DNA of 64,000 bases from Luteimonas sp. ANT-B3E (lineage in GTDB: Bacteria > Pseudomonadota > Gammaproteobacteria > Xanthomonadales > Xanthomonadaceae). The notes under the pieces are model-generated. The model was not told the origin of the DNA and did no database searches. It saw only the letters and a list, made by a program, of their open reading frames with translations. Made by a program: the position numbers and the translations under genes. Below, piece by piece: positions 1-64,000 of this stretch. The number at the start of each line of letters is the position of its first letter. Within the stretch, counting starts at the first letter, position 1. The stretch is taken from the NCBI GenBank assembly GCA_001683895.1, contig LXQJ01000050.1, positions 19,569 through 83,568 of the forward strand, written 5' to 3'.

Positions 1-82
1 CGGCGGAAGGAGTGGGCGGTCGCGGACATGGCGGTCTCGATGGACGGGAGGGGGTGGTGCAGGAACGGATGGACGGGCGCGA

Positions 83-1225
83 TCACGACAGTTCGAGCTC
101 GACGTCCGAGCGGGCCGCGCTGATGCACAGCTGGATGAGTTCGCCGGGGGCCGAGGACTCGCGCCCGGTCAGCAGGTTGACCACCGTGCCGCTGCGCTTG
201 CGGCACTGGCAGGTCATGCAGATGCCCATGCGGCAGCCGTAGGCCGGCGTCAGCCCGGCGCTCTCGGCGGCGACCAGCAGCGGCTCGTCGCCGGTGCTGG
301 TGAACATCCGTCCGGCATCGGCGACATGCACCTGCACCGTGGTGTCACCGGGCTCGCGGACGCGCACCGGGAGGCCGTATCGCTCGCGCCACAGCCGCGC
401 CGTGGCGTCGTGCGAGGCGTACAGCGCCTCCATCCACGCCATCAGCGGGGCCGGGCCGCAGAGGAAGGTCTCGCGCTGCGCGAAATCGGGGACGGCGCGT
501 GCCAGCGCGGCGGCGTCGAGGCGCCCGTCGGCGGCGCTGTAGTGCACCAGCAGCCGCAGCGCGGGCCAGGCCTGGGCCAGCGCCAGCAGCTCGGCGCCGA
601 AGATCGCCTCGTCGCGGTCGCGGCTGGCGTGCACCAGCACCACGTCGCCGGCGTAGCCGCGCGCCTGCAGGTCCAGCAGCATCGCGCGCAGCGGCGTGAT
701 GCCGCTGCCGGCACCAACCATCAACATCCGCGCCGGCAGCGCGTCAGGCAGCACGAAATCGCCGCTTGCCTGCCCCAGCGTCACCACCGCGCCAACGCCG
801 AGGCGCGCGTGCATCCATGCGGTGGCGCTGCCGTTGGCGTGGCGGCGCACGGTCAGCCGCACCTCGCCACCGGGTGCCGACGGCGCCGACAGGCTGAAGG
901 CCCGCTGGCGCCGCGCGCCGTCGATCTCCATCTCCACCACCACGTGCTGGCCGGCGCGGGCGCCGCGCCAATGGCGGTTCGGGCGCAGCACAAAGGTGCG
1001 GGTGTCCGCGGTCTCGTCGACCACCGCCACGACCCGGGCGCGGACCGCAACGAGCGACCACAACCGGTTGATCCCGCGCAGCACGTCGTCCAGCAGCGTC
1101 GGGTCGTTGAACGGGCGCAGCAGCACGTGGCGCGCGATGCCCGCAACGCCCGGCGAATGCGTGTCCAGCGATGACGCTGCGCGCATGTCGCCCTGACGAA
1201 TAGTCGGTTGCAGCGCAGCGGTCAC
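83..1225 (-). CDS. ferredoxin reductase with C-terminal 2Fe-2S domain (probable fatty-acid desaturase electron donor)
   Basis: FAD/NAD-binding reductase motifs (RAFSLSAP, GAGSGITPLRAML) and C-terminal 2Fe-2S cysteines (YGCRMGICMTCQCRKRSG...LCIS). Confidence 0.88.
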   Translation of the reverse strand: MTAALQPTIRQGDMRAASSLDTHSPGVAGIARHVLLRPFNDPTLLDDVLRGINRLWSLVAVRARVVAVVDETADTRTFVLRPNRHWRGARAGQHVVVEMEIDGARRQRAFSLSAPSAPGGEVRLTVRRHANGSATAWMHARLGVGAVVTLGQASGDFVLPDALPARMLMVGAGSGITPLRAMLLDLQARGYAGDVVLVHASRDRDEAIFGAELLALAQAWPALRLLVHYSAADGRLDAAALARAVPDFAQRETFLCGPAPLMAWMEALYASHDATARLWRERYGLPVRVREPGDTTVQVHVADAGRMFTSTGDEPLLVAAESAGLTPAYGCRMGICMTCQCRKRSGTVVNLLTGRESSAPGELIQLCISAARSDVELELS

Positions 1226-1394
1226 GGCGGGTCCAGCGGATTGGGTGAACAGATGTTCACCGAACTGTCGCCGGCTGTCAAACTCTCCACCGCGCGCGGT
1301 TCAGGCCAGGCCTGTGCCGCGACCCGGGCCGGGCAACGCGGGGCGGTCCGGCCGGCGCTCCCTATACTGGCCACCCCCCGCCCCAGCCCGACGG

Positions 1395-2075
1395 ATGACC
1401 GACCAGGAACTCCCCACGCGCCTCAGGCCGCGCGAGCCGCTGGACGCCGGCCCCACCCGGGTCGAGCGCAAGCAGATCACGCGCCTGCACCTGCTGGCCG
1501 CGGCGCTGAAGCTGATGGCGGAGGGCCGCGGCTTCTCCAGCCTGAGCCTGCGCGAGGTGACCCGGGAAGCCGGAGTGGTGCCGGCGTCGTTCTACCGCCA
1601 CTTCCGCGACATGGAGGAGCTGGGCCTGTCGCTGGTCGAGCAGAGTGGTGTGACCCTGCGCCGGCTGCTGCGCGAGGCACGGCGCGACGGCATCCCGCCG
1701 ACCGACATGCTGCGCGGCTCGGTGCTGATCTACCACCGCTTCCTCAACGCCAACCGCGAGCAGTTCGCGTTCATCGCCGGCGAGCGCAGTGGCGGCTCGC
1801 GCGCGATCCGCAACGCGATCCGCACCGAGGAAGCGCACTTCGCCCACGAGATGGCGCAGGACATGCGCCGCCTCGGCCTGCTCTCCAGGCTGTCAACGCC
1901 CGCTCTGCAGATGGTCTGCGGGCTGGTGGTGACCACGATGCTCAACGCCGCGACGGACATCCTGGACCTCCCGCCCGACCGCCCGCAGGCCGAGGCCGAG
2001 CTGGTCGACAACTTCGTACAGCAGCTGCGCGTGATCCTGCTGGGCGCGCGGGTGTGGAAACCCCCGCGGCGCTGA
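1395..2075 (+). CDS. fabR: TetR-family transcriptional regulator, FabR-like
   Basis: N-terminal HTH (LSLREVTREAGVVPASFYRHFRDMEELG) typical of FabR; divergent from ferredoxin reductase. ATG at 1395 preferred over the longer ORF start at 1245. Confidence 0.8.
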   Translation: MTDQELPTRLRPREPLDAGPTRVERKQITRLHLLAAALKLMAEGRGFSSLSLREVTREAGVVPASFYRHFRDMEELGLSLVEQSGVTLRRLLREARRDGIPPTDMLRGSVLIYHRFLNANREQFAFIAGERSGGSRAIRNAIRTEEAHFAHEMAQDMRRLGLLSRLSTPALQMVCGLVVTTMLNAATDILDLPPDRPQAEAELVDNFVQQLRVILLGARVWKPPRR

Positions 2076-2180
2076 CTGCGCGCGCCCTGCCCCCGCGCTT
2101 CCGCGCCATGACGTGCTGCGGGATCACCGGCGCCGCCCACGTCCATTGGCAGCAGCGCCGCCCGACGACCCGGATCTTCG

Positions 2181-3614
2181 ATGACCCCTACCGCACCCCA
2201 CTCCCCCGCTGCCCACGACGTCGCGATCATCGGCGGAGGCGCTGCCGGCACCCTGGTCGCGGTCCAGCTGCTGCGACAGGCGCCCGGCCCGTTGGCGATC
2301 GCCATCGTGGAGCCACGGCCGGCGCCGGGCCGCGGCGTGGCGTATTCCACCTTGCGTCCCGAGCACCGCCTCAACGTCATCGCCTCGCGGATGAGCGCGT
2401 TCGACGACGCCCCCGAGGACTTTGCGGACTTCCTCGCGGCCAACCCGGGCGGTGACAGCGACGGATCTCCATTGCCGCCTGGCCCGGTGACCGAGCGCTT
2501 TGCCCGGCGCCGCGACTACGCACGCTACCTGCAGGCCACCCTGGCCGAATCGCCGAACGTCGACGGCGTCGTCCACGTCAGCGATGTCGCACTGGACCTG
2601 GGGTGTGAGGGCGACGCGTTCGTGCTCCCGTGCGCGTCCGGGTCCTTGCTGCGCGCGCGGCGCGTCGTACTGGCCACCGGCAACGGCGCACGCGGCCTGC
2701 CGCTGGCACCGGCGGCCATCAGCGGGGCGCCGCGCGTGATCGAGGCGTGGGACTACGCCGCCGTCGCGGCGATAGACGCCGACCGCGACGTCTGCATCGT
2801 CGGCTCGGGCCTGAGCATGGTTGACGCGGTGCTGACGCTGGACGCCCGCTGTCATCGCGGCCGGATCACCGTGCTGTCGCGCCATGGCCTGATGCCGCTG
2901 GCGCACGCCGCCGCAGGCCGGCAGGCGGGCGGGGTCGACGACCTGCTGCATGTCGGCATGCGCACGCGCATGGCGCTGCTGCGGCAGCGCGCGCGTGACG
3001 CGGCCGGCGCCGGCGTGCCTTGGCAGTGGACGATGGACGCCCTCCGCCATTACGGGCAGACGCTGTGGCGTGCGTCCGACGACGCAGAGCGGCGCCGCTT
3101 CCTGCGCCATGCGCAGCGGCTGTGGGACATTCACCGCCACCGCATTGCGCCCGACGTGGCTGCGGTTCTGGAAGCGCTGCGCGCGGACGGCCGGCTGCAG
3201 GTGCAGGCAGGACGGCTGACCGCCCTGTGCGGCGACGACGCTGCCGCGGTGCTGGAGTACCGGCCGCGCGGCGCCGACGCAGGCGCAACGCTGACGGCGG
3301 GCTGCGTCGTCAACGCCACCGGCGTCGACACCACGCTGGCGCGCAGCGGCAACCCGCTGCTGCGCGCGATGCATGGGCGCGGTCTGCTGCAGCCCGGCCC
3401 GCTGGGCATGGGCATTGCCACCGACGACCACGGCGCGGTACTGCAAGCTGACGGCAGCGTGGTCGACGGCGTCGCGACCCTCGGCGCGCCGCGCATCGGC
3501 GCGCTCTGGGAGAGCCTGGCCGTGCCGGAACTGCGCGGCCAGGCGCAGGCACTGGCAGCGCGGATGCTGGCAGCGGACGCCGGCGCACCGCCCTCGGCGG
3601 CCAGCCGCCCATGA
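2181..3614 (+). CDS. FAD/NAD(P)-binding protein (HpyO-like FAD-dependent oxidoreductase family)
   Basis: N-terminal dinucleotide-binding motif VAIIGGGAAGTLVAVQLLRQ, then ATGNGARG and CIVGSGLSMVD. Confidence 0.8.
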   Translation: MTPTAPHSPAAHDVAIIGGGAAGTLVAVQLLRQAPGPLAIAIVEPRPAPGRGVAYSTLRPEHRLNVIASRMSAFDDAPEDFADFLAANPGGDSDGSPLPPGPVTERFARRRDYARYLQATLAESPNVDGVVHVSDVALDLGCEGDAFVLPCASGSLLRARRVVLATGNGARGLPLAPAAISGAPRVIEAWDYAAVAAIDADRDVCIVGSGLSMVDAVLTLDARCHRGRITVLSRHGLMPLAHAAAGRQAGGVDDLLHVGMRTRMALLRQRARDAAGAGVPWQWTMDALRHYGQTLWRASDDAERRRFLRHAQRLWDIHRHRIAPDVAAVLEALRADGRLQVQAGRLTALCGDDAAAVLEYRPRGADAGATLTAGCVVNATGVDTTLARSGNPLLRAMHGRGLLQPGPLGMGIATDDHGAVLQADGSVVDGVATLGAPRIGALWESLAVPELRGQAQALAARMLAADAGAPPSAASRP

Positions 3615-3722
3615 GCCGCCTGACCCTCAACGACGTGCCGGCTTGACGCAGCTGTCCGGCGACAGACGCCGCGCGGGACCGCGCGAGCGCCGACACGCGC
3701 ACACCGCGCCGCCGAGTCGAGG

Positions 3723-4598
3723 TCAGCGGTAGAGCGCGTCGTAGCCCGCCGCGTCGACCCGCGCCAGTCCCATGCCGTCGAACTGCGTCCACATCGCACG
3801 CCATCGAGCGCCGTCGCGCACCACCGGCCAGACCAGCCGCGGGCACGTGTCGGCGACAATCGCGTCGGTGAGCGCGTCGGGATCGGTGCCGCTGTGCGCG
3901 TACCACAGTCGCGCAGCCCCGCCGGGATCGTCACGGCACAGCGCAGCGCCGCGCCCGACCAGCGCGACCACGGTGTCGACGACCTCCCGGTGGTCGCGCA
4001 GGAACGCCTCGCCGGTGAACAGTTCCAGCGCCGAGAAGTTCTCCAGCCCGACGTCACCGGTGGCGATGAAGTCGGCGTCCAGGCCCGACAGCCGCGCCTC
4101 CACGCCCTCGAAGTTCGCGAAGCACAACCAGGCACCGTCGTAGCCTTCGCGCAGGTTGTCCAGGTGCGCGAAGCCGGCGCTGGCCACCTCGACCTGCCCG
4201 GCGTCGAACGCCGCGCCGCGCGCGGCGCACCAGCGCGCCAAAATCTCGACCGCGATCGCATCGGTGACGCCGCCGGCCACCGGCGACGCCAGCCGGACGT
4301 GGCCGCCGGCCAACAGCCGCTCGCCGGCGGCGCGCTGCAGCAGGATGCCGCCGTCGGTCTCGAAGAAGCAGCCCAGCGCCTTCAGCCCCGGGCGCGCCGC
4401 GTCGACCATGTGCAGCGGCTCGTTGCACGAGAACGCCACCGCGCCCGACACCGTCGCCGCCAGCCCGTCGTAGTGGTCGTCGGGCACCAGCAGCGACACC
4501 TCCAGCCCGGCGTCGCGGTACCAGCCGTGCTCGATGCCGGCGATCAGCGGCAGGTGGTCGGGGTTGAGAAACCATTCCAGCGCGATCTGCAGCTGCAT
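3723..4598 (-). CDS. NMT1/THI5-like substrate-binding-fold protein without apparent signal peptide
   Basis: Begins MQLQIALEWFLNPDHLPLIAGIEHGWYRDAGLEVSLL, typical of NMT1/THI5-like domains; no ABC permease or ATPase nearby. Confidence 0.75.
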   Translation of the reverse strand: MQLQIALEWFLNPDHLPLIAGIEHGWYRDAGLEVSLLVPDDHYDGLAATVSGAVAFSCNEPLHMVDAARPGLKALGCFFETDGGILLQRAAGERLLAGGHVRLASPVAGGVTDAIAVEILARWCAARGAAFDAGQVEVASAGFAHLDNLREGYDGAWLCFANFEGVEARLSGLDADFIATGDVGLENFSALELFTGEAFLRDHREVVDTVVALVGRGAALCRDDPGGAARLWYAHSGTDPDALTDAIVADTCPRLVWPVVRDGARWRAMWTQFDGMGLARVDAAGYDALYR

Positions 4599-4739
4599 GC
4601 GGGTGCCCACGGTGTGGAGGTCGGGCAAGGCTACGGGCTCGCGGCCGGCAAGTCAGCCGCCACCACGACACCTGCGCGAGCACGCGCCTACCATTGCGAC
4701 TCCGTCCACGCTCGCCGACAGTCCCCGGAGCCCGCATCC

Positions 4740-5700
4740 ATGTGCTACTCCGCCCAGCTGCGCCAGGACTACGCCGGGTTCGTGCGCGCCTACGGTGCGA
4801 CCATCGACATCGACGCGTTCGTGCGCCTGTACTGGGAGCGGCGGGCGACGGACGCCATCCGCATCTCGCGCTCGGTCGACACGCTGTTCGCGGACATGGA
4901 CGGGGCCGACGCGGAGACGATCCGCGGCCTGGTCGTGGAGCATGACCGCGCGCAGGTGCAGGCCACCGAGCAGCTGGTGTTCGCGCAGCGCCAGCGGCTC
5001 GCCGATGCCGAGCGGACGCTGCGCACGCGCACCACGCGCGCGGCCACCGAGAGCCGGCGCATCGCCACCGCGAAGATCGCCGGAGCGCTGGCGAAGCTCG
5101 ACGACCTGCGGCGGACGCGCCCTGAGGCGCGCGATGGACGGATCTTCCCCGGACAGTACGTGCCGCTGCTGGTTGCCGGCGGCGACGGCGGCCGCGTGCT
5201 GCGGCCGATGCACTACCAGTGCCGCCCGGCCGGCAAGCCGGCCAGCGACGACCGTCGCTATCCCGGCACCTACAACGCGCGCCGCGACAACCTGGAAGGC
5301 TACTGGCGCGGCCAGTTCGGCCACGGCCACGGCGTGCTGGCGATCCAGGCGTTCTACGAGAATGTCGCCGCCCACTGCGCCGAGGGCCGCGAGCTCGCGC
5401 CAGGCGAGACCGCGCGCAGCCAGGTCCTCGAATTCCGACTAAGCCCGCCGCAGGCCATGCTGGCCGCGTGCCTGTGGTCGGCCTGGCGCGGCGCCGACGG
5501 CGCGACGCTGCTGTCGTTCGCCGCGATCACCGACGACCCGCCGCCGGAAGTCGCCGCCGCCGGGCACGACCGCTGCATCGTGCCGCTGCGCACCCGCAAC
5601 CTCGATGCATGGCTGGTGCCGGACCCGCGCGACCTGGCGGCGCAGTACGCTGCTGGACGACCGCGAGCGGCCGTACTTCGCGCACCGGCTTGCGGCCTGA
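4740..5700 (+). pseudogene. SOS response-associated peptidase (SRAP/YedK/HMCES family), frameshifted near the C-terminus
   Basis: Starts MCYSAQ (catalytic Cys2). Reading frame breaks near 5648; the other frame supplies the typical C-terminus LLDDRERPYFAHRLAA followed by TGA at 5698-5700. Confidence 0.78.
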
Positions 5701-5805
5701 ACCCTGGCGCGCAGTCCGGAGCGGTGATCCACGTCCGCCGTGTCCGCATCACCCATCGCCGCGGCGCTGCCATGGCGCCGGACCCCGACCTGCGATCATG
5801 TCGGC

Positions 5806-7323
5806 ATGCACAGCCCCCCTGACGACACCCTGCCCTCCCCCGATGCCACCCCTGCGGCCCCGGCGTCCACGGTGACGCCCGATGGACTGGCCGCGACTGG
5901 CACCGCGGGAGGCCAGGCGCCTGAAGCCGCTGGCACGGCTGCGACGACGGCGACCGGTTTCGCCAGCCTCGGCCTGGATTCGACCCTGCTGCAGGGCATC
6001 GACGCGCTCGGCTTCACCGCCATGACTCCGGTGCAGGCGCAGACGCTGCCGCCGATCCTGGCCGGGCGCGACGTCATCGCGCGCGCGCCCACCGGCAGCG
6101 GCAAGACTGCCGCGTTCGGCATCGGCCTGCTGCATCGCCTCGACCCCGCCGACCCGCGCACGCAGGCGCTGGTGCTCTGCCCCACCCGCGAACTCGCCGA
6201 CCAGGTCGGCCGCCAGCTGCGCCGGCTGGCCACCGGCATCGCCAACCTCAAGCTCTCGGTACTGTGCGGCGGCGTCCCGCTGGGGCCGCAACTGGCGTCG
6301 CTGGTGCACGCGCCACAGGTCGTGGTCGGCACGCCGGGGCGGGTGCTGGAGCTGGTGCAGAAGCAGGCGCTGGTGCTGGGTGCGGTGCGCACGCTGGTGC
6401 TGGACGAGGCCGACCGGATGCTCGACATGGGCTTCGAGGACGCCATCCGCGACATCGCGAAGCGCGTCCCGCGCGAGCGCCAGGGGCTGCTTTTCTCGGC
6501 CACCTTCCCCGCCCCGATCCGCGCGCTGGGCAAGGCGATGCTGCGCGACGCGCTGGAAGTCAGCATCGGCGACGGCAGCGAGCCGGCCACCATCGCCCAG
6601 GTATTCATCGAGGCGGACGCCCAGCGCCGCGGGCCGCTGCTGGCGGCGGCGCTGCTGCAGTACCAGCCGGCGTCATGCGTGGTGTTCTGCAATACGCGGC
6701 GCGACGTCGACGAGGTCGCCGGCTCGCTGCAGCACCACGGCTTTGCAGCGCTGGCGCTGCACGGCGACATGGAGCAACGCGACCGCGAGGAGGTGCTGGT
6801 GCGGTTCGCCAACCGCAGCTGCGCGGTGCTGGTGGCCAGCGACGTCGCCGCGCGCGGGTTGGACGTCGACGACATCGACGCGGTGGTCAATTACGAGTTG
6901 CCGGCCGATGTCGACACCTACCTGCACCGCATCGGGCGCACCGGCCGCGCCGGCCGCGACGGCCTGGCGATCAGCCTGTGTGCGCCGCGCGAGCAGCCGC
7001 GGGCGGCGCTGGTGGCCGAACGCCAGGGCCGCGCGCTGCGCTGGGAGCGGCTGCAGCCGCTGACCGGCAAGGCCACCGGGGTGCCGCGCCCGCCGATGGC
7101 CACGCTGCGCATCGACGGCGGCCGCACCGACAAGCTGCGTCCCGGCGACATCGTCGGCGCGCTCACCGGTGACGCCGGGCTGGCCGCGGGCGCAGTCGGA
7201 CGCATCGACGTCTACGCGACGCGGTCGTATGTCGCCATTGCCCGCGCCCACGCCAACGACGCTCTGGCGCGGCTGCGCGCGGGCCGGATCAAGAACCGGC
7301 GCTTCCGCGTCGCCGCGCTCTGA
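5806..7323 (+). CDS. dbpA: ATP-dependent RNA helicase DbpA
   Basis: DEAD-box motifs (PTGSGKT, PTRELA, VLDEADRMLDMGF, SAT, HRIGRTGRAG) plus C-terminal DbpA RNA-binding domain (KLRPGDIVGALTGDAGLAAGAVGRIDVYATRSYVAI). Confidence 0.92.
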   Translation: MHSPPDDTLPSPDATPAAPASTVTPDGLAATGTAGGQAPEAAGTAATTATGFASLGLDSTLLQGIDALGFTAMTPVQAQTLPPILAGRDVIARAPTGSGKTAAFGIGLLHRLDPADPRTQALVLCPTRELADQVGRQLRRLATGIANLKLSVLCGGVPLGPQLASLVHAPQVVVGTPGRVLELVQKQALVLGAVRTLVLDEADRMLDMGFEDAIRDIAKRVPRERQGLLFSATFPAPIRALGKAMLRDALEVSIGDGSEPATIAQVFIEADAQRRGPLLAAALLQYQPASCVVFCNTRRDVDEVAGSLQHHGFAALALHGDMEQRDREEVLVRFANRSCAVLVASDVAARGLDVDDIDAVVNYELPADVDTYLHRIGRTGRAGRDGLAISLCAPREQPRAALVAERQGRALRWERLQPLTGKATGVPRPPMATLRIDGGRTDKLRPGDIVGALTGDAGLAAGAVGRIDVYATRSYVAIARAHANDALARLRAGRIKNRRFRVAAL

Positions 7324-7466
7324 CGTCGACGCGCATCGTCACCGACAGGATCGCGCCACTGCGTCGCACCCCACTGCCATGTGCCCGACCCCGTGCACGC
7401 GCACGTGGCCGTTCGCTATGCTGCTTACCGGCACCGCGCGAGCGTGCTACGGGGGGGCAGGCCTGC

Positions 7467-8651
7467 ATGATCCACACCACGCCAGATGACGGCGCAGGCC
7501 TCACCCCATCTGCACCACCCGTAACCGCGGCCGCCGCCGAGCTGCGGCCCGCGCCGCCCGCACCGGTGGGCACCTGCAGCGACTGCGGCGCCCCGGTCGA
7601 CGGCCGCTACTGTGCGCAGTGAGGGCAGGCCACGCACGTGCACCGCACGCTGCTGCATCTGGGCGAGGAGCTGCTGCACGGGGTCATGCACTTCGACGGC
7701 CGCATCTGGCGCACGCTGCCTCTGCTGGCGTTCCGCCCCGGACGGCTGACGCGCGAGTGGATCGACGGCCGCCGCACGCGCTACGTTTCGCCGCTGGCGC
7801 TGTTCCTGTTCACCGTGTTCCTGGTCTTCTTCGGCATGAGCTTCGGCGGCGGGCGGCTGGTTGGCGGGCTCGACACCGCGCCGCTGGGCGAGCGGCTCGA
7901 GGAACTGCGGCTGGAGGGTCGACGCTGCGCGGGTGGCGACCCGCGATGCGCTGGCTGCGCTCGCCGCGGCGCAGCGCGCCTCCGCGGCAGTCCTGGCCGG
8001 CGACCGCGAGGCCGATGCGCGCCTGCGCGACAGCGAAGCGGATGTCCAGCGCACCTTCTCGAGAGCGGTGAACCGGCTGGCAGCCGCCACCGAGGAGCGG
8101 CGCACGCTGGGCCTGCTCCTGGCAGCCGGGCCGCGCCGCGATGGCCTCACGCCCGGCAGCTGGCAGGCCGGCCTGCGGGATGCGGTCGACCGCGGCGCCG
8201 TGCAGGTCCGCATCGGTACCATGCCGATGCGCCGGCAGATGCTCAAGCTCCTGCGCGACCCCGACTTCGCGCTCTACAAGGTGCAGCAGACGCTGTACAA
8301 GTTCGCATTCCGCTGGTGCCGCTGTCGATCCCGTTGGTCGCGGTGCTGTTCGCGTGAAAGCGCGGGTTCATCTGGTACGACCACGGCGTGTTCGTGCTGT
8401 ATTCGCTGACCTTCATCACCATGCTGTCGGGGGTGCTGCTGCTGATGGCCAGCGGGCCCGAATGGCTCGGCGACATCGCCGGCGTCCTCGCCTGCGTCGC
8501 GATCCCGCTGCACATGTTCGTGCAGCTGCGCGGTGCGTACGCGCTGTCGGTGTTCTCCGCGCTGTGGCGCACGCTGGCGCTGCTGCTGGGCTGCAGCCTG
8601 GTGCTGGGGGTCTTCCTCATGCTGGTGGTGCTGCTCGGCGTCGCGGTCTGA
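7467..8651 (+). pseudogene. DUF3667-type zinc-ribbon membrane protein, decayed (two in-frame TGA codons and two frameshifts)
   Basis: CSDCGAPVDGRYCAQ*GQATHVHRTLLHLGEELLHGVMHFDGRIWRTLPLLAFRPGRLTREWIDGRRTRYVSPLALFLF. TGA at 7620-7622, frame change near 7915, second frame change near 8310, TGA at 8355-8357, then TM-rich C-terminus to 8651. Confidence 0.85.
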
Positions 8652-8750
8652 GCAATCCAGCTTGCGCGGTGGGCAGCCGCCGGGACGGCAGCATGGTTCG
8701 CGGCGGCACCGCGATGCGACGCGTGCGAGGATCCAGCGACGCTAGCGTGG

Positions 8751-10724
8751 ATGCGCGCGCAGGCCGACCACGCACGCGCGGTTCTGGACGCGATTCCGCA
8801 GCGCACGGTGATCCGCGCCGCGCTCGACGTCGCCGACGCCACCCGCCCCTACATCGTCTTCGACATTGTCCGCGCCACCGACGCGCGCACATTCTTCATG
8901 CGCCGCGAGGCCAACGCCAGCATCGGCCGGCTGTTCGTGCGCGACGGCGACAGCGGCGAGGGACGCATGGTCTTCGACCCGGCGACGCTGGACAGCGAGG
9001 GGCTGACGCACGCCATCAGCTGGAGTTACCCGTCTCCCAGCGGCCGCCGTGTCGTCGTCGGCGTCGCCGCCAACGGCGCCGAGGACGCGGAGTTCCACGT
9101 CCTCGACGTCGACAGCGGCCAGCGATTGGAGGGGCCGATCCCACGCAGCTGGCTCGGCATCGTCACCTGGGTCGACGACGACCATTTGCTGCTGGGGCGC
9201 ATGCGCGAGACCGCGACCGGCGAGCCCAAGGAGGCCGCGTGGCTCGACTCGCAGACCTGGCTGCACCGCATCGGCACACCGATCGAAGACGACGTGCACG
9301 TCTTCGGCACCCGGTCAGCGCAGGTGCCCGAGGAGCTGCCGGCGGAGGACTTCGTCGGCGTGATGCATCGCGATGGCGAACCGTACGCGCTGGGGCTGGG
9401 CGTGGGCGCACGCGCACATTTTTCGGCATGGACGCTGCCGGCGGCCGACCTCGGCAAGCCCGACGCGCGGTGGACGCGCCTGTTCGGCGATGACGCACAG
9501 AACCAGTACGGCGGCGACGTGCGCGACGGCCAGCTGTACGTGGTGTCGACCCGCGACCCGAATGGCGAAATCGTGCGCTACGACCTCGCCAGCGGCGAGC
9601 GTCGCGTGCTGCGGCCAGCCGGCGATCGCCCGATCGAGTCGCTGGGCGTCGCCCGCGACGCGCTGTATTTCCGCGAGCGCGACGGTGTGTACTCCCAGCT
9701 CAAGCGCATCAGCTTCGATGGCAGCGGCGAGGTCGCGATCGCCTTCCCGCGGCGCGGCACACCGATGCCGTCGGGCAGCAGCTACACCAACCCGCTGCTG
9801 GACGGCGCGCTGGTGGTACTGGATGCCTGGACCGTGCCCGGTACCGACTTCCTGGTCCATGCCGACAGACGTACGACATCACCCGGGCTGCTGGCGCCGG
9901 TCACCGGCATCGACCTGGCACAGGTGCACGCCCGCGACCTGGTGGCCACCAGCCACGACGGCGTCAAGGTGCCGCTGACCCTGCTCCACTACGGCGCCCT
10001 GGCGCCGGCGGGGGAGCAGCGCGTGCTGCTGACTGGCTATGGCGCGTACGGCATGACCTTCGACCCCGGCTTCAGCCCGCAGTGGATCGGCCTGATGCAG
10101 CAGGGCATCGCGTTCGCGAACTGCCACGTGCGCGGCGGCGGCGAGTTCGGCAACGCCTGGCACGAGGGCGGCCGGCTTGGCACCAAGGCCAACACCTGGA
10201 AGGACCTCATCGCCTGCGCCGAGGCGCTGCGCGACCAGGGGATCACCGTGCCCGGGCGTCTCGTCGGCATGGGCACCAGCGCCGGCGGCATCACCATCAG
10301 CAACGCGGTCATCGAGCGCCCGGAGCTGTTCGCCGCGGCGATCAACGATGTCGGTGTCTCCGACGTGCTGCGCTCGCTGTCCGCAAGCGCCAACGGTCCC
10401 AACCACTACGCCGAGAACGGCGACATCCGCACCGCCGAGGGCGCCGGCTTCGCACGCGCCGCGTCGGGCTACGACAAGATCGTCGCGGGGCGCGCGTATC
10501 CGCCGTGGCTGGTGATCCACGGCATCAACGATCCGCGCGTCGACGTCTGGCAGTCCAACAAGTTCACCGCGCGCATGCAGGCCGCCGGCGACGCACCGGT
10601 GCTGTACCGGCTCGATTACGCAAGCGGCCACGGCATGGGCTCATCGGCCGATGCGCGCAAGGACTACGCCGCCGATATCGCGGCGTTCGCGATCGCGAAC
10701 ACCGCAGGTGATACCGGCCCCTGA
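8751..10724 (+). CDS. prolyl oligopeptidase family serine peptidase (S9), N-terminally short
   Basis: C-terminal alpha/beta-hydrolase with GTSAGG nucleophile elbow, IHGINDPRVDVWQ and GHGMG catalytic regions. The N-terminal DPYRWLED segment usual in S9A enzymes is absent. Confidence 0.88.
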   Translation: MRAQADHARAVLDAIPQRTVIRAALDVADATRPYIVFDIVRATDARTFFMRREANASIGRLFVRDGDSGEGRMVFDPATLDSEGLTHAISWSYPSPSGRRVVVGVAANGAEDAEFHVLDVDSGQRLEGPIPRSWLGIVTWVDDDHLLLGRMRETATGEPKEAAWLDSQTWLHRIGTPIEDDVHVFGTRSAQVPEELPAEDFVGVMHRDGEPYALGLGVGARAHFSAWTLPAADLGKPDARWTRLFGDDAQNQYGGDVRDGQLYVVSTRDPNGEIVRYDLASGERRVLRPAGDRPIESLGVARDALYFRERDGVYSQLKRISFDGSGEVAIAFPRRGTPMPSGSSYTNPLLDGALVVLDAWTVPGTDFLVHADRRTTSPGLLAPVTGIDLAQVHARDLVATSHDGVKVPLTLLHYGALAPAGEQRVLLTGYGAYGMTFDPGFSPQWIGLMQQGIAFANCHVRGGGEFGNAWHEGGRLGTKANTWKDLIACAEALRDQGITVPGRLVGMGTSAGGITISNAVIERPELFAAAINDVGVSDVLRSLSASANGPNHYAENGDIRTAEGAGFARAASGYDKIVAGRAYPPWLVIHGINDPRVDVWQSNKFTARMQAAGDAPVLYRLDYASGHGMGSSADARKDYAADIAAFAIANTAGDTGP

Positions 10725-10843
10725 GGCGCACTGGCCGTCTCCGTCCGTCGCGCCGTCGGCGCCCGACCCACACGCGCGGCCACCGGTCGACGCCGCGAGC
10801 GGGTACATCGTCCAGGCGACGTCGCCTCCGACGTCGCCCGTCC

Positions 10844-11743
10844 TCAGCCAGTGGCGACAAACGTCGCGGCCATGCGCCCAACCGCGGCCATCGCCGCGTC
10901 ACGCGGGGTCGATGGGTCCGCATAAGCGTGCAGGTACGCCACCGCCACCACTGGGGGCGCTCCGGGGCTGGGCCAGGCGATGGCGACGTCGGCGGTGACC
11001 GGGTTGGCGCTGTTGGCGGTCCCGGTCTTGTTGCCGACCCGCCACCCCGGTGGAAGGCCCGCGCGCAGGCGCCGGTCGCCGGTGGTGGTCGCCACCATCC
11101 AGTCCACGAGCTGCGCGCGGGACGCCGGCGCCAGCGCATCCCCCACCAGCAGCGTGCGCAGCGTGTCCAGCATCGCGTCCGGCGACGTCGTGTCGCGCGG
11201 GTCGCCGGGACGGGCTTCGTTGAGCGCCGGCTCATAGCGGTCGAGCCTGGTGATGGTGTCGCCGAGGGTACGCAGCCACGTTGTCAGCCCCGCAGGACCA
11301 CCGATGGCGTCGAGCTGCAGATTGGCGGCGGTGTTGTCGCTGACTGTGATGGAGGCGTGGCACAGCTCGGCCAGGGTGATGCCGGGCGGGCCGAGGCGCT
11401 CCTCCGTGACCGGAGACCAGGGCACGAGCGCCTCGCGCGCCACCACCACGCGGCGGTCGAGCCGCTCGCGGCTGGCGTCCACCCGCGCCAGGATCGCGGC
11501 CGAGGCGAGCGTTTTGAAGGTGCTGCACATCGCAAAGCGTTCGCCGCCGCGATGCGAGACGCGGCGGCCGCTGGCGGTATCGAGGATCGCGACGCCCAGG
11601 CGGCCACCCTCGCGCTGCTCGAGCGCTGCGAGGGAACTGCGCGCCGCGGCGGCGGTCACATCGCCCGCGCGCGATGCGCACGCCGGCAGCAGCAGGACGC
11701 CGGCGGCAGCCAACAGGGAGCGGCGATGGTGATCGAGGGGCAT
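10844..11743 (-). CDS. class A beta-lactamase
   Basis: STFK (SxxK), SDN, EPALNEA (Glu166 region) and NKTGTA (KTG) motifs; N-terminal Tat/lipoprotein-like signal RRSLLAAAGVLLLPACAS. Confidence 0.93.
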   Translation of the reverse strand: MPLDHHRRSLLAAAGVLLLPACASRAGDVTAAAARSSLAALEQREGGRLGVAILDTASGRRVSHRGGERFAMCSTFKTLASAAILARVDASRERLDRRVVVAREALVPWSPVTEERLGPPGITLAELCHASITVSDNTAANLQLDAIGGPAGLTTWLRTLGDTITRLDRYEPALNEARPGDPRDTTSPDAMLDTLRTLLVGDALAPASRAQLVDWMVATTTGDRRLRAGLPPGWRVGNKTGTANSANPVTADVAIAWPSPGAPPVVAVAYLHAYADPSTPRDAAMAAVGRMAATFVATG

Positions 11744-11874
11744 GGCGGGACTTCGGTAGACGGCGGAGATACGGGAGGCGCGCCAGCGTATTGTCGGCGA
11801 GCGCCGGCAGCACGCGCACCGGCGCGTTGCGACGCATGCGAGCGTCCGTCAGGATCCCGCCCGATGCCAGGCCG

Positions 11875-12548
11875 GTGACACCCTCCTATTGCCGCCCGCT
11901 GCCGCGGGCGCATCTCGACACACGCGACCAGCGCGCGTCGCTGCTGGCGATGCTGCTGCTGCACGTGGTTGCGGCAGCCTGGCTGCTGATGCGCGAGGCC
12001 GACCCATTGCCGGCACCCGGAGCCGACGAGGCGCTGCAGGTCGTCTTCATCGACGCGCCCCGCAGTGCGCCGCAGCCAGCGACCGTTGCCGCGCCTGCGG
12101 TGGATGCGGCATCACCGGCTCCGGCAAAGGGCCCCGCGATGCAGGCACCCCCGTCGTGACGGAGAGGACCGGCGACCCGAGTGCCGAAGCCCCGCTGACC
12201 GCTGTTCCCGTGGCCGCCCCATCGCCGGCGCCGCTGGCCGTCGACGCGTGGCCCGTGAGGCCCACAGCGGCTCCCGCCCCGCCCCGTTACTCGCGCGACC
12301 CCCTCGGCGCGCCGCCGCCAGACCTCGTGTCGGTACCGCCGACCGTGCGCCTGCGCATGCAGCCACCGCCCTCGCTGCAGCGCACGGTGCGCCGGGTCGC
12401 CGCGCTCATCGCGCCGCCGGCCGGCTACGAGGCCGATCCCTGCCCGCGCATCGGCCGCAACCTGGCGGTGCTGTCCGGCGACGGAAGCGACACGGGTCGG
12501 GCGCTGATGGCGGAAGAACTGCGCCGGCGGGCGCAGATGTGCGATTGA
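11875..12548 (+). pseudogene. hypothetical membrane-anchored TonB-like proline-rich protein, frameshifted
   Basis: N-terminal TM (LLAMLLLHVVAAAWLLM) in one frame ends at a TGA near 12157; the continuation (VVTERTGDPSAEAP...ALIAPPAGYEADPCPRIGRNLAVLSGDGSDTGRALMAEELRRRAQMCD) is in the next frame. One missing C in a C5 run near 12147 explains the break. Confidence 0.65.
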
Positions 12549-12689
12549 ACGGAGCACGCCACGCTTCCACCAATGACGCATGGTCGATGCGCCTTCCGGC
12601 ATCATCCGGCAGAACCCGGCCATCGCATCTCCGCCGCGGAACGCGTATTCCCCGACCTCCACTGCCGGCAGTGCGCCGAAGCGGATGCG

Positions 12690-13493
12690 TCAGGCGACGA
12701 CCACGACCTCGTCGCCGACTCGCAGCGTGCCGGTTCCGCGTGGCACCAGGTGCTGTCCGAACGTGACGCCAGCATCGCTGCGCCGATAGCCGGCCAGCGT
12801 GCGCAGCGGCTCGCCGCCCGCATCGCGCTCGCCGCGGTCCGGGTCGACCGTGGTGAACACGCAGCGCGTGCACGCCCGCATCACGTCGAACTCGACGCCG
12901 CCGATGCGCAGCCGCGACCACGCGTCCTCGGCGTGCGCGTCGACGCCGTCGACCACCAGGTTGGGCCTGAAGCGCCGCATCGACACCGGCCGCGGCAGGC
13001 GCGCGTTGAGTCCGTCCAGCGAGCCTTGCGACAGCAGCAGCAGCGGCAAGCTGTCGGCGAAACTCACCTGGTCACCGGCGCGCGTGCCCGGCGCATCGAC
13101 CGCGCGCGCCGCGGCGGCGTCCATGTACGCCAGACGCACATGCACGCCCAGATACGCAGACAACCAGTCGTCGGCGGCGGCGTCCGTCGCGCTGGCGTCG
13201 ACCTCGTCGTCCCAGACGCGCACTGGCAGCCGCGATGCCGGTGCGCCCGGCACCGCGATCCGCAGCGTCGCCATGCCCGGCGCGTCCAGACGCAGCCCGC
13301 CGGCATCGGGCCGCGCCTGCACCAGCGTCAGACCCGGCTGCGTGCGGCCGGTCACCGCTACGCCGTTGCCGTCGACCGCCATCCAGCGCCGGTCATGGGC
13401 GAGGCCGCGGCGCTGCACGCACGCCTCCGCCACATCCAGCGGCGCGCAGGACTTGAGCGGATGCAGGTGGATCGATGCAAGCGCGATCGCCAT
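12690..13493 (-). CDS. MOSC domain-containing protein
   Basis: N-terminal beta-barrel (IHLHPLKSCAPLDVAEACVQRRGLAHDRRWM) and C-terminal MOSC Cys region (RACTRCVFTTVDPDRGER). Confidence 0.88.
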   Translation of the reverse strand: MAIALASIHLHPLKSCAPLDVAEACVQRRGLAHDRRWMAVDGNGVAVTGRTQPGLTLVQARPDAGGLRLDAPGMATLRIAVPGAPASRLPVRVWDDEVDASATDAAADDWLSAYLGVHVRLAYMDAAAARAVDAPGTRAGDQVSFADSLPLLLLSQGSLDGLNARLPRPVSMRRFRPNLVVDGVDAHAEDAWSRLRIGGVEFDVMRACTRCVFTTVDPDRGERDAGGEPLRTLAGYRRSDAGVTFGQHLVPRGTGTLRVGDEVVVVA

Positions 13494-13515
13494 GGCGCGG
13501 CTGTCGGTGCCGCCG

Positions 13516-14088
13516 CTACCAGACCAGGTCGTCGGGGACGACGAAGCGCGCGTAGTGCGCGGCATCGGCGTCCTCCTCGCGTGCGGCGTCCGTCGGCGTG
13601 CCGTCGTCGGCCCGCGACACGGCCGCGGCGCCATGGTCCAGCGCGACCAGCGACGCGTCTCGTGCCAGCACCTTGTCGGCGGCGGCGCGCGGCAGCAGCG
13701 CGTAGCCGTCGTCGCGCGTCGTCACGACCAGCGCGCCCTTCGCCAGCTGCGCGCGCTGCGCGCTGCCCACCAGCACGCGGCGGATCGCCCCGGCGTGCTC
13801 GAACGCGTACGCGATCTCGCCGTCTGCCGGCACCGCGTGGGTCGCGACCAGCTGCCGCGCCTGCGCCTGCAGCTCCCGCAGCCGCAGCTCGTCGCGCCGC
13901 GCGGCCGACAGCGCGCGGTCACGCTCGGCGCGCTCGACCTGCAGCTGCCGCGCGTCGACGCGGTCGGCCGGCGGCGGCAACGGCTTGCGCGCGTGGCGCT
14001 GCTTCGCCTGCTCGCGTGCGATCTCGTCGAGCCTGCCCTTCTGGGCGAGGCCCGCTTTCAGCAGCTGTTCCTGCAGGGGATTGCGCAT
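13516..14088 (-). CDS. DUF2058 family protein
   Basis: N-terminal MRNPLQEQLLKAGLAQK and charged coiled middle region typical of DUF2058/YaiL proteins. Confidence 0.82.
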   Translation of the reverse strand: MRNPLQEQLLKAGLAQKGRLDEIAREQAKQRHARKPLPPPADRVDARQLQVERAERDRALSAARRDELRLRELQAQARQLVATHAVPADGEIAYAFEHAGAIRRVLVGSAQRAQLAKGALVVTTRDDGYALLPRAAADKVLARDASLVALDHGAAAVSRADDGTPTDAAREEDADAAHYARFVVPDDLVW

Positions 14089-14182
14089 TGCAGTGATGCC
14101 CGGGCGCGACGTTGGCGGGATGCGCCGAGTATACGGAGGACGCCGCGCGCGCCCTCCCCAGGTATCCCGGGGCCTGCGGAAC

Positions 14183-14428
14183 TCAGATCCCCGGGCGGTA
14201 GCGCGCCGCGCTGATGCAGGAGAACACGCTGACGACGAACCAGCCGAACGGGAACAGCGACAGGGTCAGCAGCCAGGTAACGGCGCCCGCGGCGCAGGCG
14301 GCCAGAAACCAGATGACGGCGGACATGACGCGGCCCTGCACCAGCTGGCCGAGGCCGGGGATGAAAAAGCTGCAGATCGCGGCGATGACGTTGCCCGACG
14401 AGCCCTGGGTGGTGGCGGGGTGGTTCAT
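14183..14428 (-). CDS. small membrane protein
   Basis: MNHPATTQGSSGNVIAAICSFFIPGLGQLVQGRVMSAVIWFL; FxxPGLGQL signature plus two TM segments. Confidence 0.7.
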   Translation of the reverse strand: MNHPATTQGSSGNVIAAICSFFIPGLGQLVQGRVMSAVIWFLAACAAGAVTWLLTLSLFPFGWFVVSVFSCISAARYRPGI

Positions 14429-14571
14429 GACATGTCTCCGGGGGAAGGCTGGCGAGGGGCGCATCGTCCCGGATGACTCGGCGCAGCACGGTGAAGGACC
14501 GGCGGTCGCCGGTGCATGCGATGACCGCGACGCCGCTCCGGAAGGCGCCCCGCGCTGGCTACACTGCCGCG

Positions 14572-15033
14572 ATGGCCAGCTGGTTCCTGTATCTCGTCGA
14601 GTGCCGCGGCGGCAGCGTGTATACCGGCATCACGACCGACGTCGCGCGGCGCTATGCCGAGCACGTTGCAGGCACGGGCGCGCGCTATACGCGGGCGTGG
14701 CCGCCGCTGCGGTTGCTGGCGCAGTTCACGTATCCCGACCGCGCCGCGGCGAGCCGCGCAGAGCATGCAGTGAAGCAGCTGTCACCGGCGCGAAAACGCG
14801 CGCTGTGTTCCCGCGATGCCGCAACGGGCGCCGGGCCGGCGCCGATGCCACGCGATGACGCGGCGCCGGTGCGACCGACCGCAGGCGGCAGTCAGACCTG
14901 CGCCGCAGGCGTTGCGCCCGTGTCCCTCAGCCGATCGGTACCAGCGGCCACACCGTCAGCAGCATCGGCACGGCCACGGCGATCACCAGCAGCTGCACCG
15001 GCAGGCCGAGGCGCCAGTAGTCGCCGAACCTGA
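14572..15033 (+). CDS. GIY-YIG nuclease family protein
   Basis: [28 protein letters not shown] core. The ORF overruns the 3' end of the convergent SLC13 gene by about 100 nt. Confidence 0.85.
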
Positions 15034-16933
15034 AACCGCCTGGTCCGAGGATCAGGGTGTTGTTCTGGTGTCCGATCGGGGTCAGGAACGCGCACGACGC
15101 CCCGACCGCGACCGCCATCAGGAACGGATCGGCGCTGACGCCGAGCGTCGCCGCGGCGCCGATGGCGATCGGGCACATCACCGCCGCGGTGGCGGCGTTG
15201 TTCATCAGGTCCGACAGCGTCATCGTGACCACCAGGATCAGCACCAGACCCACCACGGCGTGGCCCTGGCCGACGGTGGTGAACAGGAATCGCGCGATCA
15301 GGCCGGCGGTGCCAGTGCTCTCCATCGCGCCCGCCACCGGGATCAGCGCCGCCAGCAGCACGATCACCGGCCAGTCGATGGCCTCGTAGACGTCGCGCGG
15401 CTGCACCGTGCGCAGCACCATCGACGCCAGCACGCCGAGCGCGAACGCCACCGCGGCCGGCAGCACCCCCAGCGCTGCGGCGGCGATCGACAGCAGCATG
15501 ACCGCCGCGGCGGTCAGCGCCTTGCGGCCATCGGGAATGCGCAGGTCGCGCTCGGCGAGCGGCACGCCGCCGTGGTGCGTGGCGAATTCGGCGATCGACT
15601 CCGGGGTGCCCTGCAGCAGCAGCAGGTCGCCGGCGCGGATCGCCTGCGAGCGCAGCCGCTGCATCGAGCGCTGTCCTTCCCGGGACAGCGCGAGCAGGTT
15701 GATGCTGTAGCGCGAGCGCAGCGACAGATCGCTGGCGGTGCGCCCCACCAGTGCGGCGCCCGGCAGCACGGCGAGCTCCTGCAGCACGATGTCGCTGCGG
15801 GGCGTGCGCGCATCGTCGTCCTCGTCCCCTTCTTCGTCCGGGTCCACTTTGCCGTCGATGTCGGCCGCGATGTCCGCATCTGCCGCGCGCCTTGCTGCAG
15901 CGCCGCCCACGCTGGAAGGCTGGCGGCGACCGGCGCCACGTTTGCCTCCAACCGCGGCGCGGGGCGGGGATGCAGTGTCCGCATCGGTAGCATCCTCACG
16001 CACTTTGCTGCCGTCATCGTCGTCCAAGTCCTCGGCGTTGCTGTCGATGGCCTCCTCCAACGCCAGGCCCAGCGACGACAGTACGGTACCCAGGGTGTCG
16101 GCCTCCGCCTCCAGCACGAGGATGTCGCCGCTGCGCACGCGCCGCCCCGGATGCGGCGCATGCACGCGGAACTCGCTCTGCACCATGCCCACCACCTGCG
16201 CGCCGTGCTCGTCCAGCAGCGCCTCCACTTCGCGGATGCGCAGACCGTCGATGCGCGCGCCGTCGCGGATCCGCACCTCGGTCAGGTACAGGCCGGTGTC
16301 GAAGCCCTGCGCCGCGGCGTCCTTGCGGACCGGCACCAGCTTCCACCCGCCCAGCACGATCAGCAGTACGCCCGCCGCCGCGACCGCAAGCCCGACCGGC
16401 GCGAAGTCGAACATCGCGAAGGCGCCCGCGCCGGACTCCGCGCGGAAACCCGACACGATGAGGTTGGGCGGCGTACCGATCAGCGTGGTCATGCCGCCGA
16501 GGATCGACCCGAACGCGAGCGGCATCAGCACCTGGCCCGGTGCCAGCGACTGCTTGCGCGCGATCTGGATCGCGACCGGCATCAGCAGCGCCAGCGCGCC
16601 GACGTTGTTCATGAAGGCCGACAGCAACGCCGCCAGCCCGGTCAGCGACGCGATCGCGAGCATCGGGCCGGCCTGCTTCGGCAGCGCAACCCGCGTCAGC
16701 ACGTCGATCGCGCCCGAGGTCTGCAGCCCGCGGCTCAGCACCAGCACGCAGGCCACTGTGACCACCGCAGGATGGCCGAAGCCGATGAACGCCTCTCCTG
16801 CGCCGACCAGCCCGGTCAGCACGCAGGCCAGCAGGGAGGCCCCCGCGACCATGTCGTGGCGCCAGCGGCCCCAGAGGAACAGCGCCACCGTGGCCAGCAG
16901 GATCGCGAGGATGGTGATCTGGTCGGCGGGCAT
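14927..16933 (-). CDS. SLC13/DASS family permease with central RCK (TrkA-C) domains
   Basis: Two transporter halves with [13 protein letters not shown] and [19 protein letters not shown] motifs; TrkA-C-like domains separated by an acidic linker. Confidence 0.88.
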
Positions 16934-17084
16934 CGGCGCGGGACGGTGGTGGCCGCACAGCGTAAACGCAGGAGCCCCCGCCGGGACACGCGTGCCGCGG
17001 TGCGATGGCCGCGCTGCGGTTGAATCCGCCTCCCTTGCCCCCACCACTGCGGCTCGCACCCTGTTGCCGCACGAGGCCTGCCCG

Positions 17085-19037
17085 ATGACCGCCACCACCG
17101 AAACCCGCCCCTTCGAAGCCGAGGTCGCCCAGGTCCTGCATCTGGTCACGCATTCGCTGTACTCGCACAAGGAGATCTTTCTGCGCGAGCTGGTGTCCAA
17201 CGCGTCGGACGCCTGCGACAAGTTGCGCTTCGAGGCGATTGCGGACCCGACGCTGATGGCCGGCGACGACCTGCACATCGACGTGTCGTTCGACAAGGAC
17301 GCCCGCACCATCACCGTGCGCGACAGCGGCATCGGCATGTCGCGCGACGAGGTGGTTGCCAACATCGGCACCATCGCCAGCTCCGGGACGCGCCGGTTCC
17401 TGGAGGCGATGAGCGGCGAGCAGAAGGCCGACGCGCGCCTGATCGGGCAGTTCGGCGTCGGCTTCTATTCCGCGTTCGTGGTCGCCGACCGTGTCGTCGT
17501 GCGCCCCCGCCGCGCCGACCTGGCCGAAGCCGAGGGCGTGCAGTGGGAGAGCGACGGCCGCGGCGAGTACTCGCTGTCGCAGGTGGCGCTGCCGGCACGC
17601 GGCACCGAGGTCGTGCTGCACCTCAAGCCCGACGAGGACGAATTCCTGGCCGCATGGACGCTGCGCTCGCTGGTCACGCGGTACTCGGACCACGTCGCGT
17701 TCCCGATCCGGATGCCGGTGGCGGACGGCGCGGATGCGGGCGACGACGCGGCGTCGCCGGACGGCGTTGGGGACGCCGGCGGCGACAGCGGCAACGCAGG
17801 CGAGGCGACGACCCCGCGCTGGGAAGCCATCAACTCCGCGTCCGCGCTGTGGGCGCGGCCCAAGGCGGAGATCAGCGACGAGGACTACCAGTCGTTCTAC
17901 AAGGCGCTCGGCCACGACTTCAACGACGCCGCGGCGTGGACCCACAACCGCGTCGAGGGCAGCCAGAGCTTCACCACCCTGCTCTACCTGCCGGCGCAGC
18001 CGCCGTTCGACCTGATGATGGGCGGCCGCGACGAGCGCAAGGGGCTCAAGCTCTACATCAAGCGCGTGTTCGTGATGGACGCCGCCGAGGAGCTGCTGCC
18101 CAACTACCTGCGGTTCGTACGCGGCGTGGTGGATGCCGACGACCTGCCGCTCAACGTCAGCCGCGAGCTGCTGCAGCACAACCGCCAGCTCGACCGCATC
18201 AAGGGCGCCTGCGTGAAGCGCGTGCTCGACCTGATCGAGAAGCTGGCCCGCGACGAACCGGAGACGTTCGCCGCGTTCCACAAGGCCTTCGGCAACACGC
18301 TGAAGGAAGGCATCGGCGAAGACCACGCCAACCGCGAGCGCATCGCGAAGCTGCTGCGCTTCGCCTCCACCGGCACCACCGCGGCGCCGGCGGAACCGGG
18401 CCGGCAGATGGTGTCGCTGGACGACTACGTGGCGCGCATGCCCGAGGGCCAGGACACCATCTGGTACGTCACCGCAGACAGCTACGCGGCGGCCAAGGGC
18501 AGCCCGCAGCTGGAGGCGTTCCGCGCCCGCGACGTCGAGGTGCTGCTGATGTTCGACCGCATCGACGAGTGGATGCTCGGCAGCCTGCGCGAGTACGCCG
18601 GCAAGCGCCTGCAGCACGTGGCCAAGGGCGAACTGCCGCTGGATGACGCCGCGCGCGAGGCGCGCGACGCCGCGACCACCGCCGCCACGCCGCTGCTGTC
18701 GCGGCTGAAGGCGCTGCTCGGCGACCGCGTCGCCGACGTGCGCGTGTCGACCCGGCTCACCGATTCGCCGTCGTGCCTGGCGCTGGCCGACCACGACATG
18801 GCCCCGCACCTCGCGCGGCTGCTGCGCGAGGCCGGGCAGGACGTGCCGGAGAGCCAAGCCACGCTGGAGATCAACCCGGCGCACGCGCTGTTGCAGCGCC
18901 TAGACACGGAAGCCGACGACGCCCGCGCCGCGGACCTCGCGCTGCTGCTACTCGAGCAGGCCGAGATCACCGCCGGCGCGCCGCTGCCGGACCCGGCGGC
19001 CTTCGTGCAGCGGATGAACCGGGCGCTGATGGGCTGA
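17085..19037 (+). CDS. htpG: molecular chaperone HtpG (Hsp90)
   Basis: FEAEVAQVLHLVTHSLYSHKEIFLRELVSNASDACDKLRFEA, GQFGVGFYSAFVVAD and LPLNVSRELLQ. Confidence 0.97.
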   Translation: MTATTETRPFEAEVAQVLHLVTHSLYSHKEIFLRELVSNASDACDKLRFEAIADPTLMAGDDLHIDVSFDKDARTITVRDSGIGMSRDEVVANIGTIASSGTRRFLEAMSGEQKADARLIGQFGVGFYSAFVVADRVVVRPRRADLAEAEGVQWESDGRGEYSLSQVALPARGTEVVLHLKPDEDEFLAAWTLRSLVTRYSDHVAFPIRMPVADGADAGDDAASPDGVGDAGGDSGNAGEATTPRWEAINSASALWARPKAEISDEDYQSFYKALGHDFNDAAAWTHNRVEGSQSFTTLLYLPAQPPFDLMMGGRDERKGLKLYIKRVFVMDAAEELLPNYLRFVRGVVDADDLPLNVSRELLQHNRQLDRIKGACVKRVLDLIEKLARDEPETFAAFHKAFGNTLKEGIGEDHANRERIAKLLRFASTGTTAAPAEPGRQMVSLDDYVARMPEGQDTIWYVTADSYAAAKGSPQLEAFRARDVEVLLMFDRIDEWMLGSLREYAGKRLQHVAKGELPLDDAAREARDAATTAATPLLSRLKALLGDRVADVRVSTRLTDSPSCLALADHDMAPHLARLLREAGQDVPESQATLEINPAHALLQRLDTEADDARAADLALLLLEQAEITAGAPLPDPAAFVQRMNRALMG

Positions 19038-19067
19038 CCGGCTCCCGCGCGCGCTGGCGGGCCGGTC
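19036..19067. terminator. putative hairpin between convergent htpG and DoxX-like gene
   Basis: GACCGG-ct-CCCGC...GCGGG-CCGGTC stem at the htpG stop codon; no clear T tract. Confidence 0.4.
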
Positions 19068-19076
19068 GACGGCGCG

Positions 19077-19490
19077 CTAGCGCGCGTGAGATGCCTGCGG
19101 TAGCGGCCTGGTGCTCCACCAGATCAGCCACAGCAGCGCGACCTGTACCGGCAGCCGCCACCACAGCGCCCACATCGGCACGTCGAACAGGTCCGGCCGC
19201 TGCAGCATGTAGACGTGCGCCGGCGTCACCGCGAGCGTCAGCAGGAACAGCCCGATGCCGGCCGCGCGCCGGCTGCGGTGCCACAGCAGCCCGGCGGCAC
19301 CCAGCAGCTCGAACACGCCGCTCGCCAGCACCGCGGCGCGTGGCCACGGCATCCACGGCGGCACGATGCGCATCTCGACCTCGGTCAGCGCGAAATGCGC
19401 GATGCCACCGACGAGGAACCAGGCGAAGACGACGGCCAGCCCAGCGATCCGCCCGCCACCCAGCGGGGCCAGCGCGAGCCCGTCGCGCAT
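19077..19490 (-). CDS. DoxX-like membrane protein
   Basis: Four-TM protein with FALTEVEMRIVPPWMPWPRAAVLASGVFELLGAAGLL. Confidence 0.8.
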   Translation of the reverse strand: MRDGLALAPLGGGRIAGLAVVFAWFLVGGIAHFALTEVEMRIVPPWMPWPRAAVLASGVFELLGAAGLLWHRSRRAAGIGLFLLTLAVTPAHVYMLQRPDLFDVPMWALWWRLPVQVALLWLIWWSTRPLPQASHAR

Positions 19491-19635
19491 CGCGGCAGTC
19501 AGGGATCGGGAGATGCGGACGCTCCAGCGGTGGACACCGGCGAGTGTCGCAGCCGCGGCGCCGGAACGATGTCCGCAGGCCCGTGACCCGCGGACAGACG
19601 GGCGATCGGACACCGCAGCAAGCCTCGGCCCAGGC

Positions 19636-21108
19636 TCAGCGCGGCGACCCGGCGGCGCCGAGCACCTCGCGCTGCGGCAGGGCCTGCGGCCAGGCGCCGG
19701 CAAGCGCGCGATACACCGCCACCGCACCGGTGGTGCTGCGCGTACGGCTGTCCGCGAACGCATCCTGCGCCTGCAGTCGGGTGCGTTCGGCATCGAGCAC
19801 GTCGAGCAGGCCGGTGGCGCCCGCATCGAAGCGCAGCCGCGCGAGCCCCGCGGCGCGCGCACTGGCGAGGGCGGCTTCCTCCAGCTGGCGGTCCTCCGCG
19901 CGCGCGCGGTCGAAGCGGACCAGTGCGTTCTCGGTGTCCTCCAGCGCCAGCAGCACGGTCTGCTGGTAGCGCGCGAGCTCGCCCTCGGCCTCGGCATCGC
20001 GCGCGGCGATGCGGGCGCGTACGCGGCCGATGTCGAGGAACGACCAGTCGATGCCGAGCGCGACGACGCGGGTTTCGCTGTCGCGCGCGAACAGGTCGCC
20101 ACTGTCGATGGCCTGGCTGCCGAGCAGCGCGCCGAGCGAGAAGCGCGGGAACAGGTCGGCGGTGGCCACGCCGACGCGCGCGGTGGCGGCATGCAGCCGC
20201 TGTTCGGCCGCGGCGATGTCCGGGCGACGGCGCAGCAATGTCCCCGGGGTGCCGGGATCGATCGTGGCCGGGACCGCCGGCAGCGCGCGCACCGCCGACA
20301 GTTCGCCCAGCAGCGCATCGGGCGTGCGTCCGGTCAGGACCGCGAGGCGATGGATCGTCGCGGCCACCTGCGCCTCCAGCGCCGGCACGCGCGCCAGCGT
20401 CGACGCGACCTGGGCGCGAGCCCGCGCCGAGTCGAACGCGCTGTCCTGGCCGGCAGCGAACCGCGCCTCGACCAGGCGCAGCGTGTCGCGTTGGGTCCCC
20501 GCGTTGTCCTCGGCCACGCGCAGCCGCTCCTGCAGGCCGCGCAGCGACAGGTACGCGGTCGCGACCTCGGCGACGACCGCCACCTGGGTCGCGCGCAGGT
20601 CGTCGGCGGTCGCGGTCGCGTCGGCGCGACCGGCCTCGATCCCGCGCCGGACGCGGCCGAACAGGTCGAGTTCCCAGCTCGCGGCGAGCCCGGCGCTGTA
20701 GCTGTCGCCATCACGTTCGGCGCGCGGCAGCCCGGGCAACTGGTCCGCGCTGGCGCGGGTGCTGGCGGCCTCCCCGCGTGCGGTCACCGTCGGCAGCACG
20801 TCGAGGCGCGACTGCCGCAGCAGTGCGCGCGCCTCGTCGTAGCGCGACAGCGCGATGCGCAGGTTGTGGTTGGCGACCAGCGCGCGCTGCACCAGCGTGG
20901 TCAGCTGCGGGTCGTCGAACACCACCCAGAAATCGGCGACATCCGCCGTGATCGGCGCCGGCGCCGGCGCCGCACCTGCGGTGCCTGCGGCGGGACTGCC
21001 GGAGAACGTCGCCGGCACCGCCACCGCCGGGCGCACGTGGTCGGGGCCGACGGAACAGGCGGCCAGCAGCGCGCTCGCCAGCGCGGCGATCGCGAGGCGG
21101 GTCACCAT
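19636..21108 (-). CDS. efflux transporter outer membrane lipoprotein (NodT/OprM family)
   Basis: Lipobox LAACSVGPDH; LDLFGRVRRGIEAGRA; RRRPDIAAAEQRLHAATARVGVATADLFPRF. Confidence 0.93.
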   Translation of the reverse strand: MVTRLAIAALASALLAACSVGPDHVRPAVAVPATFSGSPAAGTAGAAPAPAPITADVADFWVVFDDPQLTTLVQRALVANHNLRIALSRYDEARALLRQSRLDVLPTVTARGEAASTRASADQLPGLPRAERDGDSYSAGLAASWELDLFGRVRRGIEAGRADATATADDLRATQVAVVAEVATAYLSLRGLQERLRVAEDNAGTQRDTLRLVEARFAAGQDSAFDSARARAQVASTLARVPALEAQVAATIHRLAVLTGRTPDALLGELSAVRALPAVPATIDPGTPGTLLRRRPDIAAAEQRLHAATARVGVATADLFPRFSLGALLGSQAIDSGDLFARDSETRVVALGIDWSFLDIGRVRARIAARDAEAEGELARYQQTVLLALEDTENALVRFDRARAEDRQLEEAALASARAAGLARLRFDAGATGLLDVLDAERTRLQAQDAFADSRTRSTTGAVAVYRALAGAWPQALPQREVLGAAGSPR

Positions 21109-21851
21109 GGCAGCGACTCGTCGAGGTGGAAATAGCCGCCGGTCGGCCCGGCATCGTCGATCAGCGCGAGCCGCACGCTGGTGCGCGCACCGTCGGCGAC
21201 TTCGAGTTCGCCGTTCTGCTCGTCGCCGGCCTTGTTCATGTCGGTCCGCACGTAACCGGGGTGGATGGTGTTGACCTTGATGCCGCTGTCCTGCAGCGCA
21301 TGCGCCAGATGCACGGTCCACGCATTCACCGCGGTCTTGGACACGTTGTAGGCCGGCACGCCCTTGAAGTCGTAAATGGGGGACGTCGGCTCCTGATGCT
21401 GGTTGATCGACCCGAGCAGGCTGGACACGTTGACGATGCGACCTGCCGCGGACTTGTGCAGCAGCGGCAGCAGCGCCTGGGTGGTCGCGACCAGGCCGAA
21501 CAGGTTGGTCTCGAACGTCGTGCGCCAGGTGTCGATCGACTGGCCGGCGGTGCCGAGCTGCGGGTCGTCGGTTCCGATGCCGGCGTTGTTGACCAGGATG
21601 TCGAGGCGGCCGTGGCGCTGTTCGACCGTGAGCGCGGCCGCCTCGATGCTGGCGGCGTCAGTGACGTCGAGCGCGATGGCTTCGACCGGCAGTCCGTCCG
21701 CCTGCAGCTTCAGTGCGGCTTCGACGGCGCGGTCGTGGCTGCGGCCTGCCAGTAGCGTGTGGACGCCGGCGGCTGCCAGCTGGCGGACGGTTTCCAGGCC
21801 GATGCCGCGGGTGGCGCCGGTGACGAGCGCGATACGGGACGAGGTGTTCAT
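21102..21851 (-). CDS. SDR family NAD(P)-dependent oxidoreductase
   Basis: TGATRGIG, NNAGIG and YNVSKTAVNAWTVHLA (YxxxK) motifs; overlaps the NodT gene start. Confidence 0.92.
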   Translation of the reverse strand: MNTSSRIALVTGATRGIGLETVRQLAAAGVHTLLAGRSHDRAVEAALKLQADGLPVEAIALDVTDAASIEAAALTVEQRHGRLDILVNNAGIGTDDPQLGTAGQSIDTWRTTFETNLFGLVATTQALLPLLHKSAAGRIVNVSSLLGSINQHQEPTSPIYDFKGVPAYNVSKTAVNAWTVHLAHALQDSGIKVNTIHPGYVRTDMNKAGDEQNGELEVADGARTSVRLALIDDAGPTGGYFHLDESLPW

Positions 21852-21951
21852 GCGTGACTCCTGAAATACGGGTTCGGGGTGAGGCAGCGCGCGTCGGCGC
21901 GGCCGGGTTCGAAGAGGCGAGCGTGTGCGACGTGGACTGCAACGGCAGGGG

Positions 21952-24900
21952 TCATGCGTGCAGCCCCTTGTCTGGAACGTCGTGCGCGGGCGGAACCGGC
22001 TTGTGCGACACCAGCGGCGTGTTCGCGAGCTTGCGCAGCGCGACGTAGAACACCGGGGTCAGGAAGAGGCCGAACACCGTGACGCCGAGCATCCCGGCGA
22101 ACACGGTGATGCCGGTGATCGAACGCACCTCCGCGCCCGCGCCGCTCGACAGCACCAGCGGCACCGTGCCGGCGATGAACGCGACCGAGGTCATGACGAT
22201 CGGGCGCAGGCGCAGGCGGCTGGCTTCCAGCGCGGCCTCGACGATGCCCTTGCCCTGCATCTCCAGTTCGCGGGCGAACTCGACGATCAGGATCGCGTTC
22301 TTGCACGCCAGCCCCATCAGCACCACCAGGCCGACCTGCACGAAGACGTTGTTGTCGCCGCCCGCCAGCCACACGCCGAACAGCGCCGACAGCAGCGTCA
22401 TCGGCACGATCAGGATCACCGCCAGCGGCAGCGACCAGCTCTCGTACAGCGCGGCCAGCACCAGGAACGCCAGCAGCACCGCCAGCGGGAACACGATCAT
22501 CGCCGCGCCGCCCTGGGTCATCTGCTGGTAGCTCAGGTCGCTCCAGCCGATACCCATGCCGGCGGGCAGCGCCTGCTCCGCAAGCTCGGTGACCTTGGCC
22601 ATCGCTTCGCCCGAGGACAGCACGCGGGGATCGGCGTCGCCCAGCAGGTCGGCGGCCGGGTAGCCGTTGAAGCGGATCACCGGGTCCGGCCCGTAGGTCT
22701 GGCGCACGGCGACCATCGAACCCACCGGCACCATCTCGCCCGCGTCGTTGCGCGTGCGCAGGTTGGCGATGTCCGACACCTCGTCGCGGAACTGGCCGTC
22801 GGCCTGGGCGATGACCTGCCAGGTGCGGCCGAACATGTTGAAGTCGTTGACGTAGGCCGAGCCGAGGTAGGTCTGCAGCGTGTCGAACAGCTCGGTCAGC
22901 GGCACGCCCTGGGCCTTGGCCTTCTCGCGGTCGACGTCGGCGTCGAGCTGCGGCACGTTGGCCTGGTAGCTGCTGATCGGGAAGCCCATGCCCGGCGTCT
23001 GCGCAGCCGCGCCCTGGAACGCCTGCACCGCGTTCTGCAGCTCGCCATAGCCCAACTGTGTGCGGTCCTCGATGAACAGCGACCAGCCCGAGCCGTTGCC
23101 GAGGCCCTGGATCGGCGGCGGCATGAACGCGAAGGTGAAGCCTTCCTGGATGGTCGCGAACTTCTGGTTGAGCTCGGCGGTGATCTCCTCGGCGGTGCGC
23201 GAGCGCTCGCTGAAGGGATCGAGGGTGAAGAAGATCACACCGTTGTTGGGCGTGTTGGTGAACTGCAACGGGTTGAGACCCGGGAACGCGATCTCGCTGG
23301 CGACGCCCTCCACCTCGCTGGCGAGTGCGGCCATCTTCTTCAGCGTCGCGTCGGTGCGTTCGATCGACGCACCCTCGGGCATCTTGACGCCGGCGATCAC
23401 GTACAGCTTGTCCTGCACCGGGATGAATCCGGCCGGCACCGCCTTGAACATCAGGCCCGCGCCGACCAGCAGCACCGCGTAGACCAGGAACACCGAGCCG
23501 CGACGCCCGAGCGCCTTTGATACCGCGCCTTCGTAGCGTTCCGAACTGCGGTTGAAGAAGCGGTTGAACGGCCGGAACACCCAGCCGAACAGCCGGTCGA
23601 TCAGGCGCGAAGCGCGATCCTTCGGCGCGTCGTGCGACTTCAGCAGGATCGCCGCCAGTGCCGGCGACAGCGTCAGCGAATTGATCGCCGAGATCACGGT
23701 CGAGATCGCGATCGTCACCGCGAACTGCTTGTAGAACTGGCCGGTCACGCCGGTCAGGAAGGCCATCGGCACGAACACCGCGCACAGCACCAGCGCGATC
23801 GCGATGATCGGCCCGGAGACTTCCTTCATCGCCAGGTGCGCGGCCTCCAGCGGCGTGGCGCCGAGTTCGATGTGGCGCTCGACGTTCTCGACCACCACGA
23901 TCGCGTCGTCGACGACGATGCCGATCGCGAGCACCAGGCCGAACAGGGTCAGCGTGTTGATCGAATAGCCCAGCAGGTACAGCACCGCGAAGGTGCCGAC
24001 CACCGACACCGGCACCGCCAGCAGCGGGATGATCGACGCGCGCCAGCTCTGCAGGAACAGGATCACCACCAGCACCACCAGCAGCGTGGCTTCGAGCAGC
24101 GTGACAATGACGGACTTGATGGAGTCGCGGACGAAGATCGTGGTGTCGTAGATCGACTGGATCTCGACGCCCGGCGGCAGCTGCGGCCGCAGCTCGTCCA
24201 TCTTCGCGACCACGCCGTCGCGGATGTCGAGCGCGTTGGCGCCCGGCGCCTGGAAGATGCCGATCGCCGCGGCGTTCTTGCCGTCGAGGCGTGCGCGCAG
24301 GGTGTAGTCGCCGGCGGCAAGTTCGATGCGCGCGACATCGGCCAGGCGCACAAGCTTGCCGTCGGTGCCGGACTTGAGCACGATGTCGCCGAATTCCTCG
24401 ACGCTCTCCAACCGGCCACGCGCATTGATCGGCAGCAGGAAGTCGCTGCCGTTGGCGGTCGGCTCGGCGCCGAGCTGGCCGGCCGACACCTGCACGTTCT
24501 GTTCGCGCACCGCTCGCAGCACGTCGCCTGCGGTCATGCCGCGGGCGGCGATGCGGTCGGGATCCAGCCACAGGCGCATCGCGTAGTCGCCGCCGCCGAA
24601 CAGCTGCGCATCGCCGACGCCGGTGATCTTGGCCAGCTCGTCCTTGACGTGCAGGCGCATGTAGTTGCGCAGGTACAGCGAGTCGTAGCGGCCGTCCTCC
24701 GAGGTCAGGTGCACCACCATCAGGAAGACCGGTGACTGCTTCTGCGTGGTCACGCCCTGCCGGCGCACGTCCTCGGGCAGCCGCGCCTGCGCCTGCGCTA
24801 CGCGGTTCTGCACCCGCACCGCGGCCTCGTCGGCATCGGTGCCGGGCTTGAAGGTCACGGTGAGCTGCAGCACGCCGTCGGAGCCGGCGACGGACTTCAT

Positions 24901-25137
24901 GTACATCATGTCCTCGACGCCGTTGATGGCTTCCTCGAGCGGCGTTGCCACGGTCTCGGCGATCACCTTCGGGTTGGCGCCGGGATACACGGTGCGCACC
25001 ACCACCGACGGCGGCACGACCTCGGGGTATTCGCCGATCGGCAGCAGTGGGATGGCGATCAGGCCACCGGCGAAGATCAGGATCGACAGCACCGCGGCGA
25101 AGATCGGGCGGTCGATGAAGAAGCGGGAGAAGTCCAC
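21952..25137 (-). CDS. efflux RND transporter permease subunit (HAE1/AcrB family)
   Basis: MDFSRFFIDRPIFAAVLSILIFAGGLIAIPLLPIGEYPEVVPPSVVV; GLVLAIGIVVDDAIVVVENVERH; 1061 aa. Confidence 0.96.
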   Translation of the reverse strand: MDFSRFFIDRPIFAAVLSILIFAGGLIAIPLLPIGEYPEVVPPSVVVRTVYPGANPKVIAETVATPLEEAINGVEDMMYMKSVAGSDGVLQLTVTFKPGTDADEAAVRVQNRVAQAQARLPEDVRRQGVTTQKQSPVFLMVVHLTSEDGRYDSLYLRNYMRLHVKDELAKITGVGDAQLFGGGDYAMRLWLDPDRIAARGMTAGDVLRAVREQNVQVSAGQLGAEPTANGSDFLLPINARGRLESVEEFGDIVLKSGTDGKLVRLADVARIELAAGDYTLRARLDGKNAAAIGIFQAPGANALDIRDGVVAKMDELRPQLPPGVEIQSIYDTTIFVRDSIKSVIVTLLEATLLVVLVVILFLQSWRASIIPLLAVPVSVVGTFAVLYLLGYSINTLTLFGLVLAIGIVVDDAIVVVENVERHIELGATPLEAAHLAMKEVSGPIIAIALVLCAVFVPMAFLTGVTGQFYKQFAVTIAISTVISAINSLTLSPALAAILLKSHDAPKDRASRLIDRLFGWVFRPFNRFFNRSSERYEGAVSKALGRRGSVFLVYAVLLVGAGLMFKAVPAGFIPVQDKLYVIAGVKMPEGASIERTDATLKKMAALASEVEGVASEIAFPGLNPLQFTNTPNNGVIFFTLDPFSERSRTAEEITAELNQKFATIQEGFTFAFMPPPIQGLGNGSGWSLFIEDRTQLGYGELQNAVQAFQGAAAQTPGMGFPISSYQANVPQLDADVDREKAKAQGVPLTELFDTLQTYLGSAYVNDFNMFGRTWQVIAQADGQFRDEVSDIANLRTRNDAGEMVPVGSMVAVRQTYGPDPVIRFNGYPAADLLGDADPRVLSSGEAMAKVTELAEQALPAGMGIGWSDLSYQQMTQGGAAMIVFPLAVLLAFLVLAALYESWSLPLAVILIVPMTLLSALFGVWLAGGDNNVFVQVGLVVLMGLACKNAILIVEFARELEMQGKGIVEAALEASRLRLRPIVMTSVAFIAGTVPLVLSSGAGAEVRSITGITVFAGMLGVTVFGLFLTPVFYVALRKLANTPLVSHKPVPPAHDVPDKGLHA

Positions 25138-25200
25138 GGGGAGATCCTTGTGGGAAGCGCGGGATGACGGTTCGGCGACGGTTCGAAGCGACGCGGCGGG

Positions 25201-26391
25201 TCAGCGCCCGGCGACGGCCGCGGCGGGCTGGCCGCCGCGCATCGCCACCACCTGCGGGGCGACCGGCATGCCCGGCATGAACACCTTCTGCGCGCCGTTG
25301 ACGACCACGCGGTCGCCGGCGGCGAGCCCGGCATCCACCACGCGCAGGCCGTCGACGATGCGGCCCAGCACCACGTCGCGGCGCTGGGCGGTGTCGTCGT
25401 CGCCGACGATGTAGACGTACTTGCGGTCCTGGTCGGTGATCACGGCCTTGTCGTCGATCAGGACCGCCGGCCGCGCCGCCGCGCCTTCGAGCTGCACGCG
25501 CGCGAACATGCCCGGCGTGAAGCGACGGTCCGGATTCGGCAGCACCGCGCGGGCGCGCACCGTGCCGGTCGAGGGGTCGACCTGGTTGTCGACGAAGTCG
25601 ACGACGCCGGCATGCGGATGGCCCGTCTCGTCGGCCAGGCCGATGCGGACGGCGTTCTCGCCACCGTTGCGGGTGCCGGCGCGCGCCTGCGCCTGGTAGC
25701 CGAGGAACGCGCGCTCGTCGGTCTCGAAGTAGACGTGCACCGGATCCTGCGAGACCACCGTGGTCAGCAGCGTGGCATCGGCCTGGGCCAGGTTGCCGGT
25801 GGTCACCATGGCGCGGCCGGCGCGGCCGGCGACCGGGGCACGCACCTCGGTGAACTGCAGGTCCAGCCGCGCCGCGGCGACGGCGGCCTGCGCCGCGCGC
25901 ACGCCGGCGCCGGACTGCGCGGTCGCAGCCCTGCGGGTCTCGTACTCGTCGCGCGAGATCGCCTGGGCGTCGACGAGCGCCTGGGCGCGGACGTCCTGGG
26001 TGCCGGCGAGCTGCGCTTCGGCGCGGGCGCGGGCCAGGTTCGCCTCGGCCTGGTCGAGCGCGGCGCGATAAGGGCGCGGATCGATGACGAACAGCAGGTC
26101 GCCCCGGGCGACCTCGGCGCCTTCGTCGAACGCGACGCGCTGGACGTAGCCGCTGACGCGCGGGCGCAGCTCGACCGAGTCGACGGCGGCAATGCGGCCG
26201 GTGGCGTCGTCCCACTGGCGGACCTGCTCGGTCAGCACCGGGGCGACGCTGACCTGGGGCGGTGGCGGCGCGGCGGCATCGTCGGCGCGGCTGTCGCAGC
26301 CGGCGACGATCGTGGCGATCGCCGCGGCGAGGGTGAACAGCAGCAACGCACGCGGCGCGCGGCGGGCAATGGGTGACGGAAGCAGTTTCAT
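25201..26391 (-). CDS. efflux RND transporter periplasmic adaptor subunit
   Basis: Lipoprotein signal, LRPRVSGYVQRVAFDEGAEVARGDLLFVIDPRPY, FTEVRAPVAGRAGRAMVTTGNL. Confidence 0.94.
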   Translation of the reverse strand: MKLLPSPIARRAPRALLLFTLAAAIATIVAGCDSRADDAAAPPPPQVSVAPVLTEQVRQWDDATGRIAAVDSVELRPRVSGYVQRVAFDEGAEVARGDLLFVIDPRPYRAALDQAEANLARARAEAQLAGTQDVRAQALVDAQAISRDEYETRRAATAQSGAGVRAAQAAVAAARLDLQFTEVRAPVAGRAGRAMVTTGNLAQADATLLTTVVSQDPVHVYFETDERAFLGYQAQARAGTRNGGENAVRIGLADETGHPHAGVVDFVDNQVDPSTGTVRARAVLPNPDRRFTPGMFARVQLEGAAARPAVLIDDKAVITDQDRKYVYIVGDDDTAQRRDVVLGRIVDGLRVVDAGLAAGDRVVVNGAQKVFMPGMPVAPQVVAMRGGQPAAAVAGR

Positions 26392-27236
26392 CGTGGCAGG
26401 TCCTGGTGGTGCGGGGAGGCGGTGATGCCGCGCAGCAGGGCGCGGGCATCGGTGAGGTCGCGGGACGACGGCAGGCAGGCAGGGGCGGGCGGCACGCAGC
26501 CCCGCTCGGGGGCGTCGAGGTCGTCGGAGAGCGTCGGTCCGGGCACCGGCGCAGGCAGCGGGAACCGCACCATCACCGGCGCCGGCAGCCCACGGGCGTC
26601 GACCATGCGCAGCGCCGCGCGGGCGATCGCATCGGCCGACGGCCAGCGGTCGCAGGCATGGCGCGCGTTGGCCGCGGTGCGCACCGGCGCGTCGACCGAC
26701 AGCAGCTGCACGCGCACCGGCAGCGCGCGGGCCTCGTCGTGCAGCACGCGGGCGAGCATGCGCAGCGCGTCCGCGCCGATCGAATGGTGGCCGTGACCGG
26801 CCCAGGGGTGGTCGGCGCCCGGGCCGCCCACCAGCACGTAGGCGCCGTGGCGGCGCGCCGCCAGCAGCGGCAGCAGGTGGCGGGCCGCGAACAGGTGCGG
26901 CAGCAGGTCCTCGTCGAGCCGTCGGCGCAGCAGGTCGGCGGGCCCGTCGAGCAGCCGGCCGCGCTCGCGCTCACCGCGGATCGCGGCAACGACGACCTCC
27001 GGCGCTGCGCCCGGCAGCACCGCGACGCGGGCCGCAAGGGCGGCGGCATCGGCATCGCTCGCGACCGTCGCGGCGACCAGCGACAGCGCTCCCGACGGAT
27101 ATGCCACGCGCAATCCCTCGAGGGCGGCGGCATCGCGGGCCACTGCGATCACGGAGCGGCCGGCGTCGAGCGCGACGTCGACGACCGTGCGCCCGATGAT
27201 CCCGCTCGCGCCGAGGACGAGCAGCGGGCCGGTCAT
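26388..27236 (-). CDS. SDR/Rossmann-fold oxidoreductase
   Basis: MTGPLLVLGASGIIGRTVVDVAL Rossmann motif; 4-nt overlap with the adaptor gene. Confidence 0.75.
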   Translation of the reverse strand: MTGPLLVLGASGIIGRTVVDVALDAGRSVIAVARDAAALEGLRVAYPSGALSLVAATVASDADAAALAARVAVLPGAAPEVVVAAIRGERERGRLLDGPADLLRRRLDEDLLPHLFAARHLLPLLAARRHGAYVLVGGPGADHPWAGHGHHSIGADALRMLARVLHDEARALPVRVQLLSVDAPVRTAANARHACDRWPSADAIARAALRMVDARGLPAPVMVRFPLPAPVPGPTLSDDLDAPERGCVPPAPACLPSSRDLTDARALLRGITASPHHQDLPR

Positions 27237-27520
27237 TGTCCCGCTCCCGGGATTTTGTTTCCCGAACCGTTCAGGACCGGCATGTCGTCGACCGACGGAG
27301 GGCGGCAGCGTCCGCCCAGCAGTGCGCGCAGCCAGCCCCACGACGGCGCACCGCCCCGCGCCGCCCGTCGCGCCCCGGAAACGGCGCTGGAGCCGGGCCT
27401 CGGCGCGATTTCAAGCGCACGCGGCCGGCGTCGGGCAGCGCCCCTGGCAGGGCTCGCGGGGCGGCCGATCAGGATGGGCGACAGCGGCATGGGGAGGCTC
27501 CTCGAGAACGAGGACGCCAC
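27233..27520 (-). CDS. hypothetical small protein (first ORF of the RND operon)
   Basis: 95-codon ORF between the divergent promoter region and the SDR gene; its TGA overlaps the SDR ATG (ATGA). No recognised domain. Confidence 0.35.
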   Translation of the reverse strand: MASSFSRSLPMPLSPILIGRPASPARGAARRRPRALEIAPRPGSSAVSGARRAARGGAPSWGWLRALLGGRCRPPSVDDMPVLNGSGNKIPGAGQ

Positions 27521-27557
27521 CTTAGGCGCGACAACCGGACTTGATTAGTCCACATTC

Positions 27558-27577
27558 GGGGGAATAATTATCCCCCC
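27558..27577. promoter_or_regulatory. AT-cored near-palindrome in LysR/RND divergent promoter region
   Basis: GGGGGA-ATAATTAT-CCCCCC, a low-GC core in a very GC-rich sequence, 28 nt upstream of the LysR start codon. Confidence 0.5.
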
Positions 27578-27604
27578 GACGGTCCAATCGCTGCGAGGCA
27601 CGCC

Positions 27605-28675
27605 ATGGCACACGATCTCAACGACACCCTGATCTTCGTCAAGGTGGTCGAGCAGGGCAGCTTCATCGCCGCCGCCAACGCGCTGGGGCTGCCGAAAACC
27701 ACGGTCAGCCGCAAGGTCCAGGAACTCGAACAGCGCCTCGGCGCGCGGCTGCTGCACCGGACGACGCGCCGGCTCGGGCTGACCGAGGCCGGCTCGGTCT
27801 ACCACGAGCACTGCCAGCGCATCGCGCGCGAACTCGACGAAGCCGAGAGCGCGGTCGGCCAGCTGCAGTCGGGGCCGCGCGGCTGGCTGCGCTTCACCGT
27901 GCCGTACTCGATCGGCATCACCTGGATCGCGCCGCTGCTCGGCGACTTCCAGGCGCAGTACCCGGACATCTCGCTGGACATGCACATGGGCAACGAGAAG
28001 CTCGACCTGATCGCCGGCGAGGCCGACCTGGCACTGCGCGTCGGCACCCTGCCCGACTCCAACCTGGTCGCGCGCAAGCTCGGCAGCCTGCGCACGCAGG
28101 TGTTCGCCAGCCCCGGCTACATCGAGCGCCACGGCGAACCGCTGCACCCCGACGACCTGCAGCACCATCGCACCCTGGTGATGCGCAAGAGCCGCAACCC
28201 GAGCAACCGCTACGTCTGGCCACTCACCGACGGCGGCGACGTGCGCGATTTCACCGTCAACCCGCAGCTGGTGGCCAACGACCCGTCGGCGCTGCAGTGG
28301 GCGGTGATCCAGGGCGAAGGCCTGCTGCTGACCGGCGACGTGATGGCCAAGGCGTTGCTCGAGGCCGGGCTGGTGCAGCGTGTGCTCGCTGGGTGGACCG
28401 GGCCGGAGGTGGACTTCAACGCGGTGTTCGCCGGCGGGCGCCTGGTGTCGCCGAAGGTGCGCGCGTTCGTCGACTTCCTGATCGAGCGGCTCAACTTCGA
28501 CACCGACCACATGCAGACCCTGTGCTCGGTGCAGCGCGAGGCGATGGCGGCGCGTTCGGCCGGGCGGATCGTGCGCGCGCAGATCGAGAAGGTGGTGCGC
28601 CAGCCCGGGACCCGCGGCGACGCGGCGCCGGACGACGATCGCAGCGACACGCCCGGTCGCGCAGTGGAGGCGTAG
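27605..28675 (+). CDS. LysR-family transcriptional regulator
   Basis: N-terminal HTH (FVKVVEQGSFIAAANALGLPKTTVSRKVQELEQRLGARLLHRTTRRLGLTEAG); divergent from the RND operon. Confidence 0.94.
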   Translation: MAHDLNDTLIFVKVVEQGSFIAAANALGLPKTTVSRKVQELEQRLGARLLHRTTRRLGLTEAGSVYHEHCQRIARELDEAESAVGQLQSGPRGWLRFTVPYSIGITWIAPLLGDFQAQYPDISLDMHMGNEKLDLIAGEADLALRVGTLPDSNLVARKLGSLRTQVFASPGYIERHGEPLHPDDLQHHRTLVMRKSRNPSNRYVWPLTDGGDVRDFTVNPQLVANDPSALQWAVIQGEGLLLTGDVMAKALLEAGLVQRVLAGWTGPEVDFNAVFAGGRLVSPKVRAFVDFLIERLNFDTDHMQTLCSVQREAMAARSAGRIVRAQIEKVVRQPGTRGDAAPDDDRSDTPGRAVEA

Positions 28676-28682
28676 CCGCGCG

Positions 28683-29243
28683 CTACTTCACCCGCTGCTT
28701 GCCCAGCTTGCGCGCCAGCGTGCGCCGGTGCATGCCGAGCCGCCGCGCGGCCTCGGAGATGTTGAAGCCGGTGTCGGCCAGCACCTCGTGGATGTGCTCC
28801 CACTCCAGGGTCTTGATCGACGTCGGGCGCGCGCCGAGGTCGACGCCGGCGTCGCCGGTGGCGCGCTCGAACGCGGCCTCGATGTCGTCGGTGTTGGACG
28901 GCTTGGCGAGGTAGTGGCTGGCACCCAGCTTGATCGCCTCCACCGCGGTCGCGATGCTGGCGTAACCGGTCAGCACCACGATCAGCATGTCGGCGTCGTG
29001 CGAACGCAACGCCGCGACGCAGGCGAGCCCCGAACTGCCTCCGGCGAGCTTCAGGTCGACGACCGCGTGGCCGGGAGACCAGCCGGCCAGCAGCACCGCC
29101 ATGCCGTCGAGGCCGTCGGCGTGGCGCACTTCGTAGCCGCGCCGTTCGAACGATCGCACGAGCGTGCGCGCGAACGCCGCGTCGTCCTCCACCACCAGCA
29201 GCCGTCGCGGCGCTGGCGCGGTCGCGTCGCCGTCAATCGCCAT
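28683..29243 (-). CDS. regA: RegA/PrrA/ActR-type response regulator
   Basis: Receiver domain (VVEDDAAFARTLVRSFERRGYEV, VVDLKLAGGSSGL, VVLTGYASIATAVEAIKLGASHYLAKP) and Fis-like HTH (NISEAARRLGMHRRTLARKLGK). Confidence 0.9.
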   Translation of the reverse strand: MAIDGDATAPAPRRLLVVEDDAAFARTLVRSFERRGYEVRHADGLDGMAVLLAGWSPGHAVVDLKLAGGSSGLACVAALRSHDADMLIVVLTGYASIATAVEAIKLGASHYLAKPSNTDDIEAAFERATGDAGVDLGARPTSIKTLEWEHIHEVLADTGFNISEAARRLGMHRRTLARKLGKQRVK

Positions 29244-30591
29244 CGCACGGATCCTCGTCGCCGTCGTCATGGGTGATCGCCGACAGCGGCAGCAGCATGG
29301 TCACCACTGCCCCGCCGTCGTCGCGGTTGAGCGCGGTGATGCTGCCGCCGAGGCTGCGCGCGACGTTGAGCGACAGGAACAGCCCCAGCCCGCCACCCGG
29401 CCGGCCCTTGCTGGAGCGGTAGGGCTTGCCGAACTCCGTCAGCATCGCCGGCGCGAAGCCGGGGCCGTCGTCGCGCACGCGCAGCACCAGCCGGCCGCCG
29501 TCGCGCGAGGCATAGATGCCGACCCAGCCCGGCGATGCCTCCAGCGCGTTGTCGAGCACGTTGTGGATCATCTGCTTCAGCCCCCAGTCGGAGATGATCG
29601 CGACGTCGTCGCCGAAGGCGTTGCGGTACTCGAAGCCATCGATCGTGCGCGTCGCGCGCCACGCCGCCACCACCGCGTCGAGGAAGCCGTGCATCGTGGT
29701 CTCCACCGGCGCCTCCCCGCGCGCCTCGCCGGCCGAGCGCAGGATGCCGCCGACGATGGTCTTGCAGCGCGTCAGCTGCGCCTGCATCTCGTCCATCTCC
29801 TGCCGCAGCTCCGGCTGCGCGGCGAACTCGGGCATCCGCCGCCAGTCGCCGAGGATCACCGACAGCGTCGCCAGCGGCGTGCCGAGTTCGTGCGCGGCTC
29901 CCGACGCCAGCAGCCCCATGCGCACGATGTGGTCCTCCTCCACCGCGCGCTGGCGCATTGCCGCCAGCCGCGCGTCGCGGCCGCGCAGGATCCGGCTGAT
30001 GCGCGAGACGAACACCACCAGCAGCGTCGCGTTGAGCAGGAAGCACAGCAGCAGGCCAAGCACGTACGGGTCGGCCAGCCCGCGCGAGGCATCCACCGGG
30101 ATCACCACGTCCCCGGGGAACAGGATCAGCCCGACGAAGCCGGCGCTGGTAGCGGCCACCACCGCCCAGCTGGCGGCGCCCTGCAGCAGCACCACGCCGA
30201 GCACCACCTGCAGCAGGTACAGGAACACGAACGGGTTGGCGGCGCCGCCGCTGAAATGCAGCAGCGCCGTCAGCGCCACCACGTCGACCAGCAGCGACAG
30301 CAGCAGCGCACCCTGGGTGACCTCGTCGCGCCGGCGCCAGTGCAACAGGCTCGCGAGGTTGAAGCCCGCGAGCAGCGCGAGCACCAGCAGCAGTGGCGCG
30401 AGTGGCAGCGCGATCCCGAGGCCCCACTGCACCATCACGATCGTCGCCACCTGCCCCACCAGCGCCAGCCAGCGCAGCTGCACGAGCTGCTGCATGTTGC
30501 GCACGCCCGCGCCGTCGCCCCGTGCCGCCGCGGGCGCAGGCGCCGGTGGAGGTGGCGCGGGGTCAGCGGTCGTGGGTCGGGGGGCCGCCAT
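29233..30591 (-). CDS. regB: RegB/PrrB-type redox-sensing histidine kinase
   Basis: Multi-TM sensor with GGAANPF heptapeptide (RegB GGxxNPF), ASGAAHELGTPLATLSVI H-box, CKTIVGGIL redox-Cys region and HATPase (LDNALEASP, DDGPGF). Confidence 0.9.
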   Translation of the reverse strand: MAAPRPTTADPAPPPPAPAPAAARGDGAGVRNMQQLVQLRWLALVGQVATIVMVQWGLGIALPLAPLLLVLALLAGFNLASLLHWRRRDEVTQGALLLSLLVDVVALTALLHFSGGAANPFVFLYLLQVVLGVVLLQGAASWAVVAATSAGFVGLILFPGDVVIPVDASRGLADPYVLGLLLCFLLNATLLVVFVSRISRILRGRDARLAAMRQRAVEEDHIVRMGLLASGAAHELGTPLATLSVILGDWRRMPEFAAQPELRQEMDEMQAQLTRCKTIVGGILRSAGEARGEAPVETTMHGFLDAVVAAWRATRTIDGFEYRNAFGDDVAIISDWGLKQMIHNVLDNALEASPGWVGIYASRDGGRLVLRVRDDGPGFAPAMLTEFGKPYRSSKGRPGGGLGLFLSLNVARSLGGSITALNRDDGGAVVTMLLPLSAITHDDGDEDPCDGD

Positions 30592-31393
30592 CGGGTCGGT
30601 CGCCTGGGAGCGAAGGGGTGTGGCCGCGGCGGCGCGCGTCGCGCAGGACGAAGACGATCGCCGCCACCACCATCAGCGCCAGCGCGAACCAGGTCAAGGC
30701 GTACTGCAGGTGGTGGTTCCGGAACGCGATCACGGTGAGTCCGCCGACCGGCCCGTCGGCGGCATCGGTCGCGCTGCCCGCGCTGTCGACGGCGGCGTCG
30801 ATGAAGTACGGCGCCGCCGGCAGCAGCGCGCGCGCGGACGCAATGGCGGCGACGTCGCGGGAGTACCAGCGTCCCTCCCCCGGGACGTTGCGGCGCAGGA
30901 ACCCGCCGCCGGGTTCACTGATGCGCAGCAGGCCGTCGACCCGCACGGGACCGGCGGGAGGCACCAGGGCGCCAGGCGACGCCTCCGGCAGCACGAAGCC
31001 ACGGTTGACCAGCAGCACGCTGCCGTCGTCGCGCCGCAGCGGCGTCAGCAGCCAGTGGCCGGCACCCTTCACCGTGACCGCCTGCACCCGGGTGTCGGCG
31101 CCGGTGACGAAGCGGCCCGATGCCGCCACGTGCAGGTACTCGCTGTCGGCGGCCGACACCGCGCCCCACGCCGCGAGCGCCGGGGCCTCGACGGGCGCGG
31201 CCTGCACGCGCGCGTCGACACGGGCGATGAGGTCGCGCTTCCACGCCAGGCGCTCGACCTGCCACACGCCCAGCGCGACGAACGCGACGCCGCACACCAG
31301 CAGGAACACCAGCAGCGCAAGTCGCGCAACGCCCCGCCGCGGCGGGTCTGCACCGCCGGGTATGCGTGCGGTGCCGGCGCCGCCCCGGGTCAC
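30563..31393 (-). CDS. SURF1 family protein
   Basis: GVWQVERLAWKRDLIARVDARVQAAP, NRGFVLPE, two terminal TM segments with FRNHHLQYALTWFALALMV; GTG start overlaps cyoD stop (GTGA). Confidence 0.9.
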   Translation of the reverse strand: MTRGGAGTARIPGGADPPRRGVARLALLVFLLVCGVAFVALGVWQVERLAWKRDLIARVDARVQAAPVEAPALAAWGAVSAADSEYLHVAASGRFVTGADTRVQAVTVKGAGHWLLTPLRRDDGSVLLVNRGFVLPEASPGALVPPAGPVRVDGLLRISEPGGGFLRRNVPGEGRWYSRDVAAIASARALLPAAPYFIDAAVDSAGSATDAADGPVGGLTVIAFRNHHLQYALTWFALALMVVAAIVFVLRDARRRGHTPSLPGDRPDGGPPTHDR

Positions 31394-31836
31394 GGCGCGA
31401 TGCGCGCGTCGTGCGGCGTCATCGGCATCATGTTGGTGTTGAGGTGGTGCATGACCCACAGCGAACCGGCCATGAGGATCAGCACCAGCACCGCGGTGAA
31501 GATCAGCGCCAGGATCGCCCAGCCGCCCTCGGCCTTGGTGTTCATGTGCAGGAAATAGATCATGTGGACCACGATCTGCACCACGGCGAACGCGATCACC
31601 ACCAGCGCGGTCACGCCGGAGCTGACCACGCCACCGCCCATCACCAGCGCGAAGGGGATCGCGGTCAGCACCACCGACAGCACGATGCCGTTGAGGTAGC
31701 CGCGCAGCGTGCCGTGGTAGGCCAGCGGGTCGTCGTGGGCATCGGCGTCCACCGCATCGGCCAGCGGGTTGGCGCCGTCGGCGTGCTCGGCCTGCGGCAC
31801 CACGTGGGCGTGGACGTGCGCATCGCGCGTGCTCAT
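31390..31836 (-). CDS. cyoD: cytochrome o ubiquinol oxidase subunit IV
   Basis: YLNGIVLSVVLTAIPFALVM...QIVVHMIYFLHMNTKAEGGWAILALIFTAVLVLILMAGSLWVMHHLNTNMMP. Confidence 0.94.
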   Translation of the reverse strand: MSTRDAHVHAHVVPQAEHADGANPLADAVDADAHDDPLAYHGTLRGYLNGIVLSVVLTAIPFALVMGGGVVSSGVTALVVIAFAVVQIVVHMIYFLHMNTKAEGGWAILALIFTAVLVLILMAGSLWVMHHLNTNMMPMTPHDARIAP

Positions 31837-32480
31837 GGCAGCACTCCCATCAGGTAGACGAAGGTGAACACCGCGATCCAGACCACGTCGAGGAAGTGCC
31901 AGAACATCGACAGGCACAGCAGCCGCCGGCGGTTGGCATCGGTGATGCCGTGGCGCGCGACCTGTGCCATCAGCGTCACCAGCCACACGATGCCGAACAG
32001 CACGTGCAGCCCGTGGGTGCCGACCAGCGCGAAGAACGCCGACAGGAACGCGCTGCGCTGCGGCCCGGCGCCAAGGCTGATGAGGTGGTGGAACTCGTAG
32101 ATCTCGACCCCCAGAAACGCCGCGCCGAGCACGCCGGTCACCGCCAGCCAGCCCAGCAGCGCGCGCTGGCGGCGGTACTGCATCGCGATCATCGCCAGCC
32201 CGAACGTCAGCGACGACGCGAGCAGGATCGCGGTGTTGATCGCCACCAGGGTCAGGTTGAACAGGTCCGCGCCCGACGGCCCCGCGGCATAGCTGCGGCC
32301 AAGCACGCCATAGACCGCGAACAGGCTGGCGAATACCAGCAGGTCGCTCATCAGGTACATCCAGAACCCCAGCAGCGTGCCGCTCTGCGGGTGGTGCAGG
32401 CCCTGCGTGTCGAAGAACACCGGCGCCGGCGCCTCGGGGCGCTCGTGCTGGTCGGCGGCGGGCATGACGGCCTCAGACAT
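31833..32480 (-). CDS. cyoC: cytochrome o ubiquinol oxidase subunit III
   Basis: [23 protein letters not shown]...[15 protein letters not shown]...[21 protein letters not shown]. Confidence 0.95.
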
Positions 32481-34506
32481 GGCGGACGAGCACGGCGGTC
32501 CGCGCCTCCTCAGTATGCCGCACGTCGTCGGCGGGGATGTGGAAATCACGCTGGTAGTTGAAGGTGTGGACGATCGTCGCCGCCACCAGCGCGACCAGCA
32601 GCAGGGCCACGAACGGCCACATGTGCCACACCAGCGCAAAGCCCAGCAGCGCGCTGAGGCCCGCCAGCACCACACCGGCGGCGGTATTGCGCGGCATGTG
32701 GATCGGCAGGAAGCCGGACTCCGGCCGCACGTGCCCGCGCCGCTTCATGTCCCACCAGGCATCGGTGTCGTGCACCACCGGGGTGAACGCGAAGTTGTAC
32801 GACGGCGCCGGCGACGACGTCGACCACTCCAGCGTGCGTCCCTGCCAGGGGTCGCCGGTCTCGTCGCGCAGCGACTCGCGGCGGTAGATGCTGACCGCGA
32901 TCTGCACCAGGAAGCAGGCGATGCCGATCGCCACCAGCGCCGCGCCGCACGCGGCGATGATGAACCAGATCTGCAGCGACGGATCGTCGAAACTGCTCAT
33001 GCGCCGGGTCGCGCCCATCAGTCCCAGCACGTACAGCGGCATGAACGCGAAAAAGAACCCGGTGATCCAGAACCAGAACGAGCACTTGCCCCAGAACTCG
33101 TCCAGGCGGAAGCCGAACGCCTTCGGCCACCAGTAGTTGATGCCCGCGAACATGCCGAACAGCACGCCGCCGATGATCACGTTGTGGAAGTGCGCGACCA
33201 GGAACAGGCTGTTGTGCAGCACGAAGTCCGCCGGTGGCACCGCCAGCAGCACTCCGGTCATGCCGCCGATGGTGAAGGTGACCATGAAGCCCATGGTCCA
33301 CAGCATCGGCAGCTCGAAGCGGATGCGCCCGCGGTACATCGTGAACAGCCAGTTGAAGATCTTCGCGCCCGTCGGGATCGAGATGATCATCGTGGTGATG
33401 CCGAAGAACGAGTTGACGCTCGCGCCCGACCCCATGGTGAAGAAGTGGTGCAGCCACACCAGGTACGCCAGGATCGTGATCACCAGCATCGCGTAGACCA
33501 TCGACGTGTAGCCGAACAGACGCTTGCCGCTGAACGTGGCCACGACCTCGGAGAACACGCCGAACGCCGGCAGGATCAGGATGTAGACCTCCGGATGGCC
33601 CCAGATCCAGATCAGGTTGACGTACATCATGGCGTTGCCGCCAAGGTCGTTGGTGAAGAAGTTGGTGCCGGCGTAGCGGTCCAGCGCCAGCAGCGCCATC
33701 ACCGCGGTCAGCACCGGGAACGCGGCGACGATGAGGATGTTGGTGCACAGCGCCGACCAGGTGAAGATCGGCATCCGCATCATGGTCATGCCCGGGGCGC
33801 GCATCTTGACGATGGTCGCGATCAGGTTGATGCCCGACAGCAGCGTGCCCACGCCTGCGATCTGCAGCCCCCAGATGTAGTAGTCGACCCCGACCCCGGG
33901 GCTGTAGTCGATCCCCGAGAGCGGCGGGTATGCCAGCCAGCCGGTGGCGGCGAACTTGCCGACGAACAGCGACACCATCACCAGCGACGCGCCCGCGGCG
34001 GTCATCCAGAAGCTGAAGTTGTTGAGGAACGGGAACGACACGTCGCGCGCGCCGATCTGCAGCGGCACGATGAAATTCATCAGCCCGGTGACCAGCGGCA
34101 TGGCCACGAAGAAGATCATGATCACGCCGTGCGCGGTGAAGATCTGGTCGTAGTGGTCAGGCGGCAGGAAGCCTTGCGCCCCGGAGAACGCCATCGCCTG
34201 GTGCGCGCGCATCATCAGCGCATCGGCGAAGCCACGCATCAGCATGACCAGGCCCAGCACGATGTACATGATGCCGATCTTCTTGTGATCGATGCTGGTG
34301 AACCACTCGCGCCACAGCCAGCCCCACAGCTTGAAGTAGGTCAGCGCACCGACCACGGCGCCGCCGCCGAGCACAACCATCGCGAAGGCCGCGATCAGGA
34401 TCGGGTCGTGCAGCGGCAGCGCATCCATCGACAGCCGGCCGAGCCAGAACGAGGACTCGGGCAGCGCGCCGGCCGCCAGGGCGGGTTGGGTCAGTGCGGA
34501 CATCAT
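32473..34506 (-). CDS. cyoB: cytochrome o ubiquinol oxidase subunit I
   Basis: Heme-copper oxidase motifs [53 protein letters not shown]; 677 aa. Confidence 0.97.
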
Positions 34507-35594
34507 GAGCGCGGCACCAGCAGCGGGATCGGGTCATCGATGCGGCACACCGCCGCGGAAACAAAGGGCGTGCCGCGCAGGTCGCCGCGGGTGCGCGCGA
34601 CCAGCGTGTCGCGGCCGTTGCCGTCGATGCCGGCGCCGCCGGCGGCGTCGATCGCCATCATCTGGTGCATGCACATGCGCGTGGGGTCGACGCAGCGGTT
34701 GAGGATCGCCTCGTACAGGCCGGCGGACACGCGACCGTAGTGACGCGCGGGCACGTTGGCGCTCGGCTGCTCCAGCGCCATGTACTCCTGGCGGTCTAGC
34801 GCCACATCACTGGCACGTGCCTGCTCGACCCAGGCGTCGAAACCCGCAACGTCCAGGCCCTTGAAGCGGAAGCGCATGCCCGAGAAGCCTTCGCCGCTGT
34901 AGTTGGCGGAGAAGCCGACATACTCACCGGGGACGTTCATCACCGCGTGCAGCCTGGTCTCCATTCCCGGCATTGCGTAGATCATTCCGGCCAGCGCGGG
35001 GATGTAGAAGGCGTTCATGACGGTGACGCCGGTGATCTTGAACTGGATCGGGCGGTCGACCGGCGCGGCGACCTCGTTGACCGTCGCGATGCCCTGCTCG
35101 GGATAGAGAAACAGCCACTTCCAGTCCAGCGCCACGACCTCGATCACCAGCGGCTCGACGCCATCGGGCACCGGCTTGCCGGCGGAGATGCGGTCCACCG
35201 GCCGGTATGGATCGAGCTTGTGGGTGCTGACCCAGGTGATCGCGCCAAGCGCGATCACGATGAGTAGCGGCGCCGCCCAGATCGCCAGCTCGAGCTGCGT
35301 GGAGTGGTCCCAGTCGGGCGTGTACGTCGCCTCCTTGTTGGACGCCCGATAGCGCCACGCGAAAAACAGGGTCAGCCCGATCACCGGCACGATGATCAGC
35401 AGCATGAGCATCGTCGCCACCACGATCAGATTGCCCTGCTGCGCGGCGACGTCGCCTTGGGGACTGAGCACCACCGTATTGCACGCAGCCAGGGACAGCG
35501 CGGCGGCGGCCGGCAGCAGCAGGCGGAGGGAACGGCGGAGGACGGGAGGCAGGCGCACGGGGTCGCGGCATCCTGGGTGGGGGGAGAGCGGCAA
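34503..35594 (-). CDS. cyoA: ubiquinol oxidase subunit II
   Basis: Lipobox [76 protein letters not shown]. Confidence 0.94.
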
Positions 35595-35912
35595 GCCTAT
35601 CCAGCCGGGCCATGGGGCGCGATTGGACGTTTTGTCCTATGGCAGCCGCGGCGCGCAGGTGGGAGGCTTGCGTCCGTGGCTCGCCGCACCAGTACGGCGG
35701 CGGGTCGCCGTGGCGACAGCCCGGCACCGGATCGACCATACCCGGTCGCGATTGCAGCCCGCGTCGCGACGGGGCAGCCTCGAGGCAGGAGATCCCCGGC
35801 CGGATATGGAACACTGCGTTTTCCCGGTCTTTTCCGCCCTCCTCCATCATCTGACGTCCATGGCCAGCCCCACCCGGCCAGACCCCGCCATGCAACGAGC
35901 ACTCCGCCCCCA

Positions 35913-37244
35913 ATGACCGCCAGCCGCCACGAGCACGCCGCCCTCGCCGACCCCGCGGTCGCAAACGACGCCGCGGAGACCGAGCACTCCCGCGTCGCTC
36001 CCGGCGACATCGCGGTCGGCGTGATCGTCGGCCGTACGTCCGAGAACTTCGATTTCTTCGTCTACGGGATCGCGTCCGCGCTGGTGTTCCCCGCGGTCTT
36101 CTTCCCGTTCGCGGCGCCGCTGGAAGGCACGCTGTACGCGTTCGCGATCTTCGCGCTGGCGTTCGTGGCGCGGCCTTTCGGTACCGTGGCGTTCTTCGAG
36201 ATCCAGCGCCGGTGGGGCCTCAGCACAAAACTTACGGTGGCGCTGTTCCTGCTCGGAACCTGCACCGCGGGCATCGCCTTCCTGCCCGCCCACGGCACCC
36301 TGGGCGCGTGGTCGATCCTGCTGCTGACGCTGTTCCGCGTCGGCCAGGGCGTCGCGCTGGGCGGGTCGTGGGACGGGCTGCCGTCGCTGCTGGCGCTCAA
36401 CGCACCCAGGGGCCGCCGCGGCTGGTACGCGATGCTCGGGCAGCTCGGCGCCCCCCTTGGTTTCATCATCGCCGCGTCGCTGTTCGCCTACCTGTGGATC
36501 GCGCTGTCGCCGGAGGATTTCTTCACCTGGGGCTGGCGCTATCCGTTCTTTGCGGCATTCATCATCAACGTCGTTGCCCTCTTTGCGCGGCTGCGGCTGG
36601 TGGTCACCGATGACTACGTGGAGCAGTTCGGACAGCACGAACTGCAGCCGGTGCCGGTGCTGCAGCTGGCGCGCGCCAAGGGCCGCGAGGTGGTCATCGG
36701 CGCGTTCGCGATGCTGGCCAGCTATGCGCTGTTCCACATCGTGACGATCTTCCCGCTGTCGTGGATCCAGCTCTACGACGACCGCGACATCAGCGACGTG
36801 CTGCTGGTGCAGATCCTCGGCGCCGCGCTCGCGGTCGCTGCGGTCGTGATCTCGGGCGTCATCGCCGACCGCATCGGCCGGCCGCGCACACTGGCCACCG
36901 TCGCGGCGACAATCGCGGTGTTCAGCGGCTTTGCGCCGGCACTGATCGGCGGCGGGGTGGCCGGCCAGAACACTTTCATCCTGGTCGGCTTCGTGCTGCT
37001 GGGGCTGTCGTACGGCCAGGCCGCTGGGGCGCTGGCATCGAATCTCGGCGCCAGATACCGCTACACCGGCGCGGCGCTGACCTCCGACCTGGCGTGGCTG
37101 ATCGGCGCGGCGTTCGCGCCACTGGTCGCGCTCGGCCTGTCGGCAAAGTTCGGCCTCGGCTTCCTCGGCGCCTACCTGCTCTCAGGCGCGGTGTGCACGC
37201 TGGGCGCGCTGGCGCTGAACCGGTACCTGAAGCTGCGAAACTGA
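35913..37244 (+). CDS. MFS transporter (metabolite:H+ symporter type)
   Basis: GVIVGRTSENFDFFVYGIASALVFPAVFFPF, RVGQGVALGGSWDGLPSLLALNAPRGRRGWYAML, 12-TM profile. Confidence 0.9.
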   Translation: MTASRHEHAALADPAVANDAAETEHSRVAPGDIAVGVIVGRTSENFDFFVYGIASALVFPAVFFPFAAPLEGTLYAFAIFALAFVARPFGTVAFFEIQRRWGLSTKLTVALFLLGTCTAGIAFLPAHGTLGAWSILLLTLFRVGQGVALGGSWDGLPSLLALNAPRGRRGWYAMLGQLGAPLGFIIAASLFAYLWIALSPEDFFTWGWRYPFFAAFIINVVALFARLRLVVTDDYVEQFGQHELQPVPVLQLARAKGREVVIGAFAMLASYALFHIVTIFPLSWIQLYDDRDISDVLLVQILGAALAVAAVVISGVIADRIGRPRTLATVAATIAVFSGFAPALIGGGVAGQNTFILVGFVLLGLSYGQAAGALASNLGARYRYTGAALTSDLAWLIGAAFAPLVALGLSAKFGLGFLGAYLLSGAVCTLGALALNRYLKLRN

Positions 37245-37306
37245 GCGGGGCCGGTAGCCGCGCCCGAGCGCCTTGCCGGCGACGGCGCGGCGTCGTGCGC
37301 GACGCC

Positions 37307-37734
37307 TCATCCAATGACGATCTCGCCGTCGTCCTCGCCGTTCCACTAGTGGACACGGCTGTCGCGCACATGGATCAGCACGATCCCGGGCGTGTCGATG
37401 CCCTGCGCGAACCAGCGCGCCAGGTCGGGCACCCAGTGCTCCGACAACGCCGCCCTGTCGCGCAACAGGTCGGCCTTTCCCTGCACCGCGATGAACAGCG
37501 GCGGTTTGCCCAGTAGCCCTTGGCGCCGGTGAACGACGGCGACACCTGCGGGTCGCGCGTGATGTCGGTCGCGGTGCGTGACGACTCATACGTGAAGAAG
37601 CAGGAGTCGCCGCTGTACTCGAAGTCGCCGTTGTTGCTCATCGGGCGTTCCGCGAGCTGGCCGCCCTCGGTGCGCGTCGCCAGCATCGCGAAATCGATGT
37701 CGGCCATCTTCTTCGCCAGCTGGGCGAGAGTCAT
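37307..37734 (-). pseudogene. pyridoxamine 5'-phosphate oxidase-like (general stress protein) gene with frameshift and nonsense codon
   Basis: MTLAQLAKKMADIDFAMLATRTEGGQLAERPMSNNGDFEYSGDSCFFTYESSRTATDITRDPQVSPSFTGAKGYW, then a frame change near 37509 into KPPLFIAVQGKADLLRDRAALSEHWVPDLARWFAQGIDTPGIVLIHVRDSRVH*WNGEDDGEIVIG; TAG at 37346-37348. Confidence 0.82.
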
Positions 37735-37924
37735 GTCGATATGGGCGTGTCCTGCGTGCGGCGGCGACCGCCGCCCGGGCGATCGTTGTACGCGCTGGCA
37801 CCATGGATGGCGGATGACGACTTCCGACTGCCGACAGCCACCCGTCGCCCTGGCCTCACGCAGCGGCGCGTACGGTGCGCACCGCGCCTCCGGCCGGAGG
37901 CGCCTGCGCCGGACGCCGACCGCC

Positions 37925-38989
37925 TTGAGAACCTACCACTGCAGCCGCTGCCACCAGCAGGTCTTCCACGAGAACGTGCTCTGCGAGCGTTGCGATGCGA
38001 TGCTCGGCTTCATCGAGGACGCCGGTGAGATCAGCGCCTTCGAGCCATGGCCCGACGGCAGCTGGCGCGCGCTCGCGCCAGGCGTGGGCGAGGGACGCTA
38101 CCTGCAGTGCCACAACTACGCGGTAGAGCACGTCTGCAACCGCATGATCCCTGTCGACGACCCTGCCACGCTGTGCCGCTCGTGCCGCCTGACCGCAGTA
38201 ATCCCCTCGCTGTTGCAAGAGCGCAACCGTGCGCGGTGGTACCAGCTGGAGCGCGCCAAGCGCCGGCTGCTGTACACACTGAACCAGCTCCAGCTGCCGG
38301 TCGTGTCGCGCGAGGAGGATCCGGAGAGGGGGCTGGTGTTCGAGTTCCTTGCCGATGCGGAAGGCACGCCCAAGGTGCACACCGGGCATGACGACGGCCT
38401 GATCACCATCAACATCGCCGAAGCCGATGACGCCCACCGCGCCAGGGTACGCGAACAGATGAAGGAGCCCTACCGAACGCTGCTGGGGCACTTCCGTCAC
38501 GAGATCGGGCACTACTACTTCCTGCGCCTGATGACCGACAGCCCGCTGCTCGACGACTGCCGCGCGCTGTTCGGCGACGACCGCGAGGACTACGGCGAGG
38601 CGATGCAGCGCCACTACGCGAACGGTGCGCCCGATGACTGGCAGACCTCGTACATCAGTGCCTACGCCACCATGCATCCTTACGAGGACTGGGCCGAGAC
38701 CTGGGCGCACTACATGCACATGGTCGACACGCTGGAGACCGCCAGCGCCTGTGGCCTGCACCTTGCCCCGCCCGACCCCACCGAGCCGTCGATGACGGCG
38801 CTGGACGTGGACCGGGTGACGCGCTCGTTCAACGATATGGTCGCGCGCTGGTTCCCGTTGACCTATGCGCTCAACAGCCTCAACCGCAGCATGGGCATGC
38901 CCGACATCTACCCCTTTACGCTGGGGCCGCCGGTGATCGAGAAGCTGCGCTTCGTGCACCGCGTGATCAGGACCCAGGGCGAGGCCTGA
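37925..38989 (+). CDS. putative zinc-binding metallopeptidase with N-terminal zinc ribbon
   Basis: TTG start; CSRCHQQVFHENVLCERCDAMLGF zinc ribbon; HFRHEIGHYYFLRL metallopeptidase motif; EDWAETWAHYMHMVDTLETA. Confidence 0.88.
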   Translation: MRTYHCSRCHQQVFHENVLCERCDAMLGFIEDAGEISAFEPWPDGSWRALAPGVGEGRYLQCHNYAVEHVCNRMIPVDDPATLCRSCRLTAVIPSLLQERNRARWYQLERAKRRLLYTLNQLQLPVVSREEDPERGLVFEFLADAEGTPKVHTGHDDGLITINIAEADDAHRARVREQMKEPYRTLLGHFRHEIGHYYFLRLMTDSPLLDDCRALFGDDREDYGEAMQRHYANGAPDDWQTSYISAYATMHPYEDWAETWAHYMHMVDTLETASACGLHLAPPDPTEPSMTALDVDRVTRSFNDMVARWFPLTYALNSLNRSMGMPDIYPFTLGPPVIEKLRFVHRVIRTQGEA

Positions 38990-39117
38990 TGCGCACCAGG
39001 GCGACGACAGCCCGCCTGCAGCGAGGCAGGTAAGCGCTCGCCTGCAACACGCGCGATGTCCCGATCACCGTGACCGTGCTACATCCGTGTCCCGCCCGCT
39101 GCTGCATCGGAGACCTC

Positions 39118-40020
39118 ATGGCCTATCGGCTCTCGCCCCACGACGCGTCGATGCAGTCCGCGCTGCGGCGCGTCACCGGCGAGCAGGTGACGGCCGCGAT
39201 CGCAGCGATCGACGAATCCGGTCGCGGGCACGGAGACACCGTCCACACCGTGCGCAAGGCCTGCAAGAAGGTGCGTGGCCTGCTGCGTCTTGTCCGGCCG
39301 GGTTTCGACGGTTATAGGGCAGAAAATGTCGCGTTCCGCGATATCGCCCGCGGCGTGTCCTGTCTGCGCGACGCCGACGCGCTTGTCGCCACCTGTGATT
39401 CACTGGTCGCGCGGCATGCCGATGCGGTGGACCCTGTCGCGCTCGCCGCGTTGCGCCACCAGCTGTCCCCGCCGCAGCGGGCCGCCGGAGGAGATGCCGA
39501 CGATCCGCAGCGACTGCTGGCCCGCTGCCGCACCGCGCTTCTGGCAGCCAACGACCGCTGCGCGCGCTGGACCCTCGAGGACGACGGCTTTGCCGCGCTG
39601 CGCGGCGGTCTGCGACAAACGTTCGCGAAGGCGCGCCGTGCGATGCGCGAAGCGGAGGCGGCACCGTCTGACGAGGCCTTCCACGACTGGCGCAAGCGCG
39701 CCAAGGATCACTGGTACCACGCGCGCCTGCTGCGGCCGATCTGGCCGGGGCCGATGCGCGCGCATGCGCGCTGCGCGGGCGAGCTGGGAGAGGCGCTGGG
39801 GGCGCACCACGACCTCGCCGTGTTCGTGACGGCCACGAGGCGGCTGGGCGACGACGGCTCCACGCCCCTGGTCACCGCGCTGGTATCGCTGGCGCGGGTG
39901 CGGCAGGAGGGCCTGGCGACGACGGCCTGGGCCATCGCCCGCCGCCTGCTCGCACCGCGGCCCAAGGCGCTGAGCCGCAGCTGGGGTGCGTGCTTCGCGG
40001 TCTGGCGTGACGGCCGCTGA
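39118..40020 (+). CDS. CHAD domain-containing protein
   Basis: VHTVRKACKKVRGLLRLVRPGF, FHDWRKRAKDHWYHARLL, LGEALGAHHDLAVF conserved basic helices. Confidence 0.92.
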   Translation: MAYRLSPHDASMQSALRRVTGEQVTAAIAAIDESGRGHGDTVHTVRKACKKVRGLLRLVRPGFDGYRAENVAFRDIARGVSCLRDADALVATCDSLVARHADAVDPVALAALRHQLSPPQRAAGGDADDPQRLLARCRTALLAANDRCARWTLEDDGFAALRGGLRQTFAKARRAMREAEAAPSDEAFHDWRKRAKDHWYHARLLRPIWPGPMRAHARCAGELGEALGAHHDLAVFVTATRRLGDDGSTPLVTALVSLARVRQEGLATTAWAIARRLLAPRPKALSRSWGACFAVWRDGR

Positions 40021-40101
40021 CGGCGCGCCCAGACGGCGAAGCACGCCGCCCTCCATCCACCGCGCGATGCTCCCCTGCCGATACGCCAGCCCCTCCCGGG
40101 T

Positions 40102-41145
40102 TCAACCCTCGTCCGGGGTCGGCACGTCGACCTGGGTGTCCAGCGCCTCGCGCACGTACAGGCGCTTGACCAGCACGTACACCACCACCGTCAGCGGCGC
40201 CGCCAGCAGCAGCCCGAGGATCCCGAACAATGCACCGACGCCGAACAGCGAGAACAGCAGCAGCGCCGGCGGCAAGTCGACCGCACGCTGCTGGATCAGC
40301 GGCTGCAGCACGTTGCTCTCCACCTGCTGCACCACCACGAACAGCGCGATGGTCGCGAGCCCGATCTGGGGGCTGACGGTGAACGCCAGCAGCACCGCCG
40401 GCACCGCGGCGGCGATCGGCCCGATGATCGGGACGAAGTCGAGCAGCGCCGCGATCAGTGCCAGCCCGAACGCCACCGGGACACCCAGCAGCCACAGCCC
40501 GATGCCGGTCAGCACGCCGACCATCGTCATCGCCAGCAGCTGCCCGCCCAGCCACATCTTCAGCGCGTGGCCGCTGGCATCGAAGGCGTCGCCGATGGTG
40601 CCGCGCGCCGGCGCGGGGAAGAGCTTGAGCACCCCGCCCCGATACAGCGCCGGCTGGGCCGCGAAGTAGATGCCGCCGACGACTACCAACAGCAGGTTGG
40701 CGATACCGCCGGTCGCCGACATCGCCAGCGCGCCGGCATGCGCGGCCACGCCGCTGGCACTGTCCCGCCCCTGCTGCATCAGGTCACGCACCGTCGGGCC
40801 GATGGGGCTGCCCTCAAGCCAGGCCTGGAACTGGGACCATGCGCCGGGCAGCGCCTGCCGCAGCGTCTCGACCTGCACCGCTAGCTGGGCCCCGAACAGC
40901 CACAACACGAGGACCATCAGCGCGGTCAGCACCAGCACCACGACCGCCAGCGCCGCACCGTCGGGCAGCGGCGTCCAGCGCGTCACCCCGCCCATCAGCG
41001 CGCGTAGCACCGCGGCGACCACAACGGCGCCGAACACCAGGAGCAGCAGGCCCGACAGCCTCCACAGCAGCAACGCGAACGCGCCGATCGCCAGGGTAAC
41101 CAGCACGCGGGCAATATAGGGGCGCAGCGTGTCGGGATGGTCCAA
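40102..41145 (-). CDS. AI-2E family transporter (PerM-like)
   Basis: LVVVGGIYFAAQPALYRGGVLKLFP, ALLDFVPIIGPIAAAVPAVLLAF, NVLQPLIQQRAVDLPPALLLFSLFGVGALFGILGLLLAAPL. Start uncertain (ORF extends to 41235). Confidence 0.88.
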   Translation of the reverse strand: MDHPDTLRPYIARVLVTLAIGAFALLLWRLSGLLLLVFGAVVVAAVLRALMGGVTRWTPLPDGAALAVVVLVLTALMVLVLWLFGAQLAVQVETLRQALPGAWSQFQAWLEGSPIGPTVRDLMQQGRDSASGVAAHAGALAMSATGGIANLLLVVVGGIYFAAQPALYRGGVLKLFPAPARGTIGDAFDASGHALKMWLGGQLLAMTMVGVLTGIGLWLLGVPVAFGLALIAALLDFVPIIGPIAAAVPAVLLAFTVSPQIGLATIALFVVVQQVESNVLQPLIQQRAVDLPPALLLFSLFGVGALFGILGLLLAAPLTVVVYVLVKRLYVREALDTQVDVPTPDEG

Positions 41146-41314
41146 GGGCGAGCTCCAGGCGGTCTTCGGTGCGAGAACGAATCTCCAGCCTAGCCCGGGC
41201 ACGTGCAGAGCCGCGTCATCCCTGTACCGCGGCACCGCCTGCCTGCGCGACGCTGGGCACCAGGATGATCGGAGACCGGCGTATCGACACCCTCACCGCC
41301 GACAGACCGGCGGG

Positions 41315-42025
41315 TCAGCGTGTGCGCCCTGCACCGATCTCGCGCAGCACCCGCTCGAACACCGCGACCGGCTGGCCGCCGGACACCAGGTGCTGCTGGT
41401 CGATGACTACTGCAGGCACGCTCTCGATGCCGCTGCGCAGGAAGAACTGCTCCTCCTCGCGCACGTCGGCGCCGTACTCACCCGACGCCAGCACCGCTGC
41501 CGCGCGCCCGGCGTCAAGCCCGGCCTCCGCGGCCACCCGCACCAGCGTGCTGTGGTCGGAGACGTCGAGGCCATCGGTGAAATACGCGCGCAGCAGCGCG
41601 CGCTTCAGTGCAAGCTGGCGCCCTGCGATGCCGGCCCAATGCAGCAGCCGGTGTGCATCGAAGGTGTTCCAGGTGCGCGTGCGCTGGCCGAACACCACAC
41701 CGACCTCGACGCCACGCTCGCGGATGCGGGCCTGGCTCTCGTTCAGCTGCGCGTCGGTCATGCCGTACTTGGCGCGCAGGTGCTCGCTGATGTCCTCGCC
41801 CTCTGCTGCCATCCGGGGATCGAGCTCGAACGGACGCACGTGGATGTCCGCCGCGACCTCGCCGTCGAGCCGCGCGAGCGCCTGCTCCAGCGCGGCGAGG
41901 CCGATCGCGCACCACGGGCAGACGATGTCCGACACGAAGTCGATGCGCAGGCGCGTGCTGCCGGGGCCGGTGAGCTCGCCTGCCGCCAGTGCGTCGCTGC
42001 CCGCAGCGCCGCTCACGATGCTCAT
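41315..42025 (-). CDS. DsbA family oxidoreductase (FrnE-like)
   Basis: [26 protein letters not shown] (CPWC), [31 protein letters not shown] overlap with hutU. Confidence 0.92.
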
Positions 42026-43695
42026 GCCTGCACCATCGGGAGGTCCAGGCCGCGCTCGCGGGCACAGTCCCGGGCGATGTCGTAACCGGCATCGGCGTGG
42101 CGCATCACGCCGGTGGCGGGGTCGTTCCACAGCACGCGCGCGATCCGCCGGTCGGCCTCCTCGGTGCCGTCGCAGACGATCACCACGCCGGAATGCTGCG
42201 AATAGCCCATGCCCACCCCGCCGCCGTGGTGCAGGCTGACCCAGGTCGCGCCACCGGCGACGTTGAGCATCGCATTGAGCAGCGGCCAGTCGCTGACGGC
42301 GTCGGAGCCATCCAGCATCGCCTCGGTCTCGCGGTTGGGCGAGGCGACGCTGCCGCTGTCGAGGTGGTCGCGGCCGATGACGATCGGCGCGCTGACCTCG
42401 CCGTCGCGCACCATCTTGTTGAACGCAAGCCCCAGCCTGTCGCGCAGCCCCAGCCCGACCCAGCAGATCCGCGCCGGCAGTCCCTGGAAGTCGATGCGCT
42501 CGCGCGCCATGTCGAGCCAGCGGTGCAGGTGTGCATCGTCCGGGATCAGCTCCTTTACCTTGGCGTCGGTCCTGTGGATGTCCTCGGGATCGCCGCTCAG
42601 CGCGACCCAGCGGAACGGGCCGATGCCGCGGCAGAACAGGGGCCGCACGTACGCCGGCACGAAGCCGGGGAAATCGAACGCGTCGCTGCAGCCGGTATCG
42701 AACGCCATCTGCCGCAGGTTGTTGCCGTAGTCGAAGGTCGGCACCCCCATACGCTGGAACGCCAGCATGGCCTCGACGTGCACGCGCATCGACTGCTTGG
42801 CCGCGTCGCGCACGCGCTCGGGTTCGGCCGACTGCGCGGCGATCCATTCGTCGACGCGCCATCCGATCGGCAGGTACCCATGCACCGGATCGTGCGCGCT
42901 GGTCTGGTCGGTGACCGCGTCCGGACGCACGCCGCGCGCGACCAGCTCCGGTAGCACCTCGGCCGCGTTGCCCAGCAGCGCGATCGACTGAGCGACGCCG
43001 CCCGCGGTGTATATCTCGATCCGCGCAAGCGCGTCGTCGAGGTCGGTGGCCTGCTCATCGATGTAGCGCGTCTTCAGGCGCATGTCGATGCGCGACTGCT
43101 GGCACTCGATGTTGAGGCTGCAGGCCCCGGCCAGCGACGCCGCAAGCGGCTGCGCGCCACCCATGCCGCCAAGGCCCGCGGTCAGGATCCACTTGCCCGC
43201 CAGGTTACCGGCGTAGTGCTGGCGCCCAATCTCGACGAAGGTCTCGTAGGTGCCCTGCACGATGCCCTGACTGCCGATGTAGATCCAGCTGCCGGCGGTC
43301 ATCTGGCCGTACATCATCAGGCCGCGGCGATCGAGTTCGTGGAAGTGCTCCCACGTCGCCCAGTGCGGCACCAGGTTGGAATTGGCGATCAGTACCCGCG
43401 GCGCGTCGACGTGGGTGCGGAACACCCCCACCGGCTTGCCCGACTGCACGAGCAGGGTCTCGTCGTCGGCCAGTTCCGTCAGCGTGGCGACGATGGCGTC
43501 GTAGCTCGCCCAGTCGCGCGCGGCGCGGCCGATGCCGCCGTAGACCACCAGATCTTCCGGGCGCTCCGCGACTTCGGGATCGAGGTTGTTCTGCAGCATC
43601 CGCAGCGCCGCCTCGGTCAGCCAGGAGCGGCAGGTGAGGCCGCTGCCGCGGGCGGCGCGGATGCGGCGGGAAGGGTCGTGTCGCGGATCTGGCAT
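42022..43695 (-). CDS. hutU: urocanate hydratase
   Basis: [83 protein letters not shown]. Confidence 0.97.
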
Positions 43696-43823
43696 GCGGC
43701 GGCTCCGTCTTGCGATCGGACGACGATGATGTCACAGCGCCCGGAGCGCCCCGCCGCACGGGAGACATCACCAGTGACGCCCGGCATGGCCGGGCGTCGG
43801 GGGACTCGCTGCGATGCAAAAGG

Positions 43824-44123
43824 TCAGTTGATCGACGGATCCAGCCGACGCAGCGCATCGCCAAGATCGACATCGCCGGTGCGTTCGATGTCGCTGCGGC
43901 TGTAGACGCGGCCATTGCCGGCGACGCATTCCCGCTCTTCGGCCCTGTTGCGGGCATTGCGGGTGGCGACGATGCGCGAGCCGGTGCCCTGGATGCAGTA
44001 GCGGTCGCTGGCCTTCGACTTTGACGCACGCGCTGCTTCTTCGGGTTCATCGACCGGGGCCGACTGCGCGGACACAACACCGGCGCAGGCCAACAGCGCA
44101 CCGGCAAGCAGGATCTTGTGCAT
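43824..44123 (-). CDS. hypothetical secreted protein
   Basis: MHKILLAGALLACAGVVSAQS signal peptide; two cysteines in the mature part. Confidence 0.6.
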   Translation of the reverse strand: MHKILLAGALLACAGVVSAQSAPVDEPEEAARASKSKASDRYCIQGTGSRIVATRNARNRAEERECVAGNGRVYSRSDIERTGDVDLGDALRRLDPSIN

Positions 44124-44269
44124 GGCGATCTCCAACGTGGACGGGAATACTGGACGATACGCCGGCCAACGTGACGCTGCCGCGCTCCCGGAGCTGTCGT
44201 TCAGGCTGGCTCACGTCGCATGTCCACGACCTGACCGCGCTGTCATCCACGGCCGATATCATCGCCCGC

Positions 44270-45634
44270 ATGCATCCAGCCCTCATGCGCGCGGTGTGGC
44301 CGCTCCTGCTCTTCGTTTCCGCCTGCAGTGGCACCATGTCCCGCCTGGACGCGGTGCGCTCTGTCGACGCGGCGTCGGCCCCGACACCCACCGTCACACC
44401 TGCGGACTCCGCACCTCGCGACAGCGTGCTGCTGGTGTCGCTCGACGGCTTCCATCCGCGCTACCTGGCGCTCGGCATCACCCCCGCGCTGTCGCGACTC
44501 GCGGCGGACGGTGTGCGCGCGGAGTGGATGTCGCCGTCGTATCCGACGCTCACGTTTCCCAACCACTACACGCTGGTCACCGGCCTGCTGCCGGACCGGC
44601 AGGGCATCGTGCACAACACGATGCAGGACGCCGCGCTGGGCGGGTTCCGCATGTCCGACCGGATGGCCGTGGGCGACAGCCGCTGGTGGGGTGGCGAACC
44701 GATCTGGGTTGGCGCCGCCAGGGCCGGGCTGCCCAGCGCGACCATGTTCTGGCCGGGCAGCACAGCCGAGATATCCGGGTTGCGCCCAACGCGTTGGCAG
44801 GAGTACGACGCCAGTGTTGCGCCCGATGTCCGTGCCGACACGGTGCGCGGGTGGATGGCGGAGCCGGACGCGACGCGTCCGCGCATCGCAACGCTCTACT
44901 TCGAGCATGTCGACAGCGCCGCGCACGCCCAGGGGCCCGATTCGGCCGAGGCGCTCGCCGCGGTGCGGCTGGTCGATGGTGCGATCGGGCGCCTGCTTGA
45001 CGGCATGGCTGCCGACGGCACCCTGGCGCGGACCAACATCGTCGTGGTGTCCGACCACGGCATGGCCGAAGTGCCGCCCGGCAACGCGATCGACGTCGCG
45101 ACCATCGTCGATTCCCGGCTGGCAACCGTGGTCACCACGGGCCAGGTGGTTACCGTGCAGCCCCTGCCCGGCCGGGAGGACGCCGCCGCTCGCGCTCTGG
45201 TCGGCGCGCACGCACGGTACGACTGCTGGCGCAAGGAAGACCTGCCGGCGCGCTGGCGCTACGGACGCCACCCGCGCATTCCGGCAATCGTCTGCCAGAT
45301 GCACGAGGGCTGGGACGCGGTCACCGCGGAAACCCTGGCAACGCGCCCGACCGCGCATCCGCGCGGTTCGCACGGCTACGACCCGGCGCTGCCGTCGATG
45401 CGCTCCCTGTTCATCGCCCACGGCCCGGCATTCCACGCGGGCGCGGTGATCGCACCCTTCGACAACGTGCACGTCTATCCCCTGCTGGCGCGGCTCGTCG
45501 GCATCACGGCGGCACCGAACGACGGCGACATCAAGACGCTGCTGCCCGCACTGCGCGATACCGGGCAGATTGCACCGCATGCGCCCGCTGCAGGCGACGC
45601 CCAGGCCGAGGACGGGGTGCCCCCGGCGGGCTGA
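44270..45634 (+). CDS. ectonucleotide pyrophosphatase/phosphodiesterase (alkaline phosphatase superfamily)
   Basis: Lipoprotein-like signal; LLVSLDGFHPRYL, PSYPTLTFPNHYTLVTGLLPDRQGIVHN (catalytic Thr), YFEHVDSAAHAQGP, VSDHGM. Confidence 0.92.
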   Translation: MHPALMRAVWPLLLFVSACSGTMSRLDAVRSVDAASAPTPTVTPADSAPRDSVLLVSLDGFHPRYLALGITPALSRLAADGVRAEWMSPSYPTLTFPNHYTLVTGLLPDRQGIVHNTMQDAALGGFRMSDRMAVGDSRWWGGEPIWVGAARAGLPSATMFWPGSTAEISGLRPTRWQEYDASVAPDVRADTVRGWMAEPDATRPRIATLYFEHVDSAAHAQGPDSAEALAAVRLVDGAIGRLLDGMAADGTLARTNIVVVSDHGMAEVPPGNAIDVATIVDSRLATVVTTGQVVTVQPLPGREDAAARALVGAHARYDCWRKEDLPARWRYGRHPRIPAIVCQMHEGWDAVTAETLATRPTAHPRGSHGYDPALPSMRSLFIAHGPAFHAGAVIAPFDNVHVYPLLARLVGITAAPNDGDIKTLLPALRDTGQIAPHAPAAGDAQAEDGVPPAG

Positions 45635-45802
45635 CACGCAGGGGGATCGCCAGCAGATCGTGGAGGCTGCGTCGCTTCGCCCCGGAAGCCGATTGCACGA
45701 GTCCTGGCACGGGAACGCCCCGAAGCTGCCCGCCTCGACCGGTTCCCCGTCGATGTCCGGAAACGGCGAGTCCAGCGAAGGGACCGGTGCTAGCCTCGCG
45801 GC

Positions 45803-47377
45803 ATGGTCGCCCCCGCCCTCTCCCCCGCCGCTGTCCGTGCCGCCGCCACTCCCGATGCCGGCGCGCTGCCACCTGTCGCCGCCTGCGAGGCCGCGCGGCG
45901 CAGTCGCGATGTGCGCTTCGATGGGCTGTTCTTCACCGCGGTGCACAGCACGCGCATCTACTGCCGCCCGGTGTGCCCGGCGCCGTTCGCGAGGCGGGTC
46001 AGCTACTACGCCAATGCGGCTGCGGCGGAGGCCGCAGGGTACCGCCCGTGCCTGCGCTGCAGACCCGAGCTCGCTCCCGGCGACAGCACATGGCGTCGCG
46101 GCGACGCCGCGCTGGCGCGCGCACTGACGCTGGTCGACGCTGGCGCGCTGGCGGACATGCCGCTGGCCGCACTTGCCACGCGCGTCGGCATCGGCGAGCG
46201 CCAGCTGCGCCGGCTGTTTGCCCAGCGCATCGGCGCGGCCCCGCATTCGGTCCACGGCACCCGCCGGCTGCTGTTCGCCAAGCAGCTGCTGGCCGAGACC
46301 GCGATGCCGGTGACCGAGGTCGCGATGTCGTCGGGCTTTGGCAGTCTGCGCCGCTTCAACGATGCCTTCCAGGCGGCCTACAGGATGGCACCGCGCGACC
46401 TGCGACGACTGCCTGCCAGCGCGCGCCCGGCCGACCGCGACGTGCCCACCCTGCGGCTGGGCTACCGACCGCCGTATGACTTCGACGCGATGCTGGCCTT
46501 CGCTCGCGCGCACGTGCTGCCCGGCGTGGAGGTTGTTGACGCGACCAGCTACGCGCGCACCATCGCCGGTGCCGACGGCGTGGCATCGGGCTGGCTGCGC
46601 GTGGATGCCTGGCCCGGCGCGCATGCGTTGCGCCTGCGCTGGCACGCACCGGCGGGCGCGCGACTGCTGCCCGCGGTGGCGCGGCTGCGGCGGATGTTCG
46701 ACCTGGATGCCAACCCCGACGCGATCGCGGCGGTGCTGTCGTCGGATCCGCGGCTGGCGCCACTGCTGCGTGTGCGACCCGGGCTGCGGCTGCCGGGGGG
46801 CTGGGACGGGTTCGAGATCGCGGTCCGCGCCGTCGTCGGCCAGCAGGTCAGCGTCGCCGCCGCGTGCACCTTCGCCACGCGGCTGGCGCAGGGCTTCGGC
46901 GAGTCGCTGCCCGCTGACGTCCGCAGCGTGGCGCCCGCCGGGCTGAGCCACCTCTTCCCGACACCGGCGGCGCTGGCGGATGCGGACCTTGCCGCCATCG
47001 GCGTGACGCGTGCGCGCGCCGACACGCTGCGTGCGGTGTCGCGAGCGCTGCTGGACGGTGGTGTCGACTTCGCAGTCGAGCGCACGCTGGCAGACCAGGT
47101 CACGCGCTGGACCGCGGTGCCCGGCATCGGGCCATGGACCGCGCACTACATCGCGATGCGCGCGCTGGCCCATCCCGATGCGTTTCCCGCCGATGACCTG
47201 GTGCTGCAGCAGGCAGTCGCCGCCACCGCGGGCGAGGACCGCACCCACGCCGGAAGGACCACTGCGCGCGCCCTCGCCGCGCGCGCCGAGGCGTGGCGAC
47301 CCTGGCGCGCCTACGCCGCGCTGCATCTGTGGCGCGATGCGCGCCCGCCCGCGGCTGCCGGAGACCGACGTCCATGA
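45803..47377 (+). CDS. Ada-type regulatory domain/AlkA DNA-3-methyladenine glycosylase fusion
   Basis: Ada zinc/methyl-acceptor domain (DGLFFTAVHSTRIYCRPVCPAPF...GYRPCLRCRPE), AraC HTH, AlkA HhH-GPD (AVVGQQVSVAAACTFATRLAQGFG, PGIGPWTAHYIAMRAL). Confidence 0.93.
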   Translation: MVAPALSPAAVRAAATPDAGALPPVAACEAARRSRDVRFDGLFFTAVHSTRIYCRPVCPAPFARRVSYYANAAAAEAAGYRPCLRCRPELAPGDSTWRRGDAALARALTLVDAGALADMPLAALATRVGIGERQLRRLFAQRIGAAPHSVHGTRRLLFAKQLLAETAMPVTEVAMSSGFGSLRRFNDAFQAAYRMAPRDLRRLPASARPADRDVPTLRLGYRPPYDFDAMLAFARAHVLPGVEVVDATSYARTIAGADGVASGWLRVDAWPGAHALRLRWHAPAGARLLPAVARLRRMFDLDANPDAIAAVLSSDPRLAPLLRVRPGLRLPGGWDGFEIAVRAVVGQQVSVAAACTFATRLAQGFGESLPADVRSVAPAGLSHLFPTPAALADADLAAIGVTRARADTLRAVSRALLDGGVDFAVERTLADQVTRWTAVPGIGPWTAHYIAMRALAHPDAFPADDLVLQQAVAATAGEDRTHAGRTTARALAARAEAWRPWRAYAALHLWRDARPPAAAGDRRP

Positions 47378-47877
47378 ACCTCCACTGCCTGCGCATGGAC
47401 TCGCCGATCGGCATGCTGACCCTGGTCGGCGACGACGATGCCGTGGTCCGCATCGATTTCCCGCCGCCGCACGGCACATCGCGCGATCCGGCATGGCGCG
47501 AGGGCGAGACTGCACCGCTCACACTGGCGCGCACGCAGCTGGCCGAATACTTCATCGGGACACGGCGTACGTTCGACCTGCCGCTGGCGCCACGCGGCAC
47601 GCCGTTCCAGCGCGCGGTGTGGGAGGCGCTGGCGGAGATCCCATTTGGCACGACCTGGAGCTATCGCGTGCTGGCCGCGCGCATCGGCAACCCCGCCGCG
47701 GTGCGCGCGGTGGGCGGCGCCAACGGCCGCAACCCGCTGCCGATCGTGCTGCCCTGCCACCGCGTCATCGGCGCCGACGGCACGCTCACCGGCTTCGGCG
47801 GCGGTCTGCCGACCAAGGCGTTCCTGCTGCGGCATGAACGCGCTCCTGTCGCGCCTGAGCAGCTCGCGCTGGGCTGA
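47374..47877 (+). CDS. ogt: methylated-DNA--[protein]-cysteine S-methyltransferase
   Basis: GTPFQRAVWEALAEIPFGTTWSYRVLAARIGNPAAVRAVGGANGRNPLPIVLPCHRVIGADGTLTGFGGGL (PCHRV active site); ATGA overlap with upstream gene. Confidence 0.96.
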   Translation: MNLHCLRMDSPIGMLTLVGDDDAVVRIDFPPPHGTSRDPAWREGETAPLTLARTQLAEYFIGTRRTFDLPLAPRGTPFQRAVWEALAEIPFGTTWSYRVLAARIGNPAAVRAVGGANGRNPLPIVLPCHRVIGADGTLTGFGGGLPTKAFLLRHERAPVAPEQLALG

Positions 47878-48004
47878 CCGCGGGCCTGATGCCTGTCGTG
47901 GAGCGCAGGCTGCGCGACCGCGACCGTGGCAGGGGCGGTACAGCGGCAGCGCGGCTGGCGGCTGTCGAGGACAGCACACCGCATGTCGCGCGCGGCCCGT
48001 GCCG

Positions 48005-49255
48005 TCATCCTTCCGCGAGCAGCCTCGCCATCGCGTTGCGGAACCGCCCGGCGATCGCGTCGCGGTCGCGGTGGACGCCATCGACCACGACGCGTACACC
48101 ACCGACCTCGACATCGCGCACCAGCGCGCGGTTGCCGGCGAACACCCAGCGATCCGCAACATCGCCCACGGTCGCACCGGCCAACAGCGGCGCGTGTGGA
48201 TCGAGCCACAGAGACCCGCTGTCGTCGAAGCCGGTTGACGCCGCGGCGCTGTCCGCGACCGCGGCCAGCAGGGTCCTGCCGACACTGGGAATCTGTGCCG
48301 AGGCCGCGACATTGCGCCGCTGGGCCAGCAGCCGCTGGCCGTACTCCAGCCAACGCAGCTCCTCCACCGGGGACACCGACACGTGCGAATCCGAGCCGAT
48401 ACCCCAGCGGCCGCCGGCGTCCAGGTACGCGCGCAGCGGGAACAGTCCGTCGCCAAGATTGGCCTCGGTGGTGGGACACAGCGCGACCGTGGCGCTGCTG
48501 CCTGCGACACCGGCGATTTCGCCAGCGTCGAGATGGGTGGCATGCACCAGGGTCCAGCCTGCATCGACATCGGCGTGGTCAAGAAGCCAGCGCACTGGGC
48601 GCGCGCCGCGCAGCGCGACGCACTCCTCGACCTCCGCCAGCTGTTCGGACACGTGCACGTGTACGCGCGTGTCCGCGGGCAGCGCCGACAGCACCGCGCG
48701 CATCGCGTCCGCCGGCACCGCCCGCAGGCTGTGCAGCGCGCAGCCGACGCGCAGCGTCGCGTCCTGGCGGGCGCGCAGCGCGTCCAGCAGCCGCAGGTAG
48801 CCATCGACGTCGTGCGCGAAGCGCCGCTGGCGATCGGCGAGCGCACGGCCGTCGAAGCCACCCGCCATGTACAGCACCGGCAGTAGCGTCAGCCGGATGC
48901 CGGTGTCGCGCGCGGCGGCGACCAGCGCATCCGACATCGCCGTTGGGGTCGCGTAGGGAGCGCCGTCCGGGGCGTGATGCAGGTAATGGAACTCGCAGAC
49001 AGCGGTATAGCCGGCCTCCAGCATCTCGAGATACAGCTGCGTGGCAACCGCGTGCAGCAGGTCCGGGTCGAAGCGCGCGGCGATGCGGTACATGGTCTCG
49101 CGCCAGGTCCAGAACGAGTCCTGGGGACCGCCGCCGCGCTCCGCGAGGCCCGCCATCGCGCGCTGGAACGCGTGCGAGTGCAGGTTGGCGACACCGGGCA
49201 GCCGCCAGCCGCGCGGGTCGGCGACGGCGAGGGGTGGCGTAGTGACAGCGGGCAT
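48005..49255 (-). CDS. hutF: formimidoylglutamate deiminase
   Basis: LPGVANLHSHAFQRAMAGLAERGGGPQDSFWTWRETMYRIAARFDPD; VHVSEQLAEVEEC; GIGSDSHVSVSPVEELRWLEYGQRL. N-terminus shorter than usual. Confidence 0.92.
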   Translation of the reverse strand: MPAVTTPPLAVADPRGWRLPGVANLHSHAFQRAMAGLAERGGGPQDSFWTWRETMYRIAARFDPDLLHAVATQLYLEMLEAGYTAVCEFHYLHHAPDGAPYATPTAMSDALVAAARDTGIRLTLLPVLYMAGGFDGRALADRQRRFAHDVDGYLRLLDALRARQDATLRVGCALHSLRAVPADAMRAVLSALPADTRVHVHVSEQLAEVEECVALRGARPVRWLLDHADVDAGWTLVHATHLDAGEIAGVAGSSATVALCPTTEANLGDGLFPLRAYLDAGGRWGIGSDSHVSVSPVEELRWLEYGQRLLAQRRNVAASAQIPSVGRTLLAAVADSAAASTGFDDSGSLWLDPHAPLLAGATVGDVADRWVFAGNRALVRDVEVGGVRVVVDGVHRDRDAIAGRFRNAMARLLAEG

Positions 49256-49350
49256 CGGGTCATTCCGGGCAAGAGGCGATCGCGCTGCCGACCGGGCCGT
49301 CGCGCGTCTGCGCTAGGCTACCGCGCACCCATCGCATGCGCAGGTCGCCC

Positions 49351-49587
49351 ATGGCTACCGAACTGTTGGCCCTCGCCGCCGCGGCTCTCGCGGTGCTGGC
49401 GGTACTGGCGATGGCGCGGCGGAAGCTGCGTGGTCCCGGCGCACGCCGTTCGCGGCGCGGCCGTGGCGACGGTGCGACCACGACCGCCACCGGTACCGGG
49501 AACGACCGCCGCGACGACGCACACCACCACTCCGATGCCGCCACGGGAAGCGACGGCAGCGGCGGCGATGGTGGCGGCGGTGACTGA
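49351..49587 (+). CDS. hypothetical small membrane protein with His-containing disordered tail
   Basis: MATELLALAAAALAVLAVLAMARRKLRG TM segment then low-complexity tail; overlaps hutI start by 20 nt. No family recognised. Confidence 0.4.
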   Translation: MATELLALAAAALAVLAVLAMARRKLRGPGARRSRRGRGDGATTTATGTGNDRRDDAHHHSDAATGSDGSGGDGGGGD

Positions 49588-50806
49588 GCGCTGGGACACG
49601 CTGCTGGTCAACGCCCGGCTGGCGACGCTGGACGGCGCGGGCGACGACGGCTTCGGGACCATCGACGATGGCGCTCTGGCCTGGCGCGACGGCACGCTGG
49701 CCTATGTCGGCGCACGAGAGGCGCTCCCAGCTGCGCCCGACGCGCTGGCCGACAGCGTCATCGACGCCGACGGCGACGTGGTCACGCCGGGGCTCATCGA
49801 TTGCCACACCCACGTCGTCTTCGGCGGCAACCGCGCGGCCGAGTTCGCGCAGCGGCTGCAGGGCGCGGAATACGAGGCGATCGCGCGCGCCGGTGGCGGC
49901 ATCGTGTCGACGGTGCGCGCCACCCGCGCCGCCGACGCCGACGCGCTGCTGGCGGCGTCGCTGCCGCGCGCCGCGGCGCTTCGCGCCGACGGCGTCACCA
50001 CTCTGGAGATCAAGTCCGGCTACGGCCTCGACGAGGCCACCGAGCGCCGCATGCTGGAGGTGGCGCGCCGCATCGGCCCCACACTGGGCATCGACGTGCT
50101 CACGAGCTACCTCGCGGCGCACGCGGTACCGCCGGAGTTCGCCACGCGCGGTGACGAATACATCGATGCGGTGGTCGACTGGCTGCCGCGGCTGCACAAG
50201 GACGGGCTGGTCGACGCCGTCGACGGGTTCTGCGAGCGCATCGCCTTCACCACGGATCAGGTACGCCGCGTATTCGACGCCGCCCGCGCGCTGGGCCTGC
50301 CGGTCAAGCTGCACGCCGACCAGCTGAGCGACGGCGGCGGCGCTGCACTGGTCGCTGAGTATCGCGGCCTGTCGGCCGACCACGTCGAGTACACGACGGT
50401 CACCGCAGTACGCGCGATGGCAGCCGCCGGGACGGTCGCGGTGCTGCTGCCCGGCGCATTCCACGTACTGCGCGAGACACAGCTGCCGCCGATCGCCGCC
50501 TTCCGCGCGCACGGCGTGCCGATGGCGGTGGCCACCGACTGCAATCCGGGCACCGCGCCGCTGCTGTCGCTGCGCCAGGCCATGCAGTTGGCGTGCACCC
50601 ACTTCCGGCTGTCGCCGGCGGAATCACTGCGCGGTGCCACCGTGCACGCAGCGCGCGCACTGGGGCTGCGGGACCGCGGGGCGCTGCGGGTCGGGATGCG
50701 GGCCGACGTCGTGCGCTGGCGCGTCCGCGAGCCCGAAGCCCTGTGTTACTGGCTTGGCGGCCAACTGGCGGTCGCGGTGTATGCCGCTGGACGGCAGGTG
50801 GCGTAA
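49568..50806 (+). CDS. hutI: imidazolonepropionase
   Basis: VVTPGLIDCHTHVVFGGNRAAEFAQRLQGAEYEAIARAGGGIVSTVRATR; LEIKSGYGLDEATERRMLEVARRI; VAVLLPGAFHVLRETQLPP; ATDCNPGTAP. Confidence 0.97.
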   Translation: MVAAVTERWDTLLVNARLATLDGAGDDGFGTIDDGALAWRDGTLAYVGAREALPAAPDALADSVIDADGDVVTPGLIDCHTHVVFGGNRAAEFAQRLQGAEYEAIARAGGGIVSTVRATRAADADALLAASLPRAAALRADGVTTLEIKSGYGLDEATERRMLEVARRIGPTLGIDVLTSYLAAHAVPPEFATRGDEYIDAVVDWLPRLHKDGLVDAVDGFCERIAFTTDQVRRVFDAARALGLPVKLHADQLSDGGGAALVAEYRGLSADHVEYTTVTAVRAMAAAGTVAVLLPGAFHVLRETQLPPIAAFRAHGVPMAVATDCNPGTAPLLSLRQAMQLACTHFRLSPAESLRGATVHAARALGLRDRGALRVGMRADVVRWRVREPEALCYWLGGQLAVAVYAAGRQVA

Positions 50807-50844
50807 GGCCGCACCCGGCGCGCGACCGGGGCCCAGACAGCAGA

Positions 50845-50866
50845 AAGCCCCGCTTGCGCAGGGCTT
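50845..50866. terminator. hairpin between convergent hutI and THX-like gene
   Basis: AAGCCC-cgcttgcgca-GGGCTT inverted repeat in an intergenic gap of about 80 nt. Confidence 0.6.
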
Positions 50867-50888
50867 CCGGATCGTGCGCCGCGGGGGC

Positions 50889-51095
50889 TCAGTCGCCCTT
50901 GGCGACGGTCTTCTTGGCCACGGCCTTCTTCGCCGGTGCCTTGGCGGTGGTGCTGGTCGAAGTCCGGGTCGCGGACTTCTTTGCGACCGGCGCTGTCGGT
51001 GCGCCAGAGGCCTTGGCGGTCGCCTGCGAACGGCTGTTGCCGTAGCTGGAGATGCTGCGCTTGCCCTTGGCGGTCTTGCGGTCGCCCTTGCCCAT
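50889..51095 (-). CDS. 30S ribosomal protein THX-like, with Ala/Lys-rich C-terminal extension
   Basis: MGKGDRKTAKGKRSISSYGNSR matches the THX core; tail ATRTSTSTTAKAPAKKAVAKKTVAKGD. Confidence 0.75.
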   Translation of the reverse strand: MGKGDRKTAKGKRSISSYGNSRSQATAKASGAPTAPVAKKSATRTSTSTTAKAPAKKAVAKKTVAKGD

Positions 51096-51168
51096 CGTGA
51101 ACTCCTGATCGTGATTGCGTGCCGGCGTGGGTGCGCGGCAGGGCGCGAATGCTAGCACGCAGGCCACA

Positions 51169-51573
51169 TCAGCGCGGCGGCGAAACCAGTGCGGCGTGCG
51201 TCTGGCGCAGGTTGACGAGGTGCGCGGCGGCCAGCAGGCCACCGCCCAGCGTCATGACCGCAGCGTGCATCCAGGTGTGGTCGTGCAGCGCGGTGAATGA
51301 TCCCAGCCACACCAGCGCCAGGCCCGGCACCAGCAGCGCCCACGCGCGGAAAGCGCGATGGCGCCGGTAGCCCATCGCCAGCGTGGTCAGGCCTAGGACA
51401 GTCGCAAACACGACGAACGCCTGGTCGATGTCGACCCAGCCACCCAGGCCCAGCCCCAGTGTGGGCAGCACTGCAAGCACAAGCGGAAACAGCGCGCAGT
51501 GCACGGCACAGATGAACGACGCGGCAAAGCCGACGCGATCGGCGCGGCGCAAGGCAGGACTGGGGTTGGACAT
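51169..51573 (-). CDS. MerC domain-containing membrane protein
   Basis: RADRVGFAASFICAVHCALFPLVLAVLPTLGLG; four-TM profile with conserved C-x2-HC. Confidence 0.83.
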   Translation of the reverse strand: MSNPSPALRRADRVGFAASFICAVHCALFPLVLAVLPTLGLGLGGWVDIDQAFVVFATVLGLTTLAMGYRRHRAFRAWALLVPGLALVWLGSFTALHDHTWMHAAVMTLGGGLLAAAHLVNLRQTHAALVSPPR

Positions 51574-51599
51574 GGCTTTCGGGGGGTGTTTTTGATTTC

Positions 51600-51617
51600 G
51601 AAACATTATAACATCTC
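51600..51617. promoter_or_regulatory. predicted Zur-box-like operator between merC-like gene and TonB receptor
   Basis: GAAACATTATAACATCTC (reverse strand GAGATGTTATAATGTTTC), an AT-rich near-palindrome resembling GAAATGTTATAnTATAACATTTC Zur sites. Confidence 0.6.
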
Positions 51618-51646
51618 GCAGCTCCCCCCATTCTAGCCCAGAGCCC

Positions 51647-53791
51647 ATGACCCGATCGTCCATCCGCCGCACCCCCCTGTTCCTCGCCCTCGCCTTCGTG
51701 ATGCTGCCGGCCGCCGCTCAGGAGGACCCGCGTCACGATGGCGTGGTCGACCTGTCGCAGGTAATCGTCCGCGCCAACCCGCTGTTGCGCACCGCCGAGG
51801 ACCTGACTCGCCCTGTCGAGGTGCTGGCCGGCGAGCAGCTCGATGCCGCCAAGGCGAACTCGCTCGGCGAGACCGTGTCGCGACTGCCCGGCGTGCAGTC
51901 CTCGTACTTCGGGCCCGGCGTCGGACGGCCGATCATCCGCGGCCTCGATGGCCCGCGCGTGCAGGTACTGAGCGACGGCCTGGCCTCGGGCGACGTGTCC
52001 ACCGTGAGCGTCGACCATGCGGTCACGCTGGAGCCGTTCCTCGCCGAGCAGATCGAGGTGCTCAAGGGCCCGGCGACCCTGCTCTACGGCAGTGGCGCGA
52101 TCGGCGGCGCGGTCAACGTCATCGACGGCCGCATCCCGGAGCGCGTGACCGCGCAGCCGCTGCAGGGTCGCGCGGAACTCCGCGCCGGCAGCGTCAACAA
52201 CGAGCGCACCGGCATGTTCCGCCTCGACGGCACCTCGGCGTCTGGCAACATGGTTTTCCACGCCGACGCGCTGCATCGCGAGACCGGCGACTACGACATC
52301 CCGGGCATGGCGATCGCGCATGGCGACCATGAGGATGAGGACGACGAGGACGGCGAGTCCGGCGTCCTGCGCAACAGCTTCGTGCGCACCGACAGCGGCG
52401 CGCTCGGCGTCTCGTACGTCGGCGACCGCGGCTTCATCGGTGTCGGCGCCAGCCTGTTCAACACCCGCTACGGCATCCCGGCAGGCGCCCACGAAGAGCA
52501 TGGCGACGAGGACCACGAGGAAGAAGATGAGGACGAAGAGCTCGTCAGCATCCGCATGGACCAGCGCCGCAGCGAGGTCCGTGGCGGCCTGGAGGACCTC
52601 GGCGTCTTCCAGTCACTGCGTTTCAAGGTCGCGAAAACCGATTACACGCACACCGAGTTCGAGGGCGACGAGGTCGGCACCGTCTTCGACAACGACTCGC
52701 TTGAGGGCCGCGTCGAGCTGGTGCATCAGGACTGGTCCGGTTGGGACGGCGCCTTTGGCGTGCAGGGCGTGCGCCGTGACTTCAACGCGGTGGGCGACGA
52801 GGCATTTGTCCCGGCGTCTGAAACCCGCGACCTTGGCGTCTTCTACATCGGCGAGCGCGCCTTCGGCGCAGTGAACCTGGAACTCGGCGCCCGCCACGAC
52901 CGCAACAAGATCGATGTCGATCCCGAGGAGGCGATCGGCGGCTCGCGTGATTTCAGCGCCACCAGCCTGTCGGCGGCGGCGCGCTGGAACCTGGGCGAAG
53001 ACTTCCACCTGTCGCTCGGCGTCGACCGTGCGCAGCGCACCCCGGTCGCCGAGGAGCTTTACTCGGAGGGGCTGCACGTGGCCACAAACAGCTTCGAATT
53101 CGGCAACCCCGACCTCGACGTGGAGACCGCCAACCGCGCCGAGATTGGCGCCCATTGGCACCCAGGCCCGCTGCGCGTCAGCGCATCGCTGTACCAGGTG
53201 CGCTTCGACGACTTCATCTACCTTGCCGACACCGGCATCGAGGAGGACGGCTCGCCGGCCCGGGTGTGGAACCAGTCCGACGCGCGCTTCACCGGCGGCG
53301 AGATCGACGTGCAGTGGACGTTCCTTCAGAACGACACCGGTCGCTGGAGCGCGCGTGCTTTTGGCGACATGGTCCGCGGCAAGCTGACCGGCAGCGGTAT
53401 GCGCGAAGTGGCGTTCGCGATCGAAGAGGACGGCGAGGTCGAGGAGTTCATCGGCCAGATCGCCCTCGACGGCAACCTGCCGCGCATTGCGCCGTCGCGA
53501 CTCGGTGCCGAACTCGCCTGGGCGGGTAGCCAGTGGCGCGCGGGCATCGGCGCCATCCGCCATGCGAAGCAGGACGATGTCGCCGCGTTCGAGGAGCAGA
53601 CCGCCGGCTACACGCTGGTCAATGCCAACCTCGCCTGGCACCTAGACACCGCTGGCGGCAATGCGCTGGAGCTGTTTGTCGACGGCACCAATCTGCTCGA
53701 CAAGGAGGCGCGCCCGCACACGTCTTTTCTCAAGAGCGTAGCGCCCCTGCCGGGCCGCGGAGTCTCCGCCGGCATCCGCGTCTTCTTCTAA
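51647..53791 (+). CDS. znuD: TonB-dependent receptor, ZnuD-like (predicted zinc uptake)
   Basis: Plug domain (ETVSRLPGVQSSYFGPGVGRPIIRGLDGPRVQVLSDGLASGDVS...GPATLLYGSGAIGGAVNVIDGRIPE), His/Asp/Glu-rich loops (HGDHEDEDDEDGE; HEEHGDEDHEEEDEDEE), C-terminal GRGVSAGIRVFF. Confidence 0.88.
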   Translation: MTRSSIRRTPLFLALAFVMLPAAAQEDPRHDGVVDLSQVIVRANPLLRTAEDLTRPVEVLAGEQLDAAKANSLGETVSRLPGVQSSYFGPGVGRPIIRGLDGPRVQVLSDGLASGDVSTVSVDHAVTLEPFLAEQIEVLKGPATLLYGSGAIGGAVNVIDGRIPERVTAQPLQGRAELRAGSVNNERTGMFRLDGTSASGNMVFHADALHRETGDYDIPGMAIAHGDHEDEDDEDGESGVLRNSFVRTDSGALGVSYVGDRGFIGVGASLFNTRYGIPAGAHEEHGDEDHEEEDEDEELVSIRMDQRRSEVRGGLEDLGVFQSLRFKVAKTDYTHTEFEGDEVGTVFDNDSLEGRVELVHQDWSGWDGAFGVQGVRRDFNAVGDEAFVPASETRDLGVFYIGERAFGAVNLELGARHDRNKIDVDPEEAIGGSRDFSATSLSAAARWNLGEDFHLSLGVDRAQRTPVAEELYSEGLHVATNSFEFGNPDLDVETANRAEIGAHWHPGPLRVSASLYQVRFDDFIYLADTGIEEDGSPARVWNQSDARFTGGEIDVQWTFLQNDTGRWSARAFGDMVRGKLTGSGMREVAFAIEEDGEVEEFIGQIALDGNLPRIAPSRLGAELAWAGSQWRAGIGAIRHAKQDDVAAFEEQTAGYTLVNANLAWHLDTAGGNALELFVDGTNLLDKEARPHTSFLKSVAPLPGRGVSAGIRVFF

Positions 53792-53863
53792 AAGCACGCA
53801 TCGCTCACCCGCTCCACTGGAATCCAGACCAAGAACCGTCAAACGGTCATCTATGATCCTCGC

Positions 53864-53919
53864 TGCCGCGAAGGTCCGCCGCGCTCCCCGCGTGCCGGAC
53901 CGACGCGGCATCTTTTTTT
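53864..53919 (+). terminator. Rho-independent terminator downstream of znuD-like gene
   Basis: TGCCGCG-aa-GGTCCG...CGGACC-ga-CGCGGCA long stem followed by TCTTTTTTT. Confidence 0.88.
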
Positions 53920-53958
53920 GCCCGCGCTGCAGGCGGCTGCCGTGTTCCCCTCAGCCTC

Positions 53959-54450
53959 TCAGCGCGCGGCGCACGCCGCGCACAGCCCGTGCACTTCCAG
54001 CGTCTGCGCCTGCGGCACGAACCCGAGCGCGCGGGCGCGCGCATCCAGCGCCTTCACCACCGCCTCGTCCTCGAGCTCGACCGCGCTGTGGCAGCTGTCG
54101 CAGATCAGGAACGGCACCGAATGCTGCGCGGTATCCGGGTGGTGACAGGCCACAAAGGCATTGACCGACTGCAGTTTGTGGATGAAGCCGTTGGCCAGCA
54201 GGAAATCCAGCGCACGGTAGACGGTCGGCGGCGCCGCGGCGCCCGGACCCTCGCCGTCGCGCACAAGATCCAGCAGTTCGTAGGCCTTGATCGGCGCACC
54301 GGCGTCGGCGATGAAGCCGAGCACGCGGGCGCGGATCGGCGTCAGCCGCAGCCCGCGCTCGACACAGGCGCGCTCCACCGCTGCAACGAAGCTCGCGCCG
54401 TCGTGGACATGGTGGCGCGGAGCGGTGCAGGCATGGGATGTCTTCGGCAT
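53959..54450 (-). CDS. zur: Fur-family transcriptional repressor, Zur-like
   Basis: RLTPIRARVLGFIADAGAPIKAYELLDLVRD, PPTVYRALDFLLANGFIHKLQSVNAFVAC, FLICDSCHSAVELED, HGLCAACAA. Confidence 0.88.
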   Translation of the reverse strand: MPKTSHACTAPRHHVHDGASFVAAVERACVERGLRLTPIRARVLGFIADAGAPIKAYELLDLVRDGEGPGAAAPPTVYRALDFLLANGFIHKLQSVNAFVACHHPDTAQHSVPFLICDSCHSAVELEDEAVVKALDARARALGFVPQAQTLEVHGLCAACAAR

Positions 54451-54481
54451 GGATGGATCATGGTGGCAAGGCGCCGCCGAC

Positions 54482-55903
54482 TCAACCGGTGCCCTCGTCG
54501 GCGGCCGCCGTAATGAGCGACATCGCGGTGTCAATGCGCGTCAACGCCTGCTCGCGCCCTGCCAGATAGACCGTGTGCGCGATGTCCGGACTGACCTGGG
54601 TACCAGTGATCGCCACGCGCAGCGGCTGCGCCACCTTGCCCATGCCCAGGCCGCTGGCGGCCACCACATCGTGGAACGCGGCGTCGATGGCCGCGACGGT
54701 CCACGCCGGCAGTGCCGCGAAGCGCGCGCGCGCATCGGCGAGCGCGGCGAGCGACTCCGGCTTCAGGTGCCTGGCGACCGCCTTGTCGTCGTACGCCGAC
54801 AGCGGCTGGAACCACACCGCCGCGCGCTCGGCCATTTCGGCCAGCGTCTGCACGCGCTCGCGCAGCGCCAGCACCACGTCGGCGGCGGACGGCCCGGCGG
54901 AGAGGTCGTAGCCGCGCGCGCGCAGGTGCCAGTCGAGGTGTACCGCGACCGCGGCAGGGTCATCTGACTTGAGGTACTGCTGGTTGAGCCAGCCGAGCTT
55001 GGCCATGTCCAGCCGCGCGGCCTTGGCGTTGACGTCGGCGAGGTCGAACAGCTGCCGCATCTCGTCGACCGAGAAGATCTCCTGGTCGCCGTGCGACCAG
55101 CCCAGCCGCACGAGGTAGTTCAGCAGCGCGTGCGGCAGGTAGCCGGCGTCGCGGTACTGCATCACGTCGGCGGCGCCAGTGCGCTTGGACAGCTTGGCGC
55201 CGTGCTCGTCGAGGATCATCGGCAGGTGCGAGAACGCCGGCACCCCGGCGCCGAGCGCGTGGTAGATGTTGATCTGCCGCGGCGTGTTGTTGACGTGGTC
55301 GTCGCCGCGGACAACGTCGGTGATGCCCATGTCCAGGTCGTCGACGACGACCGCGAAGTTGTACGTCGCGTAGCCGTCGGGACGGAAGATCACCAGATCG
55401 TCGAGCTCGCTGTTGGCGATCTCGATCCGCCCCTTGACCTTGTCGTCCCAGGCAACCGTGCCCTCCAGCGGATTCTTCAGGCGGATGACGCGGTCCGGAT
55501 CGTCGCGTCGGGGCTCGTTGCGCTCGCGGTATGCCCCGTTGTAGCGCGGCTTGGCGCCGGCGGCCATGGCGGCCTCCCGCATGGCCTCCAGCTCGGCCTT
55601 GGATTCGTATGCGTAATAGGCCTGCCCGTTGGCAACCAGCTGCTCGGCGACTGCGCGGTAGCGGTCCAGCCGATGGGTCTGGTAGACCGGGCCCTCGTCG
55701 TAGTCCAGCCCCAGCCAGTCCATCGCCTCGAGGATCGCGTCGATCGCGGCCTGGGTGCTGCGCTCGCGGTCGGTGTCTTCGATGCGCAGGATGCACTGCC
55801 CGCCGCGGCGCCGCGCCTCGAGCCAGCAGTACAGCGCGGTGCGCGCGCCACCGATGTGCAGGTAGCCGGTGGGGCTGGGGGCGAAGCGGGTGCGGCAGGA
55901 CAT
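54482..55903 (-). CDS. gltX: glutamate--tRNA ligase
   Basis: [52 protein letters not shown] (KMSKS-like). Confidence 0.97.
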
Positions 55904-55959
55904 GCGGGGGCTCGCGGCGCGGCGGGGACGGCATGTTACCGGACGGCTAGAATCCGCCA

Positions 55960-56685
55960 ATGGCGACGCTCTTCATCTCCGACCTGCATCTGGACGCGGC
56001 GCGGCCGCACGCCACCGAGATGTTTGCGGCGTTTGTCGACGGAGCCGCGCGTGGCGCCGAGGCGCTGTACATCCTCGGCGACCTGTTCGAGGCCTGGGTC
56101 GGCGACGACGACCCCTCGCCCGTCGGCGCGCTCGTCGCCGGGCGCCTGCGTGCGCTGGCCGACAGCGGCGTCGCGGTGTTCTTCATGCACGGCAACCGCG
56201 ACTTCCTGGTGGGCCCCGATTTCGCCAACCGCGCCGGCATGACGCTGCTGCACGACCCGTCGCAGCTGACGCTGCACGGCCGAGGCATCGCGCTGATGCA
56301 CGGCGACACGCTGTGCATCGACGATGCGCAGTACCAGGCGTTCCGCCGTCAGACCCGCCACCCGGACTGGCAGGCCCGATTCCTGGCGCAGCCACTGTCC
56401 GCACGGCGGGCCTTCGCGGAAGCCGCGCGCAGCGCGAGCGCGCAGCGCCAGGGTGCGCTGCGCGAAGCCGGCACGATGGAAGCAATCACCGACGTCTCGC
56501 CGATCGCCGTCGCCGAGGCCTTCGCGCGCACTGGCGCGGCGGTGCTGGTCCACGGTCATACCCATCGCCCCGCGATCCACCATGACGGCGGCCGCACCCG
56601 CGTGGTGCTGGGCGACTGGTATGAGCAGGGCTCGGTGCTGCACGTGGACGCGCACGGAATGGGGCTCGACGCGCTCCCGGCGTGA
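55960..56685 (+). CDS. lpxH: UDP-2,3-diacylglucosamine diphosphatase
   Basis: [92 protein letters not shown]. Confidence 0.96.
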
Positions 56686-56706
56686 CCCGGCATCCGGCAT
56701 CGCGCC

Positions 56707-57522
56707 CTAGATCGAAAGATCCTGCAGCGCGCGCAGCTCGTCGGCGCTGAACCCGGCGGCGCTGCGCGCGTCGAGGTTGAACGGGCCGCGCAGCGCCCCC
56801 CGCGCGTAGTCGTCCAGCAGCGCGCGGAACCGCGGCTCCGGCGCGATGCCTGCGCGTGCGCAGCACCAGCGGAACCAGCGGCTGCCGGCAGCGACGTGCG
56901 CCACCTCCTCGTCCAGGATCACCGCCAGGATGCCGGCGGTGGCGTCGTCGCCCAGACCACGCAGGCGGTCGATCATCCCTGGCGTCACGTCGAGGCCGCG
57001 GGCCTCCAGGACCCGCGGCACCAGCGCCATCCGCGCGATGACATCTCCCGCGGTCTGCTCGGCCATCTCCCACAGGCCGTTGTGGGCATCGAAATCGCCG
57101 TAGTCGTGCCCAAGCGCCTGCAGCCGCGTGCGCAGCATGGAGAAGTGCCGCGCCTCGTCGGCCGCGATGCCGACCCAGTCGGCGTAGTACGCATCGGGCA
57201 TGCCGCGGAAGCGGTAGACCGCGTCCCAGCCAAGGTCGATGGCGTTGAACTCGATGTGCGCGATGGCATGCACGAACGCGGCGCGGCCCACCGCACTGCC
57301 GAGGCCGCGCTGCGGCAGCGATCGCGGCGGCACCCGCGCCGGGCGCGCCGGGCGCCCGGGCATCGCGATCGGCCGCGGCGCCGGCGCGTCGGGGTCGATC
57401 GCCAGCCGGCCCGCGGCGAAGGCCGCAGCAGCGGCGGCGGTCGTGGCGACCTTGGCGTCAGCTGATGCGGCGTCCAGGCAGGCGCGCGCGGCGTCGAACA
57501 GCGACCCGCCGTCCACGCTCAC
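56707..57522 (-). CDS. DUF455 family (ferritin-like) protein
   Basis: [113 protein letters not shown] start overlaps purF stop. Confidence 0.9.
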
Positions 57523-58991
57523 GACGCCACGCGGCGCTTGCGCTTGGCCTCGTCGGAGCGCAGCTGCTGGATGCGCTCGAAATAACCCGGTTCGATGCCG
57601 GTCACGTACTCGCCGCTGAAGCACGAGCTGTCGAACTTCCGGCCCGGGAACTTCGGCCCGGCGACCGCCGATTCGAGATCCACGAGGTCCTGGTAGACCA
57701 GCCAGTCGCAGCCCAGGAACGCCTCGATCTCGGACTCGCTGCGGCCGTTGGCCACCAGCTCGTCGACCGACGGCATATCGATGCCGTAGATGTTGGGGTA
57801 GCGCACCGGCGGCGCCGCGGACGCCAGGTAGACCTTGCGCGCGCCGGCGTCGCGCGCCATCTGCACGATCTGCTTCGATGTCGTGCCGCGCACGATCGAA
57901 TCGTCGACCAGCAGCACCACGCGGTTGCGGAATTCCAGCGGGATCGGGTTGAGCTTGCGCTTCACCGACTTCGCGCGCTCGCCCTGCCCCGGCATGATGA
58001 AGGTGCGGCCGACATAGCGGTTCTTGATGAAGCCCTCGCGGTACTTCACGTCAAGCACGTTGGCGATCTCGAGCGCGGAGTCGCGCGAGGTGTCCGGGAT
58101 CGGGATCACCACGTCGATGTCGTGGTCCGGGCGCAGGCGCAGGATCTTCTCGCCCAGCGTCACGCCCATCCGCATCCGCGCCTTGTGCACCGAGATGTCC
58201 TCCATCATCGAGTCGGGACGCGCGAAGTACACGTACTCGAAGATGCACGGCGCGCGCTCCTGCGGCGCGGCGCACGCGCGGTGATGCAACTCGCCGCGCG
58301 GCGTGACCACGATGCCTTCGCCCGGGGCGACGTCGCGCAGGTGCTCGAAACCGAGGATGTCGAGCGCCACCGACTCCGACGCGATCGCGTACTCCGTGCC
58401 CTCGGGCGTGACCCGGCGGCCGAGCACCAGCGGGCGGATGCCGTGCGGGTCGCGGAAGCCGACCAGGCCCAGCCCCAGCACCGTCGCCACTGCGGCATAG
58501 CCGCCCCTGGCACGGCGGTTGACGCCCTCGATGGCGCGGAACGCCGCCTCCGGGGTCAGCGCCTGGCTGCGGTCGAGCTCGTGCGCGAAGACGTTGAGCA
58601 GCACCTCGGAATCGGAGTCGGTGTTGATGTTGCGGCGGTCGGTCTCGAACACCTCGCGGCGCAGCGCGTCGGTGTTGATCAGGTTGCCGTTATGCGCCAG
58701 CGCGATTCCGTAGGGCGAGTTGACGTAGAACGGCTGCGCCTCGTCGCTGCCCTCGCTGCCGGCGGTGGGGTAGCGGCAGTGGGCGATGCCCACGCGACCT
58801 TCCAGCAGCGACATCGCGCGCGCGTCGAAGACGTCGCGCGCCAGGCCGTTGCCCTTGTGCACGCGCAGCTGGGTGCCGTTGGCGGTGGCGATGCCCGCTG
58901 CGTCCTGCCCCCGGTGCTGGAGCACGGTCAGGCCGTCGTACAGCGCGGCGGCGACTTCGGAGGTGGCGACGATGCCGACGATGCCGCACAT
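57519..58991 (-). CDS. purF: amidophosphoribosyltransferase
   Basis: [86 protein letters not shown]. Confidence 0.98.
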
Positions 58992-59069
58992 GGCGTGGGA
59001 GTCCCGTGTTTGGAGCGGTGGTGCGCGCGGCACCCGGCGGGCGACGCGTGGCGCGGAAAGCGGCAGGCG

Positions 59070-60128
59070 TCAGGGGTGCGAGCGCACCAGTCCGTCGACA
59101 CCGAACTGCGCGCCCACCTTGGCCTTGAGCTGCTCGGCGTCGTCGCGGCCCAGCACCGGCCCGGCCTTGACCCTGGTCAGCGTGCCGCGGTCGGTCTGCA
59201 CGACTTCGGTGAACGCATTGATGCCGCCCGCACGCAGGCGATCGCGGAGCGCGGTCGCGTCGTTGGCGCTGCTGAATGCGCCAAGCTGGACCGCGAAGCC
59301 GGTGCCGGCGGCCGCGACCGGCGTCGCGGCGGCCGGGACAGGCGCCGGTGCGGAAGCCGGGGTGGGCGCAGCGGGCGTCGGGGACGGCGTCGTCGGGGCC
59401 GGGCGCGACGGCGGCAGCGCCTCTGCGATGGCGGCCGTCGCCGGGGCCGCACTGGCGGCCGGGGTCGACGGCGCCCGCGGCGTCGGGGCGCTGGCGATGC
59501 TGTCGGCGGGACCGGCGTCGAGCGAGATCACGCGCGCATCGATGCCCTGTCCCACGCGCGCAGCCGCGATGCGCGCACGTTCCGCGTCGGCCCGCGTGGC
59601 ATAGGGCCCGATGCGCACGCGCCAGGCATCACGCGTGCCGACCCGGGCCTGCTCACTGTAGGCCGGAAGCGAGGACAGACGCAGCCGGTTGACCACGGTC
59701 TCGGCATTGGCAGCGGTGGCGTAGGCGCCGAAGGCGATGGCGTAGTCGCCAGCGGCGACCGACGCCGGCAGGCGACCACCGTCGGCAGCGTCCGGCGCAC
59801 CGGCGGCGTCGGGGGCGGCGGCATCGGCATCGCCGTCGGGCCGCTCGGGCAGGATGGCGCCGGGCGCGCCCGCCGTTGCGGTATCGACCGTCGGCAGCGT
59901 GCCCGATGGATCGCGCAGCAGCCCTTCGCTCCCGACGGCGCCCGGGGTCACCAGCGGCAGGTCGCGCGTCTCATAGCCGCCGCGTGGCGCGCTGGGCATG
60001 TCCAGCGACAGGTCGGAGACGCCGCTGTCGGGCGCCGGCCCCTGCACCAGCATCGGCAGGAAGATCACCGCCAGCGCGATCAGCACCGCGGCGCCGATGA
60101 GGCGCTGTTTCAGTCGGGAATCCATCAC
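59070..60128 (-). CDS. SPOR domain-containing protein
   Basis: N-terminal LKQRLIGAAVLIALAVIFLPMLVQG; SPOR repeat-like regions (YAIAFGAYATAANAETVVNRLR; FAVQLGAFSSANDATALRDRLRAGGINAFTEVVQTDRGTLTRVKAGPVLGRDDAEQL). Confidence 0.93.
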   Translation of the reverse strand: MMDSRLKQRLIGAAVLIALAVIFLPMLVQGPAPDSGVSDLSLDMPSAPRGGYETRDLPLVTPGAVGSEGLLRDPSGTLPTVDTATAGAPGAILPERPDGDADAAAPDAAGAPDAADGGRLPASVAAGDYAIAFGAYATAANAETVVNRLRLSSLPAYSEQARVGTRDAWRVRIGPYATRADAERARIAAARVGQGIDARVISLDAGPADSIASAPTPRAPSTPAASAAPATAAIAEALPPSRPAPTTPSPTPAAPTPASAPAPVPAAATPVAAAGTGFAVQLGAFSSANDATALRDRLRAGGINAFTEVVQTDRGTLTRVKAGPVLGRDDAEQLKAKVGAQFGVDGLVRSHP

Positions 60129-60181
60129 GGCTCGTGGGGCGAACGGAAGGCGCGCGAATTATACGCCCGCCCCCGCGGCGC

Positions 60182-61462
60182 TCATGAACCGCGCGCGCGG
60201 AGCCAGCGCACCGCGGCGGCGGCGACCGCGAACGATCCGAACGCCAGCACGCGATCGCCGGGGTACGCCTCGCCCAGCGCCGCGTCCAGCGCAGCGTCCG
60301 TGTCGCTGTGCACCGGCGCCGCTTCCGCGGCGGTGTTGGCCAACGCCGCGCGCAGCGTCGCGCCGTCCTGCCCACGTGCACCCGCGTCCACGGTCCCGGC
60401 GAGGTGCCAGCCGTCGACCACGCCCGCCAGCGCCGCGACCACGCCACGCGCGTCCTTGTCGGCCAACGCTGCATACACCGCCAGCGTGCGCCCTGGCACT
60501 GGCGCTGCCGCCAGCGCCGCAGACAGCGTGCGCGCCGCCTGCGGGTTGTGGCCGACGTCGACCAGCACTTCGACGCCGTCGACGTGGTGCCGCTGCAGCC
60601 GCGCCGGCACCTGCGCCGCCGCGACTCCCTTGCTCCACGCCGAATCCGGCAGCGCGAGGTCGAGCGCGCGCAGCGCCGCGATCGCGGTGGCGGCGTTGCG
60701 CAGCTGCGCCGGGCCGACCAGCCGCGGCAGCGGCAGCTCGAGCGCGAACCCGGGTTCGCGCCAGCGCCAGCGGGACGGTCCGACGTCCTCATCGACCAGG
60801 AAATCACTGCCAGCGCGGATCGCCGACGCGCCGATGGCATAGGCGTGGCGCAGCACGCTGGCCGGCGGGTCGTCCTCGCCAAGGACCAGCGGCCGCCAGG
60901 CGCGCGCGATACCGGCCTTCTCGCGCCCGATCGTCTCGCGGTCGTCGCCGAGGAACGCCTGGTGGTCGAGGTCGACGGTGGTGATCACCGCGACGTCCGG
61001 ATCGACCAGGTTGACCGCGTCCAGCCGCCCGCCCAGCCCGACCTCGAGAATTGCGAGGTCCAGCGATGCGTCGGCGAACAGCCGCAGCGCGGCCAGCGTG
61101 CCGTACTCGAAATAGGTCAGCGACGCGTCTTCGCGCACGGCCTCCACCGCCTCGAATGCCGCCACCAGCGCCATGTCGCCAGCGTCGACACCATCGATGC
61201 GCACGCGCTCGTTGTAGGCCAGCAGGTGCGGCGAGGTGTAGGCACCGACGCGCAGGCCGCCGGCGCGCGCGATCGCCTCGATGAAGGCCACGGTGGAGCC
61301 CTTGCCGTTGGTGCCGGCGACAGTGACCACGTGCCGCGCCGGCCGTCCCAGCGCCATGCGCGCGGCGACCTCGCGCACCCGCTCCAGCCCCATCGCGATG
61401 GCCTGCGGATGCTGCGTCTCGATCCACGCCAGCCAGCCGGCCAGCGAGCGCGCCGTGCTCAC
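60182..61462 (-). CDS. folC: bifunctional folylpolyglutamate synthase/dihydrofolate synthase
   Basis: VTVAGTNGKGSTVAFIEAIARAGGLRVGAYTSPHLLAYNERVRIDG; ILEVGLGGRLDAVNLVDPDVAVITTVDLDHQAFLGDDRETIGREKAGIAR. GTG start overlapping upstream stop. Confidence 0.95.
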   Translation of the reverse strand: MSTARSLAGWLAWIETQHPQAIAMGLERVREVAARMALGRPARHVVTVAGTNGKGSTVAFIEAIARAGGLRVGAYTSPHLLAYNERVRIDGVDAGDMALVAAFEAVEAVREDASLTYFEYGTLAALRLFADASLDLAILEVGLGGRLDAVNLVDPDVAVITTVDLDHQAFLGDDRETIGREKAGIARAWRPLVLGEDDPPASVLRHAYAIGASAIRAGSDFLVDEDVGPSRWRWREPGFALELPLPRLVGPAQLRNAATAIAALRALDLALPDSAWSKGVAAAQVPARLQRHHVDGVEVLVDVGHNPQAARTLSAALAAAPVPGRTLAVYAALADKDARGVVAALAGVVDGWHLAGTVDAGARGQDGATLRAALANTAAEAAPVHSDTDAALDAALGEAYPGDRVLAFGSFAVAAAAVRWLRARGS

Positions 61463-62103
61463 AGCGCGCGGTGCACCGCTTCGCCGAAGAACAGGGTGTG
61501 GTGGCTGCAGTCGTTGAGGCGCACCACCTCCAGCTGGTCGACCGACGGCCCCTCGAGCAGGTTCAGCGTGGTCGGCGCCTGGCGGAAGCTCCACAGCTTG
61601 AACAGCGGCAGCCCCAGCACCCGGCACAGGATCACGCGGTTGACCGCGTCGTGGGCGACCACCAGCAGCGTCTCGCCATCGCCCATGTCCTCGCATGCGG
61701 CCGCGAACGCCGGCCATGCGCGGTCCAGTACCTGCTTCAGCGACTCGCCGCCCGGCATCTGCACCTTGTCGGGCGTCTCCCGCCAGGCGCGGAACCGGTC
61801 GCCGTCGTCGGCGGCGATCTCGGCCGCCAGCTTGCCTTCCCAGCTGCCGTGCGCGATCTCCATCAACCCGTCGTCGAGCGTCAGCATCGCCGAGCGCGGC
61901 TCACCCAGTGCCAGCCGCGCGGTCTCCACCGTGCGCGACAGCGGCGACGCTACCGCGCGGTCAATGCGCACGTCGCGCAGCCGCTCACCCAGCCGCCGCG
62001 CCTGCGTGCGGCCGCTGCCGGCCAGCGGAATATCCTCCTGGCCCTGGTAGCGGCCCTCGGCGTTCCATGCGGTCTCACCGTGGCGGGCGAGCAGGATCTT
62101 CAT
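61459..62103 (-). CDS. histidine phosphatase family protein
   Basis: MKILLARHGETAWNAEGRYQGQEDIPLAGSGRTQARRLGERL (RHGE), AHDAVNRVILC. Confidence 0.93.
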   Translation of the reverse strand: MKILLARHGETAWNAEGRYQGQEDIPLAGSGRTQARRLGERLRDVRIDRAVASPLSRTVETARLALGEPRSAMLTLDDGLMEIAHGSWEGKLAAEIAADDGDRFRAWRETPDKVQMPGGESLKQVLDRAWPAFAAACEDMGDGETLLVVAHDAVNRVILCRVLGLPLFKLWSFRQAPTTLNLLEGPSVDQLEVVRLNDCSHHTLFFGEAVHRAL

Positions 62104-62179
62104 CGTCGTACCTGGCGCAGCGGCGCACGCGGGGCGTGCCGGGCGCGCAGTCTACCTGCGCGCCCGTAGGCGCCGGCCT

Positions 62180-63982
62180 TCACTCCTTCGCCGGGACGCC
62201 CATTTCCTTCAGCAGCTGCGGCGCCGGATAAACCTCCTGCATGATCCAGCGCATGTAGCGCTGGTCGACGGAGATCATCCGCGTCATCACCGGGTCGAAC
62301 ACCCAGTTGCTGCTGACTGACTCCCAGTTGCCGTCGAACGCCAGCCCGACCAGGCGGCCGCGGGCGTCGAGCACCGGCGAGCCGGAATTGCCGCCGGTGA
62401 TGTCGAGGTCGGACAGGAAGTTGACCGGCACCGTTTTCAGGCGACGGTCCGCAAGGCCGCCGTAACGCTTGGCGGCGACCGCATCCAGCAGCGCCTGCGG
62501 CGCGTCGAAGGGCTCCTGGCCGGTGTGCTTTGCGGCGACTTCTTCCAGCTTCGTGAAGGGCTGCTGCGGGGTACCGTCGAGCTTGGTGTACGGCTTGACG
62601 TTGCCGAAGGTGAGGCGCAGCGAGGAGTTGGCGTCCGGGTAGACGAACTCGCCGCGGCTCTTCTTGTAGTCGGCAACGGCCTGCAGGTACACCGGGCGCG
62701 CAGCCAGTGAATCGCCTGCGCGCGCCTTGCGCTCCTGCTCCAGTGCCAGCAGCGTCGGCATCACCGCCACCGCGTACCTGATCGCCGGGTCCTTGCTGGA
62801 CTCGAACGCCGCGCGGTCGGCTGTGAGCCACTTCATGCGCTCGTCGTTGCCGGTCAGCGCGCTGCGGCCGAGACGGTCCAGCGCGCGGTCGACGGCGCGC
62901 GCGTCGTTGCCGCCGAGCCAGGCATCGACCGCCTTCACGCGCTGCGCCGCGGGCAGCTTCAGGTACTCGCCCAGCCAGTAGCGCTGCAGCTCGCGGTCCA
63001 TCGCCGGCACGTAGCGGCGCTCCATTTGCTGCATTCCGCCCTCGATGGTCGGCAGGTCACGCTGCTGGTAGCCCTGCTCGCGCTGCGCATCCGGCTTGGC
63101 GCGCTCAATCGCCAGCCGGTACAGGCGGGTCGCGGTCGACAGCAGGCCGGTGTTGTTGAACTGGCCCAGCGCAAGATCGCGCTCGCGGGTCGCGACGGCC
63201 TGCACGTTGAGCGCGAGCAGCTGTTCATGCGCGGCGATCGCGGCCTCGCCGTCTGCGCCCTGCCCGGCCAGCCACGCCAGCACCGCGGTCTCCTCGGCGA
63301 GCTTGGTGGCCGCGGCACCGGTGCGCGCAAAGCCGGCCAGCTGGCCGTCGTAGTTCTTCAGCACGTTCTCCCAGCCGCGCATCGTGCTGGCGTACTTGAC
63401 CTCGATCTCCGGGTCCTTGTCGCCGGCGGCGCCGACCAGCGCGGTCAGCGCCTTGTAGTGCCGCGCGATGGTCGGGTACGTCCACTGCTCTGTGTTGCGG
63501 AACTCCTCGACCAGCGCATAGCGGTCGGTGCGGCCCGGATAGCCGGCCACCATCACGAAGTCGTCCGGGCCCAGCGGGCGGTCGGCGATCTTCAGGAAGC
63601 GCTTCGGCTGGTACGGGATGTTGTCGGCGGCAAACGCCGCAGGCTTGCCGTCGCGGCCGACGTAGGCGCGGTAGAACGCGAAGTCGCCCGTGTGCCGCGG
63701 CCACATCCAGTTGTCGATCTCACCGCCGTAGGCACCCACGCTGCCTGGGGGCGCGTACACCAGCCGCACATCGCGGATCTCGAGGTTCTTGAACAGGCGG
63801 TAGGTGTTGCCGCCGGCGAAGCTGTACAGCCGGCAGCGGAAGCCGGCGTCGGCCTCGCAACCGGCGATCAGCGACTTTTCGATGTCATCCAGCGCGCGCG
63901 TGCGCCCTGGCGCATCCGACGCGGCCGCGATCGCCGCCTGCACGCGGTCGGTGACGTCCTCGATACTGTCAAGCGCGAACAC
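62180..63982 (-). CDS. S46 family peptidase (DPP7/DPP11-like), N-terminus beyond the window
   Basis: GEIDNWMWPRHTGDFAFYRAYVGRDGKPA, KIADRPLGPDDFVMVAGYPGRTDRY, PVNFLSDLDITGGNSGSPVLDARGRLVGLAFDGNWE (catalytic Ser). The catalytic His region is outside the window. Confidence 0.93.
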   Translation of the reverse strand: MFALDSIEDVTDRVQAAIAAASDAPGRTRALDDIEKSLIAGCEADAGFRCRLYSFAGGNTYRLFKNLEIRDVRLVYAPPGSVGAYGGEIDNWMWPRHTGDFAFYRAYVGRDGKPAAFAADNIPYQPKRFLKIADRPLGPDDFVMVAGYPGRTDRYALVEEFRNTEQWTYPTIARHYKALTALVGAAGDKDPEIEVKYASTMRGWENVLKNYDGQLAGFARTGAAATKLAEETAVLAWLAGQGADGEAAIAAHEQLLALNVQAVATRERDLALGQFNNTGLLSTATRLYRLAIERAKPDAQREQGYQQRDLPTIEGGMQQMERRYVPAMDRELQRYWLGEYLKLPAAQRVKAVDAWLGGNDARAVDRALDRLGRSALTGNDERMKWLTADRAAFESSKDPAIRYAVAVMPTLLALEQERKARAGDSLAARPVYLQAVADYKKSRGEFVYPDANSSLRLTFGNVKPYTKLDGTPQQPFTKLEEVAAKHTGQEPFDAPQALLDAVAAKRYGGLADRRLKTVPVNFLSDLDITGGNSGSPVLDARGRLVGLAFDGNWESVSSNWVFDPVMTRMISVDQRYMRWIMQEVYPAPQLLKEMGVPAKE

Positions 63983-64000
63983 GCGTGCACTGGGACCGGC

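Follow-up and report, generated by a model that had tools for sequence, protein, structure and literature searches.

The locus analyzed here probably serves zinc acquisition under the control of Zur, with a MerC-domain protein moving zinc inward across the inner membrane beside a TonB-dependent receptor. It lies in a window of 64 kb (the whole stretch of DNA that was analyzed), taken from a 2.8 Mb genome in 57 contigs that is 89% complete and has Luteimonas and Lysobacter as its close named relatives. The proposal builds on features read from the sequence, namely the identities of the genes, a putative operator, an arrangement conserved among relatives, and the absence of ZnuA from most of the order.

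The mechanism that we infer, from binding by Zur to zinc specificity, transport and its inward direction, is as follows. When zinc is plentiful, zinc-loaded Zur would bind an operator shared by two divergent genes and repress both; when zinc is scarce, both would be expressed. Driven by TonB energy, the ZnuD-like receptor would bring zinc, either as such or in a complex, through the outer membrane, and the four-helix CxxHC protein of the inner membrane would take periplasmic zinc and pass it to the cytoplasm. Its putative thiol/imidazole zinc site would comprise C22, H25 and C26 of helix 1, probably with H118 and N121 of helix 4. In much of the order, such a protein would replace ZnuABC. We found no paper linking a MerC-domain protein to Zur in the openly readable literature, and novelty is provisional to that extent.

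Gene content of the locus

Table 1. Features of the predicted zinc locus and its flanks, in window coordinates
Feature	Positions	Strand	Basis
hutF, histidine degradation	48005-49255	-	
hutI, histidine degradation	49586-50806	+	
THX gene (30S ribosomal protein), next after the MerC-like gene	50892-51095	-	TIGR04560
Gene for the 134-aa MerC-domain protein of CxxHC type, a candidate zinc importer	51172-51573	-	Pfam PF03203
Zur-box-like operator GATGTTATAATGTTTCG, between the MerC-like and receptor starts	51599-51615	-	Matrix score 29.8 bits
ZnuD-like TonB-dependent receptor, 714 aa, His/Asp/Glu-rich stretches	51647-53791	+	TonB plug and barrel domains
Possible terminator (stem-loop, then T run) past the receptor gene	53892-53911	+	Pattern scan
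Zur, zinc-sensing repressor of the Fur family (163 aa), gene convergent with that of the receptor	53962-54450	-	PF01475

An earlier note on this DNA had described a MerC-domain gene divergent from a TonB receptor gene, and this holds: the first product matches PF03203 with 83.8 bits (cut-off 27.6), the second carries the expected domains, and the two starts face apart. The MerC-like gene itself was correctly recognized, but its span had been drawn from an upstream GTG, and the likely start is the ATG at 51573. About 75 nt beyond its end comes the THX gene (40.9 bits against a cut-off of 26), and a THX-like gene is found in 78 of 80 named Lysobacterales loci. Since THX follows the MerC-like gene and is conserved there, the transcription unit is probably larger than first reported; co-transcription of the two genes under Zur is possible. 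The terminator call is weak, as the pattern scan gave 2 hits against 1.9 expected in shuffles, and a scan for sigma-70 promoters found none. The cluster is adjoined by hutF and hutI, which occur in 52 and 58 of the 80 loci, respectively; hut genes go up in zinc-starved Burkholderia cenocepacia (PMC10563805).

A confident AlphaFold model of the MerC-like protein (pLDDT 87) has helices at residues 6-39, 46-72, 76-93 and 100-130. The first of these holds C22, H25 and C26, the last H118 and N121. Across 30 CxxHC relatives, C22, H25, C26, P30, G110 and N121 are invariant, and D12, P37, G84 and H118 nearly so. A Foldseek search of the PDB returned no solved relative at E<=0.001.

The receptor has a TonB plug, a beta-barrel and a His/acidic-rich stretch. 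The latter, at about residues 281-306, bears out the His/Asp/Glu-rich loops of the earlier description, with 17 of 25 residues being H, D or E, compared to 19% overall. Its best PDB relative is the Neisseria ZnuD 4rdr (242.6 bits). We designate it ZnuD-like rather than ZnuD, because it scores 431.6 bits with the NCBIfam ZnuD model (NF038289), whose cut-off is 950. ZnuD imports zinc under the regulation of Zur (PMC10563805); the window receptor is like Neisseria ZnuD in being a TonB receptor with His/acidic loops, but differs from it in this low score and in that its gene diverges from a MerC-domain gene.

The Fur-family repressor beyond the receptor gene had been recognized as Zur, with its cysteine pairs, and both points stand; its gene, described as following that of the receptor, is convergent with it rather than co-directional. 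Its family membership is supported by 31.3 bits with the Fur-family domain model (threshold 23.1), and its best PDB relative is 7dh7, annotated as a Fur-family regulator (274 bits), while E. coli Zur, 4mtd, scores 118.6 bits. In an alignment with 4mtd, H91, C102, H110 and E125, together with the pairs C117/C120 and C157/C160, match the H, C, H and E and both Cys pairs that serve as zinc ligands in E. coli Zur. These site residues and the context are the grounds for filing the regulator as Zur, rather than the NCBIfam equivalog NF008646, a model whose name refers to the E. coli type (PRK11639), with which it scores 137.7 bits, below the cut-off of 167.

A putative Zur operator in the shared promoter

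A Zur-box-like site had been proposed in the promoter shared by the divergent genes, and we find it between the two starts, about 26 nt from that of the MerC-like gene and 31 nt from that of the receptor gene. With a position matrix built from relatives and a threshold of at least 14 bits, it is the only site in the window. The matrix finds a Zur box in 76 of the 80 named Lysobacterales loci; among all 80, a related receptor is present in 73 and Zur within 6 kb in 61. Of 78 such loci, 76 carry the strict motif TGTTATANNNTNNC ahead of the MerC-like gene, and it occurs nowhere else in the 867,887 bases of these 78. Judged by these counts, the conserved placement of the box is not chance; a genome-wide count of the short motif, one mismatch being allowed, gave no information beyond its reversed control. 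The box is also kept at loci that lack a divergent ZnuD-like receptor (L034, L038, L054, L056, L062 and L066). The Caulobacter Zur box GATGTTATATCATAACAAT (PMC4176598) has the half-site GATGTTATA, which is common to the window operator.

Boxes upstream of MerC-like genes recur in other gammaproteobacterial families and in Sphingomonas. In the latter, COG0523 genes flank the CxxHC gene on both sides, accompanied by a Zur-like box and an annotated transcriptional repressor gene, and Catenovulum has a palindromic box at its CxxHC gene. Several other CxxHC genes directly adjoin a Zur-family gene, in varied gene orders. Outside the order, a CxxHC gene with a box or directly beside a Zur-family gene is found at L105, L107, L108, L110 and L111, and further at L119-L123, L125, L131 and L135.

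Fur boxes and Zur boxes are alike as AT-rich palindromes, which is what a promoter under another Fur-family repressor, one responding to iron, would have in its favor. Such control is nevertheless very improbable, given the linked zur and COG0523 genes and the match between the ATGTTATAnnATAACAT-type motif and the Caulobacter Zur targets. Control by Zur of the MerC-like/receptor promoter is instead strongly supported, as a prediction, by the conservation of the box, its occurrence without a divergent receptor and the adjacency of Zur and COG0523 genes in other families. With this conserved putative operator upstream, the MerC-like gene qualifies as a predicted member of the Zur regulon.

Two types of MerC-domain protein

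Sampled across the class, PF03203 proteins are of two types, mer and CxxHC, and the window protein belongs to the latter. Mer-type proteins have the motif CAxCFP and a C-terminal Cys pair, have MerA/MerP-type motifs nearby in most cases, and form a single clade on a long branch (support 100/99). A Zur box accompanies 12 of 30 class-level CxxHC genes but is missing from all 12 mer-type genes. Fisher's test gave p=0.036 for the comparison termed 'outside own family', which still contained one own-family locus, L128. The window protein shares with the MerC of mer operons the PF03203 domain, four helices, Cys in helix 1 and a conserved Pro. It differs, however, in reading CAVHCALFP in place of CAxCFP, in having no C-terminal Cys, in falling in a separate clade and in its Zur box. 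Its gene has the receptor, THX, hut and zur genes for neighbors, and the 11-kb stretch around it holds no MerA/MerP motif.

Mercury transport, as the family name has it, can appeal to the PF03203 match, but it is hardly credible for a protein outside the mer clade that is missing the mer-type motif, has no MerA or MerP motif nearby and is predicted to be under a Zur box. The proposal of the earlier note that the MerC-like protein handles zinc rather than mercury thus gains support from the predicted regulation and from the separation of the two types. The mer type itself provides a precedent: as cited in PMC5253648, MerC of mer operons imports Hg(II) (Sahlman 1997), and cadmium transport by MerC has been reported (Ohshiro 2020, as cited in PMC10781756), so that import of a soft divalent metal is what the family precedent suggests.

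A distant merC homologue in Stenotrophomonas from the cystic-fibrosis lung was found to be under location-specific selection (Chung 2017, PMC5253648). It has C20-x3-C24 in helix 1 and adjoins P47K (COG0523), and its mutations L16P, C24Y and P35L fall in helix 1. This S. maltophilia protein resembles that of the window in coming from the same order and in its helix-1 Cys pair; unlike here, it was interpreted in terms of metal or antibiotic resistance, and the words 'zinc' and 'Zur' are absent from the text.

Other relatives occur in different settings. On a Tolypothrix plasmid (L249, 6609-7369), a MerC-domain gene overlaps an ArsR/SmtB gene near a heavy-metal P-type ATPase gene, a resistance-like context indicating that role or direction may differ within the family. 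A MerC-like protein with 32-34% identity is also encoded by 227-kb phages that infect Xanthomonas and Erwinia, as in Xanthomonas phage PhiXhv-12 (L245, 2507-2908). Another subfamily is apparently represented by ORFs of about 250 aa (L146-L152 and similar), which match the MerC domain weakly and lack CxxHC.

Under Zur, the protein might also act on a different divalent metal, take part in redox or thiol chemistry through CxxHC, or serve as a metal-export safety valve during derepression. The resistance-like neighbors of the cyanobacterial relative and the resistance proposed for the Stenotrophomonas helix-1 mutations would fit such roles, as would Cys/His chemistry, which is not specific to zinc. 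The steady linkage to Zur, ZnuD-like receptors and COG0523, however, points to shortage of zinc rather than excess, and we regard these roles as improbable.

Zinc importers in the order and in the source genome

The usual importer is rare among the relatives of this genome: ZnuA (PF01297) is present in 5 of 61 relatives and in 22 of 200 genomes of the order, 175 of which have a MerC domain. Most sampled Lysobacterales (the order of Xanthomonas, Lysobacter and Stenotrophomonas) thus lack ZnuA, so their inner-membrane route for zinc needs explaining. Within the order, ZnuA is found in 9 of 25 genomes without MerC versus 13 of 175 with it (p=0.0003), an anticorrelation that comes largely from one family, which contributes most of the MerC-less genomes; across 276 genomes of the class there is none (p=0.29). 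Five genomes of 1.0-1.3 Mb (G185, G218, G275, G285 and G311) have a CxxHC protein and neither ZnuA nor ZIP; the Zur box is absent from most reduced genomes carrying a CxxHC protein. The earlier reading of Zur-controlled zinc uptake, to which the conserved box and the locus lend support, may thus be extended by the scarcity of ZnuA in the order. Taken with the Zur box and the adjacent receptor, an order mostly without the usual importer makes the MerC-like protein a good candidate zinc importer.

The source genome has other candidates. It contains two ZIP genes, and its Zur regulon, sampled by pattern only, shows additional boxes next to TonB receptors, to a COG0523-WD40-ZIP cluster and to an ABC-2 cluster. 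On contig C37 (L100, 12806-18641), genes for COG0523, a WD40 protein, ZIP and a TonB receptor are clustered with a Zur-box-like site; on C46 (L101, 13708-17330), such a site precedes genes for an ABC ATPase and two DUF3526/ABC-2 permeases, an ABC-2 cluster resembling Caulobacter znuGHI. In the accessible part of PMC4176598, the Caulobacter Zur regulon (znuK, znuGHI, zrpW/zrpX) comprises TonB receptors, ABC-2 genes and a COG0523 gene, all with boxed counterparts in the source genome; zrpW differs from the MerC-like gene in encoding a six-TM protein, and that part names no MerC-domain protein for the regulon.

With ZIP and Zur-boxed ABC-2 genes present, the MerC-like protein is not the sole possible inner-membrane route in this genome. 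It could be a Zur-controlled accessory that binds zinc on the periplasmic side of the inner membrane, or aids the receptor, ABC-2 or ZIP, with these carrying the flux. The nearly constant adjacency of the ZnuD-like receptor in the order would suit such a role, as would the small size of the protein, for which no solved fold shows a transport mechanism. Box-bearing copies without a divergent ZnuD-like receptor, reduced genomes that retain the CxxHC protein in the absence of ZnuA or ZIP, and the family precedent for ion uptake all speak against it, and we consider an accessory role rather unlikely.

We favor inward transport of zinc by the MerC-like protein itself. More broadly, and tentatively, CxxHC proteins could be widespread bacterial zinc importers of the inner membrane that have so far gone unrecognized. 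They would take the place of ZnuABC in Lysobacterales and in certain gammaproteobacteria with reduced genomes, and Zur would control them in most lineages; we find this generalization plausible but stop short of calling it likely. On this reading, proteins now annotated for mercury resistance would offer a testable candidate for zinc import, and many 'MerC' annotations would be corrected. The selection on merC in Stenotrophomonas (PMC5253648) could then be reread as bearing on zinc acquisition.
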